From NCBI GenBank assembly GCA_002245135.1, contig NGBS01000292.1, positions 1 to 64,000 on the forward strand: DNA of 64,000 nt. The letters are read 5' to 3'. The translations under genes and the position numbers were made by a program. The notes beneath the pieces are model-generated. The model was given only the letters and a program-made list of their open reading frames with translations. It was not told the DNA's origin and searched no databases. The stretch's first letter is position 1. Each line of letters opens with the position of its first letter. This stretch comes from Proteromonas lacertae (lineage: Eukaryota; Sar; Bigyra; Opalinata; Proteromonadidae). Shown here piece after piece: positions 1 through 64,000 of this stretch.

Positions 1-1542
1 CAAATGAAGGAAATAATGATTTTATTGATAATAATGAATTCCCAGTAAGTGAAAATACTGATGATATCTTTAATTCCGTAACTGAAAGTAAAGCTCCTGA
101 AGAAGATAATCCATTTGAAGAGAATGTGGAAGTAGCATCTGAAAAATCCGAAAGTGAGAAAGAAGAAGAGAATCCATTTGTAGAAGAAGTTGAGGTAAAA
201 TCTGATAAAGAAGAAATCGAAAATCCATTTGAAGAAGATGTAAAAGAAGAAAGTGAAAAAAGTGAAAAAGAAGAATCATCTCCAAAAGAAGAAGAAGAAA
301 ATCCATTTGAGAGAATGTAGAAGTTGCTTCTGAGAAAGAAGAATCTCTGAGAAAGAAGAAAGTGTAAAAGAAGAAAGTGAAAAATCGGAAAGTGAAAAAG
401 AAGAATCATCTCCAAAAGAAGAAGAAGAAAATCCATTTGAAGAGAATGTAGAAGTTGCTTCTGAGAAAGAAGAATCTCCCAAAGAAGAAAGTGAGAAAGA
501 AGAAGTGTAAAAGAAGAAAGTGAAAAATCGGAAAGTGAAAAAGAAGAATCATCTCCAAAAAGAAGAAGAAGAAATCCATTTGAAGAGAATGTAGAAGTTG
601 CTTCTGAGAAAGGAAGAAGATAACAATGATTTCTTCAATAATGATGGTTTTGGCGAATCCAAATGAAGGAAATAATGATTTTATTGATAATAATTGAATT
701 CCCAGTAAGTGAAAATACTGATGATATCTTTAATTCCGTAACTGAAAGTAAAGCTCCTGAAGAAGATAATCCATTTGAAGAGAATGTGGAAGTAGCATCT
801 GAAAAATCCGAAAGTGAGAAAGAAGAAGAGAATCCATTTGTAGAAGAAGTTGAGGTAAAATCTGATAAAGAAGAAATCGAAAATCCATTTGAAGAAGATG
901 TAAAAGAAGAAAGTGAAAAATCGGAAAGTGAAAAAGAAGAATCATCTCCAAAAGAAGAAGAAGAAAATCCATTTGAAGAGAATGTAGAAGTTGCTTCTGA
1001 GAAAGAAGAATCTCCCAAAAAGAAAGGAAGAAAGTGAGAAAGAAGAAAGTGTTAAGAAGAAGAAATGGTTGCGAAAAATCCGGCGAAAGTGAAAAATGAA
1101 GAGAATCATCTCCAAAAGAAGAAGAAGAAAAGTCCATTTGGAAGAGAATGTAGAAGTTGGCTTCTTGGAGAAAGAGAAGAATCTCCCCAAAGAAAGGAAA
1201 GTTGAGAAAGAAAGAAAGTGTAAAAGAAGAAAGTGAAAAAATCGGGAAAGTGGAAAAAGGAAGGAATCATCTCCAAAAAGAAGAAAGAAGATAATCCATT
1301 TGAAGAGAATGTGGAAGTAGCATCTGAAAAATCCGAAAGTGAGGAAAGAAGAAAGAAAATCCATTTGTAGAAGAAGTTTGAGGTAAAATCCTGATTAATG
1401 AAGAAATCGAAAATTCTTTAAAGTAACTGTAAATGATGAAAAAGGTAAAAATTTATTTTCTGAAGATGATGTAGAAAATCACTTTGAATCTGTTGCTCCA
1501 AAGTGATGATAAGTTAAATTTAGGTTGTATTAATGAAATTGA
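1..1542 (+). pseudogene. Acidic NPF-repeat coding sequence, frame broken, partial at window edge
   Basis: This stretch encodes Glu/Lys/Ser-rich repeats with a recurring NPFEE or NPFVEE motif, seen in frame at 126-320 and 663-1037. NPF tripeptides are the known ligand of EH domains in endocytic adaptors, so a trafficking role is possible but unproven. The sequence from base 1 recurs from base 660 (offset 659). The two copies differ mainly by single-base insertions or deletions, for example at 35-45 versus 694-705 and near 309 versus 974. From about 1020 to 1400 many extra G or A bases appear in the same motifs. The reading frame probably once ran through into the Lys/Glu-repeat ORF at 1543, because the protein style is continuous. 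The breaks may be assembly error at a contig end or real decay. Confidence 0.45.
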
Positions 1543-3744
1543 CGAACAAATAATCTAGAAAATGATTATGAAACTAATGAAAATTCTGTTGAAGATAAAA
1601 CTCCGTTTCCAAAGAGGAAGTATTTGTTCCATAAAGAGTCTCCATTTGTTCCATCTAATTTACCAGTTCCAATTCTTAGTGCAAATACAAGTACTGATAG
1701 CACCGATATTAGTATTATAGGACTGATGGAAAAAGAAGAATTAAATGATAAAAGAGATTCAATAATTATGGAAGGTAATGCTAATGATGAAAATGTAAAT
1801 GAAGATTTTGCATCAGTAGAAGAAACAAAAGAAATTGTGAAAGAAGAAAAATCAAAATCAAAAAAGAAAGGTGTAAGCTTAAAGAAGAAGCCAAGTGCAA
1901 CTCCAAAAAAGAAAGCAGAAATGTCAAAGAAGAAAACTGAAACACCTAAAAAGAAAGGTAAAAAATCTAAAGCTGCCAAATCAGATGAACCTAAAATAAT
2001 AACTAAACCAGAAGAAGAAGAAGAAGAAGAAACAGTAGAAAAACCATTACCAGAAGAACAAACAGAAATTACACAAGAACAAACAGAAATTACACAAGAA
2101 CAAACAGCAGAAGCTGAAGCTGAAGAAGTAAAAGAAGAAAAATCAAAATCAAAAAAGAAAGGTGTAAGCTTAAAGAAGAAGCCAAGTGCAACTCCGAAAA
2201 AGAAAGCAGAAATGTCAAAGAAGAAAACTGAAACACCTAAAAAGAAAGGTAAAAAATCTAAAGCTGCCAAATCAGATGAACCTAAAATAATAACTAAACC
2301 AGAAGAAGAAGAAGAAGAAGAAGAAACAGTAGAAAAACCATTACCAGAAGAACAAACAGAAATTACACAAGAACAAACAGAAATTACACAAGAACAAACA
2401 GCAGAAGCTGAAGCTGAAGAAGTAAAAGAAGAAAAATCAAAATCAAAAAAGAAAGGTGTAAGCTTAAAGAAGAAGCCAAGTGCAACTCCAAAAAAGAAAG
2501 CAGAAATGTCAAAGAAGAAAACTGAAACACCTAAAAAGAAAGGTAAAAAATCTAAAGCTGCCAAATCAGATGAACCTAAAATAATAACTAAACCAGAAGA
2601 AGAAGAAGAAGAAGAAACAGTAGAAAAACCATTACCAGAAGAACAAACAGAAATTACACAAGAACAAACAGAAATTACACAAGAACAAACAGCAGAAGCT
2701 GAAGCTGAAGAAGTAAAAGAAGTAAAAGAAGAAAAATCAAAATCAAAAAAGAAAGGTGTAAGCTTAAAGAAGAAGCCAAGTGCAACTCCGAAAAAGAAAG
2801 CAGAAATGTCAAAGAAGAAAACTGAAACACCTAAAAAGAAAGGTAAAAAATCTAAAGCTGCCAAATCAGATGAACCTAAAATAATAACTAAACTAGAAGA
2901 AGAAGAAGAAGAAGAAACAGTAGAAAAACCATTACCAGAAGAACAAACAGAAATTACACAAGAACAAACAGAAATTACACAAGAACAAACAGCAGAAGCT
3001 GAAGCTGAAGCTGAAGAAGTAAAAGAAGTAAAAGAAGAAAAATCAAAATCAAAAAAGAAAGGTGTAAGCTTAAAGAAGAAGCCAAGTGCAACTCCAAAAA
3101 AGAAAGCAGAAATGTCAAAGAAGAAAACTGAAACACCTAAAAAGAAAGGTAAAAAATCTAAAGCTGCCAAATCAGATGAACCTAAAATAATAACTAAACC
3201 AGAAGAAGAAGAAGAAGAAGAAACAGTAGAAAAACCATTACCAGAAGAACAAACAGAAATTACACAAGAACAAACAGAAATTACACAAGAACAAACAGCA
3301 GAAGCTGAAGCTGAAGCTGAAGAAGTAAAAGAAGTAAAAGAAGAAAAATCAAAATCAAAAAAGAAAGGTGTAAGCTTAAAGAAGAAGCCAAGTGCAACTC
3401 CAAAAAAGAAAGCAGAAATGTCAAAGAAGAAAACTGAAACACCTAAAAAGAAAGGTAAAAAATCTAAAGCTGCCAAATCAGATGAACCTAAAATAATAAC
3501 TAAACTAGAAGAAGAAGAAGAAGAAACAGAAGAACAAACAGAAATTACACAAGAACAAACAGAAATTACACAAGAACAAACAGCAGAAGCTGAAGCTGAA
3601 GAAGTAAAAGAAGTAAAAGAAGAAAAATCAAAATCAAAAAAGAAAGGTGTAAGCTTAAAGAAGAAGCCAAGTGCAACTCCAAAAAAGAAAGCAGAAATGT
3701 CAAAGAAGAAAACTGAAACTCCTAAAAAGAAAGGTAAAAAGTAA
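1543..3744 (+). CDS. Lys/Glu-rich tandem-repeat protein (5' end unresolved)
   Basis: The frame is open from just after a TGA at 1540-1542 to a TAA at 3742-3744; the first in-frame ATG is at 1726. After about 100 residues of ordinary acidic sequence the protein becomes seven blocks of a basic module (KKGVSLKKKPSATPKKK, then a KKKTETPKKKGKK stretch) separated by acidic spacers (EEEEEE, TEITQEQ repeats). No globular domain is visible. Such alternating basic and acidic low-complexity proteins are often nuclear or nucleolar, but this is only an analogy. The upstream NPF-repeat region is probably part of the same gene, with the frame lost by one base near 1545. The long opposite-strand ORF here is a shadow. 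Confidence 0.6.
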   Translation, partial: RTNNLENDYETNENSVEDKTPFPKRKYLFHKESPFVPSNLPVPILSANTSTDSTDISIIGLMEKEELNDKRDSIIMEGNANDENVNEDFASVEETKEIVKEEKSKSKKKGVSLKKKPSATPKKKAEMSKKKTETPKKKGKKSKAAKSDEPKIITKPEEEEEEETVEKPLPEEQTEITQEQTEITQEQTAEAEAEEVKEEKSKSKKKGVSLKKKPSATPKKKAEMSKKKTETPKKKGKKSKAAKSDEPKIITKPEEEEEEEETVEKPLPEEQTEITQEQTEITQEQTAEAEAEEVKEEKSKSKKKGVSLKKKPSATPKKKAEMSKKKTETPKKKGKKSKAAKSDEPKIITKPEEEEEEETVEKPLPEEQTEITQEQTEITQEQTAEAEAEEVKEVKEEKSKSKKKGVSLKKKPSATPKKKAEMSKKKTETPKKKGKKSKAAKSDEPKIITKLEEEEEEETVEKPLPEEQTEITQEQTEITQEQTAEAEAEAEEVKEVKEEKSKSKKKGVSLKKKPSATPKKKAEMSKKKTETPKKKGKKSKAAKSDEPKIITKPEEEEEEETVEKPLPEEQTEITQEQTEITQEQTAEAEAEAEEVKEVKEEKSKSKKKGVSLKKKPSATPKKKAEMSKKKTETPKKKGKKSKAAKSDEPKIITKLEEEEEETEEQTEITQEQTEITQEQTAEAEAEEVKEVKEEKSKSKKKGVSLKKKPSATPKKKAEMSKKKTETPKKKGKK
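1840..3741 (+). repeat. Seven-copy in-frame coding minisatellite, unit 279-306 bp
   Basis: The landmark GTGTAAGCTTAAAG occurs at 1871, 2162, 2456, 2756, 3062, 3368 and 3647, giving spacings of 291, 294, 300, 306, 306 and 279 bp, all multiples of three. Copies are nearly identical at the DNA level. Length differences lie in short GAA, GCTGAA and GTAAAAGAA runs, as expected from slippage or unequal exchange. Confidence 0.95.
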
Positions 3745-3965
3745 GGATATTTGTTTTTATATGTTATTATATGTTTATATTATTGATTTGGTTAGTTTTC
3801 TATAGCATAATAGTAAAATATTATTTTTTGCTTTTCTGTCACATAAGTATTCTGCATGACATTTTTAAATTTAATTGGGGTTGTTCGTTATTCCAAAAAT
3901 TATTTCAAAACTCTAATTCTTGTCGTTATTCACATATTATTATCAGTAAATAGAATTAAACAATA

Positions 3966-5438
3966 ATGGATAATAGAAAGCCATCAACTATATATATGAA
4001 GACTTTGATGGAGAAAAGAAAACGAACAATAAAGACTCATAACTTATTTCAGAGTTCTACCACACTGACCACGAATTATTCTGATTCATTAACCCCATTA
4101 TCAAAAATGGCAAGCGATATAACTAATGTTAACAAATCAAATCGTGGAGTTACTGTATTTGATTCAAATGCAAATTTATTTAATAAAGATGCTAGTTCAT
4201 TATCTATTCTACCGATCTCTTCTGGTTTAAGTGGTAATCATCTTGAAGATTCATCACCATTGAGTAATACAATAGATTTATCCTTTCAAAATCTTCCTAA
4301 TTGCGTTCCAGACGTTGATCAAGACAAAATGAAAAATGAAGATGTCATTTTTAAAAGATCAAGTCTACCTGTTGTTTCATTGAATCTCAAAAGTCCTTTA
4401 AGTAAAATGGAACCATTACCAATAGGTATAAAACCTCCACTTCCAAGAAAATCAATGATTTCGAGTTTAATGTCAGATAGTAATAATATTATACGTCGAA
4501 TAAGTGTAGCACCTCCATCCTATCAAGATTTAGTAAGAAAAACGTCACTAGTGAAAAATTCGTTAATTGCATATTCAGTAGCAGATAATAGTGGAGAAAA
4601 TTCTGCTACAACAAAAGTATATTTACATTTTTTAATATTTTTTTATAAATAAATAGAAAATTTCCTATGCTCAAAAGATATCTAGTGCTACTCAAATACA
4701 ATCTTTAGTGAGAAGATATTTATTATTACAGAAATATGTGAAATATGAAAAGAAAAGAACTGAACAAAGATATTTAATAATGAAACAAAGCTTGATGGAT
4801 AGTGAAAATTTTCTAATTTTATATCAAAATAATGATAAAAATCATAATTTAGTTCAATACTATATGCAAATAGCGAGTAAAGAACTAGACAGTATAATAA
4901 ACCAAATAAAAAATAGAAAAATATCTGATGTTCAACGATCAGATTTGTTGATATTTATTTACAATCTTTGTGATAATACAAAATACGGATCTATCACAAG
5001 ATCTCAATTTAGGCAGTTAGTTTTATATATTTTTAGGTTTTCTGTAGCAAAATCTACCCTTAATAAAGATTTAAATGAAATAGATCCACAATATAGAAAC
5101 TCTATACCTTTAACAGATTATATTTCGTATATGAATAAATGTATAGATATATATTTATTGTATCTTTTATTATAGATGTGAAATCAAGATCTGTATTAGG
5201 TTTTGTTCAACAGAAAACAAGTTGTTATAATGTAAAGAAAAGTCTTTTGTATAAAGAGATTGTTAAAGAAATTTTGAAAATGAAATGTAAAAAGTTATTT
5301 TCAAAAATCAATTTAGATGTGTTTGACAAGAAAAACCCTCCTTTATTCGTATGTAGTGAATGTAAAAAACATTTTGTATATCCTCATGATTTAATAAAAC
5401 ATGTTGTTATATGTAAAAAGAAAACTCAAATAATTTAA
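3966..5438 (+). CDS. IQ-motif and C2HC zinc-finger protein, paralogue A
   Basis: Three exons (3966-4616, 4657-5140, 5176-5438) with introns of 40 and 35 nt give an exact 465-residue frame. The N-terminal 200 residues are Ser-rich and probably disordered. An IQ-like calmodulin-binding motif (IQSLVRRYLLLQKY) follows at the start of exon 2, then a region resembling a degenerate EF-hand pair, and a C-terminal C-x2-C-x12-H-x4-C finger (CSECKKHFVYPHDLIKH). The C-terminal half aligns along its length with the convergent gene at 5711-6995, so the two are a local duplication. Function is unknown; calmodulin binding is inferred from the IQ motif only. Confidence 0.8.
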
Positions 5439-5710
5439 ATTATTTATTTTAATCGTTAGTATATAGTTTTTCTTTTGTATTTAATTCAAAACAAAACAAA
5501 CTCTTATTACAAAAAAAACTTATATAAAAAAAGAACACAAACATTAAACCAATTTGATTAAAAAAAAGAGATTGGAAAAAAAAAATACATTAACACTTCT
5601 AATATCAGAAAAACATAAGTAGAGGAGGAATAACAAAATAGGAAAAAGTATACATTATAAAACTAAAAAAAGTATCATTATTCTACAATAATACTTTCTT
5701 TTTCTTTTAT

Positions 5711-6995
5711 TTAGTTTTTAAACGTACATTTGTGACGAACGAATCTTAAAGGAGTTTCAAATACTTTATTACAACGTTTACACTTACATAATGGAGGATT
5801 TCTTTTATCATATTCAGTTAAATTAACATGCAAAAACAGTTCAGCTATACTTCACTTTTAAATATTCAGTAACACATCTTTGATAAGCAAAACTATAAAT
5901 TCTACTTTTACTTCTTCTTTTCTGAGCGAATTTTCCTAACCAAATAACACTATTATTCTGATAATAAGATATAAACCATTGACAGAATGAGTTAAAATTA
6001 ATTGTGTTTTTATAAGATCTATCCAATGATTCTAGAACTTTCGTTATTTCATCTTCTGTAACGGGCAAATTTATTATATTAAAAACCAAATTCCTAAAAT
6101 CTGATCTTGTTAGTATACCAATATGTTCAGGAATTAGTAATTTACATAATAATGATAATAAATAATGAATTCTTTCAATACTTGTTCCTCTTACTTTCAA
6201 CTCATTGCACATTAAATCAAACTTCTTACAAGCTATTTCGTAATGTTTTTTACCTGTTTTATGATGGTTTATATGATTAATAGAATCTTGTACTTCTGAT
6301 AGTGTTTGTCGCATTGTTAAATATCTTCCATCTATTCTTTTTTTCTCATATATTTCGTAGTTATGAATGACCAACCATCTTCGAATAACGGCTTGGATTT
6401 TGGTTGCACTGATATTTCTGTCACTTAAATACCCACCACTACTTTTCCTTGATAAGGAGCCTTGTGATGTTCGTGAGGTTTTTCTCTGACTTATAGCATA
6501 TCCTAAAATTGAAGATTTGACTTTGGCATTTGATTTTCTCAATTCATTGTATGTATATGATTTTTTACTTTCTTTTATACTATTCGATATAGGCTTAATA
6601 GATTGTTTTTTAATGCTGAATCTGCCTGTTCCAGAATTTCCGCCTGAAGAATCACTTGATTTTAAAACCACATTAATATCACCTGTTGTTCTATTTAAAG
6701 AATTGGCAATATTATCTTTATAAATTACATTAATAGTCTTATGCCTTTGCCGACGAATTGCGTCTGATGTGGGATAATACCCGATAGTACCAGGTAATTC
6801 GAAAGTATCAATTGAAGGTGTTGTTGATTTACTAGGTATTGTACCATCTGTAGAGTTTGTTCTTCCCCTATTAAACATAGGTTTCCCATTTACAACAACT
6901 GGATTTAAAGTTGGAATGTGTCTAACCGATATTTGTAATGTGACATCCGATTTTCTTCTATAAGGCCTAATTGGTGGTGGTGATTGAAATTGCAT
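5711..6995 (-). CDS. IQ-motif and zinc-finger protein, paralogue B, with one frame break
   Basis: The main ORF runs 6995-5841 without introns. It has a Ser/Arg-rich N-terminus, an IQ motif (ATKIQAVIRRWLVIH) and a region aligning with paralogue A. Homology continues past the TGA at 5841 in the +1 frame to a TAA at 5711-5713: the segment reads ELFLHVNL then YDKRNPPL and ends in a C-x2-C-x12-H finger matching the end of paralogue A. Residues align one-to-one across the break (EYLKVKYS to EILKMKCK), so one extra base near 5845 is the simplest explanation. It could be a sequencing error or a real truncation that removes the finger. A 31-nt GTG-TAG intron would also restore frame but would delete conserved residues. 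Confidence 0.7.
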
Positions 6996-7098
6996 CTATT
7001 GAGCCGTATTTACTTCAAAAAAGCATATAATAGATGAACAAAAACAAATTACTAACTGATTTTTGAAATGACGATAAACATATGTTAGATGTACATTA

Positions 7099-7404
7099 AT
7101 GAATTTTCATTATTCTTGGTATATGTAGGCATTTATTATACCTTAGTGATATAAAAGTGAAACTACAGACAAATGAAGATGCAGAAATGATCAAGAAAAC
7201 CTTTGAAGTCGATGCTTTACTTCATCCAGAAACAGAAAAGAGAGTAATAGAAGTTATAAATAATCTACTGATATTGTATTATTTAAAGTAGTAATATTGA
7301 ATAGTCATTTTGAAGCAACTGAAGCTAAAATTTTGAGAATTCTATCTGGTAGTGCTATGGATTATTTAAGAGTAGCTGTATTAACATTAGGAGAATTTAA
7401 ATAA
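7099..7404 (+). CDS. Pcc1/LAGE3-like subunit of the KEOPS/EKC tRNA-modifying complex
   Basis: Pcc1/LAGE3 is the small dimerising subunit of KEOPS, which makes N6-threonylcarbamoyladenosine at A37 of ANN-decoding tRNAs. The C-terminal half is characteristic: FHFEATEAKILRI followed by a helix ending YLRVAVLTLGEF, like the family pattern of an 'f-A-dar-LR' strand then a final helix. A 29-nt intron (7276-7304) is needed and restores frame exactly. The N-terminus is less certain. The model starts at ATG 7099 and needs a 10-nt GTA-AG gap at 7119-7128, giving 88 residues, a normal length for the family. Another 5' exon upstream is possible. It lies between the divergent IQ gene and the convergent kinesin gene. 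Confidence 0.6.
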
Positions 7405-7503
7405 TTTATTTATTTTTGTTTTGTTTAATTAATCACGACAATACCCTAATAAACATAATTTAAACAACAATAAAATGTATCTGACGATAATAGATAATTA
7501 TAT

Positions 7504-10009
7504 TTATTCATTACACTTTTGACATATAGGGAATTCAACAGAAATAGGATAATCTCTTTCTCTAGGTGTTTCAGCAGTAGAAACAGTTCTGGCATAATTA
7601 TTAATATAATTTTTCATCAATAATTCCATACCAGCAATACGTGAGAATAAATCATTATGATAAATAGTAATTTGTGCATTCAAATCATCATAAGCCTGTA
7701 CAACACCCCATGATTGTATATCCTTCGTTAATTGAGTCAAAACAGATGTAATACTACCTTCTTTCTCAGTTTCTTTAATAATGCTATTTTTATCATTTTC
7801 AGTTTTCTCTTTCAAAGTTGCCATAGAATCACCATAAGCAGCATAAGCATCAGTATGATCTTTCTCAGTAACTTGAACATCATTGTAAATATCTTTAGAT
7901 TGTTCTACTACAATTGTATTGAACTTATCTTCAGTTTGACTCATTAAACTAGTTCTTTCTTTACCTCCTTCTTGTATATTACTAACTCTGGCTTTCTCCT
8001 TTTGTGAATATAATGTATTAAGATCTGTAAGAGCACTATATCTAGCTAAATGATTAGATGTCATTTTCTCCATTTGTTGTACAATCATCTCAGTGAATAC
8101 TGCATAATCATTGGATATATCACTTTGATAAGCAGTTATATTTTGATGAAAGGCTTGTAATTCATCTTCAATATCACTAGTCATTTCTTTACAATGTTCA
8201 TTGACATATTTCTCAAATTCGGTTATTTCAGTCTTTTTCTGTTCATGATAAGCCACTAATGATAATCGATTCTTATCTATCTTATCACATACAGCTTTAT
8301 ACCACAAAGTAAGTTTAGCTTTAGATACTTCTACTTGATGATCTAATTCTTTCAACTGTACCATTACAGTCTCATTACACATTGATTTAAACTTTGCGTA
8401 TAATGTTGAATATAATACTTGGAAGTTATTATGTACTTCATCCAATTCTCCAGTTTGTTTTTCCACGAAGGATGTAATATCATCTAATAATCTTTGACAA
8501 TCACCATCTCTTTTCTCTTGAAATTCCTCTACTGTTTTATGCATTTCTGATAGACTACCTTTAATATTCATTATTATATTATCATTAAGATCTTGGTTGA
8601 ATGATTCTACATCACATATACGCTGTACTTTGGAATGATATCCTTTTACATCTTTGACTGCTTCTTCTACTGTTCTAATTAATTGTTTTGCTTTGATAAC
8701 ATTTCTATCTTCATTCTCTTGATGAATACCTAAATGATCAATACAATCATCTAACTTTATATCCGTTTCAACTACTTGTTTTTGTAATTCTGAGATATGT
8801 TTATTTGTCTTTTTTAAATCTTTTTCTGCTTGGGTTAATAGCTTTGTTTTATCTTCTAAAGTTTTCTTCATTGTTGCATAATCATTTTCAGCTATATAGA
8901 TCTGTGCTTGAGCTATCTTTTTAAACTGATCTTCTAATTCATTCACTCTTCTACTATAATCTTGTAATATTGTCGCTTTTAATACTTTCTTATTTTGTTC
9001 AGGTCTATTCCTCATACTCTTTATTCTATGCAATACGTCGAGTGTATTTAACATATCTTCATAGAGACTCTGACTACCACATAAATTACCAATGAAACAT
9101 GTATATCCTCTACCGTTGAAGCTATCCACTAATAACCTTGTCATTTGTGAATCATTAAATGGTAATTGAGGAGTTCTATCAATAATACCTCGAATTAATC
9201 GATGTAAAGCGTATAATGATTGATTTAATACTTTAGTATCCACTTTATCACCTGGTGGGATTGGGTTTTGACCGACACACTCAGATCCTGCTACTTCAAC
9301 GAAGGTCATTTTTCCAATCTTCATATATTCTTCACCTTTTGGTGATATTTCTCTCATATAGATAATCATGGTGAATATAGCGTGTGAATAGACTTTACGG
9401 ATATTGTCTTCACTTGAACGACGTTTGAATGCTGTTGTTAATGCGGATTGTACATCTTCTTCCTTTGTTGAAGTGATTTCACTCAATCCTTTCACTACTA
9501 CACCTCTGATAGGATCATCTACCACTTGTAACTCTTGATTGTTCTGGAAAAATAAATCGGAAATTACTTCATTGTATAATTCACAATAGGAAGCTGTAAT
9601 AATGTATTCATTATCAGTTTTACCTAATGTTTTATAAATTGAATGAACTGCCTGAGCGATAATTCCTTGTTCAGATCCACTTCCAATCATTGTGGTAGTT
9701 TTACCACAGGTAGATGGTCCATACACAAATATAGTGGCACTGTTGCCATCTAGTACTGGATCCACATACTTTTTAACTGTTTTTGTGTATATATCGGTGG
9801 TTGTAGCCTTTTCTGAGAATATACGGTCATATTTATAAATTTTAGGAGCTATAGCAGGGTTAGCAGTGTTATTGATAGTAATAGAATTCTCGCTAGAACT
9901 GAATTTAACTTCAATATCAGTTGTTTTGTCTTTTTCTTCTTGATTCAACTCCCTATCAAATATATAAATAGTCATACCTTGGTCTAATAACTACTTGCAT
10001 GCTAGACAT
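7504..10009 (-). CDS. Kinesin-5 (BimC/Eg5-type) mitotic motor
   Basis: Exon 1 (9978-10009) starts MSSMQVVIRPR and joins exon 2 (7504-9952) across a 25-nt intron at 9953-9977, giving 826 residues and the expected kinesin start (VVIRPRELNQEEK). The apparent start at 9975 lies inside the intron. The motor has a P-loop (GPSTCGKTTTM, about residue 90) and switch II (VAGSE). The stretch after the motor (HRIKSMRNRPEQNKK, then RTVEEAVKDVKGYHSK) follows the Eg5/BimC pattern, and a BimC-box-like TP-R-R-Y motif sits near the C-terminus. Kinesin-5 tetramers slide antiparallel spindle microtubules. Switch I is degenerate: the usual NxxSSRSH is replaced by NIRKVYSH, losing the SSR. Motor output may therefore be altered. 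Confidence 0.9.
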
Positions 10010-10164
10010 CTTTTGATCCAAACAAAATCAAAAAATATAAAAAGTGTAAGTATAGTGATAAAGATGTATCTTCTTTTTCAAATCAAGGAATTGTAAAGTT
10101 ATTTTTGAAATTTTTAAATTCTCAAATAAACACATTTAAATACTCATTAAAGATATAAATACTA

Positions 10165-10945
10165 TTATACACTATTTCTTCTATCCATTATTTTGAATAT
10201 ATTACGACTTTTCTTTTTCTTTTTACCTGATTCATCTTTAGCTTTCTGCAATTTAGCTACTAGTACATGTGTTGTATCTTCATATGAATCACATTCATCC
10301 TGTAACGTCTCTGACACCTTTATAAAATGAAGCAGTTGTTCATTTGCATCTAAATAAATAATATCATATAATACGTTTGATTAACGCCTCTAAATCCTCT
10401 TTAGCGTTTTTAAGATCCTCTATTGAAAAGGCCTCTGTTATTACTTTGAAATCATTTGCACTTGCTGAGTAAGTATCTTCTTTAAAATGTGTTTTGATTG
10501 GTGTATATTCACATTCTGGAATGCTTTCTGGTTCTATGTGAGGTATTTCTGGCATTACAAAATCGTCTAGTTTTATTATAGTGGATGGAGGTGGTTGTGG
10601 AATTGGATCTTTTTTGACAGGTTCTTTTATTGGAACCGGAGGAGGTTGCTTGGACTGTCTGTATGGATTTGAGAATAAACCATATTTACCTCTACTTTTA
10701 GGTTTCTCTTGCTCTTTCTTTGTATTATCTGCATTTTCTTCAGTCTTGAGGTAAAATTTTGATGCATTAGAATTAGTTGGAGGAGGAGTAACAGGAGCAT
10801 CTAATGATCCATATGTATCATCGTCTAGAGAACCATATGTGTCTCCAAGTGAACTTGTGATGCCTTTCCTTGATGAGCTGCTGAATGGTTTATCTTTTAA
10901 ATTTAAATGTGGATCAATACCTTCAGGAAGAGTAAAACGGCGCAT
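10165..10945 (-). CDS. Protein of unknown function, Pro-rich with C-terminal helix
   Basis: Two exons (10945-10375 and 10349-10165) flank a 25-nt intron at 10350-10374, giving 251 residues. The N-terminal 60 residues hold a doubled DDTYGSLD motif. The middle is Pro-rich (KQPPPVPIKEP, PIPQPPPST), of the type bound by SH3 or WW domains. The last 100 residues are predicted helical, ending in a basic patch (GKKKKKSR). I recognise no family. The start lies 122 bp from that of RFC1, in divergent orientation. Confidence 0.8.
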
Positions 10946-11067
10946 AAAATGAAGAAAGAAAGAAAATATATGTCAAGTCAAATCATTATTTAGGTTATCG
11001 GTGTTTGAGCGGGTTAGTGGAAAAAACCGCCAATACATTTGAATTAAATTGTCATTATCTCAATAAA

Positions 11068-13107
11068 ATGGATATTAGAATGTTCTTTGGTGGAGGAAAC
11101 AAATCCAGTGCTCCTCATCCTGTACCAAAAGCTGATAATAAGAATCAGGAATCGAAAATACCACACAAATCTACACATAGTAACGAACATCGTTCATCTA
11201 AATCTATAGATGCTGAAAATAATGACTTTAATGCAAGTATAATAATATTTGTTCATTTTAGGTCAAATGAAAAGAAAATCCGATAGTAGTGAATCTAAGA
11301 TACCACATTCAAAGCATCATGATAAATCTGATAATACTGAACCGCCAAAGAAGCGTCTGCATAAAGGAACAACAAATGAACCAGTAGTTGATTTATCTTC
11401 CAAACCAAAAGAGATTAAACATCACAAGCATGATGAATCCGCAACTAAAAGAAAAAGTGATGGAGTTGTTGAGAATAAAGAAAGTAAAATAGCTAAATCA
11501 AATGAATTAAAGCCAATTCCAAAACCAAAACCAGAAGAGAAGAAATCACAACCACAACAACAACCTCCTCCTCCTCCTCCTTCATCATCATCTACTCCAT
11601 CATCAATACCTCCACCTTCAAAATTAAAGAGAAAGAACAATCCATTAGCTTTAAAATCATCAAAACCATCATCATCAAATACAACAGCTACAGCTTCTAC
11701 TGCAACAAAAACATCTTCAACCCCAGAACCACCCATAACAACCAAAAAATCCCCCAAAGTGACAAAAGTAAAACCAGATGAACAAAAAGCATCTCCACCT
11801 AAACCTAAGTCAAATAGAGCATTTTATTTCATGACAAAAGGAATGATTCAACCTCCACATCATGGTGAATTAGATATGCCAGTAGGAAAACCAAACTGTT
11901 TAGCAAATAAAACATTTGTAATAACAGGAGTATGTGATCATTTTACACGAGAGGAAATAACTGAATTAGTACAAGAATATGGAGGTAAAGTAACAACAGC
12001 AGTAAGTGGTAAAACAAGTTATTTGATTGTTGGTAATACATTAGAAGATGGTAGGCCAGTTACTGAAGGATCAAAGTATAAGAAAGCATCTGAACAAACA
12101 CATACACCAATATTGGATGAAAAACAATTTTGTGATTTGATTAATAAAACTAATCCAAATCCAACACAAGATAATAAGAATAATGATAAACTAAAATCAG
12201 ATAGTAACAGTGGATCAATGAAGTCAGTAATGTCTATTTCAATACCAATAAATGATGATCAAAACAATAAAACCAGTATAAAGAATGCAATATTGAAAAG
12301 AGGCACAGACAATGAATTATGGACTGATAAATATAAACCAACCAAAATCAATGATATAATAGGTAATAGCAATAATATTAAGCAATTAAAAGAATGGCTA
12401 GAGAATTGGGAATCTTTACATTTACATGTATCATCATCAGATAATCAATCAAAAACACCAACACCAGCTAAAGATAATAAAGACAAATCAAAGAAAACTC
12501 CATCAAAAAGAAGAAATGATTTAAAGAAGGCTGTATTGATATCAGGACCTCCAGGAATAGGTAAAACCACAACAGCTACAATAATAGGTAAAGAATTAGG
12601 ATATGAAATATTCGAAATGAATGCAAGTGATACAAGGAATAAATCAGCAATAGAAGAACAATTAAAAGAAGCAATAAATGGAAATTGTGTAATAAGTTTC
12701 ACTGTAAAGAATAACCACAATCGATTAGTAATAATGGATGAAGTAGATGGTATGTCCAGTGGAGATAGAGGCGGGATGAGTGAATTAATAAAACAAATTG
12801 ATAAATGTAAATGTCCGATTATTTGTATATGTAATGATAGACAGAATAATAATATTAGAACATTAGCCAATCATTGTAAAGATTTACAGTTTATGAAACC
12901 TCCATTAATATCAATAAGAACTAAAATGATGAATATTGCAAAGAATGAAGGATTAATTATTGAACCAAATGCAATGGATACAATAATAGAATCATCCAAT
13001 TATGATATTAGACAAATATTGAATAATATGCAAATGTTAAGAAAAACTCAGTTATCTGTGAATAAATCATATATTTCTGATCATGTTAATTCTACATCCA
13101 AAGATGT

Positions 13108-13154
<47 letters not shown>

Positions 13155-14079
13155 GTTAATAGAATCCAGCAACAAATGCATTTGAAGCATGTAAAGTTAT
13201 ACTTTATACAGATACAACTGCAACTAAAGTTCCACCGTTTTATCAGCGATTAGAATCATTTTATGTTGATTATGATATGGTTCCATTATTGGTTCATGTA
13301 TATATATATTATTAATATATAGGAAAACTATATAACATCAATTAACAACTGTAGGACACTACCAGAAGAAGAGAAACTAAGAAGAATGTTAGAATGTAGT
13401 GAAATATTAAGTACAGAATCAATAATGTCTAGTCATTTACGTCTAAATCAATCATGGAGTCTATTATCTTATATAGGATATATGAATGTAAGTGTAGGTT
13501 CAATATGTAAAGGAACACTAGGAATGCCTTCATTTCCAAAATGGTTAGGTAATAATAGCAGCAGAAATAAAAGGAAGAAAGATATATCACACTTATTATT
13601 GAGGTCTAAGAATATAATTAATACCTCATCAAGATCTTATAGATTGGATTATTTACCATACTTAAGATCTCATTTAATTAAACCATTATATAATGAAGAT
13701 TGCGATGTAAATGAAGTGATTAATAGTTTAGATGAATATGGTTATGATAATATTGATTTAATGGAGATAATGTGTCAATATACATTTAATAGGGAAGATT
13801 TAACATGTAATATTGATAAGAAAGTTAAAACTAATTTAACTAAAACGTATAATTTTAGTATTGTTATAGATTTATAGGTTTAATAAACGAAGTCATCTTA
13901 CATCTCAAGCATTAATTCATGATCAACAAGAAGCAATGTCATTCAGATCACTAAAGAAATCAACACCAAAGAAGAAATTAAAGAGAAACAGTAAAGTTGT
14001 TATGGAAGAAGAAGAAGAGGAAGAAAGTGAATCGATTCAAAATGATACTTTTGAAGATGAAATTATTGAATTGGATTAA
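11068..14079 (+). CDS. RFC1: Replication factor C subunit 1 (clamp loader large subunit)
   Basis: Exons 11068-11236, 11262-13108, 13163-13297, 13323-13846 and 13878-14079 give 958 residues with exact frame; introns are 25, 54, 25 and 31 nt. RFC1 is the large subunit of the ATP-driven loader that opens PCNA at primer ends. The start MDIRMFFGG matches the conserved RFC1 N-terminus. A lysine-rich linker, a BRCT domain (LANKTFVITGVCDHFTREEI) and the AAA+ module follow, with RFC box (WTDKYKPTKINDIIG), Walker A (GPPGIGKTTT) and Walker B (VIMDEVDGM). The collar-like C-terminus ends in an acidic and basic tail. The start is chosen because the upstream TTG reading is not conserved. Intron 2 holds a long TA dinucleotide run. 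Confidence 0.95.
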
Positions 14080-14226
14080 GTTTAAACTAAATATGCTTAT
14101 TATTATTGTTATTATTTGTTATTAACAAATACATACTCAAATATTAATGAAATATAATAAAATATGAATATTATTTAGTATATATCTCTTTTTGCTGTTA
14201 TATATTTCTTGTTTCTTCTTCACAAT

Positions 14227-14350
14227 AGAAGGATTTGTTGAGGTATTATTGAATAATTGTATATATCCTCCTGATGATGCTCCACCAAGAAGATCAAGTG
14301 CTCAAAAGTCTAAGCGAAGATTATCTCTAAGTCCTCCAGTATCAAGATAG
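14227..14350 (+). pseudogene. Duplicated 3' end of the TSNAXIP1-like EF-hand gene
   Basis: This is a copy of the last 124 bp of the gene at 19010-23038. It encodes the same C-terminal tail, with the SSAQKSKRRLSLSPPVSR ending and its stop at 14348-14350, but is cut off at the arm boundary. No start or upstream exon accompanies it, so it is a dead fragment carried along by the duplication. It shows that the right-hand copy is the original for this part of the arm. Confidence 0.9.
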
Positions 14351-14415
14351 ATTAAATTAAAATACATTTTATGTTAAAATTGTTTTATTTTCATTTCATT
14401 AAAAGTGAACTTTTC

Positions 14416-14631
14416 ATACGGGTCAAAGCCTTCAACTTTTCATTCAATAAAGAAGAAAAGCGACGTTCCTCGACGGTAGAATGAAATAGAAGTTACCTTC
14501 TTACTTTCTATCTTACTCCCGTTTCAAGGCTGGACCTTTCCCGAATCCTCAAAGCTTTTGGATATATCTTGTTAAATAATAACAAGATGACTGACTTTAC
14601 TATAGAAATGATCCTGTTCAAGTACAGTCTT
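14416..14631 (-). ncRNA. U3 small nucleolar RNA, copy in left arm
   Basis: Reverse complement of the U3 gene at 18729-18944. The 5' end (AAGACTGTACTT) and box A (GGATCATTTCTATAGT at 14614-14599) match the conserved U3 start. U3 guides the early cleavages of pre-18S rRNA in the nucleolus. The shared promoter element is also duplicated (14673-14692), so this copy could be active. The 3' end is approximate. Confidence 0.85.
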
Positions 14632-14672
14632 AAAATTTTATTTTATTTTTCATTTTTATATATATTTTCAAA

Positions 14673-14692
14673 ATATGAATTATTTTATGGCA
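14673..14692 (-). promoter_or_regulatory. PSE-like element of the left-arm U3 gene
   Basis: TGCCATAAAATAATTCATAT on the minus strand, 61 bp upstream of the U3 start. It is identical to the right-arm copy at 18668-18687 and differs in one base from the element before U4. Confidence 0.75.
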
Positions 14693-14867
14693 CAATAATT
14701 CAAAATTCGAAATAAAACTCATATCAACATATTTAAACTCTAATATATATAATATTCCATTAGTGTATATGCATTCTATTGAAATGGAGGGTATGTTGAG
14801 TAAAAGAGTTAGTAATATAGAAAATTGTCACTGTTTATATATTAGCAAGAATATTAGAAAATAAAGT

Positions 14868-15960
14868 ATGATTAATTATTTGATATTGAAGAATTCTTTT
14901 GATAATTCTTTCTTTTCATCTTGTGTAAGTCCTTCTATTTTTATTCTTCCAATTGACGAGAATGTTTCTAGAAATGATTGTAATTCTGATTTATCAATAT
15001 TCTCTTTCACAGTAATTGATAATTTTTTAAAAAATAGTGAATACTTCTTTATTAGCTTCCATTAATTTTAATCCACTTTCATTTAATTCATTTCATGATA
15101 GATTTATTTTTTCTAATGGATAATAATCTTTTAATCTTTCTATTAATAATCTCAATCCTTTTTCACTCATTCCAATATCTATTTCAAATAATAAACATAT
15201 AATATTCATTAAATACTTAAATGATTTAATGTAGAATCATTAACAAGTATATATTTTGATATATAATATCTATTCCTTGATCTCCAATATCATTGTTATG
15301 AATTGAAATATATTTTGAGTCTTTTGGTAAAACATCTATTAACTCTTTTAATCCTTTATTACATAATCAATCTGCTTTATAAATGAAATATGACAATCAT
15401 TGATATTCAAATCTATTTCATAATAAATATAGTATTTATACTTGAAAAATCATAATTCTTATTATCATTTATTTTCTTTTTTATACAGTAATCCAAATAA
15501 TATTCTAATTCTTCATTTGTCCATGATGAATTTTTCATTTCTATATATGGATATTCTTCTTTTTCTAAGGATTTTTGACAAATTGATTTTAATCCTTTCA
15601 TTCTAATATTATTTCCTTTGAAATTTATTGAGATTAAATTTAACTTATTTGATAATAATATAACACTTTCATCATCTATTGAGATATTACTCAAATTTAC
15701 ATAATGAAAACCAATTATTCCAACATCTAAATTGTCTAGTAATAACCTAAATCAAACATTACCAATTGGATTGTCTATTAAATCAAACATCAATATTAAA
15801 TACTATCATATTATATTCCAGAACTTTTATTTATTTATATTCTTTGTATAATTTGATTAATAGTATTACTAAGATTGATTCATAAGATTTATAATTGTAA
15901 ATATCTCAAATTTTGTGTAATAATTGCTTAATTGAAAGTTCTAGCAAATCACTTAATTTA
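14868..15960 (-). pseudogene. Leucine-rich-repeat (RNI-type) pseudogene, left copy
   Basis: Reading from about 15960 down to 14868, short frames encode LRR-type segments: DNPIGN, then SISIDDESVILLSNKLNLISINFKGNNIRMKGLKSI split over frames, then KYISIHNNDIGDQGI and LEKINLS-stop-NELNESGLKL. Frames are joined by likely short introns but broken by shifts and by a TGA where Trp is expected. No intact product can be read. The part beyond 15629 is unique to this copy, so the left copy is the fuller one. Confidence 0.7.
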
Positions 15961-16304
15961 AAAATATTAACTACTACATACACTCATATATACAATTCAT
16001 GTAATATAGTTGGAGTAATGAATAAGACGGTTATAAAATATTTTGCTCAATGTTATAGCTTCAGCCATCACTTACACTTATATCAGCATTACATATTATT
16101 GCTTGTTTATTGGTTTACTAAATAACACATACAACAAAAAATACTTCAATATCTATATAATTCAAAATCATACTAACTATTAAACCTATTACATCTTATA
16201 CTCATGTTAGTAGAAATGCATTAATTTGGAGTATTATACTGTTTCTTTACATTTTTACCCTCAAATCACACCAAACTTAATTCAGATTAATTTTGAATCG
16301 AATT
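15961..16304. other. Left part of the spacer between inverted arms, no gene seen
   Basis: AT-rich sequence upstream of the membrane protein gene. Short ORFs here have no recognisable features and unsuitable composition. It presumably holds the promoter of the gene at 16305. Confidence 0.5.
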
Positions 16305-17460
16305 ATGTTTTGGAACGAAGTCCTATCATCTACTGAATCAGGACTAGCCGCAGGCGCGTTCGCAATTATAGCTACTGTGCTAGTAGAAAAATTGGGGGGT
16401 ATTATAGGTGGTACAATTTCAGCAATACCTTTCACTTTTATTCCTGGTTCATACGCTCTTATCACCTCAGCCAAATCTTCTGCTGATTGGAAGGCTTCAA
16501 TATCTTCAGTGGCGTTTGCTTGTTTTGGTGATCTTGTTTTCGTCGAGATGTGGAAGGTTTTACCTCCTAAAATCCCAAAACATTGGAATAAATATTTGCG
16601 AGTGATATTGATAGGTTTTCTGTCATCTTTAGTTTGGACAGCTTCATGCTTTGGTTGTACTATTATTTTTTTTCTAATTAGAAGTAAAGAAGATTGGATA
16701 GTCCCTTGTGGTTTATTGGCATGGATTATTCATTTTATATTAAGTTTGTCTTTATGTTGGAATGCTTTACCCTCAAAGAAAGCTAAAAAACACATTTCAA
16801 TATGTACATATTTCTGTCGTGGTGTATTAGCATTCTGTACAATATGTTTTGGAGCAATGATTGCGAAAATGGGTAATATGGTAGTAGCAAGTATATATAT
16901 ACATATAATTTTAATATATATTAAATATAGCTGTTGTGACAGAATTTCCTGCAATTTTCTTAACTACTTTAGCTTCAATGTTTATATCTCACGGTGATGA
17001 TGTTGGTCTTGGAGCTACAGGTCCACTGATGTTAGGTGGAGATGCATGGGCAGCATTTGCAGCAATATTATCCACATTAGAAACGTATAGTCCATTACCT
17101 ACCTTTGTGAATATTGGATTAACTCTATTATTAACAATATTCTGCGTTTCTGTTCCAAGTGTATTTTATTTACAATGGAGAGAGAAGAAATCTGGTTTTA
17201 TAACAGTTCGTTCAATAGAATTACCAGTTGAATCTCCAGAGAATATTGATATTCCATCTCCTATTATATCTCCATCATCTCCTGCTACTATAATTAAAAC
17301 AAGAGAAACTGAAGGTACTTCTTGTGCTGTAATGATTAGTCCTCCACCTCCACCTGATACTGAAGAAATACAAGGTGAAGATGGATTTAATGAAGAGAAT
17401 CGAATAAAAACAAAACATTATACAGAAACATCCTCTTTATTACATAATTCAAATGAGTAA
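16305..17460 (+). CDS. Multi-pass membrane protein of unknown function
   Basis: Two exons (16305-16890 and 16931-17460) with a 40-nt intron give 371 residues. About eight hydrophobic segments are visible, starting with a Gly-rich helix near residue 15-50 (GLAAGAFAIIATVLVEKLGG), with conserved-looking loops such as TEFPAIFLTT and GATGPLMLGGDAW. The C-terminal 90 residues are soluble and acidic with a Pro run (SPPPPPDTEE). I do not recognise a named family; a transporter-like role is only a guess. It is the sole intact gene between the arms of the inverted duplication, so recombination between the arms would flip it. The ATG at 16305 is preferred over the upstream TTG. Confidence 0.8.
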
Positions 17461-17730
17461 TGAAATGTATTTCATTATCACACATATATAATATATATTA
17501 ATTATAAAAATCGTGATAAATTTTGTTTTTATATAATTTTGTTGTTATATCATATTGATTTAATTTTTTTATATGGGATGATTATTGTTATCTATGAAAT
17601 AAATGTTTATATCATTAAACAAAGAATTTATTTTTCAACTCTTTATTAAGAATATTTCAATAACATATGGTAATTAAATAACACAACTTCAATATTGCAA
17701 ACATATCCTTACATAAACTTAATTGATCAT

Positions 17731-18492
17731 AATAAATTTCAAAGGAAATAATATTAGAATGAAAGGATTAAAATCAATTTGTCAAAAATCCTTAGAAAAA
17801 GAAGAATATCCATATATAGAAATGAAAAATTCATCATGGACAAATGAAGAATTAGAATATTATTTGGATTACTGTATAAAAAAGAAAATAAATGATAATA
17901 AGAATTATGATTTTTCAAGTATAAATACTATATTTATTATGAAATAGATTTGAATATCAATGATTGTCATATTTCATTTATAAAGCAGATTGATTATGTA
18001 ATAAAGGATTAAAAGAGTTAATAGATGTTTTACCAAAAGACTCAAAATATATTTCAATTCATAACAATGATATTGGAGATCAAGGAATAGATATTATATA
18101 TCAAAATATATACTTGTTAATGATTCTACATTAAATCATTTAAGTATTTAATGAATATTATATGTTTATTATTTGAAATAGATATTGGAATGAGTGAAAA
18201 AGGATTGAGATTATTAATAGAAAGATTAAAAGATTATTATCCATTAGAAAAAATAAATCTATCATGAAATGAATTAAATGAAAGTGGATTAAAATTAATG
18301 GAAGCTAATAAAGAAGTATTCACTATTTTTTAAAAAATTATCAATTACTGTGAAAGAGAATATTGATAAATCAGAATTACAATCATTTCTAGAAACATTC
18401 TCGTCAATTGGAAGAATAAAAATAGAAGGACTTACACAAGATGAAAAGAAAGAATTATCAAAAGAATTCTTCAATATCAAATAATTAATCAT
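17731..18492 (+). pseudogene. Leucine-rich-repeat pseudogene, right copy (truncated)
   Basis: Inverted copy of the 14868-15629 part of the left LRR pseudogene, with the same frame breaks and the same internal stops. It lacks the N-terminal segments, which end at the arm junction. The identical damage in both copies shows that decay came before the duplication. Confidence 0.7.
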
Positions 18493-18667
18493 ACTTTATT
18501 TTCTAATATTCTTGCTAATATATAAACAGTGACAATTTTCTATATTACTAACTCTTTTACTCAACATACCCTCCATTTCAATAGAATGCATATACACTAA
18601 TGGAATATTATATATATTAGAGTTTAAATATGTTGATATGAGTTTTATTTCGAATTTTGAATTATTG

Positions 18668-18687
18668 TGCCATAAAATAATTCATAT
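18668..18687 (+). promoter_or_regulatory. PSE-like element of the U3 snoRNA gene
   Basis: TGCCATAAAATAATTCATAT begins exactly 61 bp upstream of the U3 start. A second block, AAAATGAAAAATAAAAT, lies at 18704-18720. Both blocks recur at the same distance before U4. By analogy with snRNA genes elsewhere, this is a proximal sequence element. Confidence 0.75.
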
Positions 18688-18728
18688 TTTGAAAATATAT
18701 ATAAAAATGAAAAATAAAATAAAATTTT

Positions 18729-18944
18729 AAGACTGTACTTGAACAGGATCATTTCTATAGTAAAGTCAGTCATCTTGTTATTATTTAACAAGATATATCC
18801 AAAAGCTTTGAGGATTCGGGAAAGGTCCAGCCTTGAAACGGGAGTAAGATAGAAAGTAAGAAGGTAACTTCTATTTCATTCTACCGTCGAGGAACGTCGC
18901 TTTTCTTCTTTATTGAATGAAAAGTTGAAGGCTTTGACCCGTAT
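18729..18944 (+). ncRNA. U3 small nucleolar RNA
   Basis: The sequence begins AAGACTGTACTT and carries the conserved U3 5' domain: box A with GGATCATTTCTATAGT at 18746-18761. The rest is clearly more GC-rich than its surroundings, with box C-like (TGAATGA, near 18914) and box D-like (TTGACC, near 18934) segments towards the end. A length of about 216 nt suits U3. U3 base-pairs with pre-rRNA to direct 18S processing. There is no T-run at the end, so polymerase II transcription is more likely than polymerase III. An identical copy lies at 14416-14631. The 3' end is approximate. Confidence 0.9.
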
Positions 18945-19009
18945 GAAAAGTTCACTTTTAATGAAATGAAAATAAAACAATTTTAACATAAAATGTATTT
19001 TAATTTAAT

Positions 19010-22000
19010 CTATCTTGATACTGGAGGACTTAGAGATAATCTTCGCTTAGACTTTTGAGCACTTGATCTTCTTGGTGGAGCATCATCAGGAGGATATATA
19101 CAATTATTCAATAATACCTCAACAAATCCTTCTTTTGTTATTCCTTCTTCATCAGAAATATTCTTATCCATACTATGAATTTGTTGGAACAATTCATTCA
19201 CTTTCTTTTCTGGTAAATCAGAAGTACCTGTACAATGAGCCATAACTTTCTTAAATTCGTCTAATTCCATTAATCCACTATTATCTTCATCATACAAATC
19301 AAACAGTTTAAAGTAAGCTTCTCTCCAAGAAAGCATATCATCTAAATAAATATCACTAAAACCATTCAAAAATGTATCAATATTCACTACTTTATCTCCC
19401 ATTCCTTTAGCTCCTACACTCATTGCATCTATTTTAATATCATGAATGAAACGAACTAACTTCTTTTGTCCAGATACTGTAATAAAATATGTTTTGTGAA
19501 TAACATCATCTACTCCTTCATCTTGAACTGAATCTGGTTGACTTTGAGTATCATCTGGTTGTTCAGCTAACAGATCAGACAATACGGAATTATCAAACGC
19601 AAATATCTCTTCGACAGCATTTAATAAGGAAGCACAACTCATAAATCCTCCTCCTTGTATATCCATTCTTATTCTTATCTGGTTCAATCTTTTGATTGAT
19701 AATGACAATAAACCCAACATCACATCACATAATTGAGGTGTATATCTATCACCACGGTAAATACCTAACAATGTAGCAAATACTCTCACTCTAATTGAAT
19801 GTTCCACTGTATCATTCACATTGTGACATAACCCATAAATATATTCATCTGATATTTTCTTAAGTCCATATTTTTGTGTGAAATAATCTCTCACATGCAT
19901 TGGTAATGCTGTTCTTTCATGGCCTTCTCGATCATTGGTTTGATCTGCAATTGCTTTACTTTGATATATATCACATATTACTGATTCTAATTGCAATAGT
20001 GATAATTTCTTTCCTTTCTTATGTTTCTTTTTCATGTATTGACTCCATGGTAGTGGTTTTGAGTAGAATAACGACATTGTAGTGGCACTTGATCGTTTAT
20101 CTTCTTTCTTCGGCACATATTCTTCTGGTATACTTGATATACTTCCTATTTCTTTCACATATGACATTGTAGTTGGATCACTTGCTATTTGGTCAGTTTG
20201 AGTACTAACGGAATGCTTTTCAATATATCTAATATATATATATATATATATATAACAGAAAATATATAATACGGTGGAGAAGATGATCTGTTGTTGAAAT
20301 TAGGAGCATTTGACTTAATCTCGGGAGATCCCTTCAATCTCTCTGTCCTTGGTGGTGTAGAATATCCATTCAATGGAGAAGGTTTACGACTTTCATTTGG
20401 AGAATCACCAAATGATTTTGGACTTTTACTTTTTTTCGCACCTTTTGGGGTTTGCAAATAACTAACCGTTTCATTAAATCGAACTTTATTTCCTTTGCCT
20501 TTTTTCTTGCCTTTTCTCATTTCATCATCATCTTCATTATCATAATTCTCTTCATCTTCATCATCTTCATCTTCTTCATCACTGCCATTCATCTTCCTAC
20601 CATCATTATACTCATCAATCTTATTACTTCTAGTACTACCTCTAGAATCAGTTCGTTTACTACCTCTACTACTTCCTCTACTAACTGGTCGACTATTTGA
20701 ACCGCTTCCACCACCATTACCTCCTTTACCTTTTTTCTTGTGTTTTACTCTGTTTATTTCATCATTATCTGAACCATTATCTTCATTATTGTCACTATTA
20801 TCATTTTCACTTTCACTGTCAGATGAATCAGAATTTTTGGTTGAATTCTTTCTCTTCTTGATTCTTTTGAACTTTGAAGATACTGAAGGAGATTGTGTTC
20901 TTTCTGGAGTAACACTGTTACTATTATTGTTAAGATTATTATTATTATTATTATTGTCATTTTGTATTTTATCTAAACCAAATTTCTTCATCAATTTTCT
21001 ATTAATAATATAAGCAATAATAATATATACTCTTTACTTAGTTTCAAATGATCCAATAACCAATCTTCCGACACATTTGGCAATAATTTCTCCAACATTG
21101 ATTTTACATTATTCGCATTCATACCTCCAATAATATCATCACTACACTTAGCCACATCCACAACAATTGGACCTTTCTCCTGTGGATTTGCCTTTAAGAA
21201 TGGTGAAGCTAATTCATTGAATTGATGATTATCTAAATGTGCTCTTAATAATTCCAATAAATAAGTGAATAATTCCCTTGCATCTAATATACCAATACCT
21301 TTATAAATTCTTCTATTAAAAGAGGATAAATCACCAATCAAATCTTTTTGATGAGTTTGACTCTTATCATCAGTTAGAAGTATTTTTAAGATTGATTCAC
21401 CAAAGGAAGGTGGTGTTTCTTTATATAAATACATTATTATATCTTCTAATGTTCTTTGGTTAAAACCATGTAATATTTCCTTTGTATACTATTTATAATT
21501 AGAATTTATAGTTTATAATTTATTTATACACATGATAAATCATATATTTTTGTATCATCTAATGCTAATTCAGTAGGTGGTCTTGCTAATAACCAATCTA
21601 ATACTTCAATTTCTAATTGCTCACCACACTATAATTATACATAAATAAATAAATAAATAATATACAAGATCAATTAATTTAAAAGTAACAGTTTTTGCAT
21701 CTTCAAATGACATTCCATCCAATAAGAATCCAGCACAATTCTTAATATCACCAATACAGTCATCTTTAATAAATTTATTCTCCAATAACATCCTTAAAGC
21801 TTGTAATCTGTCTCTATCATTCAAATTCATTACAAATTCATTCACTGTCATTTCCTTATGTATTACTGATGGTAATTCAGCCTTTTGTTCTGGAGATTGT
21901 GCTCTAGATGCTGGTAATGATAATCTTGCAGTACTTAATCTTCTAGAAGATTCTTGAGATGGTGATGGAATTCTACTAGATAATAGTAATTGTGGTAATG

Positions 22001-23038
22001 GCTTAGTATAATCAATAGTTGGTGATTCTGTTAACTCGTCTAAGAATCGAGCTTGCATTGATACAAAATCATTTTCTTCTGCATCTTGATCTACTAAAGG
22101 TTCTAATTTGAATTTCTGGTTTGTATGCTCCATCATATCATAGTATAAATTCGCTAAATGTTTAGTAACTCCAGATGCTGTTACTTCATTCGGCATTGGT
22201 TGTTGATCAAAGAGTTTATTGACTGCTTCTAATTCACTGTTTAGTTCATTTATTGCTTTGTCTTTTTCTCCTATTATATTCTTTAATTCTTTGATTCTTT
22301 CTTGTAATTGTAATTCTCTTCCTGTTGTACCAATATCTAATTCATGTTTAGTGTAAGTATATGTATCATATAAACTAGACATTCTTTGATTTGTTTCTCC
22401 CCATATTCTTACTAACATACGTCTATATATATATATATATAATATATTTATTATACGATAGTTCTATTGATGTTAAAGAAACTTGATGACAAACTTCATT
22501 AAATGCGATTGTATAAACATCAGACTTTTCTGCAAAATCTTTTGTTACATCTTTTGTTTTTCTAAATGACTTTAATTTTTCATTTAACCAATTCTCCACT
22601 TTAGTAGTACTTTCTAAAGTATTTGGCATCTGATTTTTACCTAAAAATATACTATTCCTCCACAATGATTCTAATGCCTGAGCAGATTTACCTTGATGTA
22701 TTTGTAGTAACCTCCAATTCCACTCTCTATCTGCTAATTCTTCTTTATCTACATGTTTCTTTATTGGTGAAGTTTGTGCAGGTGGTCGAAGAGTAGGAGG
22801 TGGATTACATGGTAAATTCGATCTTTTTTGACTTGGCATTATCGGATAACACGTGATATCATCAATCATTGGAAATGAAGGATATTGTTTAACAACTGGA
22901 GTAATTGGAGATTTAACTATTAATTAAAAAGAATAGAATACATCTTGCAGGCTTAATTGGTGTCAAAGCCGTGGTAGATTTAGATTTATTTCTATAAAGT
23001 TGTAACATATGTTGATACTTTACAGTTGACTTATTCAT
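19010..23038 (-). CDS. TSNAXIP1-like EF-hand protein, probable axonemal component
   Basis: Seven exons (23038-22942, 22916-22457, 22422-21666, 21628-21530, 21488-21031, 20998-20273, 20228-19010) total 3816 nt, an exact 1271-residue frame; introns are 25-44 nt. The N-terminal third resembles the TSNAXIP1 N-terminal domain (NEVCHQVSLTSIELSRMLV and following helix). A coiled coil follows (LQERIKELKNIIGEKDKAIN). The middle is a long Ser/Arg/acidic low-complexity region. The C-terminus has a helical domain and an EF-hand (FDLYDEDNSGLMELDEFKKV, canonical D-x-D-x-S loop). Related proteins occur in sperm and cilia. The 3' end lies in the right arm of the inverted duplication. Exact function is unknown. 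Confidence 0.8.
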
Positions 23039-23404
23039 ATATGTATATACTCTCTATTTCCTTCAATATGACAAAAACGAATAATAATGAAACGAATAAA
23101 TTTATTAAAATGTAATTAAGAAGGGAATAGACGTTGTTAAGTAAAAAAAACTGTTTAAAATGTTTATTAAAGAGTATCTGGACTTGTAAAAGCTTTAAAA
23201 AAAGACAATTAAGTGATGTATGCTTTATTCTAAAAGTATATATATTTCGTTGGTATAAAAGTTGCTTTATATGTTTATAGTGTTTTCATTCTTATATAAT
23301 GTAATTCTTAGTTTTTTGTTGTTTCAAAAATTAATCCGTTTAATAGAATTTAGTGTTTTTATATTTCTTTCTACACATCTAGAATTCAATCAATTTTACT
23401 ACAT
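23039..23404. other. Divergent intergenic region, no gene seen
   Basis: AT-rich sequence between two divergent genes. It contains TATA-like runs (near 23240 and 23255) but no element I can assign. Confidence 0.5.
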
Positions 23405-23824
23405 ATGAGTTTAGAATATGATAGCATGTCACATGTTAGAAGGTTGTATGATTATGAAGACTTTGGAACAATTGGAACATTGATGATGATTGTTTTTATT
23501 GTTTTGTGGATATCAACTTGTATAATTATTCTCAGAAGATGTTTAATCCGGCAAAGAATTATAAGAGAAATAGCACAGAATAACCCAAACGGCACAATTG
23601 CGCTTGTAGGTGATGGTCGTGTAATAACTCTTATTCCTGTTGATAATAATGGTGGAGTAGTACAAGGTGTTCCATGTCAATATCCTGTTAACAATCAAAA
23701 TCCTTCAAACTATTATTCTCCAAATCAACAACAAGGTGCATATGAAGAAGAACCAACGTATCTCAATCCTACTATTGCTGAAATACCAGAAAAACAAAGT
23801 GATATAGTAAATATTAATCCATAA
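23405..23824 (+). CDS. Small single-pass membrane protein
   Basis: A single-exon ORF of 139 residues starting at ATG 23405. There is no cleavable signal peptide; one hydrophobic segment at about residues 26-47 (MMIVFIVLWISTCIIIL) is followed by a basic stop-transfer stretch (RRCLIRQR), suggesting a short extracytoplasmic N-terminus and a cytoplasmic tail. The tail is Asn/Gln/Pro-rich with an acidic EEEPTYLNP motif, a possible sorting signal. No family is recognised. Codon composition resembles that of neighbouring genes. Confidence 0.65.
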   Translation: MSLEYDSMSHVRRLYDYEDFGTIGTLMMIVFIVLWISTCIIILRRCLIRQRIIREIAQNNPNGTIALVGDGRVITLIPVDNNGGVVQGVPCQYPVNNQNPSNYYSPNQQQGAYEEEPTYLNPTIAEIPEKQSDIVNINP

Positions 23825-23913
23825 ATGTGTATCAGTGTGTTAATAAGTGTATAGTGATTTTTCTTTCATTGTTTTTTGATTAAAAAAATATTAAAATAAA
23901 AACATAAAACACT

Positions 23914-24675
23914 CTAATACCTATTTTCAATAACAATTATAGGATTACTTCTTCTACTGCTAGTTGGAGCTATCCTATTACTTGTACTAGGTATTCTATT
24001 CTCTACTACAACTATTGGATCACTCCTTCTACTGCTGTTTGGATGAATTTCATTATTGTTATTTATATCTCTGTAATTATTGGTATTTTCCATTACAGTG
24101 AGTGGAGCTGTACTGCTACTGCTTGTACTACTCATTTCATTAACATTTATATGCCTTCTATCATCTTCATCATCCCATCTCTTTCTTAACACCTCATTTC
24201 CACTTTTATCGTATAAATCATCTTCTATTCTTTGAATCTATAAATCATAATTCATATATTTTATTATATATACAACCATTCCTGGTTTATATTGATGGAT
24301 TCTTGACATTACAATAGAAATTGATAAATTACGAATTGTTGTTATACCATTAGAATGCCTAATTTCACTTTCTTTGACTACTCTTCCAACCATTTTCTAT
24401 TATCATTAAAATATAAATATATATATAATATTATACTTTGCCTCTTTCTTTGAATAATATCAAATCACCAACAGATACATCTTTATAATCATCAATTGTA
24501 AATACATTCAAATTACTAACATAACTCTCATATTCATATAAAGTCTGAATTAATTTACTTTCACTCCAATTACTACCATTACAATTCACTCTAAATTCAT
24601 AACTATTGTTTGGTTTTAACTCTGATACACAATACATTGAAGTCTGTCCTTGATAACAAGTTCTCCAATTACATC

Positions 24676-24715
<40 letters not shown>

Positions 24716-27313
24716 TGTACATTTTATTATCCAGTATTGGACCTCTAATTTCTAAAGTATATACTTTATAACTGCTATTATTTGGACCTTCATAGTACCA
24801 TTTCAAATACACTTCATTAGAATTCAAATCAACTACAGATATTGAAGATGGAGCTAATGGTAATGTGTTGATATATATTGGTTTAGAGTAATAAGATCGA
24901 TTTACATTAGTTGCTAGTTGTAATGATATTTGGTATTTTGTATCTGGTTCTAATTCACTTAGTGTAACTGTACTTGAATATTTAGTAGTATATCTCTTCT
25001 TATCATCTCTTTTATTTACTGGAATTGCTTGGATATTGTATTTTACTTTACTACTCATTAACCAACTATTCATTTTATCAATATTTATTTCATTGTCTTT
25101 TACTAATTCATCTATTCCTTCATTCATTTGCTCTTCATCCATATCTAAACCAATTGAATGAATTACACTTTCAAAATCCTATAATAAACAACAATAATCA
25201 TAATAACTATACAGATGGATTAATATTTCCATTTTCATTTACATATGGCTGAACTACATTCTTTATTTCATAATCAATATCTCTACTCAAATTATAACCA
25301 GCCCAACCTGCAATCAACTCATTCAACCTCATTCCTTCCTTTAATTTTGTATCATTATCTTGTTTATTAAGATTCCTATATTCTTTTAGTTTCAATTTGA
25401 TTATATTTGATGTAACTGATGCTTCATTTAATAATTCTGGTGGATCTGGTTGTGGAAGTAAACTATATCCAGTCTATACATATAATAAGATATATATATA
25501 TACAAAGACTTTTCCTGGATTACTTATTTGACTATCAGTTCCTTTAATTCTAACTCTGAATTTGTAATAAGTTGATGGTTTTAAGTGATAAATTGTTGCA
25601 ATTGAATCTTCACCTTCATATTCAACTGCCCATTCATCTCTTTCAGCTGAAACACATCTTTCTAATAGGAATTTACCATTTCGGGGTAAGTAATTATCAT
25701 GACGAATACTATTATTTTTATTATTTTTATAATATATATATATACTATGGTGAACTGTATAAATAATCAGTAAGTTGTTGGTATGTGATACTATATGAAT
25801 CTAAAGCAGTCAATAAATCATATAATGAAAGTAAAATAACAATTAAAGAAAATAATATATGAGTATAAAGTAAAAGATATCTTTCTTGTTATGTATTATT
25901 CTATCCTTATTCAATCTAGGAGAAATCTTCTTAGGATAAATGTGAAGAAAGTAATCCATCACATCTGAATTACCATTAATCTCTTTAATAAAATCAGCTA
26001 AACACACTTCGTTTGAATTAGTAGTATCACATTTAATGAACAAATTATTCATTTGTGTTAATATATTTCTATATTCATTTCTTTTATCCCAACAGAGTTG
26101 AATAGAGAAGGATGTATTACTCATTAAGAATGGTGTTACTGGTGGTGGTAATGGTTCAGGTTGTGGATCTAAATATACATAATTACTTCTACCAGCAGCT
26201 ATATATTAATAAATTAAAATAACAATAACAATACTATTTATTGCAGATAATCTATATCTATATTGATGAAAACAATCTGCTTTTTCATGGAAATATATTC
26301 CTTCACTCAATTCATTGACTATTTATTTACATATATAATTCATAGTAATATATATACTATTTGGTGGATCTTTTATCACTTCTTCAAATCTTTTTGAGTT
26401 TAATGATTGAATCTCTAACACATAGAATAAAATAATATCATTCTCATTACTAGGCTTCCATCTATGCACAAAATAACTAAATATATATATATATACTTTA
26501 AAGTAAATGAATTGGTTCTATTCTCACCTGCAAAATCACCAGGTTTATATGAAAACTTAGGTGGATTTGGTTTATTACACTAATTATAATAACAATTATA
26601 TAATATATACAGATGCAAACTTAGCTTCAATAACTTCAGTTTTTAGTTGTTTTAATGCAATTTGATGTAATATTTCTAATGATTTAACTTTATCTTCTTG
26701 TGTTGATTTACAAGCTTCACATTGTTTTGGTCTTTCCATTTGAATCTGATGACATTCATCTACAAATGGATTTACTCGTCTTAATTTATGATCTTTCATT
26801 TCAGTTTTTCCATCATAATCAAAAGCTCTATTCATCCCACATAAGTGACAAACAAATTTCCATTTACATATTTTATCAATTCTGTTTTTATGTGGATATA
26901 AACCAATATATTGTAATATCTTATAGGCATAAATTCTTTTTTCTTTTCCTTTATTAAACAAACTATAAATCATCTCTTTATCACTTTTAATGAAATTACA
27001 ATTGATCTTTTTTAACCATAAATCAAATTCTTCATATTTCAATTTATATAATGTATCTTTACTTGTAAATTCATTACCATCATCATCTTCTTCTTCATTA
27101 TCATCCTTATCTTCCATTTCACTACATTCTCTCATGCACTTTCTTAACTTCTTTAACACATATAATAATGATACTGGCTCTTCATCTTCACCTCTTGTTT
27201 CTTTTTCTCTCACAATTGGTAGGAATAATTCAGCTAAATGTAATAGACAATTATTTGTATAATAAAAGAAATGTTGTAGTAAAAGACGAGTTGGTGTTGA
27301 TATATGATGAATC

Positions 27314-27348
<35 letters not shown>

Positions 27349-27426
27349 TACATCACAAGCTACTGGAGGTAACATATCCCAAACTGCATGGCTTAGATGA
27401 TTACTATATCTTATACTACTCCAATC

Positions 27427-27460
<34 letters not shown>

Positions 27461-29465
27461 ATAATATACATCTCCTTCTAATGATGCATCAATTGTTTTT
27501 AAATTTTCACCAACAATTTTCCACAAATGCATCATTCTATACACAATAATAATATATTTAACAAATAATATATACTCATCTTCATCTTCAGAAAACTGAT
27601 AAGCTTTTAATTTATATATTCTCTTGGAAGGTGGTAAATTAATTCTACTTAGATAGAATCTAGCTTGTTCAATATAGTATTTATTATTCTTCCATTGTCT
27701 ATAGTTATCGTCTATCATTGGCTGAATCTCACTGAGTTCTTTTTGTTTAATATCATACATATATTGCTATATAAAACAAATAATATAATATAATATAGTT
27801 ACTTCAACAGATAGTTTAACCTTCTTTGGATTACTATATACAAATCCTTCCCACATTTTATAATTATCAGCAAACTTCTCATCTATTGCCTGTTGATCTA
27901 CCATATGTTCATTCACTTCAGCATCGTATATCCAATCTAATAGTTGAGTTTGACCATGTTTGTTCAAATAAGGAATACGAGCATGAGCTAATAATAATAT
28001 TATAATAATAGTATATATATATATATATATACGATCCATTTCTTCTAATATTTTTGATACTTCTTGAGTTTTCTTTAAATATAATTTCTTCGTTTTCATA
28101 GTAATGATAGAATTCATTATTCTTTCATTATTAGATGCTAAATGATATATAATAATAATAATAATCTATCTTAATACGCGGTCTTAATGAATATTTCAAA
28201 TTCCTCAATATATATTTACCATTTGCTTTTGGATCATTCAATTCATAAAATTGCATTTCTCTTCCATTTGCATTGAATTGATAGTAAATGTTCTTAGACA
28301 CTTCCACATCAACACATGGTAAAAACTGTCTTGCCATTATCACAAAACTATCTCCTAAGGACTTAATTTCACAATCACATTGAGAACGAAAAGTGCCCTA
28401 ATAATATAATAATATATATACTTTACAGTTTATACATCCTCTACACATTATACATTTCTTTGCTGAACATTTACACACATCGACGAATCTAAATACATTG
28501 TGTTTTTCATCTGTACAATATACTGGACAATCGCATGTCTTCCATAATCCATATCGAAAATCAATACAAACCAAACATTCAGCAAGCTAAAGAAAAATAA
28601 ATTCAATAATTAGAAAAAAATAAAAAAAATAGTGAATTATAAATATATATATATATATATATATACTTCTTCACATGTAATGTTGTATGGCTGAAAATAT
28701 TCATTTCCTTCCTTCTTACATAATGTTTCAAGTAATTTCAAAGTATCATTGTGTAATATTTTATTAACTAACCATTGGTCAAATGCAGATTTCTCTTTCT
28801 TTCTTCGTTCTTGATATTCTACTTCTTGTTGTCGGATTTCGGGTGAAAAATTGTAGAATTCGTTGAAATGGAATATGAACTTCATCTACTTCATCTTTTG
28901 GTAATGGGCTTTTGAGAATAAATTTTGGCTTTTTGGGTGGATCTGGTCCTCTAAAACTCTAATTATATATATACATATAATATAGAAATACAACAGATTT
29001 AATTGCTGGGGGTATTTTATCTTGTTCAACCTAAGTAAATATTATTATTATTAATACAGTATCTACACGAATTGGAGGTATGTACTACAATATATATATA
29101 TATATCAATATATTTGCTATTATACAGTATTAAAAAGAGAATTTTGGTAAGCTGGAGGAACAGTTATTGGGGATGTGGAACGTTCATCCTAATAAATAAT
29201 AAAATCACAAATATACTTGTGTTATTGGTCTAGTTGGTAATCTAAGTATATCATTCTACAAAATAACATAAATATAGCTTACTTCGTTTGAAACAGTAAC
29301 ACTGTATATATCTGGAGTTAGTGTTTTCTAAATATTCCTTATCAGAAATACTATACTGTAAAAGTAGTTGAAGTAACAGCTGTGTCCTATATGAATAACA
29401 CATATTGAATATACTATGCTTCCTTCTTCTCTTACTGAGCTATTTCCAAAGTGTGAACTTCTCAT
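23914..29465 (-). CDS. Large fibronectin-III protein with Cys-rich and EF-hand-like regions, about 26 introns
   Basis: The chain starts at ATG 29465 (MRSSHFGNSSV) and ends at a TAG at 23914. The first kilobase is a string of micro-exons of 27-63 nt, mostly phase 0, split by introns of 26-39 nt. A Cys-rich segment follows (28440-28600; many C-x2-C pairs), then helical sequence, then at least three fibronectin-III-like units (for example KWYYEGPNNSSYKVYTLEIR near 24750 and the SNIIKLKL unit near 25400) with helix-loop-helix insertions between them. Introns are 20-84 nt; several contain ATT triplet runs. Two joins are uncertain: one at 28880-28889 needs removal of 10 nt, and one near 25855 has no intron solution. 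Fibronectin-III proteins of this length occur in cilia, but the role is unproven. Confidence 0.7.
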
Positions 29466-29537
29466 TTCAACAAAAACAAAAATCAGTTTTTAAAATAGAA
29501 ACGAATTTATTTTTTATTAATTTTTGTTTTTTCAACT

Positions 29538-31904
29538 ATGGCTGTTGAAAAGTATATGAAGAGGTTTAGAGATTTGAAACCGATTCCACTACTGACTGGA
29601 ATTGATAATGTATAGTTTGTATATTATTTTATTAGACTCTTGAAGAATCAGATCCTTTAAATGCTAAAGAAAGATTAGAAAAAGATAAATTCAAAAGAAC
29701 CATTGCAGTATATATTACTGTATGATATACTAGAATCGACCGTTATCTGATGTTTTATATAAACACCCAGTACTAACACCAAAGAAATACATAGACGTGT
29801 ATAAATTGAAAATTGTTATTATTGTAGAACTTCAGTAGAATCACCAACACAAGAATCAGTAATTGTCACTTACACACCCAAACCTCCAGTTACTTTAAAT
29901 TTAAAATATAAGCAACTATGTAGTCCTATAAGAGGTGTATGGCTTGCATCAACAAACAAACAAATCATAGATGAAGCTCCAATAAACTTAGAAAAAGGAT
30001 TAATAACAAAAGAAGTGAAATTAAATGGAGAAGGTTTTTCAAAATCCTTTTTAGAAATGAACTACAGTACTCCAGATGATAACTATGCAACACATTTACT
30101 ACAGAAATTGGATGAATTAATAAAGAATAAAACTGAATATGAAACTAAAGATGATGCTAGAAAACACTTGTTAAAAGATGTTAGAGTATAATGATAATAA
30201 TAATTTGTTTATTTTTATAGTCAATAATCCAAAAGAGACTACAAACACCAATATACGAACCAACACCACGATTTGAATATCCTCATTACTTATGTGAAAG
30301 AAATCAAAGAAAAGAAAGAATATATAAGAAGAAAGGAAATGGTGTGAAAAAGATCAATAGGCATAGGGTATCTATATTAGAAGAACCACCACTCATATTG
30401 CCACCATCCTATAGAGAACTTCAAAATGCAGAAATGAATCTGAATATGGGTGGAGAAGATAGAAGAATCAGTATAATGTCTGATATATCTCACATCACTG
30501 CAATAACTACACCAAAATCCCCCTGTAGACGAAGATCATCTAGAATGGGAAGAAGAAGAAGTATATTTGAAGCAAGAATACCTGATCTTACTACAGTTGA
30601 GAATGTATTTAATTCATATAAGAATGTTGAAGATGTTGGTTTAACTTCTCATAATTTTCCATTAGCTTTAGCAAGTGTATTGAAGAAACCTTTAAATCCA
30701 AAGTTTAACTATTTATTTACAGGATTTGATACAGTATTTATATATTAATTTATAATTTTATTTGTAATGTAATAGATGCATAATAATTGTGTAACTTTAT
30801 CTGAATTTGTACAAGGATTAAAAGCAATTTATTCAAGAGATCTTAATGCAAGATTAGAGTTTGTATTTCAAATGTTTGATACAGATAAAGATGGAGAAGT
30901 AACAATAGATAATATGATTTATATATTTAAAGATCATTTAGAGAAAGAACTTACTGATGTTATTGTGTTTAGTTATTTTCTGTTCAGTGGTTTAGATTGT
31001 GAACATAATGGATCAGTTTCTATTCAAGAGTTTATAGATGGATGTCAAGAAAATAATGTAAGTAATTATTATGAGTTATGTTATTTGAATAGATATTAGT
31101 GTTTTGTTTTTTAGAATTAATGCCACAAGTAGCAGTGTATTTTATATAGATGTATCTATTTATTATAATAGTCCAACTTATCAAGTCTATTTTACATGGG
31201 ATGATGTTTATCGAATTTGGCATGGTTTATTAGATTTAGGTATAATTTATTATTCATTCTATTAATGTTTATATAGCCAAAGATGTAAGTATTGAAGGAG
31301 TTGATATTAGTGGATTTCATACAATTATGATAAATATATTCCATCAAACAAATAGAGAGATTAATAACAATATATTTCATCTGTTTGATAAAAGTGGAGA
31401 TGGTTATTTATCATTAGTTGAATTATTAAAGTATATATTATAATAATTATTTATATTAGAGGATTTTCATCACTTATCTATGGAACAATGGATATAAAAG
31501 CAAGATCTTATTTCAAAATCTTCAATATTCATAATGATGAATCAATCAAAATTAACGAATTGGAAGATACACTTGTAACAATGAAATCGTTCAAAGAAGA
31601 TGAATTATTTATTACCTCTCTGGTTAGTGAATTAGATAAAGATGGAGATGGTGAAATCACAGAAGATGAGTTTTATGATGTTGCTTATAATCATTGTGAT
31701 TGGATGGAAGGTTTTAATGATTGTATTTTTGGTTCATATTTAAAAATACATGGTGGTAAATACACTCCAATAAATAACAATGTTATATCATTAAAATCAA
31801 ATAAAACTCAAAGTAAGAAAAGACCAAGAAGTAGATTTGAAATATTGAAAAAGAATAATAGAATTCCATCGCCATTATCATTACCTCCAACTCCAGTTCC
31901 ATAA
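29538..31904 (+). CDS. Four-EF-hand calcium-binding protein
   Basis: Ten exons (29538-29609, 29636-29707, 29734-29798, 29828-30185, 30221-30733, 30776-31057, 31093-31136, 31172-31239, 31277-31430, 31460-31904) sum to 2073 nt, 690 residues; introns are 26-42 nt. The N-terminal half is basic, Ser-rich and probably disordered. The C-terminal half has EF-hands: FDTDKDGEVTIDNMIYIF, a weaker LDCEHNGSVSIQEF, FDKSGDGYLSLVELL and LDKDGDGEITEDEFYDV. Three loops have canonical D-x-D/S-x-D spacing. Layout resembles large calcineurin-B-like or ciliary EF-hand proteins, but no orthologue can be named. The start is 73 bp from that of the divergent fibronectin-III gene, suggesting co-regulation. Confidence 0.85.
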
Positions 31905-32357
31905 ATACTAAGTTAATATTTATTTTTTAAATGTATATAAATGTATATTCTTAACAATAACAAACTGCTTAAATTATGATTATTTTTTACATTATGATGT
32001 TTTCTACAATCTTTTATGATAGAATTAACCAATCTCACTTGATGAGTGTTATTTACATCTATAAATGCATTTAAGCAGAAAGCTCCATATTTATTTAGAC
32101 TATTTTTGATGAAAGTTATATGATTGAGGTGATAAGCTTAAAAGTTTCAATTTAGCTATAACATGATAGCCTATATACCATTTATATTGCAGTTATGCAA
32201 TATATACCCCCCAAAAAAATAAAGAAGAAAAAAGTAAAAGTGCATAAATAACACCATTGTTTTCCTAACACTTAAGCTTAGATGAAAAAGGACAAAGGAC
32301 AGGAAAGAAAAACAATATAAATAATAGATTATAACTTGATATTAAAACTAATTTAAT
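31905..32357. other. Intergenic region, no gene seen
   Basis: AT-rich sequence with a C-run (near 32212). Two TGATGA-like words near 32043 and 32109 recall box C of snoRNAs, but no paired box D or stem is visible. Confidence 0.4.
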
Positions 32358-32933
32358 TCACTTTCTGAAAAATTTTAATTCACAATATGTAATTTTAACA
32401 TTCTGTTCTTCTTCTTTCTGTGGTGTATATGGAATAGATAGAATAGCTTGTTGCTGTTGGGGAAGATATGATATTATTGGAATTTATTCATTATTATAAA
32501 TTCCATATAATGATTGATATTTACATACAACAATCTGATTATTCTACCTATTGCATTTGGATTAATTTGTAGGCAATCAGTACCATTCCACTTTCTTGGT
32601 AATATTCATAAACCAATATAGATATTTCATAAATGATGTAATATATTACAATATCTATGAAATCATTCCACTCTTTTTTATCTTCCATTTTCTTCACATA
32701 TCCACCCACATCTACATTAGAAATGTATTTATTCTTTTTCATATAATTTGTATTCTATTTTTATCATTGCTCCATATTTCGATGGATCTGATATACAAAT
32801 TACAACAGGCTTGTATTTCAGTATTTAAACATTTATCATAACTCATTTAAATATTCTTAGTTCTGGCTATTTTTAAGGCAATTTCTCCAATATTGCAAGA
32901 TTGATTTACTAATGCTCTAATTATCTCTAACAT
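32358..32933 (-). pseudogene. OTU-domain pseudogene
   Basis: Fragments in different frames match the OTU domain of the intact gene at 61279-63157: EIQACCNLYIRSIEIWSND (compare EIQACCELYNRPAEIWAYN), GYVKKMEDKKEWNDFIDI, YEISILVYEYY, and IGRIIRLLYVNINHYMEF, which corresponds to the catalytic-His strand (IRLSYYGGGHYNSI). A Gln-rich tail follows. Stops and shifts separate all pieces, and the DGNC cysteine motif is absent. It is a decayed duplicate of an OTU deubiquitinase gene. Confidence 0.7.
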
Positions 32934-33244
32934 GGTTGTTTTGCTGATGTTATTTGCTCTAATTAGCGAGAAAGAGGGATTAATATTCAGACAAAACGAC
33001 TATTTTAATTGAAATCTTTCGATTTTGGTTTTCTCGATAAGGTAATAGATAAAGTGATATTTTAAAAAACAACAGCTAGTTGAGTTTTTTTATATATATA
33101 TTATTTTTTTCATCAGTGAATTCTGGACTTACATACTTTACATAGAGTATTAGTAGCTATTAATATATAATATAATATATATACTAGTACGACAACAACT
33201 CTTTGTTTGTATATTGTTGTTAATTTCATCTATTTTCATTTTGT
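32934..33244. other. Intergenic region, no gene seen
   Basis: AT-rich with TA runs near 33090 and 33160-33185. Nothing else is recognised. Confidence 0.4.
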
Positions 33245-35735
33245 CTATGTCTTTGTTTCATTAATATAACTTTCTTCTATATATATATTCTCTTTGAGAT
33301 TCTTCCATTCCTCCTTAACAGTTTTCTTTGTTTTCATTTTCCCACTATTCTTAATAATATTATCAAGTATTTTAAAATCATGTTTCATTTCTTTTGTTTC
33401 CACTTCATCAGGTATTATTTCTATTGTTGAATTTGCGATTCTCTTTTGTAATACAAGTGGTTTATTGAAATCTTTGTAATCTTTTAATCTATCAGATTTT
33501 TTGTTCTTCATATTATAAGTACAATATCTTAATCTTTTCGACTTTATTGATATAGCTATTTTCTGTGGTTTATAATCTACTTCTTCATCTTTATCTAATA
33601 AGTACATTTCATCCCAATTGTAATTTCTTTTCATTTCCTCTATCATTTTGTCTTTAAATATTCCATATTCTACAAAACCAGTATCACCATTTTCAAGTTG
33701 TGTGGTTACTTTATCATGTTCATATGCAATGAATACAATATTGAATATTGGATTACATTTCTCTAATTCAGCATAAATATCCTTCATTTTAGTATCTTTT
33801 TTATTTAATTCTTTATCGATTGACTATAACAATGATAATAATCATATAATATATACTTCTATAATTTCATTCTTCATGCCTTCTTTATCATTATCATTTT
33901 TCTTATCATTATATATCACATCAATCAAGTAATCATCTAAGTCATGTAATAGTCTTTCATCATTTATTTTTTCTTTCACTTTAGTGTTTTTTATATCAAG
34001 ATTATCTATTAATTTACGTATTTCATTTTTCTTTCTCAATTGTGTTAAATCAATATTATCATCATCACCACTAATTTCCCCTTTCTTTTCTACGCTATCA
34101 TTGCTCATCACATCGTTATTTAGTTTTATTCTTTTTCTCTTTGATTCATCCCATCTGTTTGTGTATTATCCAGTTTTCTTTTTTGATTCATTCCTTCACT
34201 TGTTAATTTTGAAATATTTTCTTCACCTACTAGTTGTAGTAGTTCATTGAAAATATTTTTATCACTATCCATTACATTCAAAAATAGTTTTTCTTCTTTT
34301 TCTTTATCATACATATCATATACAATCTTTTCCTCCCCATTATCATCAGTATATGTGTATTGTATTTCTCTATTGTAAAGTTCATTAATTAAAAACTATA
34401 GAATTATATAACATCAATATTATACATAACTTTCACATAATGTTTTCTTTACATAATTCATACTATCTATTAATTCTTTCTTTTTCTTCTGAGGAATATA
34501 TCCATTAATATATAGCGCTTTTGCAAGAATCTCTTTATCTTTTATTTTCCTCATATTATAGATTATTTCTGTTTTATGTTTACTATATAACATCTATTAA
34601 ATATAAATAACATAATAATATAATAAATACATTGAGAAATGCAATTACAGTATCATTTGTTGGATGATTCTTCGTGATTGTCATTTGTACTGCAGATATA
34701 AAGCATTTGTTAATAATACATCCATCAATTGCTGGAAAACCATTTATCTGACCAAAATCTACATAAATACAATCAACACTCTTTGCTTTACCATTCTCTA
34801 AACATTTAAATCTTTCATCTGAATCAAGATACTCAAGAAAATCATCCATATCTATATAACTAAACGTATTTTTAGGTAAATAAAGGGATAATATATCGTT
34901 TAGTTGAATAACATTTCTATATGAATTATCTTCAAAAATAATATGACACAATCTTTCAAACAACTTTCCATCTCTCTGATTTAATATCTTTCTTTTCAAA
35001 TTCATCATATAAATCTCTGTAATATTTACTATCATAAAAATAATGACTCAACATATATTTTTCTATTTCTGGAGATATATATTTTAATCTATCAGGTATA
35101 ATATTAAATTGGTTTGTATCATATATAAATAATTTTTCTTCATAAAAAGGTGGAACATATAATGGTAAATTCTTTCCATAATTATCTATTCCGTCTATAT
35201 TTGTAACATATTCTTCAATTCCTGTATGTTCTTTAACTACACTTAAATTGTATCCATAAGCAATTGCTTCAGATAATATTTTCTCTTTTTTTTTACCATC
35301 TATACCATACTCTTTAATAATTGTATCTAATTCATTTTTACTGAATTGAGGTATATAAAATCGTATTGCAGCACGTTTATTTGATATGAATTTGTACTTA
35401 TTTGCTTGTGGAGAACTTATCATAATTATTACAGCAGCATCACTAAAATCATCCTCTCTTATCAGTTCATTGTCGCTTATTATTATTGTATCGGTTTTAA
35501 AATCAGGAATAGCATTATTTTTTACATAGAATCTATGAGTATTTGCTATTCTGTAATAATACATGTTCTTTTCATTTTCACCAAAAACCACTATATTGTA
35601 TTTATCAAACTCTGGATCATTGTTTAAACAATAGCATATAAAACAGCATAAGGTGGATTTACCAACATCTTTATTACCATACACTAGAAAGCATTTTTGA
35701 AATCTCTGTAAAACCGCATTATCTTTATTCTTCAT
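33245..35735 (-). CDS. Crinkler/RHS-type P-loop NTPase protein, frame interrupted
   Basis: Starting at 35735, the protein shows a P-loop (VYGNKDVGKSTL), then the pattern of Crinkler and retrotransposon-hot-spot NTPases: a short strand ending ISSP, then a YIPQFSKNELDTI motif where relatives have a Pro-Trp/Phe-x-x-x-E-L helix. A GKLFERLCH segment follows. The first frame ends at 34956 and continues in +1 (one extra base near 34980). Two introns follow (34595-34631; 34397-34426). A second break near 34140 is explained by one missing A, because a repeat of the motif MNQKRK shows the expected spelling. The remainder (basic, Lys/Glu-rich) ends at 33245. It may be a pseudogene or carry two sequencing errors. 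Its function is unknown; Crinkler proteins are widespread in protists and fungi. Confidence 0.6.
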
Positions 35736-36095
35736 AATTATCTTTTTATTTCGTTAAAAATATCTACATAACAATCTCTCACCAACACGAAGTAATTATC
35801 ATTACAATGTTTCAATGAGTAACACCCCTCTTTTTTTCTTAATTCAAACCCATTTATTAGATTATATTTTATGTTATAATCAAAATCCATTTCAATTCAG
35901 AATTAGATAACTATACGTTTCATTAATCTATAATTTTCAAATGATTCTTTTCACTCAAATCATAGGCTTGTTATAAAATTAATGTATAGTTATTATTGAA
36001 AATTGTCTATAAAGTGTATTAACTGATTAATATCTCATTAACTAATATAACATTTTAAAATGAAAATAATTCTTATAAATTCATTTTAATTACAT
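35736..36095. other. Intergenic region, no gene seen
   Basis: AT-rich tandem-gene spacer downstream of the SMYD gene and upstream of the NTPase gene. No feature was identified. Confidence 0.4.
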
Positions 36096-37646
36096 TTATT
36101 CAAATAATCTCTGATTCCAGTTTCTAACAACATGAATTTGAACTTTCAAAGCAGATATACACATCTTTCGATCAATCTCCTTCACTATCTCATGCTCTTT
36201 ACCAAACAATTTAATAAACAAGTCTTTCGCTCTGCCATAATGTCCTGTTACAGTTTCCCATTTCACTCCTTTCCCTAAATTATCAATAACTGTTCTATTC
36301 TCTCGAAAAAATGGAGGAATCTTAATGGCTTTAACATTGCTCATACTTTCTATATAATCTTCTTCTAAAACATCATTAAATTGACCTCCTAGAAAACAAA
36401 ATCCATCATCAGCCATTTCTAAGTATAAATTCGCCAATAAATGATTCGGAACTTTTGTTATATTCTCAATTATACTTATACGGAATTGACAACATAAATA
36501 ACATAACATAAATCTTTGTCTTGTTTCTTCACTCATTCCCATTCTGAACAAATCGTGAAATATCGAATAGAAAGTTAAGAATATATAATGTTTAGGTGAA
36601 TATAATGCAATACATTCAACATATAAATCACTCAATTTATTGATCTTTTCTGGAGTTAATAAGGAAAAATTTTGATTATAATCTCTCACAATATTAACTA
36701 CTTCTTCTTCTCTCTTTATTAACTTATCCACTGTAAAATCACTCTTTCTACATACATCACATTCCTCACATTCATTTTTATCATTTACTGCGATATTTCC
36801 TTTTATACAATTACATTTATAATAACGTACAATTGGAGCACTTTTACATATATCACATTTACATTCAAAGAACCGAGTTTTATGGTAATACTCTTGACGA
36901 TATTTTGTTGGTAAAAACATATACTCATAATTATAACAGTGACTTATTTCTGAACCTGCTTTGATATCAACCAAGGATCTTACAGATAATAGATAATTCT
37001 CATTATCCATTACTACACAGTTGCTGTTTGGTATGCATGAATGAGAGATTGTACAACCAAGGGGATATAATGCGACAACAGTGTTGTTAGTATCACCAAA
37101 GGCATTGGCTAAAGTGATTAAATACACTTGAAGTAATTTATCGATTGATTCTGATGTCTTAGCTTACTAATTTTAAAATGTTAAGACAATCAGTTAGATA
37201 TGCTTTAAGCTCAGATGAGATTGTTGGACAGAAGAATGCTAATAAACGGTTCTATATATTAAAGTTACTAAATATACTTTCGTTGGCTCATCTTCTTTCA
37301 AAAATTGAAGAATTGCTGCAATTCCATCATCACTGAATTGATACTCCTCTGATTTTATTTCCGATGTTTTTTCAACTATATTTGTAATTTCTTGTGTAAA
37401 CTCGGATTTCTTGGCAAGCAACAAAGGAGGTTCATAAAAAATAGGCTCACCTCCTGCAATATCCTTTTTAGCAACTATAATCCTTCCCTTTTCTTCAGAA
37501 GTAGATAATGTCCAAGATGGAGCTACACAATGAGTTTTATGGTCTTTCCAATCCTTCTTTTGACAGTCCTGGGAGCAATAAAAAGAAGTCACACATCTAG
37601 TGCAACGTGACTTTGCTAGTTTCTTACAACAACAACAAACTTCCAT
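36096..37646 (-). CDS. SET and MYND domain protein (SMYD-like lysine methyltransferase)
   Basis: Exon 1 (37646-37278) encodes a MYND zinc finger at the very N-terminus: CCCCKKLAKSRCTRC, then YCSQDCQKKDWKDHKTHC, followed by the first part of a split SET domain. After a 26-nt intron (37252-37277) and a frame problem at 37158-37167, the last exon carries the SET core: LGCTISHSCIPNSNC (the NHSCxPN-like AdoMet-binding motif) and GSEISHCYNYEYM, then a post-SET Cys cluster (CKCDICKSAP). SMYD enzymes methylate lysines on histones and other proteins. Removing 10 nt (GTAAGCTAAG) gives 504 residues in frame; a single-base error is the alternative. It is divergent from PSMA2 with 41 bp between start codons. 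Confidence 0.85.
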
Positions 37647-37687
37647 ATAAAAAAATAATCCGTTTCGTAATTAAAAAAGAATAAATT

Positions 37688-38520
37688 ATGGGTGATTCTT
37701 CTTACAGCTATTCCTTAACAACATTCAGTCCTTCAGGACAATTAATGCAAATTGAATATGCATTAGCAGCAGTAGCAAAAGGCAACAACTCTGTTGGTAT
37801 TCTTGGTATAATTTCTATTGTTTATTTTTTTAAAAGCCAAAAACGGTGTTGTATTAGCAGGAGAAAAGGTTATACAATCACCATTGATTGAAAGTAGCTC
37901 AGTTACAAAAATTGAACTTATTACAGAGAATGCAGGTATATTAAACTATGTTTATATCTAATGCAGCTATGGTGTACTCAGGAGTAGGTCCAGATTTTCG
38001 TGTTTTAGTAAAAAGAGCAAGAAAAGCAGCATTAGCATATTTTAATCGTTATGGAGTATTAATTCAATTCATTATGTATATTATAGGAAAATCAACCAAT
38101 TTTAATGTTAGTTCGAGATGTAGCCAATGTAATGCAAGAATTCACTCAATCTGGAGGTGTTAGACCATTTGGTGTATCATTACTCATTGCAGGATGTGAT
38201 CATAATGGTGCACAGTTATACCAAGTCGATCCATCTGGTGCATTTTTCCCTTGGAAAGCAACAGCAATAGGTAAATATTATAAAGAAGCAAAGGCATCAT
38301 TAGATAAGAAATACAGAGATGAAATTGAGATTGAGGATGCAGTACATGATGCTTTAGTTGTAATTAAAGAAGGATTTGAAGGACAAGTATAATGATTGTA
38401 ATTCTAATTTTATAGTTAACTAAAGATAATATAGAAATAGCTATTATGACTATTGATAATCCAACTGTTAAACTACTTACACCCAATGAAATTCAAGATT
38501 ATCTTGATGAAACTGCTTAA
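37688..38520 (+). CDS. PSMA2: 20S proteasome subunit alpha type-2
   Basis: Five exons (37688-37805, 37837-37935, 37967-38055, 38087-38386, 38416-38520) give 236 residues, the normal size; introns are 31, 31, 31 and 29 nt. The start YSYSLTTFSPSGQLMQIEYA is the proteasome alpha signature, and the body follows alpha-2: VYSGVGPDFRVLVKRARK, then VMQEFTQSGGVRPFGVSLLI and DPSGAFFPWKATAIGK. Alpha subunits form the outer gating rings and are not proteolytic. The first intron ends AAAAG rather than the usual TAG. Confidence 0.97.
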
Positions 38521-38620
38521 GATTCAATTACTACAATTTATTATAATATATTATAGAATAATGTGTTAGGGAGGTTGTTAATTGTTAAAAAAAAACAATG
38601 TTAAACACACACAAAACGAT

Positions 38621-40108
38621 TTATTTTAGCTTCTTATACTTTGGCTGTAAAATCAACTTGATTTTATCAGTTGAACTCTCTTTCAATATATCATTCATTG
38701 CTATTTTGGTAATCATTGGTAAAGCTTTTGATAATTTCTTAACAAGACTTTCTGAATCAACAATTAATTCATAATTCATTTCAATAGTTCCATCCTTTGC
38801 TTTAGTTTTCATTTTCAATTTAACATCAACTCTATACGGTATTTCATGATGAAAATTTCTATATATCTTTTCTCTTATTATTTCTTTAATCATATCTTCT
38901 CCAGATAATGTTGTTACTTTATCTGATGAATATTCCCACTTATGAATTGGTGCTATCTTTTTGAATGTGTTTATTAAACTCGATATTCCTTTATCCTGCA
39001 ATGCTGATATGAAAAATGTTCCTTTTATGGTTGAATCTAATAAAGGCTATTAAATTATATATTATATATAACAAAAATTGTTAATTATTACTATACATTT
39101 ATTCTTTTATTTATTTCTACTTCATGTGGGTTTTTGTTTAATTCAACTACCTCTTTCTAGTTATTTTAATAATAATAATAATAATCATACAATACTCTCT
39201 AATTCAAGTAGTTCTTTTCTAGCATCATTTGCTACATCATACAAAGTTTCACTCTTTTCATATAATATATTTTTATCTTTAACTAAATCAATCTATTAGT
39301 TTTACATTATATTAAGAAATAGTATTTTTTTAATTCATACTTTATTTAATGCTAAGAATAATCTACTATGTTCGCAAATTGAATATTTTACTATTAGTTT
39401 TATTACCTCATAATCTGTAACTTGAAACTTTCTAGCAGCATCAACAATCTGTTGATTTTAATAAAATAATTATTAATATACCCATAATAAAACATTTGAT
39501 TCATTTACTACAGAAGATGCTTCTTTAACTAAATCACCAAAATATCGATTATCACTATTGAAAAACATTAAATTCGTATTCGATTAATATACTATTTTGA
39601 AGTCATTCCTGGAGTATCATAAAAACATAATTGAGTGTTTTTATCAGTTATTATTCCTGTAACAGACTGCCTTGTTGTATTGTATTTAGGTGATACAGCT
39701 GAAACTTTATGCTTTATCAGTGTATTAAACAATGATGATTTACCAGCATTTGGAAAGCCTAATATTCCTATTGAAAGGAATCTACGATTTGTATCACTCT
39801 CCTAAAATATAGTGAAAAACATATATCTATTTAATACTGGTATATCTGGTTTTAAAAAATCAAGATAAATAGATGGATCTATTTCTTCTATTTCTTTATC
39901 ATTTTTGATTATTTTACTTTAAAATGTTATTAATAAATAGAATACAATAAATCTTTTGTAGTAACTTGATGTAAACGCCAATTCTTACTTGATGTTGTTT
40001 TTTGAGGTATTCTATCACAACATATTGTGTATTAATATACCTTGCAAACCATCTTAAGTAATTATAAATGATATTTCTGTTGCTCTTCCTATTAATTCTA
40101 AATGACAT
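38621..40108 (-). CDS. Era-like GTPase (ribosome small-subunit assembly, probably organellar)
   Basis: Nine exons (40108-40041, 40011-39946, 39916-39838, 39801-39593, 39554-39482, 39448-39341, 39292-39191, 39156-39097, 39046-38621) sum to an exact 396-residue frame; introns are 29-50 nt. GTPase motifs are clear: G1 GFPNAGKSSLF, a threonine-containing switch (YNTTRQSVTGII), G3 DTPG, G4 NKID, G5 SAL. The C-terminus matches the Era KH domain (IREKIYRNFHHEIPYRVDV), though the usual GxxG turn is not evident. The basic, Arg-rich N-terminus could be an organelle-targeting sequence. Era binds 16S-like rRNA during assembly, so a mitochondrial ribosome is implied. It is divergent from the Hsp70-like gene (67 bp between start codons). 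Confidence 0.9.
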
Positions 40109-40175
40109 TTTTGTTACACGTAAATTACATATATATATGTGTAACTGATATAATTACAATATCTTTTTATTAACC

Positions 40176-42809
40176 ATGTCACAAGTATTTGGTATAGATT
40201 TTGGCACTCAGAATATTGTCATATCAACAGTAAATACAAAATCGAAAGATGGAAAGTATCCAATCACTGTAATCGAAAATGGTTTTTCAAAAAGAAAGAC
40301 CATGTATGTGTAATATGTATATTTCCATTAGAGTGTCATTCTCATATGATGGAGAAAAACTTGTTTTCGGAGAGGCTTCAGAAAAACTAGTATTGTTGAT
40401 CTTGAGTCTATTACCGTAGGAAGTGAGAAATTATCAAATTACTATTTCAAGTGTAATTGATTTAATTGGTTGTAAATTCAAAGATCTTACAGAAGAAATA
40501 ATTAAATCATATTATCCTTCAACACTTGTAGAATGCAAAGACGGAAGAATAGGCTTTGATGTATATAATCATATATTTGTGTTATTGTATAGTTCAAAGG
40601 TAAGGTAATTGAACTAGATGAAATTATTATTTTACTATTCCATGAAATAAGTGAAATAATAAGAAAGAGATTTCCAGACACTCCAGAGAAAATACCGTGT
40701 GTTATATGTGTATGAATATAATAATAATTATATAAATGAATAGGTTCCATCAAATTTTAAGCCAGCGCAAATAATGAGAGTAGGAATCTTAGCACAATCA
40801 TCAAATTTCACATCTCAGGATGTAATTCCAAGTTATGTTGCTAGTTCATTGATGTATGGATTTGAGAATCAATCATTATATAAGAACGTTTACAAGAATA
40901 TATTGTTATGCGATTGTGGATATACAAATTTGACATTATGTTACGTTTGTTATAGAGAATCTAAAATGACTATCTACAATAATTATACTACAGACAAAAT
41001 AAGTGGAAAATTGATAGATATGGCGATGTTGAAATATTTTGCACCAATAGTCAAAGAAAATGTTGATATTGATATATTTGATAATGCAAAAGCTTATTTA
41101 AAAGTAAAGAAAGCTCTGATTAGTGTGAAAGAAAAATTAAGTGCAGCTGGAGCTGATGAAGTATAAATATGAAATGTCTAATATTTAATGTTTTTATCTA
41201 GATTAATATAAGTATTGATTTTGGAGATGATGATGTAAATATACCATTTTCAAGAGCTCAATTTGAAAAATTATTGAATGAAGAATTTAATGTTAAAGAA
41301 ATATTTAATGGAGCTATGAATTTGACTAAACAAGGAATTCCTACATTTGTTTTAAACAGTAGTAATCCAGTTGTAATAGGAGGAACAATGAGAATACCTT
41401 TATTAAAACGTATTTTGTTAAGTCATTTTTCCTCAAATATCTCTCTTCCTATGATATTCGAATCATCCAATGAAGATTTTACTGGACTTATTCAGACATT
41501 GAATATGGATGAATGTGCTTCTTGTGGTAGTTGTGTATATCAAATTGCAGATAAGATAAAATTATCATTTGATAAAACATATCAAATGGATGGAAATACA
41601 TCTTTGAAATTAGAAGAAGCAAGAACTATAACCAAAAGTGCAGAATCAAAGATAAAAGCTAATGAAGATGCAAAAAAAGTAGTTATTCTAAGAAATGAAA
41701 TTGAAGCTCAGTTATATGAACATCAACATGAAATAGATTTCATACGTGCTCATGTAAATGAAGCTGAAAAACAAATAGTTGATAAATTACATTGGTTAAA
41801 TCATCATAAAAAAGAAACTTATGATAAATACAGTGAATGTTTCGAAGAAGTAAATGAATTTAAGTTTTTAAATTCTGTTGATGTATATATATATATATAT
41901 ATATACTCTTCTAATATTACTATTAATAGAATAATATAATAGACCATTGTAATACTGATCTGAAAGAAAGTTTATATAAAAAACTGTATAGCATATATTT
42001 TATTTTATTTATCAAAATAGAATTGAAATTCGTCACTTGTGTGACAAAATACCAGAAAATTGTAAAGAAGATGTAATTAAGAAAATTACATCTTATGAAA
42101 AAGAATTAATTAAAGGAAATAGTACAAATAAAGAATATAATAAGCTTTTGAACAATCTTGATGGTTTATATAATGAAGTTACTAATATTGCTCCAAAATT
42201 AGCATTTAAATATATTATTGATGATAATATGTATAAAAACAATCGTTATTTTGTTAATATAGAAATGATTTACAAGCATGATTGTAAATCTCCACATTTA
42301 TCTAATGAAGAAAGAAAGAAGATTACCAAGACAACCGAAAGTATGATTAATTTAAGAAAAAAGTCATTGCCAACAAATGATTTGAAAGATTTCACCAATA
42401 ATACAAGAACAATATTAGTATAATTGATTATCTAATTATTGATAGAATCATACCAATATTAGAATAAAGACCAATGAAAAAGAAACCTATAAAATGATGG
42501 CACAAGCAAAGCTTAATGATCTTCATGAAGCTATTAAGAGAAAAGTAAAAAATACAAGTTTATTTGATAATTTCTTCAAAAGTTGGAATAGATATTTGAA
42601 TATTGGCTGGAATCAAAAAGAATATCAAAAATTTGGATCTGATTTTGATGATGCTAAGAATAATATCCCAAGAATGTCAAACGAGAATGATATTTTAAGC
42701 TATTTGTATAATATAGTTGTTATTATATTGTAATAGAAATACGCATATTCCACCACGGGATTTTACTTCTGGATCTACGTCATTTCCACCAATACCACAT
42801 ATTAAATAA
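40176..42809 (+). CDS. Hsp70-superfamily chaperone, Hsp110-like, divergent
   Basis: Ten exons, from 40176-40303 to 42737-42809, give exactly 775 residues; introns are 28-47 nt. The N-terminus is the Hsp70 phosphate loop region (VFGIDFGTQNIVI). ISSVIDLIGCKF corresponds to the Hsp110 pattern after the first subdomain, and the IPCVICVPSNFKPAQ stretch to the conserved strand before lobe II. The helical C-terminal third resembles Hsp110, which serves as nucleotide-exchange factor for Hsp70. The usual Hsp110 DECVARG-type motif reads MDECASCGSCV here, adding a Cys pair. Sequence is strongly diverged, so nucleotide exchange is inferred, not certain. Confidence 0.85.
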
Positions 42810-42920
42810 ATACATTATTAGATGTATTATTATCGTATATTTTGTTTGTCTTTTTATTATATTACTATAATAAATGAAAAAGAAAAGCAACTAGACATTT
42901 TATAGCAAAATAAAAAATTA

Positions 42921-42940
42921 TGCCATAAAAGAATTCATAT
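42921..42940 (+). promoter_or_regulatory. PSE-like element of the U4 snRNA gene
   Basis: TGCCATAAAAGAATTCATAT begins 61 bp upstream of the U4 start, one base different from the element at the same distance before U3. A second shared block, AAAATGAAAAATAAAAT, is at 42956-42972. Confidence 0.8.
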
Positions 42941-42981
42941 TTCTTAACATATATTAAAATGAAAAATAAAATTGAATTTTT

Positions 42982-43111
42982 ATTCTTGCGCTTGGGGCAT
43001 TATAGTAGTAAATGAGGCCCAGCCGATACACTATTATTGCTAGTTGAAAACTTAATCCAATCCCCGTGTAGTCTGTTTAACAGACTACCAATTTCTGAAA
43101 GCTTTCGCTTA
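42982..43111 (+). ncRNA. U4 spliceosomal snRNA
   Basis: The RNA follows the U4 pattern closely. A 5' region with CTTGCGC and GGGGCATTATAGTAG and then AATGAGG corresponds to the U6-pairing stem II and the 5' stem-loop. GCTAGTTGAAAACTT at about 43049-43063 is the U4/U6 stem I and central-domain signature. A 3' hairpin (TAGTCTG/CAGACTA, 43067-43087) is followed by an Sm site (AATTTCTGA, 43090-43098) and a terminal mini-hairpin (AAGC-TTTC-GCTT). Its GC content is far above the surroundings. U4 escorts U6 into the tri-snRNP, which fits the intron-rich genes here. There is no T-run at the end, so transcription is probably by polymerase II. Confidence 0.95.
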
Positions 43112-43393
43112 AATTAATGAAAAGAAAAAATACATTTATAAAATGATATATTGTGATTGTGCTTTTGATTAGTAATGTAGTTATAATACACAAAACTACA
43201 TGTTTTTATTATTCTCTGATCAAAATGTAAAGATTGACTGAATGTAAGTAGTTTATACCATAGTATCATTCTTTTCCCCACAGAAATGCATAATTTATCT
43301 ATTTTGATATGAAATCATTTGTCATTTCCATTTGAATATAATAAGCTCGAAAGGAAGTTTGACTGAAATTTATATCTTTTTGTTTTTATTCGT

Positions 43394-46300
43394 ATGGCAA
43401 AAGAGATATCCTGTCAAGAAGCATGGGATGAAATATGTAATGCAACAGTGAAAGAAAGAAAGGTGAGAGAGACAAGTATCTTAGTTAATTACTAATCGTC
43501 ATAGATTATGATAATAGTGGTAATAGAGCTGGTGCAGTGTACGAGCTAACCAAAGAAGAATGGTGTGAAACCACCTATGAAGTGTTTGAAAAATCGTGGA
43601 ATACTGTAATTAACACTTTAGAAGTAATGCCTCCTCTTGAGAATGATCCATCTTTAGCGACTTTTTTATCTATGAATATGACAAAAATAGTATAGAATTT
43701 TAAGTCCTTTTTATTTGATAGACCTGATGAAATTCAACGAGTATGGGAAAACTTACGTGCTTTGTTATTAATAACACTAAATGAGTCATTAAGAAAAAGA
43801 TTACATAATGTATGTAGAAGAATGGAGACATTTTGTATAATGTTAATGGGTCATCATTATGCTCCAGTGAGAGAATCAGCTGTTAGATTATTAAATTCAT
43901 TGTATATTATTGCTAATATTACATACATATATAGTTATGATGGTCATGATTGGCAGTCAGAATCCCCATTTCACTGTGATATCAAATGTGTTGGAGATGA
44001 ATTCAATATAGAATCACCACATATAGCTGCGTACAACAAAACATCAAAATATTACCTATTTGTATCAGCATTACCATATAATTGGGAATTATTGAATATC
44101 AATGATGTAAAGTCATCAGATTACTGTCCAGGTCTTTCACCAATCATTACTGTTCATGCAATGAATTATATTAAAGATGAAATCGGTAATATTTCCTTAA
44201 TTCCAGCCAAAAAATTATCTCCATTTCCAAGACCAGGGTTTTATGATTATAAAATAATGGAAGTAAATGGTGATGATAAAAGAGTAACAATAGATAAAGG
44301 TAGATATGTAGTACATCGAAAGAATCTAGATAATGAAAGATGGCATGAAATTGTAATAGATTTAGAAGGAGTGCAATGGGATGAAACTCAAGGAAAAGGA
44401 GTAATAACAAAAAGAGGAACATTCTCAGAAGTTTCCGATACAATTGAACAATTCAGCGAAGAAGGGATTACATCGTTATATTTATTAGGTGTATTAGAGA
44501 GAGATAATGGAATTGAAGAGATTAATGGGAAGATTGTATATAAACGACCTGATGCTAGTCCAATATCAATTATTGATAGAACTGCTATCTGTACAATGAT
44601 AGGAGGTAAAACACAGTTTAAAGAATTGATGAATAAGTATAAATCTACTGTTTTATTTTTTTATTTTTCTTTATCTTTTTCTTTTCATTTTTTTAATGTT
44701 TTATAGTGCAATTGATAATAATATGAAAGTAAGTGTTCAATTTGATGGTAATATCAGTAGTACAAGATATCATAGGAAATATAGACATTTATTTTGTCAT
44801 ACTTTAGATATTGATGGACAATTAATTCAACATAAAGGAACTGACGCTAAAGAGAATCAATGGGAAGATCAATTATTATTAAACTATAGAAATATTGATG
44901 TTTGGGATTTATTTTTAGATGATATTCTTTCTCTTATTAGGAATTATGGTATTGATGGTGTTCATATACGTGAGGCACAAAGTTATCCAATTATATTACA
45001 TCCTTATCTTAGAGAATTGACTAGAGTTGATACTGATGAAAAACCACATTACAGTTTATTAGAGATATTACAAGGTGTTGTTGTACAACCGAATGAAGAG
45101 TGTGGGTATTGGTGCACTAAGGCTGCTTCTTCATTTGGATATGCTAATCCCTTTTATATTAGATTGACAAAATACTTGTCAACTGTAAAAGATACATTTC
45201 TATGTACTGGTGATTCATTCTGGGGAAGAAATGCTTCTTTGGTATAAATATTAATAATTATCTAAAATGCTTATATAAAATTTATTATGAATCATCATTT
45301 AAGTAGTACAAATGATAATAGAAGTAGTAGAGATGAAAATTGGTAAAAGAAAAAAGAAAGAAAAGGAGAAAAAAGAACGCTCGCTAGGGGACTCGAACCC
45401 CCGACCACTGGCTTAAAAGGCCAGCGCTCTACCGACTGAGCTAAACGAGCTCTGAAGTGGTTTTAGAAATAGCTTATATAAATGGTGATGATTTTCTTTG
45501 TCTTTATTTTACTTTTATCTATTCATTGTTATAATATTTTATTTATATATTTTATTATAGGCTATAAGTGGTATTCTACCTTGCAGCAATGGATTCGCTA
45601 GTGCTATGGCAAATGTAACAAATCACAAGCTTTTAAAAGATGGAAGTGTTGTTTATTCTGAAGAAAATCCACCAATAAATCCATTAACAACATGGTTAGA
45701 AAAAGAAGTAAAATGCGTTCCAAAATCTCTATTGACTTCCACGATTCGTTTCAATTGTAATGATACATTACCATATCCTGCTTTATTATATGGAAGAGGT
45801 GCATGGACAGCTGTTGATTTATTATACACATTACCTGGTATTCCAATGACATTTATTGGTGAAGAAAGAGGCAGAATATATCGTGTAGATTTAACCAATG
45901 TTTATAGTACAAATAGTAACTTCGTAATGGAAGAAATGAAGAGAAAAGAATTACAGCAGCAACAACAAGAATCAACTAAACAATTATTATTATCTAATGA
46001 AGCTGAACCTGTAGCTGTAGAATTACATTATAAAGCAGAAACTGAAGAAGAAGATAAGAATATAATGTCTGTAGCTGTAGCTGGTTCATTCAATGGTTGG
46101 AGTATAGAATCACATCAAATGAAGAGAAGTAAAGATGGAGAATGGAAAATTAACTTTGAATTATCACCTGATAGGTATATTTATAAGTTCGTCATCAATG
46201 GAAATAAGTTTATCTGTGATCCAAACAATGAAGAAATTGCATTTGATGGTTTTGGAGGAAATAACAGTGTATTGAAGGTAATTAACACTGAAGATCCACG

Positions 46301-49300
46301 TCCTAGAGCTAGTACGGCAACTTATATAGAATCAGCCACTGAAAGAGCTGATGAATGGTGGGGTAATGTTGATATACCTGAAATATCCTTTATTCATGCA
46401 GATTCTATAGAGGATGAACATAGTAAAGATAATTCAAATTCTACTGCTGTTGTTACTACAAGTGGTAATGGTGGTATTAATAGTGGAAGCAGTAGTGGAA
46501 TGCATAGTGTAAGAAGTTGGTCAAGTCTGCAGTCAGCAAGATTACAAGAGAATGGAAATACCGTTCCAAGAATTAGATCATTTGCTTCAATGGATAGTTT
46601 GATTGGATTAAGTGCTTTAGAAGGAAGACAAAGAGCTGAATTAGGTCCGGAATTTGGATTTGATTTATTGAAGATTAAACCACATTATCAGCACAGAGCT
46701 AGCATTAGAGCAAAATATGAAATATTTAGAAAAGGTGATACAATACCTTTAAGACCAAGAGAATGTGGATATGATGAAAAGCATAATATATTTACATTTG
46801 CAAGAGTGTTATTACCCAACCAAATAGCTGTAGTAATCAGTAATGTAACTGATCAACAAATGGATAGTTCGTTTGATGCTAAACCATTAGAGAAATGTGT
46901 TAGTTATATGCAAGGATGGCAAAGTCCAACAGAATTCTTAGAAAACTGTGAAGAAAGTGATTTATTGAATTTGAATATGTTATTTACAAGACAAAATTTG
47001 TTCAGAGGTGATGAGAAAATAGAATATATTACTCCTCGAGAGTTTATTTTAGGTCAATCTGCTGTAACATTAACTGCCCATAACAGTGCTTGTTTTCTAT
47101 ATGAAAAAATGGATATTCCTAAATCTACAAATGGTGAAATAAGTGATTTAGAAAGACATATTTATAGAAGTTCATTACATCGATTAGAAGAAGTATTAAA
47201 AGGAACATCAACAATAGCTTACATTAGACAATATCCATTAGATGTAAATGGAAAATGTTTACCATTAGAAACTGAAGTAGTTCATCAAATCCGATTTAAT
47301 CATATATTTGAATTAATTTATGTTGCTTTATCATTAACATGGAGTCATTCTGATACTAATGCATTATCAATCTCTGAAAGTCCAACATTTGATGTAAATA
47401 TCTGTACAAGAGACTGTAGTAATTTGAAGAGAATATTGAATTTATTATGTAGTAAATTATGGGGAAATGATGAAGAAGAAGATGATGAAGAAATGATAAA
47501 ATCTGTGAGAGTAATAAGACAATCCTTATTTTTAGCTTCAAAAGAATTAAAAATCCCCTCCAATGAAATATATCAATGGATAATCGAGTTATTATACAAA
47601 GAAAAAGACAAAGAGAATAGTCGAATAAAGAAATTATGTGAATTATTAATCAAAGATAATGAACTTGGTCCAATATTGTTTGTAACTCCTGAATTAGGTA
47701 GATGGAGTACAGTTGGTGGATTAGGTGTAATGGTTGATGAATTATCTCAAGGATTAGCATTATTAGGATGTAATGTGTATTGTATTAGTCCTTATTATCA
47801 TTGGAATCGTAAACAGGAAACTGATTATTTAGAGAAAGATAATATTATATTTGACAAAGTGATTGAACCAACAGTAGAAAGTGGAAAGAAAATTCCACTA
47901 GGAGTTCATATAGGTAAAGAGAATGGTGTAAATTTAGTGTTTTTACATAATCATGAAGCATTTCCTCGACCTTATCCAGGTGGTGATCCTGCTTATCAAA
48001 TGCACTGTATGGCTGTAATGGCTAAAGGATCGTTAGAATATTGTTGTCAATATCAATTATTCCCATCAGTAGTAGTAACCAATGATTGGTTTACTGGTTT
48101 AGTAGCATCTTATGCTCGAGGTAATTACTTTGGAGATCCAAGTCCATTTAAAGATACATCATTCTTACATATTGCTCATAATTTAGATCCAAGTTATGAA
48201 GGCAGAATCTATCCTCGTGCTGGTCAAGGTACTTTGGATAATATTCATGAATTACCAAGTAATGTATTGAAAGATCCTTATTGGAGTGGAACAGTGTTAA
48301 ATCCAAGCAGAGCTGCTATATTAATGAGTGATAATTGGTGTACAGTAAGTAGAAGTTATCGTGAAGATTTAAAGAATTCATCTCCTTTAGCTCCTTTATT
48401 GAATCGACATCCCAAACCATTTGCTTATCCTAATGGTATTTTAATTCCAGCTCGTCAAGCTAAATTAATGGAATTAGAAGCTACAACTCATGAAGGTGCA
48501 AAAGCTATTATTCAAAAACGATATTTTGGTTTTAGCGAATATGATAGTTCAATCGCATTATATGCATTTGTGGGTCGAATTACTGAACAAAAAGGAGTTC
48601 ATTTAATAGCAAATGCTGCTGAACAATTGATAAAAGAACATAAAAACAAAATTCAATTTTTAGTAGGTGGAATGGCAAATGAAGGAGATCCATATGCTCA
48701 TGATTGTGCTAATAAATTACGATATTTAAAACAAAAATATCCAAGTAATTTCTGGGCTGATCCTGGTTGTTTCTTCACTGATGGTCCTTTGGTGAATTTA
48801 GGTGCTGATTTTGGTTTAATGCCAAGCTTATTCGAACCTGGTGGTATTGTTCAACATGAATTCTTTGTCGCTGGAACTCCTGTAATCGCATTTAAAACTG
48901 GTGGTTTGAAAGATACAGTCCATGAATATGATGTGAAGAGTATAAGTGGAAATGGCTTTTCATTTGAAAGTCACAATCATGCTGATTATGTAGATGCAAT
49001 CCACCGAAGTTATGAAGTATTTAATAATGAAGAAGAATATAAAAACTTACGAGTATTAGCTGCAGCTGCTTGTATAGATTTAAGTGAAGTAAGTTGGGCT
49101 TGGTATAAAGAGTTTAATCGAATTCGTCGATGTATATTAGGAATGAGTCCTGTAGTATTCCGATTCCATTATAATGATGTTGAGCCAAAAATGGTTGAAT
49201 TGAGTGGTGATTTTTGTAATTGGAAAGTGATGTATAGATTAAGTAAAAGTGAGAGAAGTCAAAATTCTATGGAATTGAGAGTATATTTAAAACCTGGTTT

Positions 49301-49453
49301 TTATCAATATAAGTATAAATATATATATATTCATTTTATTATAATAATAGGTTTAAAGTAGATGGTGAATGGTTAATATCCAGTGGTTATCCAGTTTACA
49401 AAGATGCAGTAACTCTTCAAATTAATAATTGCATAACTGTAGATCCATATTAA
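43394..49453 (+). CDS. Starch/glycogen synthase, GH13-like + CBM + GT5 + CBM fusion
   Basis: Seven exons (43394-43475, 43505-43689, 43705-43901, 43935-44636, 44707-45241, 45561-49312, 49351-49453) give 1851 residues. The N-terminal ~700 residues form a GH13-like fold (GITSLYLLGVLERDNG; GIPMTFIGEE), but the nucleophile region reads YGIDGVHIREAQ, without the usual Asp, so hydrolase activity is unlikely. A starch-binding module follows (VAVAGSFNGWS), then the GT5 synthase with TVGGLGVMVDELSQGLALLG and the C-terminal PSLFEPGGIVQHEFF and GTPVIAFKTGGLKDTV motifs. A second CBM-like module (VELSGDFCNW) ends the protein. It would extend alpha-1,4-glucan from a sugar nucleotide. The model needs a 15-nt intron at 43690-43704 to skip an in-frame TAG. 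Intron 5 (45242-45560) contains a tRNA gene. Confidence 0.9.
45379..45450 (-). tRNA. tRNA-Lys (anticodon UUU), inside an intron on the opposite strand
   Basis: A 72-nt cloverleaf on the minus strand: acceptor GCTCGTT pairs with AGCGAGC, A box TAGCTCAGTCGG, anticodon stem CTGGC/GCCAG with loop CTTTTAA, B box GGTTCGAGTCC. There is no tRNA intron, and CCA is not encoded. A run of six T follows (complement of 45369-45374), a polymerase III terminator. It lies wholly within the 319-nt intron 5 of the GT5 gene, antisense to it; the other introns of this gene are 15-70 nt. Confidence 0.97.
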
Positions 49454-49731
49454 AAATGAAAAAATGAAGATGAGAATTACATAATTACTTTTATTTTATG
49501 CGATTGTTTATATATTATAAGTATATATTTTTAAGAAATAATGTCAATCATTTTACATTTGTATAATCGTTTAATAATTCAATCTTTTCTTCTTCTGATA
49601 TTCCTTATTTCAATTAATTTAAATGTTTCAAAAATTGAGTCGTTTATCTATTATTTCATCTATACATTTAATAATATTAATAATATTAACAACATCAAAC
49701 AAACACACATACATAAAGATCATTTTACATT
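49454..49731. other. Convergent intergenic region
   Basis: AT-rich 3' region between two convergent genes, with an AATATTAAT repeat near 49671-49692. No gene is supported. Confidence 0.4.
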
Positions 49732-49947
49732 TTATTTTAATAAGTTGTTAAATAGATTTTGATTTTGTTCAGTTTCTGTCATCAAATGTTCAAAACTACT
49801 TAAGATGTTTCTTAAACCATTAACACCCATCATACTCTCATTCAAACTCTTATAATAGAATCCATTGATTCGACATAATTGACATCTCAATTCATAACAA
49901 ACATCTTCTAACTCATTACATCGATTCTTTAATTCATTCATATTCAT
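49732..49947 (-). CDS. 71-residue coiled-coil ORF overlapping the end of the MTHFR gene
   Basis: The ATG (49947-49945) overlaps the MTHFR stop codon as ATGA on the same strand. The product is a short, highly helical protein (MNMNELKNRCNELEDVCYEL start; SSFEHLMTETEQNQNLFNNL near the end) with heptad-like spacing and five Cys/Met-rich turns. Composition is protein-like rather than random. It could be a separate small gene, a downstream cistron, or a C-terminal extension in another frame. No family is recognised. Confidence 0.45.
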   Translation of the reverse strand: MNMNELKNRCNELEDVCYELRCQLCRINGFYYKSLNESMMGVNGLRNILSSFEHLMTETEQNQNLFNNLLK

Positions 49948-51775
49948 TTTCTATTTACATTATAAATAATATTAAATACATCAATTATTAATTCATGAAA
50001 TATTTTAAATGTATTTTTATTAACACTATAATAATCATTATCCACTAAGATTACTAAACGATAAGTATTATATATTTCATCAATAACTTTATAACTTTGA
50101 CTTTCTTTATTATTACTAAATAAATTCTGATATTTAGTTTTCCACATTTCAAAAGCATCATTACTCCATTCTTTAAATGATTTCTGATCAATCATTGTAG
50201 GTTGTAATATTTCACTTCCATTAAATACACCCCAAGTCACACATATTGATTCATCACTATTCAAATTACTCTTTCGTTCACCTTTACAATTATAACTGTC
50301 ATAGCTCAAATTACTGTATTTTGATACTTTCTCTTCAAATAATTTGAATAAGTCTTCACTTATAAAGAATTCAATATAACATTTTTGATATACATAACCT
50401 CCACTACTACCCCAACCGTAGATTACATCATCACTTCTTATTCCATTCAATTTAGGTTGACTACTGATTGTCCAGATTCCATTATTATTTAAATATTTCA
50501 AATCATATAATATTGATCCACTTTCTTCTCTTAAAGGTCTATCACACCAAGGCAAACTACTTATTTCACCATTTATATATTTCACAAAGATATTTTGAAT
50601 ATCATTTATTGTTTTTGGTTCACCCCACATCTCTCGAATATATTCACTATTTACCCTTTTATTACTTACATAATAACTTGATAAATCACCATAAGCAGGA
50701 CTATTCTTATCACCCCATCTACCATTTGGATATTCATCTCTCATTATTATATTATTATTATTTATTGGTAATGGAAATAAAGATTCTTTATCAACAATTG
50801 GACGAGGAGTTAATACCTTCTCTAATGTAAAACCTAATTTTTGACAGATCAAAACACACGATTTCGTTAGATTCATTGTGAATAAATGAATTGCTTTTGG
50901 ATTAACTAGATTTATAAAATCATTACAGATTTTTATTGATACTTCCATTCCATATTCTCGAATGCTATCGTCATCATTTTTTATTAGATTTATATGGTTT
51001 AATATCTGTACTGGAACTTTCACTCTAGTCCAAGTTGTTAATCTATCAAAAGTATCATAGTGATTGATTGGAAGATAACCTGGAATTATTGGAATATTGA
51101 TATTATTGTCTTTTAATCGGTTTATATACTCTTTCAATATATCACTATCATAACAAAACTGAGTGATTATGAAATCTGCTCCAGCTAATACTTTCTCTTT
51201 CAAATATAATACATCTAATGCTTTTACTTGTTCAGAAGGAGGTAAATATTTGGAATTCCATATTTCATTATGTACTTCAGGATAACCAGCTACTCCTATA
51301 CAGAACTCATCTTTATATTCATTTTTGATGAATCTTACTAAATCTACTGCATAAGAAAATCCATCTTCAATAGGAATCCATTCAGAAGATCCTGTAGGTG
51401 GATCTCCACGTAATGCCAATATGTTACATATACCATGTTCTTTAGCTGAATTAAGTTGCTCACGGATGGATGCTATGTTACAACGACAGGTTATATGCAA
51501 TAATACTGAAATGTCACATTCTTTTTGAATCTATATATACTAATTAGAACACTATATACTGATGAAGCTAATTCAATGGTTCTATTGAAATCTTTGGTTT
51601 TTGGTGTACATGTTAAAGATATAAATGAAACATGAATTGTCTTTTTGAGATGTTTTATCCTCAAACGCAGATTATCTAAACCTTCTTTAGTCTTAGGACA
51701 AAAAAACTCAAATGATGTCAGAGCTGTGTTATTTTCCGTTGCTTCTTTTATCAATTCGCTGATTTTAGTTGCCAT
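49944..51775 (-). CDS. Methylenetetrahydrofolate reductase
   Basis: Exon 1 (51775-51560) and exon 2 (51530-49944) flank a 29-nt intron; 600 residues, the normal size for eukaryotic MTHFR. The enzyme makes 5-methyl-THF for methionine synthesis using FAD and NAD(P)H. Family motifs include SFEFFCPKTKEG near the N-terminus, the folate/FAD region ILALRGDPP, GVAGYPEVH, and GADFIITQFCYD with PIIPGYLPI. The C-terminal half matches the eukaryotic regulatory domain that binds S-adenosylmethionine (region near WGDKNSPAYGDL to MWGEPKT). The protein looks complete, so one-carbon metabolism is retained. Confidence 0.95.
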
Positions 51776-51930
51776 TGCTGAGAAATGATGGAAATTAAAA
51801 AAAAATCAATCAAGCTCAAGCTGTTCTTTTTGAGAAATGGGTGTATCAAAAAACTAGGATTTACGTTTTATTTTTTTTCAGAACAGCCACAGCACTTGAG
51901 TAACTCTGCAGATAATACACATATTCAATT

Positions 51931-53437
51931 ATGAATGTTAAGTTTAGAAATATAATTAAATTGCCTAAAGCAATCTTTCAGTATGTCATAATTGCGTTAA
52001 TGCTAGTATATTCACATTTTTATATTATATTATCATATAACAGTTATTTGCAATATTTAAACTAGCAATATCAATCGCATTTGAACAACAGTGCCAGTAT
52101 GGCTATAAACAGGTGGATTTGGATCTTATAAAAATGATGTTAGGGTTTAGTGCCTTTGATTTTGTAGTTGTACTGGTTGCATTTCTGTTAATAGAAAGAT
52201 TTAACAATAAATGCATAGCTTTGTATACTATATTTATATATTAATGAATAGTTCATCAATATTACTAATATTCTTCTTCATTCCAGTGCTTTTTCTAAAA
52301 ATAGATTACAATAATACAAAATTAACATTTGACATGTGTTGCAATTCCTCATCAACTGTATATATAGATAATAATACGAATTCTCCAATATGTCATTTTG
52401 TTGATTCAGATCAATATGTATGTACCGACTTTAATATATTCAATGTTACTGGTGTTCAAGATATAGATCGTTTTTCTTATGAATATATTATATTATTAAT
52501 GGGAATAGTAATATCCTTTGTATATTATATACTATTCACATATGCAATCTATGAAGAAAAGGCTGGTAATATAAAGAATGAAAACAGAGCTCAAAAAAGG
52601 AAAATAACCAATAATAATAATAACAATCACAACAATAGTAATTCAAGTGTCAGTAGCCTTTTAAGCAATAACAAAAGAACAAGCAAAAACAAGAGTACAA
52701 GTAGAATAAAGAATCCAATGTTAAGGATTAAAGTAGAAGAAGATGATTCACCAACTATTACACCACTAGTAACACCAACAGGAGAATCAGACGAAGTGCA
52801 TATGGATGGAATAATGATGACTCATGAAGAAAGAAAAAGTATAATTGAAGATACAGTTAAAGTGGAAAAAAATAGAAGTAAATACTTGCCAATTATTGCA
52901 TTGTTATTTTGTACAGGTAGTTTAGCAATTGCTATCTATTTATTTGTATTGAAAAGTCAGACTGGATATAACCTAATATCAACAACACATTGTGTTTATA
53001 ATTTGTTAGTCACTTTATTAATGATATTGATAATCATACTGTATTTGGTGTTTTCTGAAAGGATTATTAACAATTTCTTCAATTTCTATTTATGCTATTT
53101 ATATATACCGATGATTATGTGTTTATTTGCAGTTTTTGCTTTTGTTATTGATAGAATTGAAGATTATGTTGAAACTTATAAAACATGTTGTGATGTTGAT
53201 AAATTGAATTTAGTGGGTAAGTGTGGCTTTTTGGATGAAGAAGGCTGTAGCTCGTTTGATAGTTTTACAGATAGTGCACATTTGATAATGCCTCTTTATA
53301 TCACATTTTTGAGGATTATATTTTTAGCAGTTCCATTGTTTTTGATGATTTATTATGGTGTATTGAAAAGGAAAGCTTCTATGCTCACTGTATATTTGAC
53401 AAATCACAGAAAAGTATTTCCTGAGATTGTGACTTAA
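51931..53437 (+). CDS. Multi-pass membrane protein of unknown function
   Basis: Three exons (51931-52005, 52044-52222, 52252-53437) with introns of 38 and 29 nt give 479 residues. About seven or eight membrane segments are visible (for example LIKMMLGFSAFDFVVVLVAF, SSILLIFFFIPVLFL, YLPIIALLFCTGSLAIAIYL). The loop after segment three is Cys-rich, and a long Asn/Ser-rich basic loop (about residues 205-300) separates two halves. Conserved-looking Cys pairs in the outer loops (FDMCCN; YKTCCDVD) suggest disulphides. I cannot name a family; a receptor or channel is possible. The start is 155 bp from the divergent MTHFR start. Confidence 0.75.
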
Positions 53438-53548
53438 TCAATTTAATTATATTTATTTAATATTCGTTATAATGAATAATCTTATTTAATTATATTGCAT
53501 TTATGTTAAATTCAAATTGTTACAAAAAAACTTCAAACATAGTTTGTC

Positions 53549-55044
53549 ATGTCAGTTTTTGATGAAGATAAATTTCTCAACAAATCTAACCCTACTGTGT
53601 ATTATTTCATGATTTTATGAATCTTTATATAATAGCGTACGACATACAGGGAGAGATGATAGAGCAACTACAGAGAATGTGATGGATCCTCGAACAAGGT
53701 TGATGATATTCAAGATGCTTAATAAGGGTGTATTCAGTGAGATAAATGGATGTATTTCAACAGGAAAAGAAGTATTCTAACGAAGTGTTTATCTATTTAG
53801 GCAAATGTTTATCATGCAATCACTGCAGATGGTAATGAACTAGCTTTAAAGATCTACAAAACCTCAATTTTGTCATTTCGTGCAAGAGAAGACTATGTAG
53901 TAGGAGATTACCGTTTTAGAGGTGGTTTTAACAAAAGTAATCCAAGAAGGATGGTAGAAATGTGGGCAGAAAAAGAGAGAAGAAATTTATTTAGATTAAA
54001 AACAGCAGATATACCATGTCCAGATGTTATTTTATTACACAAACATATTTTAGTAATTTCATTTCTAGGTAAAAATGGACAGTATAAATATCTAATATTA
54101 TATACCATTTATTATCTATATAGTCCAGCTAAAAGACTGAAAGATGTCGATCTACCAGAATCTGAATATTGTTCTATTTATTACACATTAATTCATTATA
54201 TGAGAAGGATATTTCACAAAGCACAGTTAGTTCATGCTGATTTAAGTGAATTTAATATATTGTATTATAAGAAACAAATATATATAATTGATGTATCTCA
54301 ATCAGTAGAATTTGATCATCCAAAAGCATTAGATTTTCTTAAAATGGATTGTAAAAATGTAACAGATTTCTTTAGAAGGTATATATATATATAATTTATA
54401 TTCCATTTTCACTTATTATTAGAATGAAAGTAAATCCACTAAGTGCAAAAGAATTATTTCAAATCATTACCAATCGTTCATTAACAGATGACGCTGCATT
54501 AGATAAAGCAATAGAAGAAGGAAGATTGAGATGTCAAGAAATGTCTCAAGAAGAGAAAGATGCTGAAGATGAAATGTTTATAAGCACTTATGTTCCACGT
54601 AGTTTAATGGAAATAAGAGAATATGAAAAGGATTATAATAAAATAAAGAGTGGAGAAGTAGAAGGAATGTATCATTTAGGATTGACTGGATTAGATTCAG
54701 TTTTACAAGATAATAAAGAAAAAGAAGATAGAGAAAATGGTGAAGAAAATAATGGAGAAGAAGAAGAAGAAGAAGAAAGTGAAAGTGAAAGTGATGATGA
54801 TGAAATTGAGCCAGATGCTGAAGAATTGAATATAATAGATGGAATATTACAAAATACAACCAACACACTTGATAAAATAGATAATGATACAGAAATAGAG
54901 TTTCAATTAAAGAATGCTTCAAAAGAAATGAAGAAATTACACAAGAAAATGATTAAAGAACAAAATAGAGAAAAGAGAGAAAATAAAATCCCAAAGAAAT
55001 TGAAGAAAAGAGCAAAAGTATTAAGTGCAAGAAAACATAAGTAA
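53549..55044 (+). CDS. RIO1: RIO1 atypical protein kinase/ATPase
   Basis: Five exons (53549-53598, 53636-53771, 53801-54081, 54124-54378, 54423-55044) give 447 residues; introns are 29-44 nt. RIO1 acts in late 40S subunit maturation. Signatures: RIO flexible loop and ATP-binding start (CISTGKEANVYHA), catalytic loop [14 protein letters not shown] and metal-binding [12 protein letters not shown]. After removal of a 42-nt intron the segment [16 protein letters not shown] matches the conserved WPAPxLKDV region. The C-terminal tail is a long acidic stretch ([16 protein letters not shown]) followed by a Lys-rich end, as in other RIO1 proteins. Confidence 0.95.
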
Positions 55045-55100
55045 AAAAATGAAATAAAATAACAAATACATAATATATATTATTATTTATTATTAATATT

Positions 55101-56299
55101 TTATTCTTCTTCTTCTTCATCATCTTCTTCCTCTTCTTCTTCAGCAGCTAATTTAGCTAATCTTTCTTCTTCAGCTTTTCTTGCTATTTCCTTCTCTTCA
55201 GCCACCAATTTCTTCATTTCTTCTTCTTCAGCAGTCATTAATACCTGTTCTTCTTCCATTCTTCTCTTTTCTTCAGCCCTTCTTTGTCTTTCTTCTTCCA
55301 AAAGACGTAATTTCTCAGATTGGAAAAATCTCTGTTTAGTTATTGCAGATTGAATAATTCTATCTATCATAGTTTCAGATATATTTATATAATCTAATTT
55401 TACTGTAGCTTCATTAATAATCCAAGGCATGAAATTGTCTTCAACCTCTTTCTGTATTGGATCAAAGAAGAATCCTGATTCTATTAATTCCTTTACTACA
55501 TTATTATTAATCTCATCCAATATCTGTTTAGCCATTTGACGAGCTGCAATTTTAGTGGATAGATCAGTCTCTTTTCTAACTCTTTCTCCTTCTTGTATTG
55601 CTCTCTTTTGTTTCTCTTCATATTTTCGTTTAGCTTCAGCTTCCATTCGTTGTACTTCTGCTAATTCTGCATTACGTTTCTGTTCAAATTCGAATTGTTG
55701 TTGTCTTATATTCTTTATTTCTTCTTCTTCTAATACTTCCATTAAACTTTGTTCCATTGCTTTCCCTACTAATACTTCTAGTACTGGCTGTGCTTCTAAA
55801 TCAAAATTAAATAATTCACCTTCAATTACCTCAGTCATCGCATCTACACCGGTTTTGACAGGCATAAATAATGGAGATGGTGGACGATCTAAATATTCTT
55901 CTGTTTGTGTGGTTACCTCTGCTTGTCTTACAATATCTGCTAGATCTTCTAAATAATCATCTGTTTGGCATTCTATATGGTGTCTACCACGCACTGGTGG
56001 CGGTGTTAAAGGACGTCTCATTTCTTCTGCTAGTTTTTCTCTTCTCCTTAATTCTTTGAGTTGTTTTGTTCTGAGTTGATCTTGTAGAATACGCTCAGCT
56101 TCTTCTTGAGCATTTGCTGATAGTATATGTGCTGCGTATGTATTACCACGAACAACTCTTTTATCAAACATAAGATTTGCTGGTTTTATTCTATTAATCA
56201 TGGGTTAAAATATAATTTATACGTATCATCTTCATCATATTCTCTGTATCTTTGACCTGGGGCAATTGCTTGGGGGTTAGTAGCGAATGTAAATGCCAT
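55101..56299 (-). CDS. RSP3: Radial spoke protein 3 (axonemal AKAP)
   Basis: Exon 1 (56299-56223) and exon 2 (56190-55101) flank a 32-nt intron, giving 388 residues; the apparent start MINRIKP lies within the intron. RSP3 is the dimeric scaffold that anchors each radial spoke to the outer doublet. Hallmarks: MFDKRVVRGNTYA near residue 35, a TQTEEYLDRPPSPLFMP block, KTGVDAMTEVIEGELFNFDL, then VLEVLVGKAMEQSLMEVLEE (the amphipathic AKAP-like helix). A coiled coil and acidic C-terminus (Glu/Asp run) follow. It is strong evidence for motile 9+2 cilia. Confidence 0.96.
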
Positions 56300-56583
56300 T
56301 AGAAATAATTAAATATATAGTTTGCAATATAGAAATATAACCTAATATTGATTTAAATATAGAGATTTATACTATAAATGAGATGGTTAATAACTATAAA
56401 AAAAGAAAATTTCAAAAAACGGCTTTTTGGGTTTGAATTTTGCTTGACTTCTTTTTTATAAATCGTTTCATAAATCATCAAATACATCAACTAATGTCAA
56501 TTTAATATCATTTTTATATTTTATGTACGGTCTTTAAATCACAAAAACATATATAAATATAATAATAGTTTGTTTAATTCTAT

Positions 56584-57407
<824 letters not shown>

Positions 57408-58004
57408 TTTTAAATGAACTTTATAAAGAAAGAAGAAAGAATTAAAATGAATAAGGTTGGTGGTTTTCTGGGTTTAAAGAGTTTGGGCTTGAGAATATTA
57501 AAAAGTAAGGCTTTTTTTATAGAGATATAATTAAACAAAAATAATGTATTATTGCATATATACACCAAATGATCTATCTAATACTATGAAAGTTTGTGTT
57601 TACTTGAAATGCTTAAGAGTTAAGTAGAAACATATATACATTCTTCTGTTAATACCAATGGCACTATATTAAAAACATATGCAATAATAAATAAACAATT
57701 CTATTCAATTGAAACGATGCAGATGAATTTCAAGGCATTTGGGTTTATATGCTACATTTCTACTTGATTAGATTTAGTGTAACTTTTCAAGCTTAATAAG
57801 GGACTCTATCAGTTCATTTGAAAAGCAAACCTGGCTTGAGTCATTCAAAATAAATCTATTTTTATTTTTTTTAAATACCATCAAATGAGCAATTATCCAA
57901 CAGTAGCTTATATAATATCTTAAAATAATTCTATATAGAATAATAACAACAACACAACTTTTCCGAATAGGTTTGAAGATAATTCATCAAATTCCCTGGC
58001 TAGA
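57408..58004. other. Divergent intergenic region, about 600 bp
   Basis: The longest gene-free stretch outside the U4 area. Pockets of higher GC occur (57455-57480; 57820-57840), but I see no tRNA boxes, no Sm site and no copy of the PSE-like element. It may contain the 5' exon or promoter of the gene at 58005. Confidence 0.4.
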
Positions 58005-61000
58005 ATGCAAACACATAGAATGTATATAATTGTTATAACCTATTTATAATTATAATTTACATTTTATAGGGATTATTTAAATCCTCAACAAGACAGTATA
58101 TATATAATACTCTAACTTTATTACATTAAATTTCATAATACAGAATAAATAGAATAATATCATTTTCTCTTTCCAGATAGTTGTTTATTTATTTATATTG
58201 TTTTTCATAGGAGCAAGAGAATATAGTGACAATAACATTCATCCGCAAGAAAGGTATGCTCAATATGCAAATGTACCTGCAGCCTCCTCAAAGAAACCCT
58301 GGAGTTGATCCTTCACTTTTTCAAGAATCAATTCCAAGAGGAACTGCTGTTCCATGTAGTGTTCCATCACTACAATTCAAGTTGATGGAATCATCTCTAA
58401 CTGATTCTTCGCTGGATGGTGGATATATTCCAATTAATAACAGAATAGTCACTCTTAATTTAAGCGAAGAAGTCACTAGTTTAGCTGCAGGTAAATATTT
58501 GATTGGTAGTAATCCATTTCAAATGTATATGCCTGTTGAAGTGAGTTGTGATACTCATAGAGATAAAAGTGGGTATAATCCTATACCTCCAAACCCAACA
58601 AATGTTCCAGTAGATATCATTGATGGGACGGAACCATTAACCAGTGAGCCAGTAGTTCCCTTGGACATTTTGCCATTTGAATTAGATAAGCTGTTATTAG
58701 ATAAAGAAAATCACGGCAAAGAGGATAATATATGTGTAAAGTTTAAATTTGAGTTAATCAATTCACCTGCCGTAAATAATACATCTTCCAACGTAAACGA
58801 AATCATGAATATGAATGGAGCTATGGAAAATGAAATGTATCAGCGCATGTATATTCCAGAGCAACAGTCTCAACCATATCCACCGCATATGATACCATTC
58901 AATCCGCAAATGGGTATTAACGTTCCAATAGGAATGAATCCTCCTACTAATATGAGTCAGCAATTAGTAATGCCTCAGAATTATCAAATAAATCCACAGA
59001 TGACAGTAAATCAGCAAGTTCCAGTTAATACTCAAATTCCAGTTAATACTCAAATGCATATGGCCCAACAGTTCCCAGTAAATAGACAATTTCCAATGAA
59101 TCAGCAGATGTCAGTAAATCAGCAGATTCCCATCCGTGCTCAAGTTCCCATAAATCAGACGATACCAGTAAATTCACAAGTTCCAACAGATCAACAAATA
59201 CCAATAAACCAACAGGTTCAATTAAATTCTCAAGTTCCAGTAAATACACAAATGCCAGTTCATCAGTCAGTTTATCCAAAAATACTTCCTAAGCCATGTA
59301 TTCAACAACCTCAATACAATTCTATTCCACCTCAAAGTATATATAATGGTAATTTTCCTTTACCAACATTATGTGATGAAGAACCACCTCTATATGGTGT
59401 TGCACCACCTGCAAAACCATCACCACCAAAATCTCCTAAAGAACAAGTTAAAGCTAAACCTAACAAAAAAAAGAATAAAGTAAAAGATGATGAAAACTAT
59501 GATACAGATGAAATGAATGAAGAGGATGAAGATGAATATCAACCTCATAAGAATAAAAAAACTGCAAAGAAGAAGAGAGGTAGGAAACCAGGAAGCAAAA
59601 ATAAACCAAAAGAATTTACTCTTGAAGAAAAAGAAAGCATAAGTTATTTAGTAATGGCTGCAGAAGGAAAATACAATAAAAATAATATAGAACAAAATCA
59701 GGAAGAGAAAAATGATATTTTTAAAAACATAAAAAATCAATCTGATAATTCTCCTTCTTCACAAAAATCTTCAGATTCAAAATCAATAGATTCTCCAGAA
59801 TCACCAACATTATCACCAATACCACAATCTCCACCACCAGTTCAATCATCTCCATCACTACAATCAGCAGTAACTCCTAATTATGACTCCGGTTATTATG
59901 CACAAAAATCATCATATAATAAATATATTGGGTATATGACTCATATGTCTATAAAAACAGCAGAAAATGAGGAAGAAGAAGAAGAAAAAGAACACCCAAC
60001 AAAAAGGCACACAGAACCAAGTAAATCACCAAATAAAAGAATTAACACTAATAATACTACTACCAGAAAAGATGAGGTGGTTGATTTAGACAATGATGAA
60101 ATAACAACAAGTAAATCAGTTTCTCCTCAAATTGAAGAATATACTAGTCAAACATCAACACCACCACAAAAAACTCAAGCTGATATTAAAAGAGAATATG
60201 AACCTCCTGTTAATTATAGATTTACTTTTCAAAATGCTAGGCCTCTTCATGATGCCACAGAAGTTAGAGATCCATTGCCATTTGTAGATCATTCATATCT
60301 TTCTCCTGATAATAACCAAAATTCATCAAGATTATCTAACTCTCGACAACTATCACCAATTAATCAACCAATTGAAGTACAACAACCACTAAAACAAGAA
60401 TCACCATTAGAAACGCCAAAACAACAAGACAAACAATCTACATATCAACATAAACAAAGAACATCACCATCACCATCACAACAGCTTACGCAACAACAAA
60501 TAGAGCAACAAATTAATCAAAGAATACAACAACAACTTCAACAGCAAATGTTGCCTCCATCACCACTTCTTCAGCCACAAACTCCACTGCAGCAGCAGTA
60601 TCAACAACGAACTCATATGCCAATCGCATCACCCTATATATATTCACCAAATCAACCTCCTCCAATTCAATCACCAATTCCATTGTCACAACAACAACAA
60701 CAACCTATGCCTATTCCACCAGCACCATATATGTTTCAACCACCACCACCACCACCACAAAGTCAACAACAGGCAGTTATTACATACACATATCCACCAC
60801 CACCACCACCTTCTAATTATCCACCACCTCAGACTGTGCATTATTATCCAAGACAACAGGTTTATCAAATGCCACATCCAGTACAACCACCATCTCCACA
60901 ATATCAGCAAATACTTCCACCACCTCCACAAACTTATTATTATAGGCAAAGATCACAGTATCCTATTCAACATCCTCCACCACAACCGCAGTATGTCTTT

Positions 61001-61087
61001 GAAAATGAATATTATCCAGAACCACCTATACAGCAAATGCCATCCAATGCCTCAAATGAGGCAATATGTTCCTCAAACATATGCTGA
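58005..61087 (+). CDS. Gln/Pro-rich AT-hook protein, probable nuclear regulator
   Basis: Model: exons 58005-58021, 58070-58095, 58211-58272 and 58283-61087, giving 969 residues from MQTHRMDYLNPQQD. Introns are 48 and 115 nt, plus a 10-nt gap at 58273-58282 (GTACCTGCAG) needed to join two good frames. The middle has imperfect heptads of the form VPVNTQ/IPINQQ (about 58990-59270), then an AT-hook-like basic patch (KKKRGRKPGSKNK) suggesting minor-groove DNA binding. The C-terminal 300 residues are poly-Gln and Pro/Tyr-rich, typical of transcription co-regulators. Near 61040 the +1 frame looks more like the protein (PQMRQYVPQTYAE) and would end at 61130, so the extreme C-terminus is unsure. Confidence 0.7.
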
Positions 61088-61278
61088 GATATCAACAACC
61101 CCCACCGTAATGTTTGAAAAAAGATTATGAATTTAAAATGTCTATAACATCATATAAATTGTATTGACATAAAATTTGATTAATTATTTCATCTATTTTG
61201 TTTTGAATCTCGACCAAATGTAAATAGAATAATACACGATCTGAGCTTGACGCATTTCCTTTTTTACTTATTTTTGTA

Positions 61279-63157
61279 ATGCCTCCTCCTCGTCAAACAA
61301 CTGAAGATGAATCTAACTGTAAATTTTATATTCTTTTATAATAATAGCATTTTCACAAGAAGTTTTACCTCCTGATTTACAAGCTCAATATGCTTATATC
61401 CATTGTGGTGGTTATATTGATGTATTAGATGAACAAGATGTATGGAGTGAAGCTGTAGTTATATCTCGGCAATCTTCCGAAATTACTTTCAAAGTATAAC
61501 TTATCAATTACATTTAATAGTTTTTATATATTCCTGATATAAAAGAACATACAATTGACTATAGAAGTCCAAGAATAGCACCTCATCATTCACATACTTA
61601 TGATGGAGATGAAAATTTCGAAGTATACACTATTATAAATATTATTTCTAACAGGAAGGTCAGCGTATTGAAGTTTTTGATATTCATCCAACACAGAATA
61701 AATGGTATGAAGCTTTTGTACTAAACCATATAAAAGATAATCATAAAATATACATTCATTACCTAGTATATATACTATACATTTATATAATATACATAAT
61801 ATACATAGCACTGGTCTCAAGAGTGGAATGAATATATCGAATACCCTTCAAAGCGTATATCGCAATATGGTCAACATATAAAACATACATCCGCTAGTCA
61901 TTTCACAGTTTCAGAGCCAAAATGTCATGTTAGACAGATTCAAGGAAATGATGAATTAACAGCTTATTATAATGCTTTAGGTAGATTAGGATATACAGTA
62001 TTAGTAGAAAAAGGAGATGGAAATTGTCTATTTCGTTCAATAAGCCATCAAATCTATGGAACTCCAGAAAATCATTTGATTGTTAGAAGAAAGTATTTAT
62101 TATTTTATTTTTAATCTTTTTAGATGTTTAGAATATATGGTACAACGTAGAGCGTGGTATTCTTTGTTTATAGCACAAGATTTTGATGAATATATAACTG
62201 AAAAAGCAAAAGATGGTACTTGGGGTGATGATCCAGAAATTCAAGCCTGTTGCGAGCTTTACAATCGACCAGCCGAAATTTGGGCATATAACCAAGAAGT
62301 AGGTGCGAAACAATTAAAGACCTTTCATAGTCCAACTACTACTACAAGTACATCATCTCAATATCCAATCAGATTGAGTTATTATGGTGGTGGACATTAT
62401 AATTCAATATCTAGTAGAGGTTATGAAAGATATTTTATTACTTCTCCACCTGGTCAATATGAAGATAATGTATTATCAATAACTGCAACATCACCAGAGA
62501 TAGTTAATTTATCAACAACAACAACAACAACAACATCATTATTATTACCTGATATAGATCATCAATCAGTAGATTCATTATTACAACAGAATCTAGAATT
62601 TTCAAAGAAAATATTGGAAGATTCTCTCTCTTATGATGTATATTATTATTATTATATTTGATTATATATAGAATGAAGTGCCTCCACCAATATCATCTGT
62701 TGATAGAATGGCTGATTCTTTAGATGATACTCCTTCCATTTTCAATCATGAAAACTCTCCTCATTCTATTTTTATGAATAATAGTAATAATAATAATGAA
62801 ATTGAACAAGAACCTCCTCCTCCTCCATATCCTTCGCAGCAACATGAAGAGAAAGAAGAAATGGAATATGATCAAGATGAAATAATGACGAAAGTAATAA
62901 ATGAATCTTTAGCTGAAACGAATAATAACGATATAGAGAATCAACTTTTATCCAAAGCGATGGAAGAATCCATGACAGATATTGTATATGTTATTATCAA
63001 TATTATTATGAAATAGAATCGAATAAATAATAATAGTGTTGAAATGTGGATTTGTAACAGTTGTACTTATCGTAATAGTGGTTTAAGTGAATATTGTGAA
63101 ATGTGTGGAGAACCTTCTGATGAAACAAAAGCAATTCAATTATCTTTGATGAAATAA
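61279..63157 (+). CDS. OTU-family deubiquitinase with Tudor-like, UIM and NZF modules
   Basis: Eight exons (61279-61318, 61348-61493, 61521-61622, 61655-61765, 61809-62092, 62124-62637, 62672-62983, 63017-63157) sum to 549 residues; introns are 27-43 nt. The N-terminus has a Tudor/MBT-like stretch (QRIEVFDIHPTQNKWYEAFV). The OTU domain has the catalytic Cys motif KGDGNCLFRS, the EIQACCELYNRPAEIWAY segment and the His strand SYYGGGHYNSI, closest in layout to OTUD5. Two ubiquitin-interacting motifs follow (MTKVINESLAE; LLSKAMEES), and a RanBP2/NZF finger (WICNSCTYRNSG, then CEMCG) ends it. It would cleave ubiquitin chains, with the UIM and NZF giving chain recognition. Confidence 0.92.
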
Positions 63158-63204
63158 AAATGATAATTAACAGTTATTTAAATATTTATTGTTTATTTTA
63201 TCAC

Positions 63205-63300
63205 TAAACCTGAGTTCGGCGGGGACAGGGACAAAAAGGACATGTCCGGGACATGTCCGGGACAAGAGTATGATAAAGGACAGTAATTTGTCCCTTTTGT
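63205..63300. repeat. Putative hAT-type transposon end with internal GGACATGTCC repeats
   Basis: A GC-rich patch in AT-rich DNA. The palindrome GGACATGTCC occurs twice in 11-bp register (63238-63247 and 63249-63258), flanked by GGGACA words on one side and TTTGTCCC on the other. It follows the transposase remnant at the position expected of a terminal region. The other end is not in the window. Confidence 0.5.
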
Positions 63301-63387
63301 AAACATTTGATATTACCTTTTTGTAATATAAATAAATTATGTGTTTTTTTTGTTTATTAAAACATTTATAAGTAAGAATAAAGATAA

Positions 63388-63660
63388 TTAATAATAACAT
63401 TGATAATCTGGACTACCTTCTTCACTTTGCTCATCATCTTCTTTACTTATTACTTCCACATTAGTAATTTCTCTATTTTCATCTTCATCACCTCCTACAT
63501 TTTGTTCTTATTCTCTCTTATTTCTCTCAACTAATTCATACTTTAATCTCATAATGTTATTAATAGTATCTAAGTTTAATCTATTTCTCCTGTATGAATG
63601 TATTACTCTTTCGATGGAGAAAATTCTCTCAATAAAAGAGCTTGAACATTAAACATGGTA
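63388..63660 (-). pseudogene. Remnant of a hAT transposase C-terminal dimerisation domain
   Basis: On the minus strand, one frame reads ERIFSIERVIHSYRRNRLNL then DTINNIMRLKYELV, the hAT dimerisation pattern (SxERxFS ... RN-L ... T--L--L). An acidic tail ends at a TAA at 63388. Stops interrupt the frame upstream and within the tail, so it is inactive. Only the C-terminal part is recognisable. Confidence 0.6.
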
Positions 63661-64000
63661 TTGTTGATATAATGTCATAGATTTTCTTTAAATTTCTAAA
63701 GTATATCTCATATGTTGTAAAGCATATATCGATTGAAATACTTTCGCGAAAAATGGAAGAAGGTAAATAATATATGATATTAAAAATGCAAGAACTCGAG
63801 TTAATCAAGCATTTTTTCTTTTTTTCTACTTTTTATTTGTATTTAATCCAGGCATATTTTATAGTACAAATTAGTGCAATGATAAGCATGTATCATGTGA
63901 AGTTCTGTTATGTGATGAGTGTTTGTAAATGGGGATATTCTTCATTAAACTATACAGAGTTATCTAAGTGGTATAAGTGGGTTAAATATTATTCATAGAT
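63661..64000. other. Window end, no intact gene seen
   Basis: The minus strand continues with degenerate sequence that may be more of the hAT transposase (ALQHMRY-like helix near 63710). The plus-strand ORF at 63774-63998 looks random. Nothing firm can be called. Confidence 0.4.

Follow-up and report, generated by a model that had tools for sequence, protein, structure and literature searches.

A close inverted duplication bearing two U3 snoRNA genes in Proteromonas lacertae, and inverted pairs at other small-RNA loci

Results

Organization of the duplicated locus

The window analysed, a stretch of 64,000 nucleotides of Proteromonas lacertae DNA, hosts a genuine inverted duplication at 14227-19133 (Table 1). 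Direct comparison of the segments 14227-15629 and 17731-19133 found them equal as reverse complements at 1,403 of 1,403 bp, and the preliminary description, which had reported a 1,403-bp inverted duplication matching base for base, is borne out. The limits set by an automated repeat search (14222-15637 and 17723-19138) are a few bases wider, as the search runs past mismatches. In a scan of the window for inverted repeats of at least 100 bp, seeded on 20-base exact matches, this pair was the only one found, and is far beyond chance.

Within each arm lies a U3 snoRNA gene, which had previously gone unnoticed. The two predicted genes are full-length and identical, and point outward from the spacer. 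Both score 78.7 bits against the Rfam model RF01848 (cut-off 55), and the whole model, positions 1-209, is covered. In the conserved 5' domain, with box A/A', GAACAGGAUCAUUUCUAUAGUAAA fits the RF01848 consensus in an unbroken alignment. All four U3 matches in the 50-Mb assembly are accounted for by the window pair and by two copies on contig C142, and none was found besides these.

A short sequence element is found 58-60 bp upstream of U1, U2, U3, U4, U5 and U12. Its pattern has 15 exact matches genome-wide and the reversed pattern none; with one mismatch allowed, the matches are 49 versus 3. Shared at a fixed distance, the element is presumably an snRNA-type, PSE-like promoter. No additional inverted pair within 10 kb was found among the 49 one-mismatch matches. 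Many of the 34 inexact ones have a single variant word in common, and resemble an unrelated repeat. Stretches resembling the AATGAA-containing one downstream of U3 trail also U1, U2, U4 and U5, as judged by eye.

Table 1. Features of the inverted duplication and adjoining DNA (positions in the window)
Feature	Position	Strand	Remarks
Left arm, inverted repeat	14227..15629	.	1,403 bp, exact
EF-hand-like gene, 3' end, in left arm	14227..14350	+	mirror of 19010-19133; truncated at outer edge
AATGAA-containing stretch 3' of left U3, possible 3' box	14387..14400	-	mirror of right copy
U3 snoRNA gene, left copy (predicted)	14408..14631	-	78.7 bits against Rfam RF01848 (gathering score 55)
snRNA-type upstream element CCATAAAATAATTCAT, left U3	14675..14690	-	15 exact genome matches of pattern, 0 reversed
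LRR-family gene fragment, left arm into spacer	14847..15787 (approximate limits)	-	nucleotide homology, 6/6 relatives
Spacer	15630..17730	.	probable flip between haplotypes; C142 joins left flank and arm to opposite end
Membrane-protein gene, two exons (plausible; splice sites approximate)	16305..17460	+	85% paralogue on C1082
Right arm	17731..19133	.	perfect reverse complement of left arm
LRR-family fragment, right arm	17731..18513	+	homology stops at inner edge of arm
snRNA-type upstream element, right U3	18670..18685	+	59 bp before RNA 5' end
U3 snoRNA gene, right copy (predicted)	18729..18952	+	Rfam RF01848, 78.7 bits; aligned to model positions 1-209
AATGAA-containing stretch 3' of right U3, possible 3' box	18960..18973	+	by eye
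EF-hand-like gene ORF, probably last exon	19010..20167	-	open frame; Pfam EF-hand below gathering score

Genes interrupted by the arm boundaries

The arms extend intact on different sides, as had been claimed. On the right, the EF-hand-like open frame crosses the outer junction and reaches 20167. On the left, homology to an LRR gene family crosses the inner boundary up to 15779-15787 in all six genome relatives compared, two of which (L007 and L008) gave identical figures; in the same six, homology stops at 17720-17744 at the inner edge of the right arm (17731). The label LRR derives from one relative, L005, which matches Pfam LRR_6 (32.4 versus a 23.4-bit cut-off), and no LRR model matched the short ORFs of the window itself. 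Among the 40 of 442 candidates scored, the LRR-family part has at least 36 further matches besides the four arms, and at least seven lie about 4.8-6.6 kb from a contig start. No telomere-like repeat was seen by eye in the first 600 bp of two of these contigs, C40 and C608. Next to one LRR-family relative, on C1089, lies a gene for lysyl-tRNA synthetase whose best named match of plausibly native origin is in Blastocystis (73% over 93%), a mere hint of affinity; an Ilex entry with a higher score covered only 60% of the query and was set aside.

The arms enclose a plausible membrane-protein gene, made of two exons, whose product had no Pfam match at E 0.001. A transposon with terminal inverted repeats was considered and rejected, because full-length arm matches were found (again among 40 of 442 candidates scored) only on contigs C1119 and C142, and because the spacer gene, lacking a Pfam match, has a single paralogue; no repeated unit was recognized.

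A second contig and the orientation of the spacer

On C142, a variant of the left flank and arm is followed by the spacer end opposite to that found in the window. Of the flank/arm junction there are two versions: the flanks differ at 5 SNPs and by two indels, of 12 bp (near 14137) and 16 bp, and the arms at 3 SNPs (14367, 14833 and 15279). C142 also contains the right inner junction, and its segments are ordered flank_B - arm_B - inverted spacer - arm_A - flank_A. The contig shows the other orientation of the spacer with respect to the left flank. It does not include the right flank, and no second contig covering this flank was found. Many differences between contigs are single-base indels in runs, probably read errors.

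Since the left flank/arm junction is present in C142 with SNPs of its own, and the arm is joined there to the opposite spacer end, the spacer is probably flipped between haplotypes, and C142 would reflect a true flipped haplotype. The earlier suggestion that the spacer can invert agrees with this. C142, having the left flank at both ends, is not an ordinary chromosome segment, and must either contain an assembly join or be a rare recombinant. That it is a real palindromic molecule, generated by a crossover between inverted arms on homologues and not a mosaic of two normal haplotypes, is very improbable. The order of its segments is the product expected of such a crossover, but a molecule of this kind would have two centromeres or none, and is expected to be rare; the coexistence of two spacer orientations could lead an assembler along the same path; and two other contigs, C542 and C597, 99.5-99.6% copies of the right side of the U1 locus and of the U6 locus, look like ordinary haplotigs.

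If the spacer is turned back, the right arm becomes continuous with both the remainder of the LRR-family gene and the EF-hand-like gene. One inverted duplication and one flip are therefore sufficient, and explain why sequences are intact on one side only. The two separate sources, whose joining in the duplicated block had been proposed in the preliminary description, become superfluous.

Chimeric assembly, earlier regarded as a real alternative, is unlikely for the window. According to this explanation the left arm was created by fold-back reads or by a mis-join, and there is a single U3 locus. The perfect identity of the arms, the flank-arm-spacer-arm-flank shape of C142, which is that expected of a mis-assembled inverted repeat, and the indels in runs just mentioned all fit it. 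Yet the left flank/arm junction is found in two versions, and the variant copy in C142 disfavours also a palindrome produced as read artefact. The other boundaries are supported by coding, homology or second-contig data: LRR-family homology crosses the left inner junction in all six relatives, the EF-hand-like frame crosses the right outer one, and the right inner one recurs in C142. Three other loci, moreover, share the same design with arm differences of their own. A single U3 locus is accordingly considered very improbable.

Inverted pairs at other small-RNA loci

U1, U2 and U5 genes also reside in close inverted repeats, with arms 97.6-99.9% identical. These pairs came from family searches that were blind to repeats; the control for close inverted repeats was small, about 119 kb. 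The U1 pair spans 2,433 bp with 3 mismatches, the U2 pair 4,020 alignment columns (97.6% identity), the U5 pair 1,339 bp with 4 mismatches. No pairing was seen at the U4, U6 and U12 loci, and pairing therefore does not extend to every small RNA.

Arm differences are unevenly distributed. In U5, all four are found 19 bp or less from an end of the arm. In U2, about 2.5 kb holding an SHMT gene and U2 are free of differences, and all 103 differing columns fall in the inner 1.5 kb; this inner part forms a mosaic with a third copy. In U1, the presumed second-haplotype arm on C542 bears the bases of the opposite arm at all three differing sites; since C542 starts inside the U1 arm, these bases could instead stem from reads of the left arm that were joined onto the right flank. 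Such a distribution of differences at U5, U2 and U1 is what gene conversion between arms would leave.

The arms of the window feature no mutual differences, and three relative to the variant left arm of C142, the right arm of that haplotype being missing. Perfect identity of the U3 arms could, taken alone, equally reflect a young duplication. A recent neutral event, in which U3 is a passenger and identity means youth only, is nevertheless rather unlikely. Kilobase-scale inverted duplicates of other sequences do occur, as the pair at C1140:226607-227947 and 252926-254272 (98.4% identical, 25 kb apart). The U3 arms also lack edge divergence that would demand conversion, and the excess of differences between the arms of C142 and of the window is not significant (3/1403 versus 5/8376, Fisher p=0.09). 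However, if the left part of C142 is the other haplotype, the common junction places the duplication before the haplotype split, and the window arms are identical while the arm of the other haplotype differs at three sites. U1, U2 and U5, furthermore, are likewise paired and carry conversion marks. We infer that gene conversion acts at the U3 arms themselves.

It may also be supposed that diverged kinase-LRR paralogues in inverted orientation caused the adjoining DNA to be copied by fold-back (break-induced replication), and that some small-RNA genes were duplicated through this proximity. One kinase-LRR family forms the inner U2 arms, and a fragment of the same family the inner U3 arms; the inner part of U2 is diverged and the outer part identical; a distant kinase gene (27% identity), with an LRR-like tail recognizable by eye, is found in the arms of U1. 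As a replacement for conversion the hypothesis is unlikely. Six family proteins used as queries found no members in the U5, U4 and U6 loci, and kinase-LRR neighbours are common, as a 60-kb control holds one full family member and weaker matches. The U2 inner mosaic among three copies requires conversion anyway, and the inner part of U3 is identical throughout. Fold-back copying may be how some pairs arose, and not a rival to conversion in their upkeep.

Discussion

The locus is a genuine inverted segmental duplication bearing two U3 genes, likely with a flipped spacer and with arms subject to conversion. A block extending from inside the last exon of the EF-hand-like gene, via U3, into an LRR-family gene would have been copied once in inverted orientation. 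Later recombination between the arms would have flipped the spacer in the haplotype represented by the window, and arm-to-arm gene conversion would hold the arms, and hence both U3 genes, identical. Between direct repeats, recombination could delete one copy. Intrachromatid recombination of inverted copies can lead only to a spacer flip or to arm conversion, never to deletion of a copy, and inverted pairing may hold two identical essential RNA genes with no risk of losing one. Both U3 copies are presumably transcribed. Selection on dosage presumably retains the small-RNA pairs.

It is tempting, though the odds are slightly against it, to regard every multi-copy small-RNA gene of the upstream-element class (U1, U2, U3, U5) as kept in a close inverted pair, made uniform by conversion between the arms, and such pairs as a general substitute for tandem arrays. 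If this is true, core splicing and rRNA-processing RNAs are kept in loss-proof identical pairs, at the cost of flips of the intervening gene. The upkeep of few-copy essential structural RNA genes is usually discussed for tandem arrays. Four inverted-pair loci in one genome provide a small, testable system of concerted evolution outside sex chromosomes and organelles, in which putative conversion marks are visible even between presumed haplotypes. The spacer would illustrate also how "impossible" flanking patterns can arise when the DNA between inverted repeats flips.

In the literature on small-RNA genes and inverted repeats or duplication, conversion and concerted evolution, the arrangement was not found in titles or abstract openings, most subscription journals being outside the search. 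Partial analogies are known. Gao, Frey and Matera reportedly described in 1997 a human U3 cluster at 17p11.2 with a "complex inverted repeat structure". The likeness is in U3 genes residing within inverted repeats; the genome here, of 50 Mb, has a single pair with arms of 1.4 kb, and the plan is shared by U1, U2 and U5. The chromosome that bears the human Y palindromes does not recombine, and their arms are far longer. Palindromes such as P6 are similar in that gene conversion preserves the likeness of nearly identical inverted arms, and in that rare inversions occur (PMC3723533), whereas the arms here are short and contain small-RNA genes. Long inverted repeats of C. elegans (PMC1803023) host pairs of identical genes, divergent or convergent, for which active maintenance has been argued; kilobase arms, short spacers and paired identical genes are features in common. 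The pairs described there are protein-coding, and the word "snRNA" is absent from the main text; the genes here encode small RNAs. Euglena gracilis, another protist with multi-copy U3, has U3 genes linked to U5 (PMC2784804); there a U3 gene faces a convergent U5 gene, whereas here each paired small RNA has an inverted copy of itself as partner.

U3 genes in an inverted repeat

The 1,403-bp inverted duplication of the preliminary description is borne out, as 14227-15629 and 17731-19133 are exact reverse complements. Additional inverted repeats of at least 100 bp (20-base seed) were not found in the 64-kb window, which is the first part of the 664-kb contig C1119. Each arm hosts a full-length U3 snoRNA gene (78.7 bits against a cut-off of 55), and both genes are directed outward. 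The assembly is eukaryotic (50.2 Mb in 1,181 contigs), and its search for RF01848 gave at least four U3 matches, two in the window arms and two on contig C142, counts of this kind being lower bounds, with the best 83 candidates scored in this search. An EF-hand-like gene contributes its final 124 bp to each arm, which also includes a fragment from a gene family having at least 36 further scored matches in the genome. One family member (L005) exceeds the Pfam LRR_6 cut-off (32.4 against 23.4 bits). ORFs in the window itself match no LRR model, and the LRR label of the fragment is therefore based on homology. The lysyl-tRNA synthetase encoded next to a family relative on C1089 has its best plausible named match in Blastocystis (73%).

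The membrane-protein gene located in the spacer has an 85% paralogue (L017, C1082:49452-50572), and no inverted repeat surrounds it in the 4.1 kb examined. Close to the contig start, a direct repetition (95-97%) spans window positions 1840-3740; the first 1.5 kb are repetitive, acidic coding-like and error-rich in appearance.

Small RNA genes and upstream-element matches (positions lacking a contig name refer to the window)
Feature	Position	Strand	Source
U3 snoRNA, left copy	14408-14631	minus	Rfam RF01848
U3 snoRNA, right copy	18729-18952	plus	Rfam RF01848
U1	C1140:531022	plus	family search
U1	C1140:536773	minus	family search
U1, additional copy	C542		family search
U2	C188:36221	plus	family search
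U2	C188:42913	minus	family search
U2	C188:78122	minus	family search
U5	C604:451154	minus	family search
U5	C604:451876	plus	family search
U4 snRNA	42982-43113	plus	genome search
U12 snRNA (L056)	C424:32744		upstream-element search
Element (L055)	C396:190752		upstream-element search

Inverted pairs at other small RNA genes

Small RNA families were picked for searching without regard to repeats. Close inverted pairs were found in 4 of 8 classes (U1, U2, U3, U4, U5, U6, U12 and the C396 element). Arms measure 2,433 bp with 3 mismatches at the U1 pair of contig C1140, and 1,339 bp with 4 mismatches at the U5 pair of contig C604; those holding the first two U2 genes of contig C188 align over 4,020 columns at 97.6%. 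U4 gave a single match, with no inverted repeat within the surrounding 3.1 kb. U6 has one locus, similarly devoid of inverted repeats in 3.1 kb, plus a 99.6% copy ending a small contig, which is probably a haplotig. The upstream-element search gave one copy each of U12 and the C396 element (1.3 kb of each examined).

The control for chance pairing was small, about 119 kb made of 60 kb of C1140 and the remaining window, and close inverted pairs whose arms reach 800 bp and 95% were absent from it. The sole control pair attaining these values has arms 25 kb apart, and shorter or looser pairs are 22-33 kb apart. Within the control, C1140:219596-254272 holds four inverted pairs 22-33 kb apart and about 90-98% identical; three measure about 1.3 kb and the fourth 0.3 kb. 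By using the 95% upper bound of the control density and a mean arm of 2.3 kb, the chance probability is 0.04 for at least 3 of 7 classes paired (U3, the starting point, left out), and 0.009 for at least 4 of 8.

U2 arms carry kinase-LRR genes of the same family as the U3-arm fragment, and U1 arms a distant kinase gene. Family members were not found by the same search at the U5, U4 and U6 loci, and one full member is present in the 60-kb control; the neighbourhood is therefore nothing unusual, and could have a part in pair formation or none. The U2 inverted repeat (L037, C188:34600-44727) duplicates, along with kinase-LRR genes, a serine hydroxymethyltransferase (SHMT) gene.

Upstream elements

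The sequence CCATAAAATAATTCAT sits 59 bp upstream of U3, and recurs 58-60 bp before U1, U2, U4, U5 and U12, with one base changed in U4. By eye, U6 features only a diverged version. The exact pattern CCATAAAAKAATTCAT has 15 genome matches, against 0 for the reversed control pattern. Thirteen are copies of U1, U2, U3, U4 and U5, and one is U12 (56.9 bits, cut-off 53). For the last, on C396, Rfam gave nothing downstream up to E 1; it possibly marks a small RNA so far undescribed, or matches by chance. A stretch containing AATGAA, common to U1, U2, U3, U4 and U5 by eye, is found directly downstream. On the basis of these flanking motifs, each arm seems to hold a complete U3 transcription unit.

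The window U4 gene is preceded at 59 bp by CCATAAAAGAATTCAT. The U12 gene, a minor-spliceosome snRNA located via the upstream element, points to a probable minor spliceosome in this organism.

Orientation of the spacer

LRR-family homology crosses the inner edge of the left arm in all six relatives compared and stops at the right inner edge, and the EF-hand-like gene is intact on the right side only, in line with the one-sided continuity noticed previously. Inversion of the spacer would account for it. Once the spacer is turned round, LRR remainder, arm and EF-hand-like gene would be aligned on the right; this line is the probable source of the duplicated block, and the left arm would be a truncated inverted copy. 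One inverted duplication followed by one flip would thus suffice, and the joining of two sources proposed initially is not needed. The same picture would also result from a longer duplication that suffered two deletions, but this history requires more events and leaves C142 unexplained.

C142 (16,994 bp) features in order a variant left flank, a variant arm, the spacer attached through its right end, an arm, and the left flank inverted. Against the window, the first flank, labelled haplotype B, has 5 SNPs, 11 single-base indels and longer indels of 12, 16 and 2 bp, and the first arm has 3 private SNPs. The spacer has one single-base indel. Apart from one base in a run, the second arm equals the window arm; the terminal flank equals that of the window but for five single-base indels. 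The right flank is absent from C142, and no second contig was found for it (19300-24000). A left flank at both ends cannot fit a normal chromosome. In the simplest reading, haplotype B has the spacer in opposite orientation, and the assembler switched to haplotype A within a stretch of about 2.8 kb that starts at the last arm SNP specific to B and ends at the mirror position of this SNP in the other arm. A wrong join inside the 350 bp separating that SNP from the inner edge of the arm is less likely than such a switch. We infer that two haplotypes exist from contigs C142, C542 and C597.

Marks of gene conversion

In U5 arms, all 4 differences fall within 19 bp from an arm end (about 6e-7 under random placement). 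Differing columns in U2 arms number 103, none in the about 2.5 kb with SHMT and U2 genes, and all in the inner 1.5 kb. The latter is a mosaic of both arms and the third copy. The left arm resembles the third copy in one 250-bp bin (8 differences, versus 29 for the right arm); in two further bins it is the right arm that does so (4 and 5 versus 25 and 33), and the bin lying between is ambiguous. In the U1 arm stretch covered by C542, this contig has only 3 substitutions relative to the C1140 right arm, besides 6 single-base indels. These are the 3 sites separating the C1140 arms, and C542 has the left-arm base each time. A read switch during assembly is a possible alternative source of these bases, as C542 begins within the arm. 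At U3, the window arms show 0 differences, versus 3 to the variant C142 arm; the excess over the flank between window and C142 is not significant (p=0.09), and the evidence for conversion is weaker at U3 taken alone.

Comparison with known systems

Among the closest kinds to the U3 pair are the gene-converting human Y palindrome P6 (PMC3723533), the maintained inverted gene pairs of Caenorhabditis (PMC1803023), and the human U3 cluster, placed in inverted repeats by the title of a paper cited in PMC2784804. The novelty lies in one design common to four small RNA genes in a single genome.
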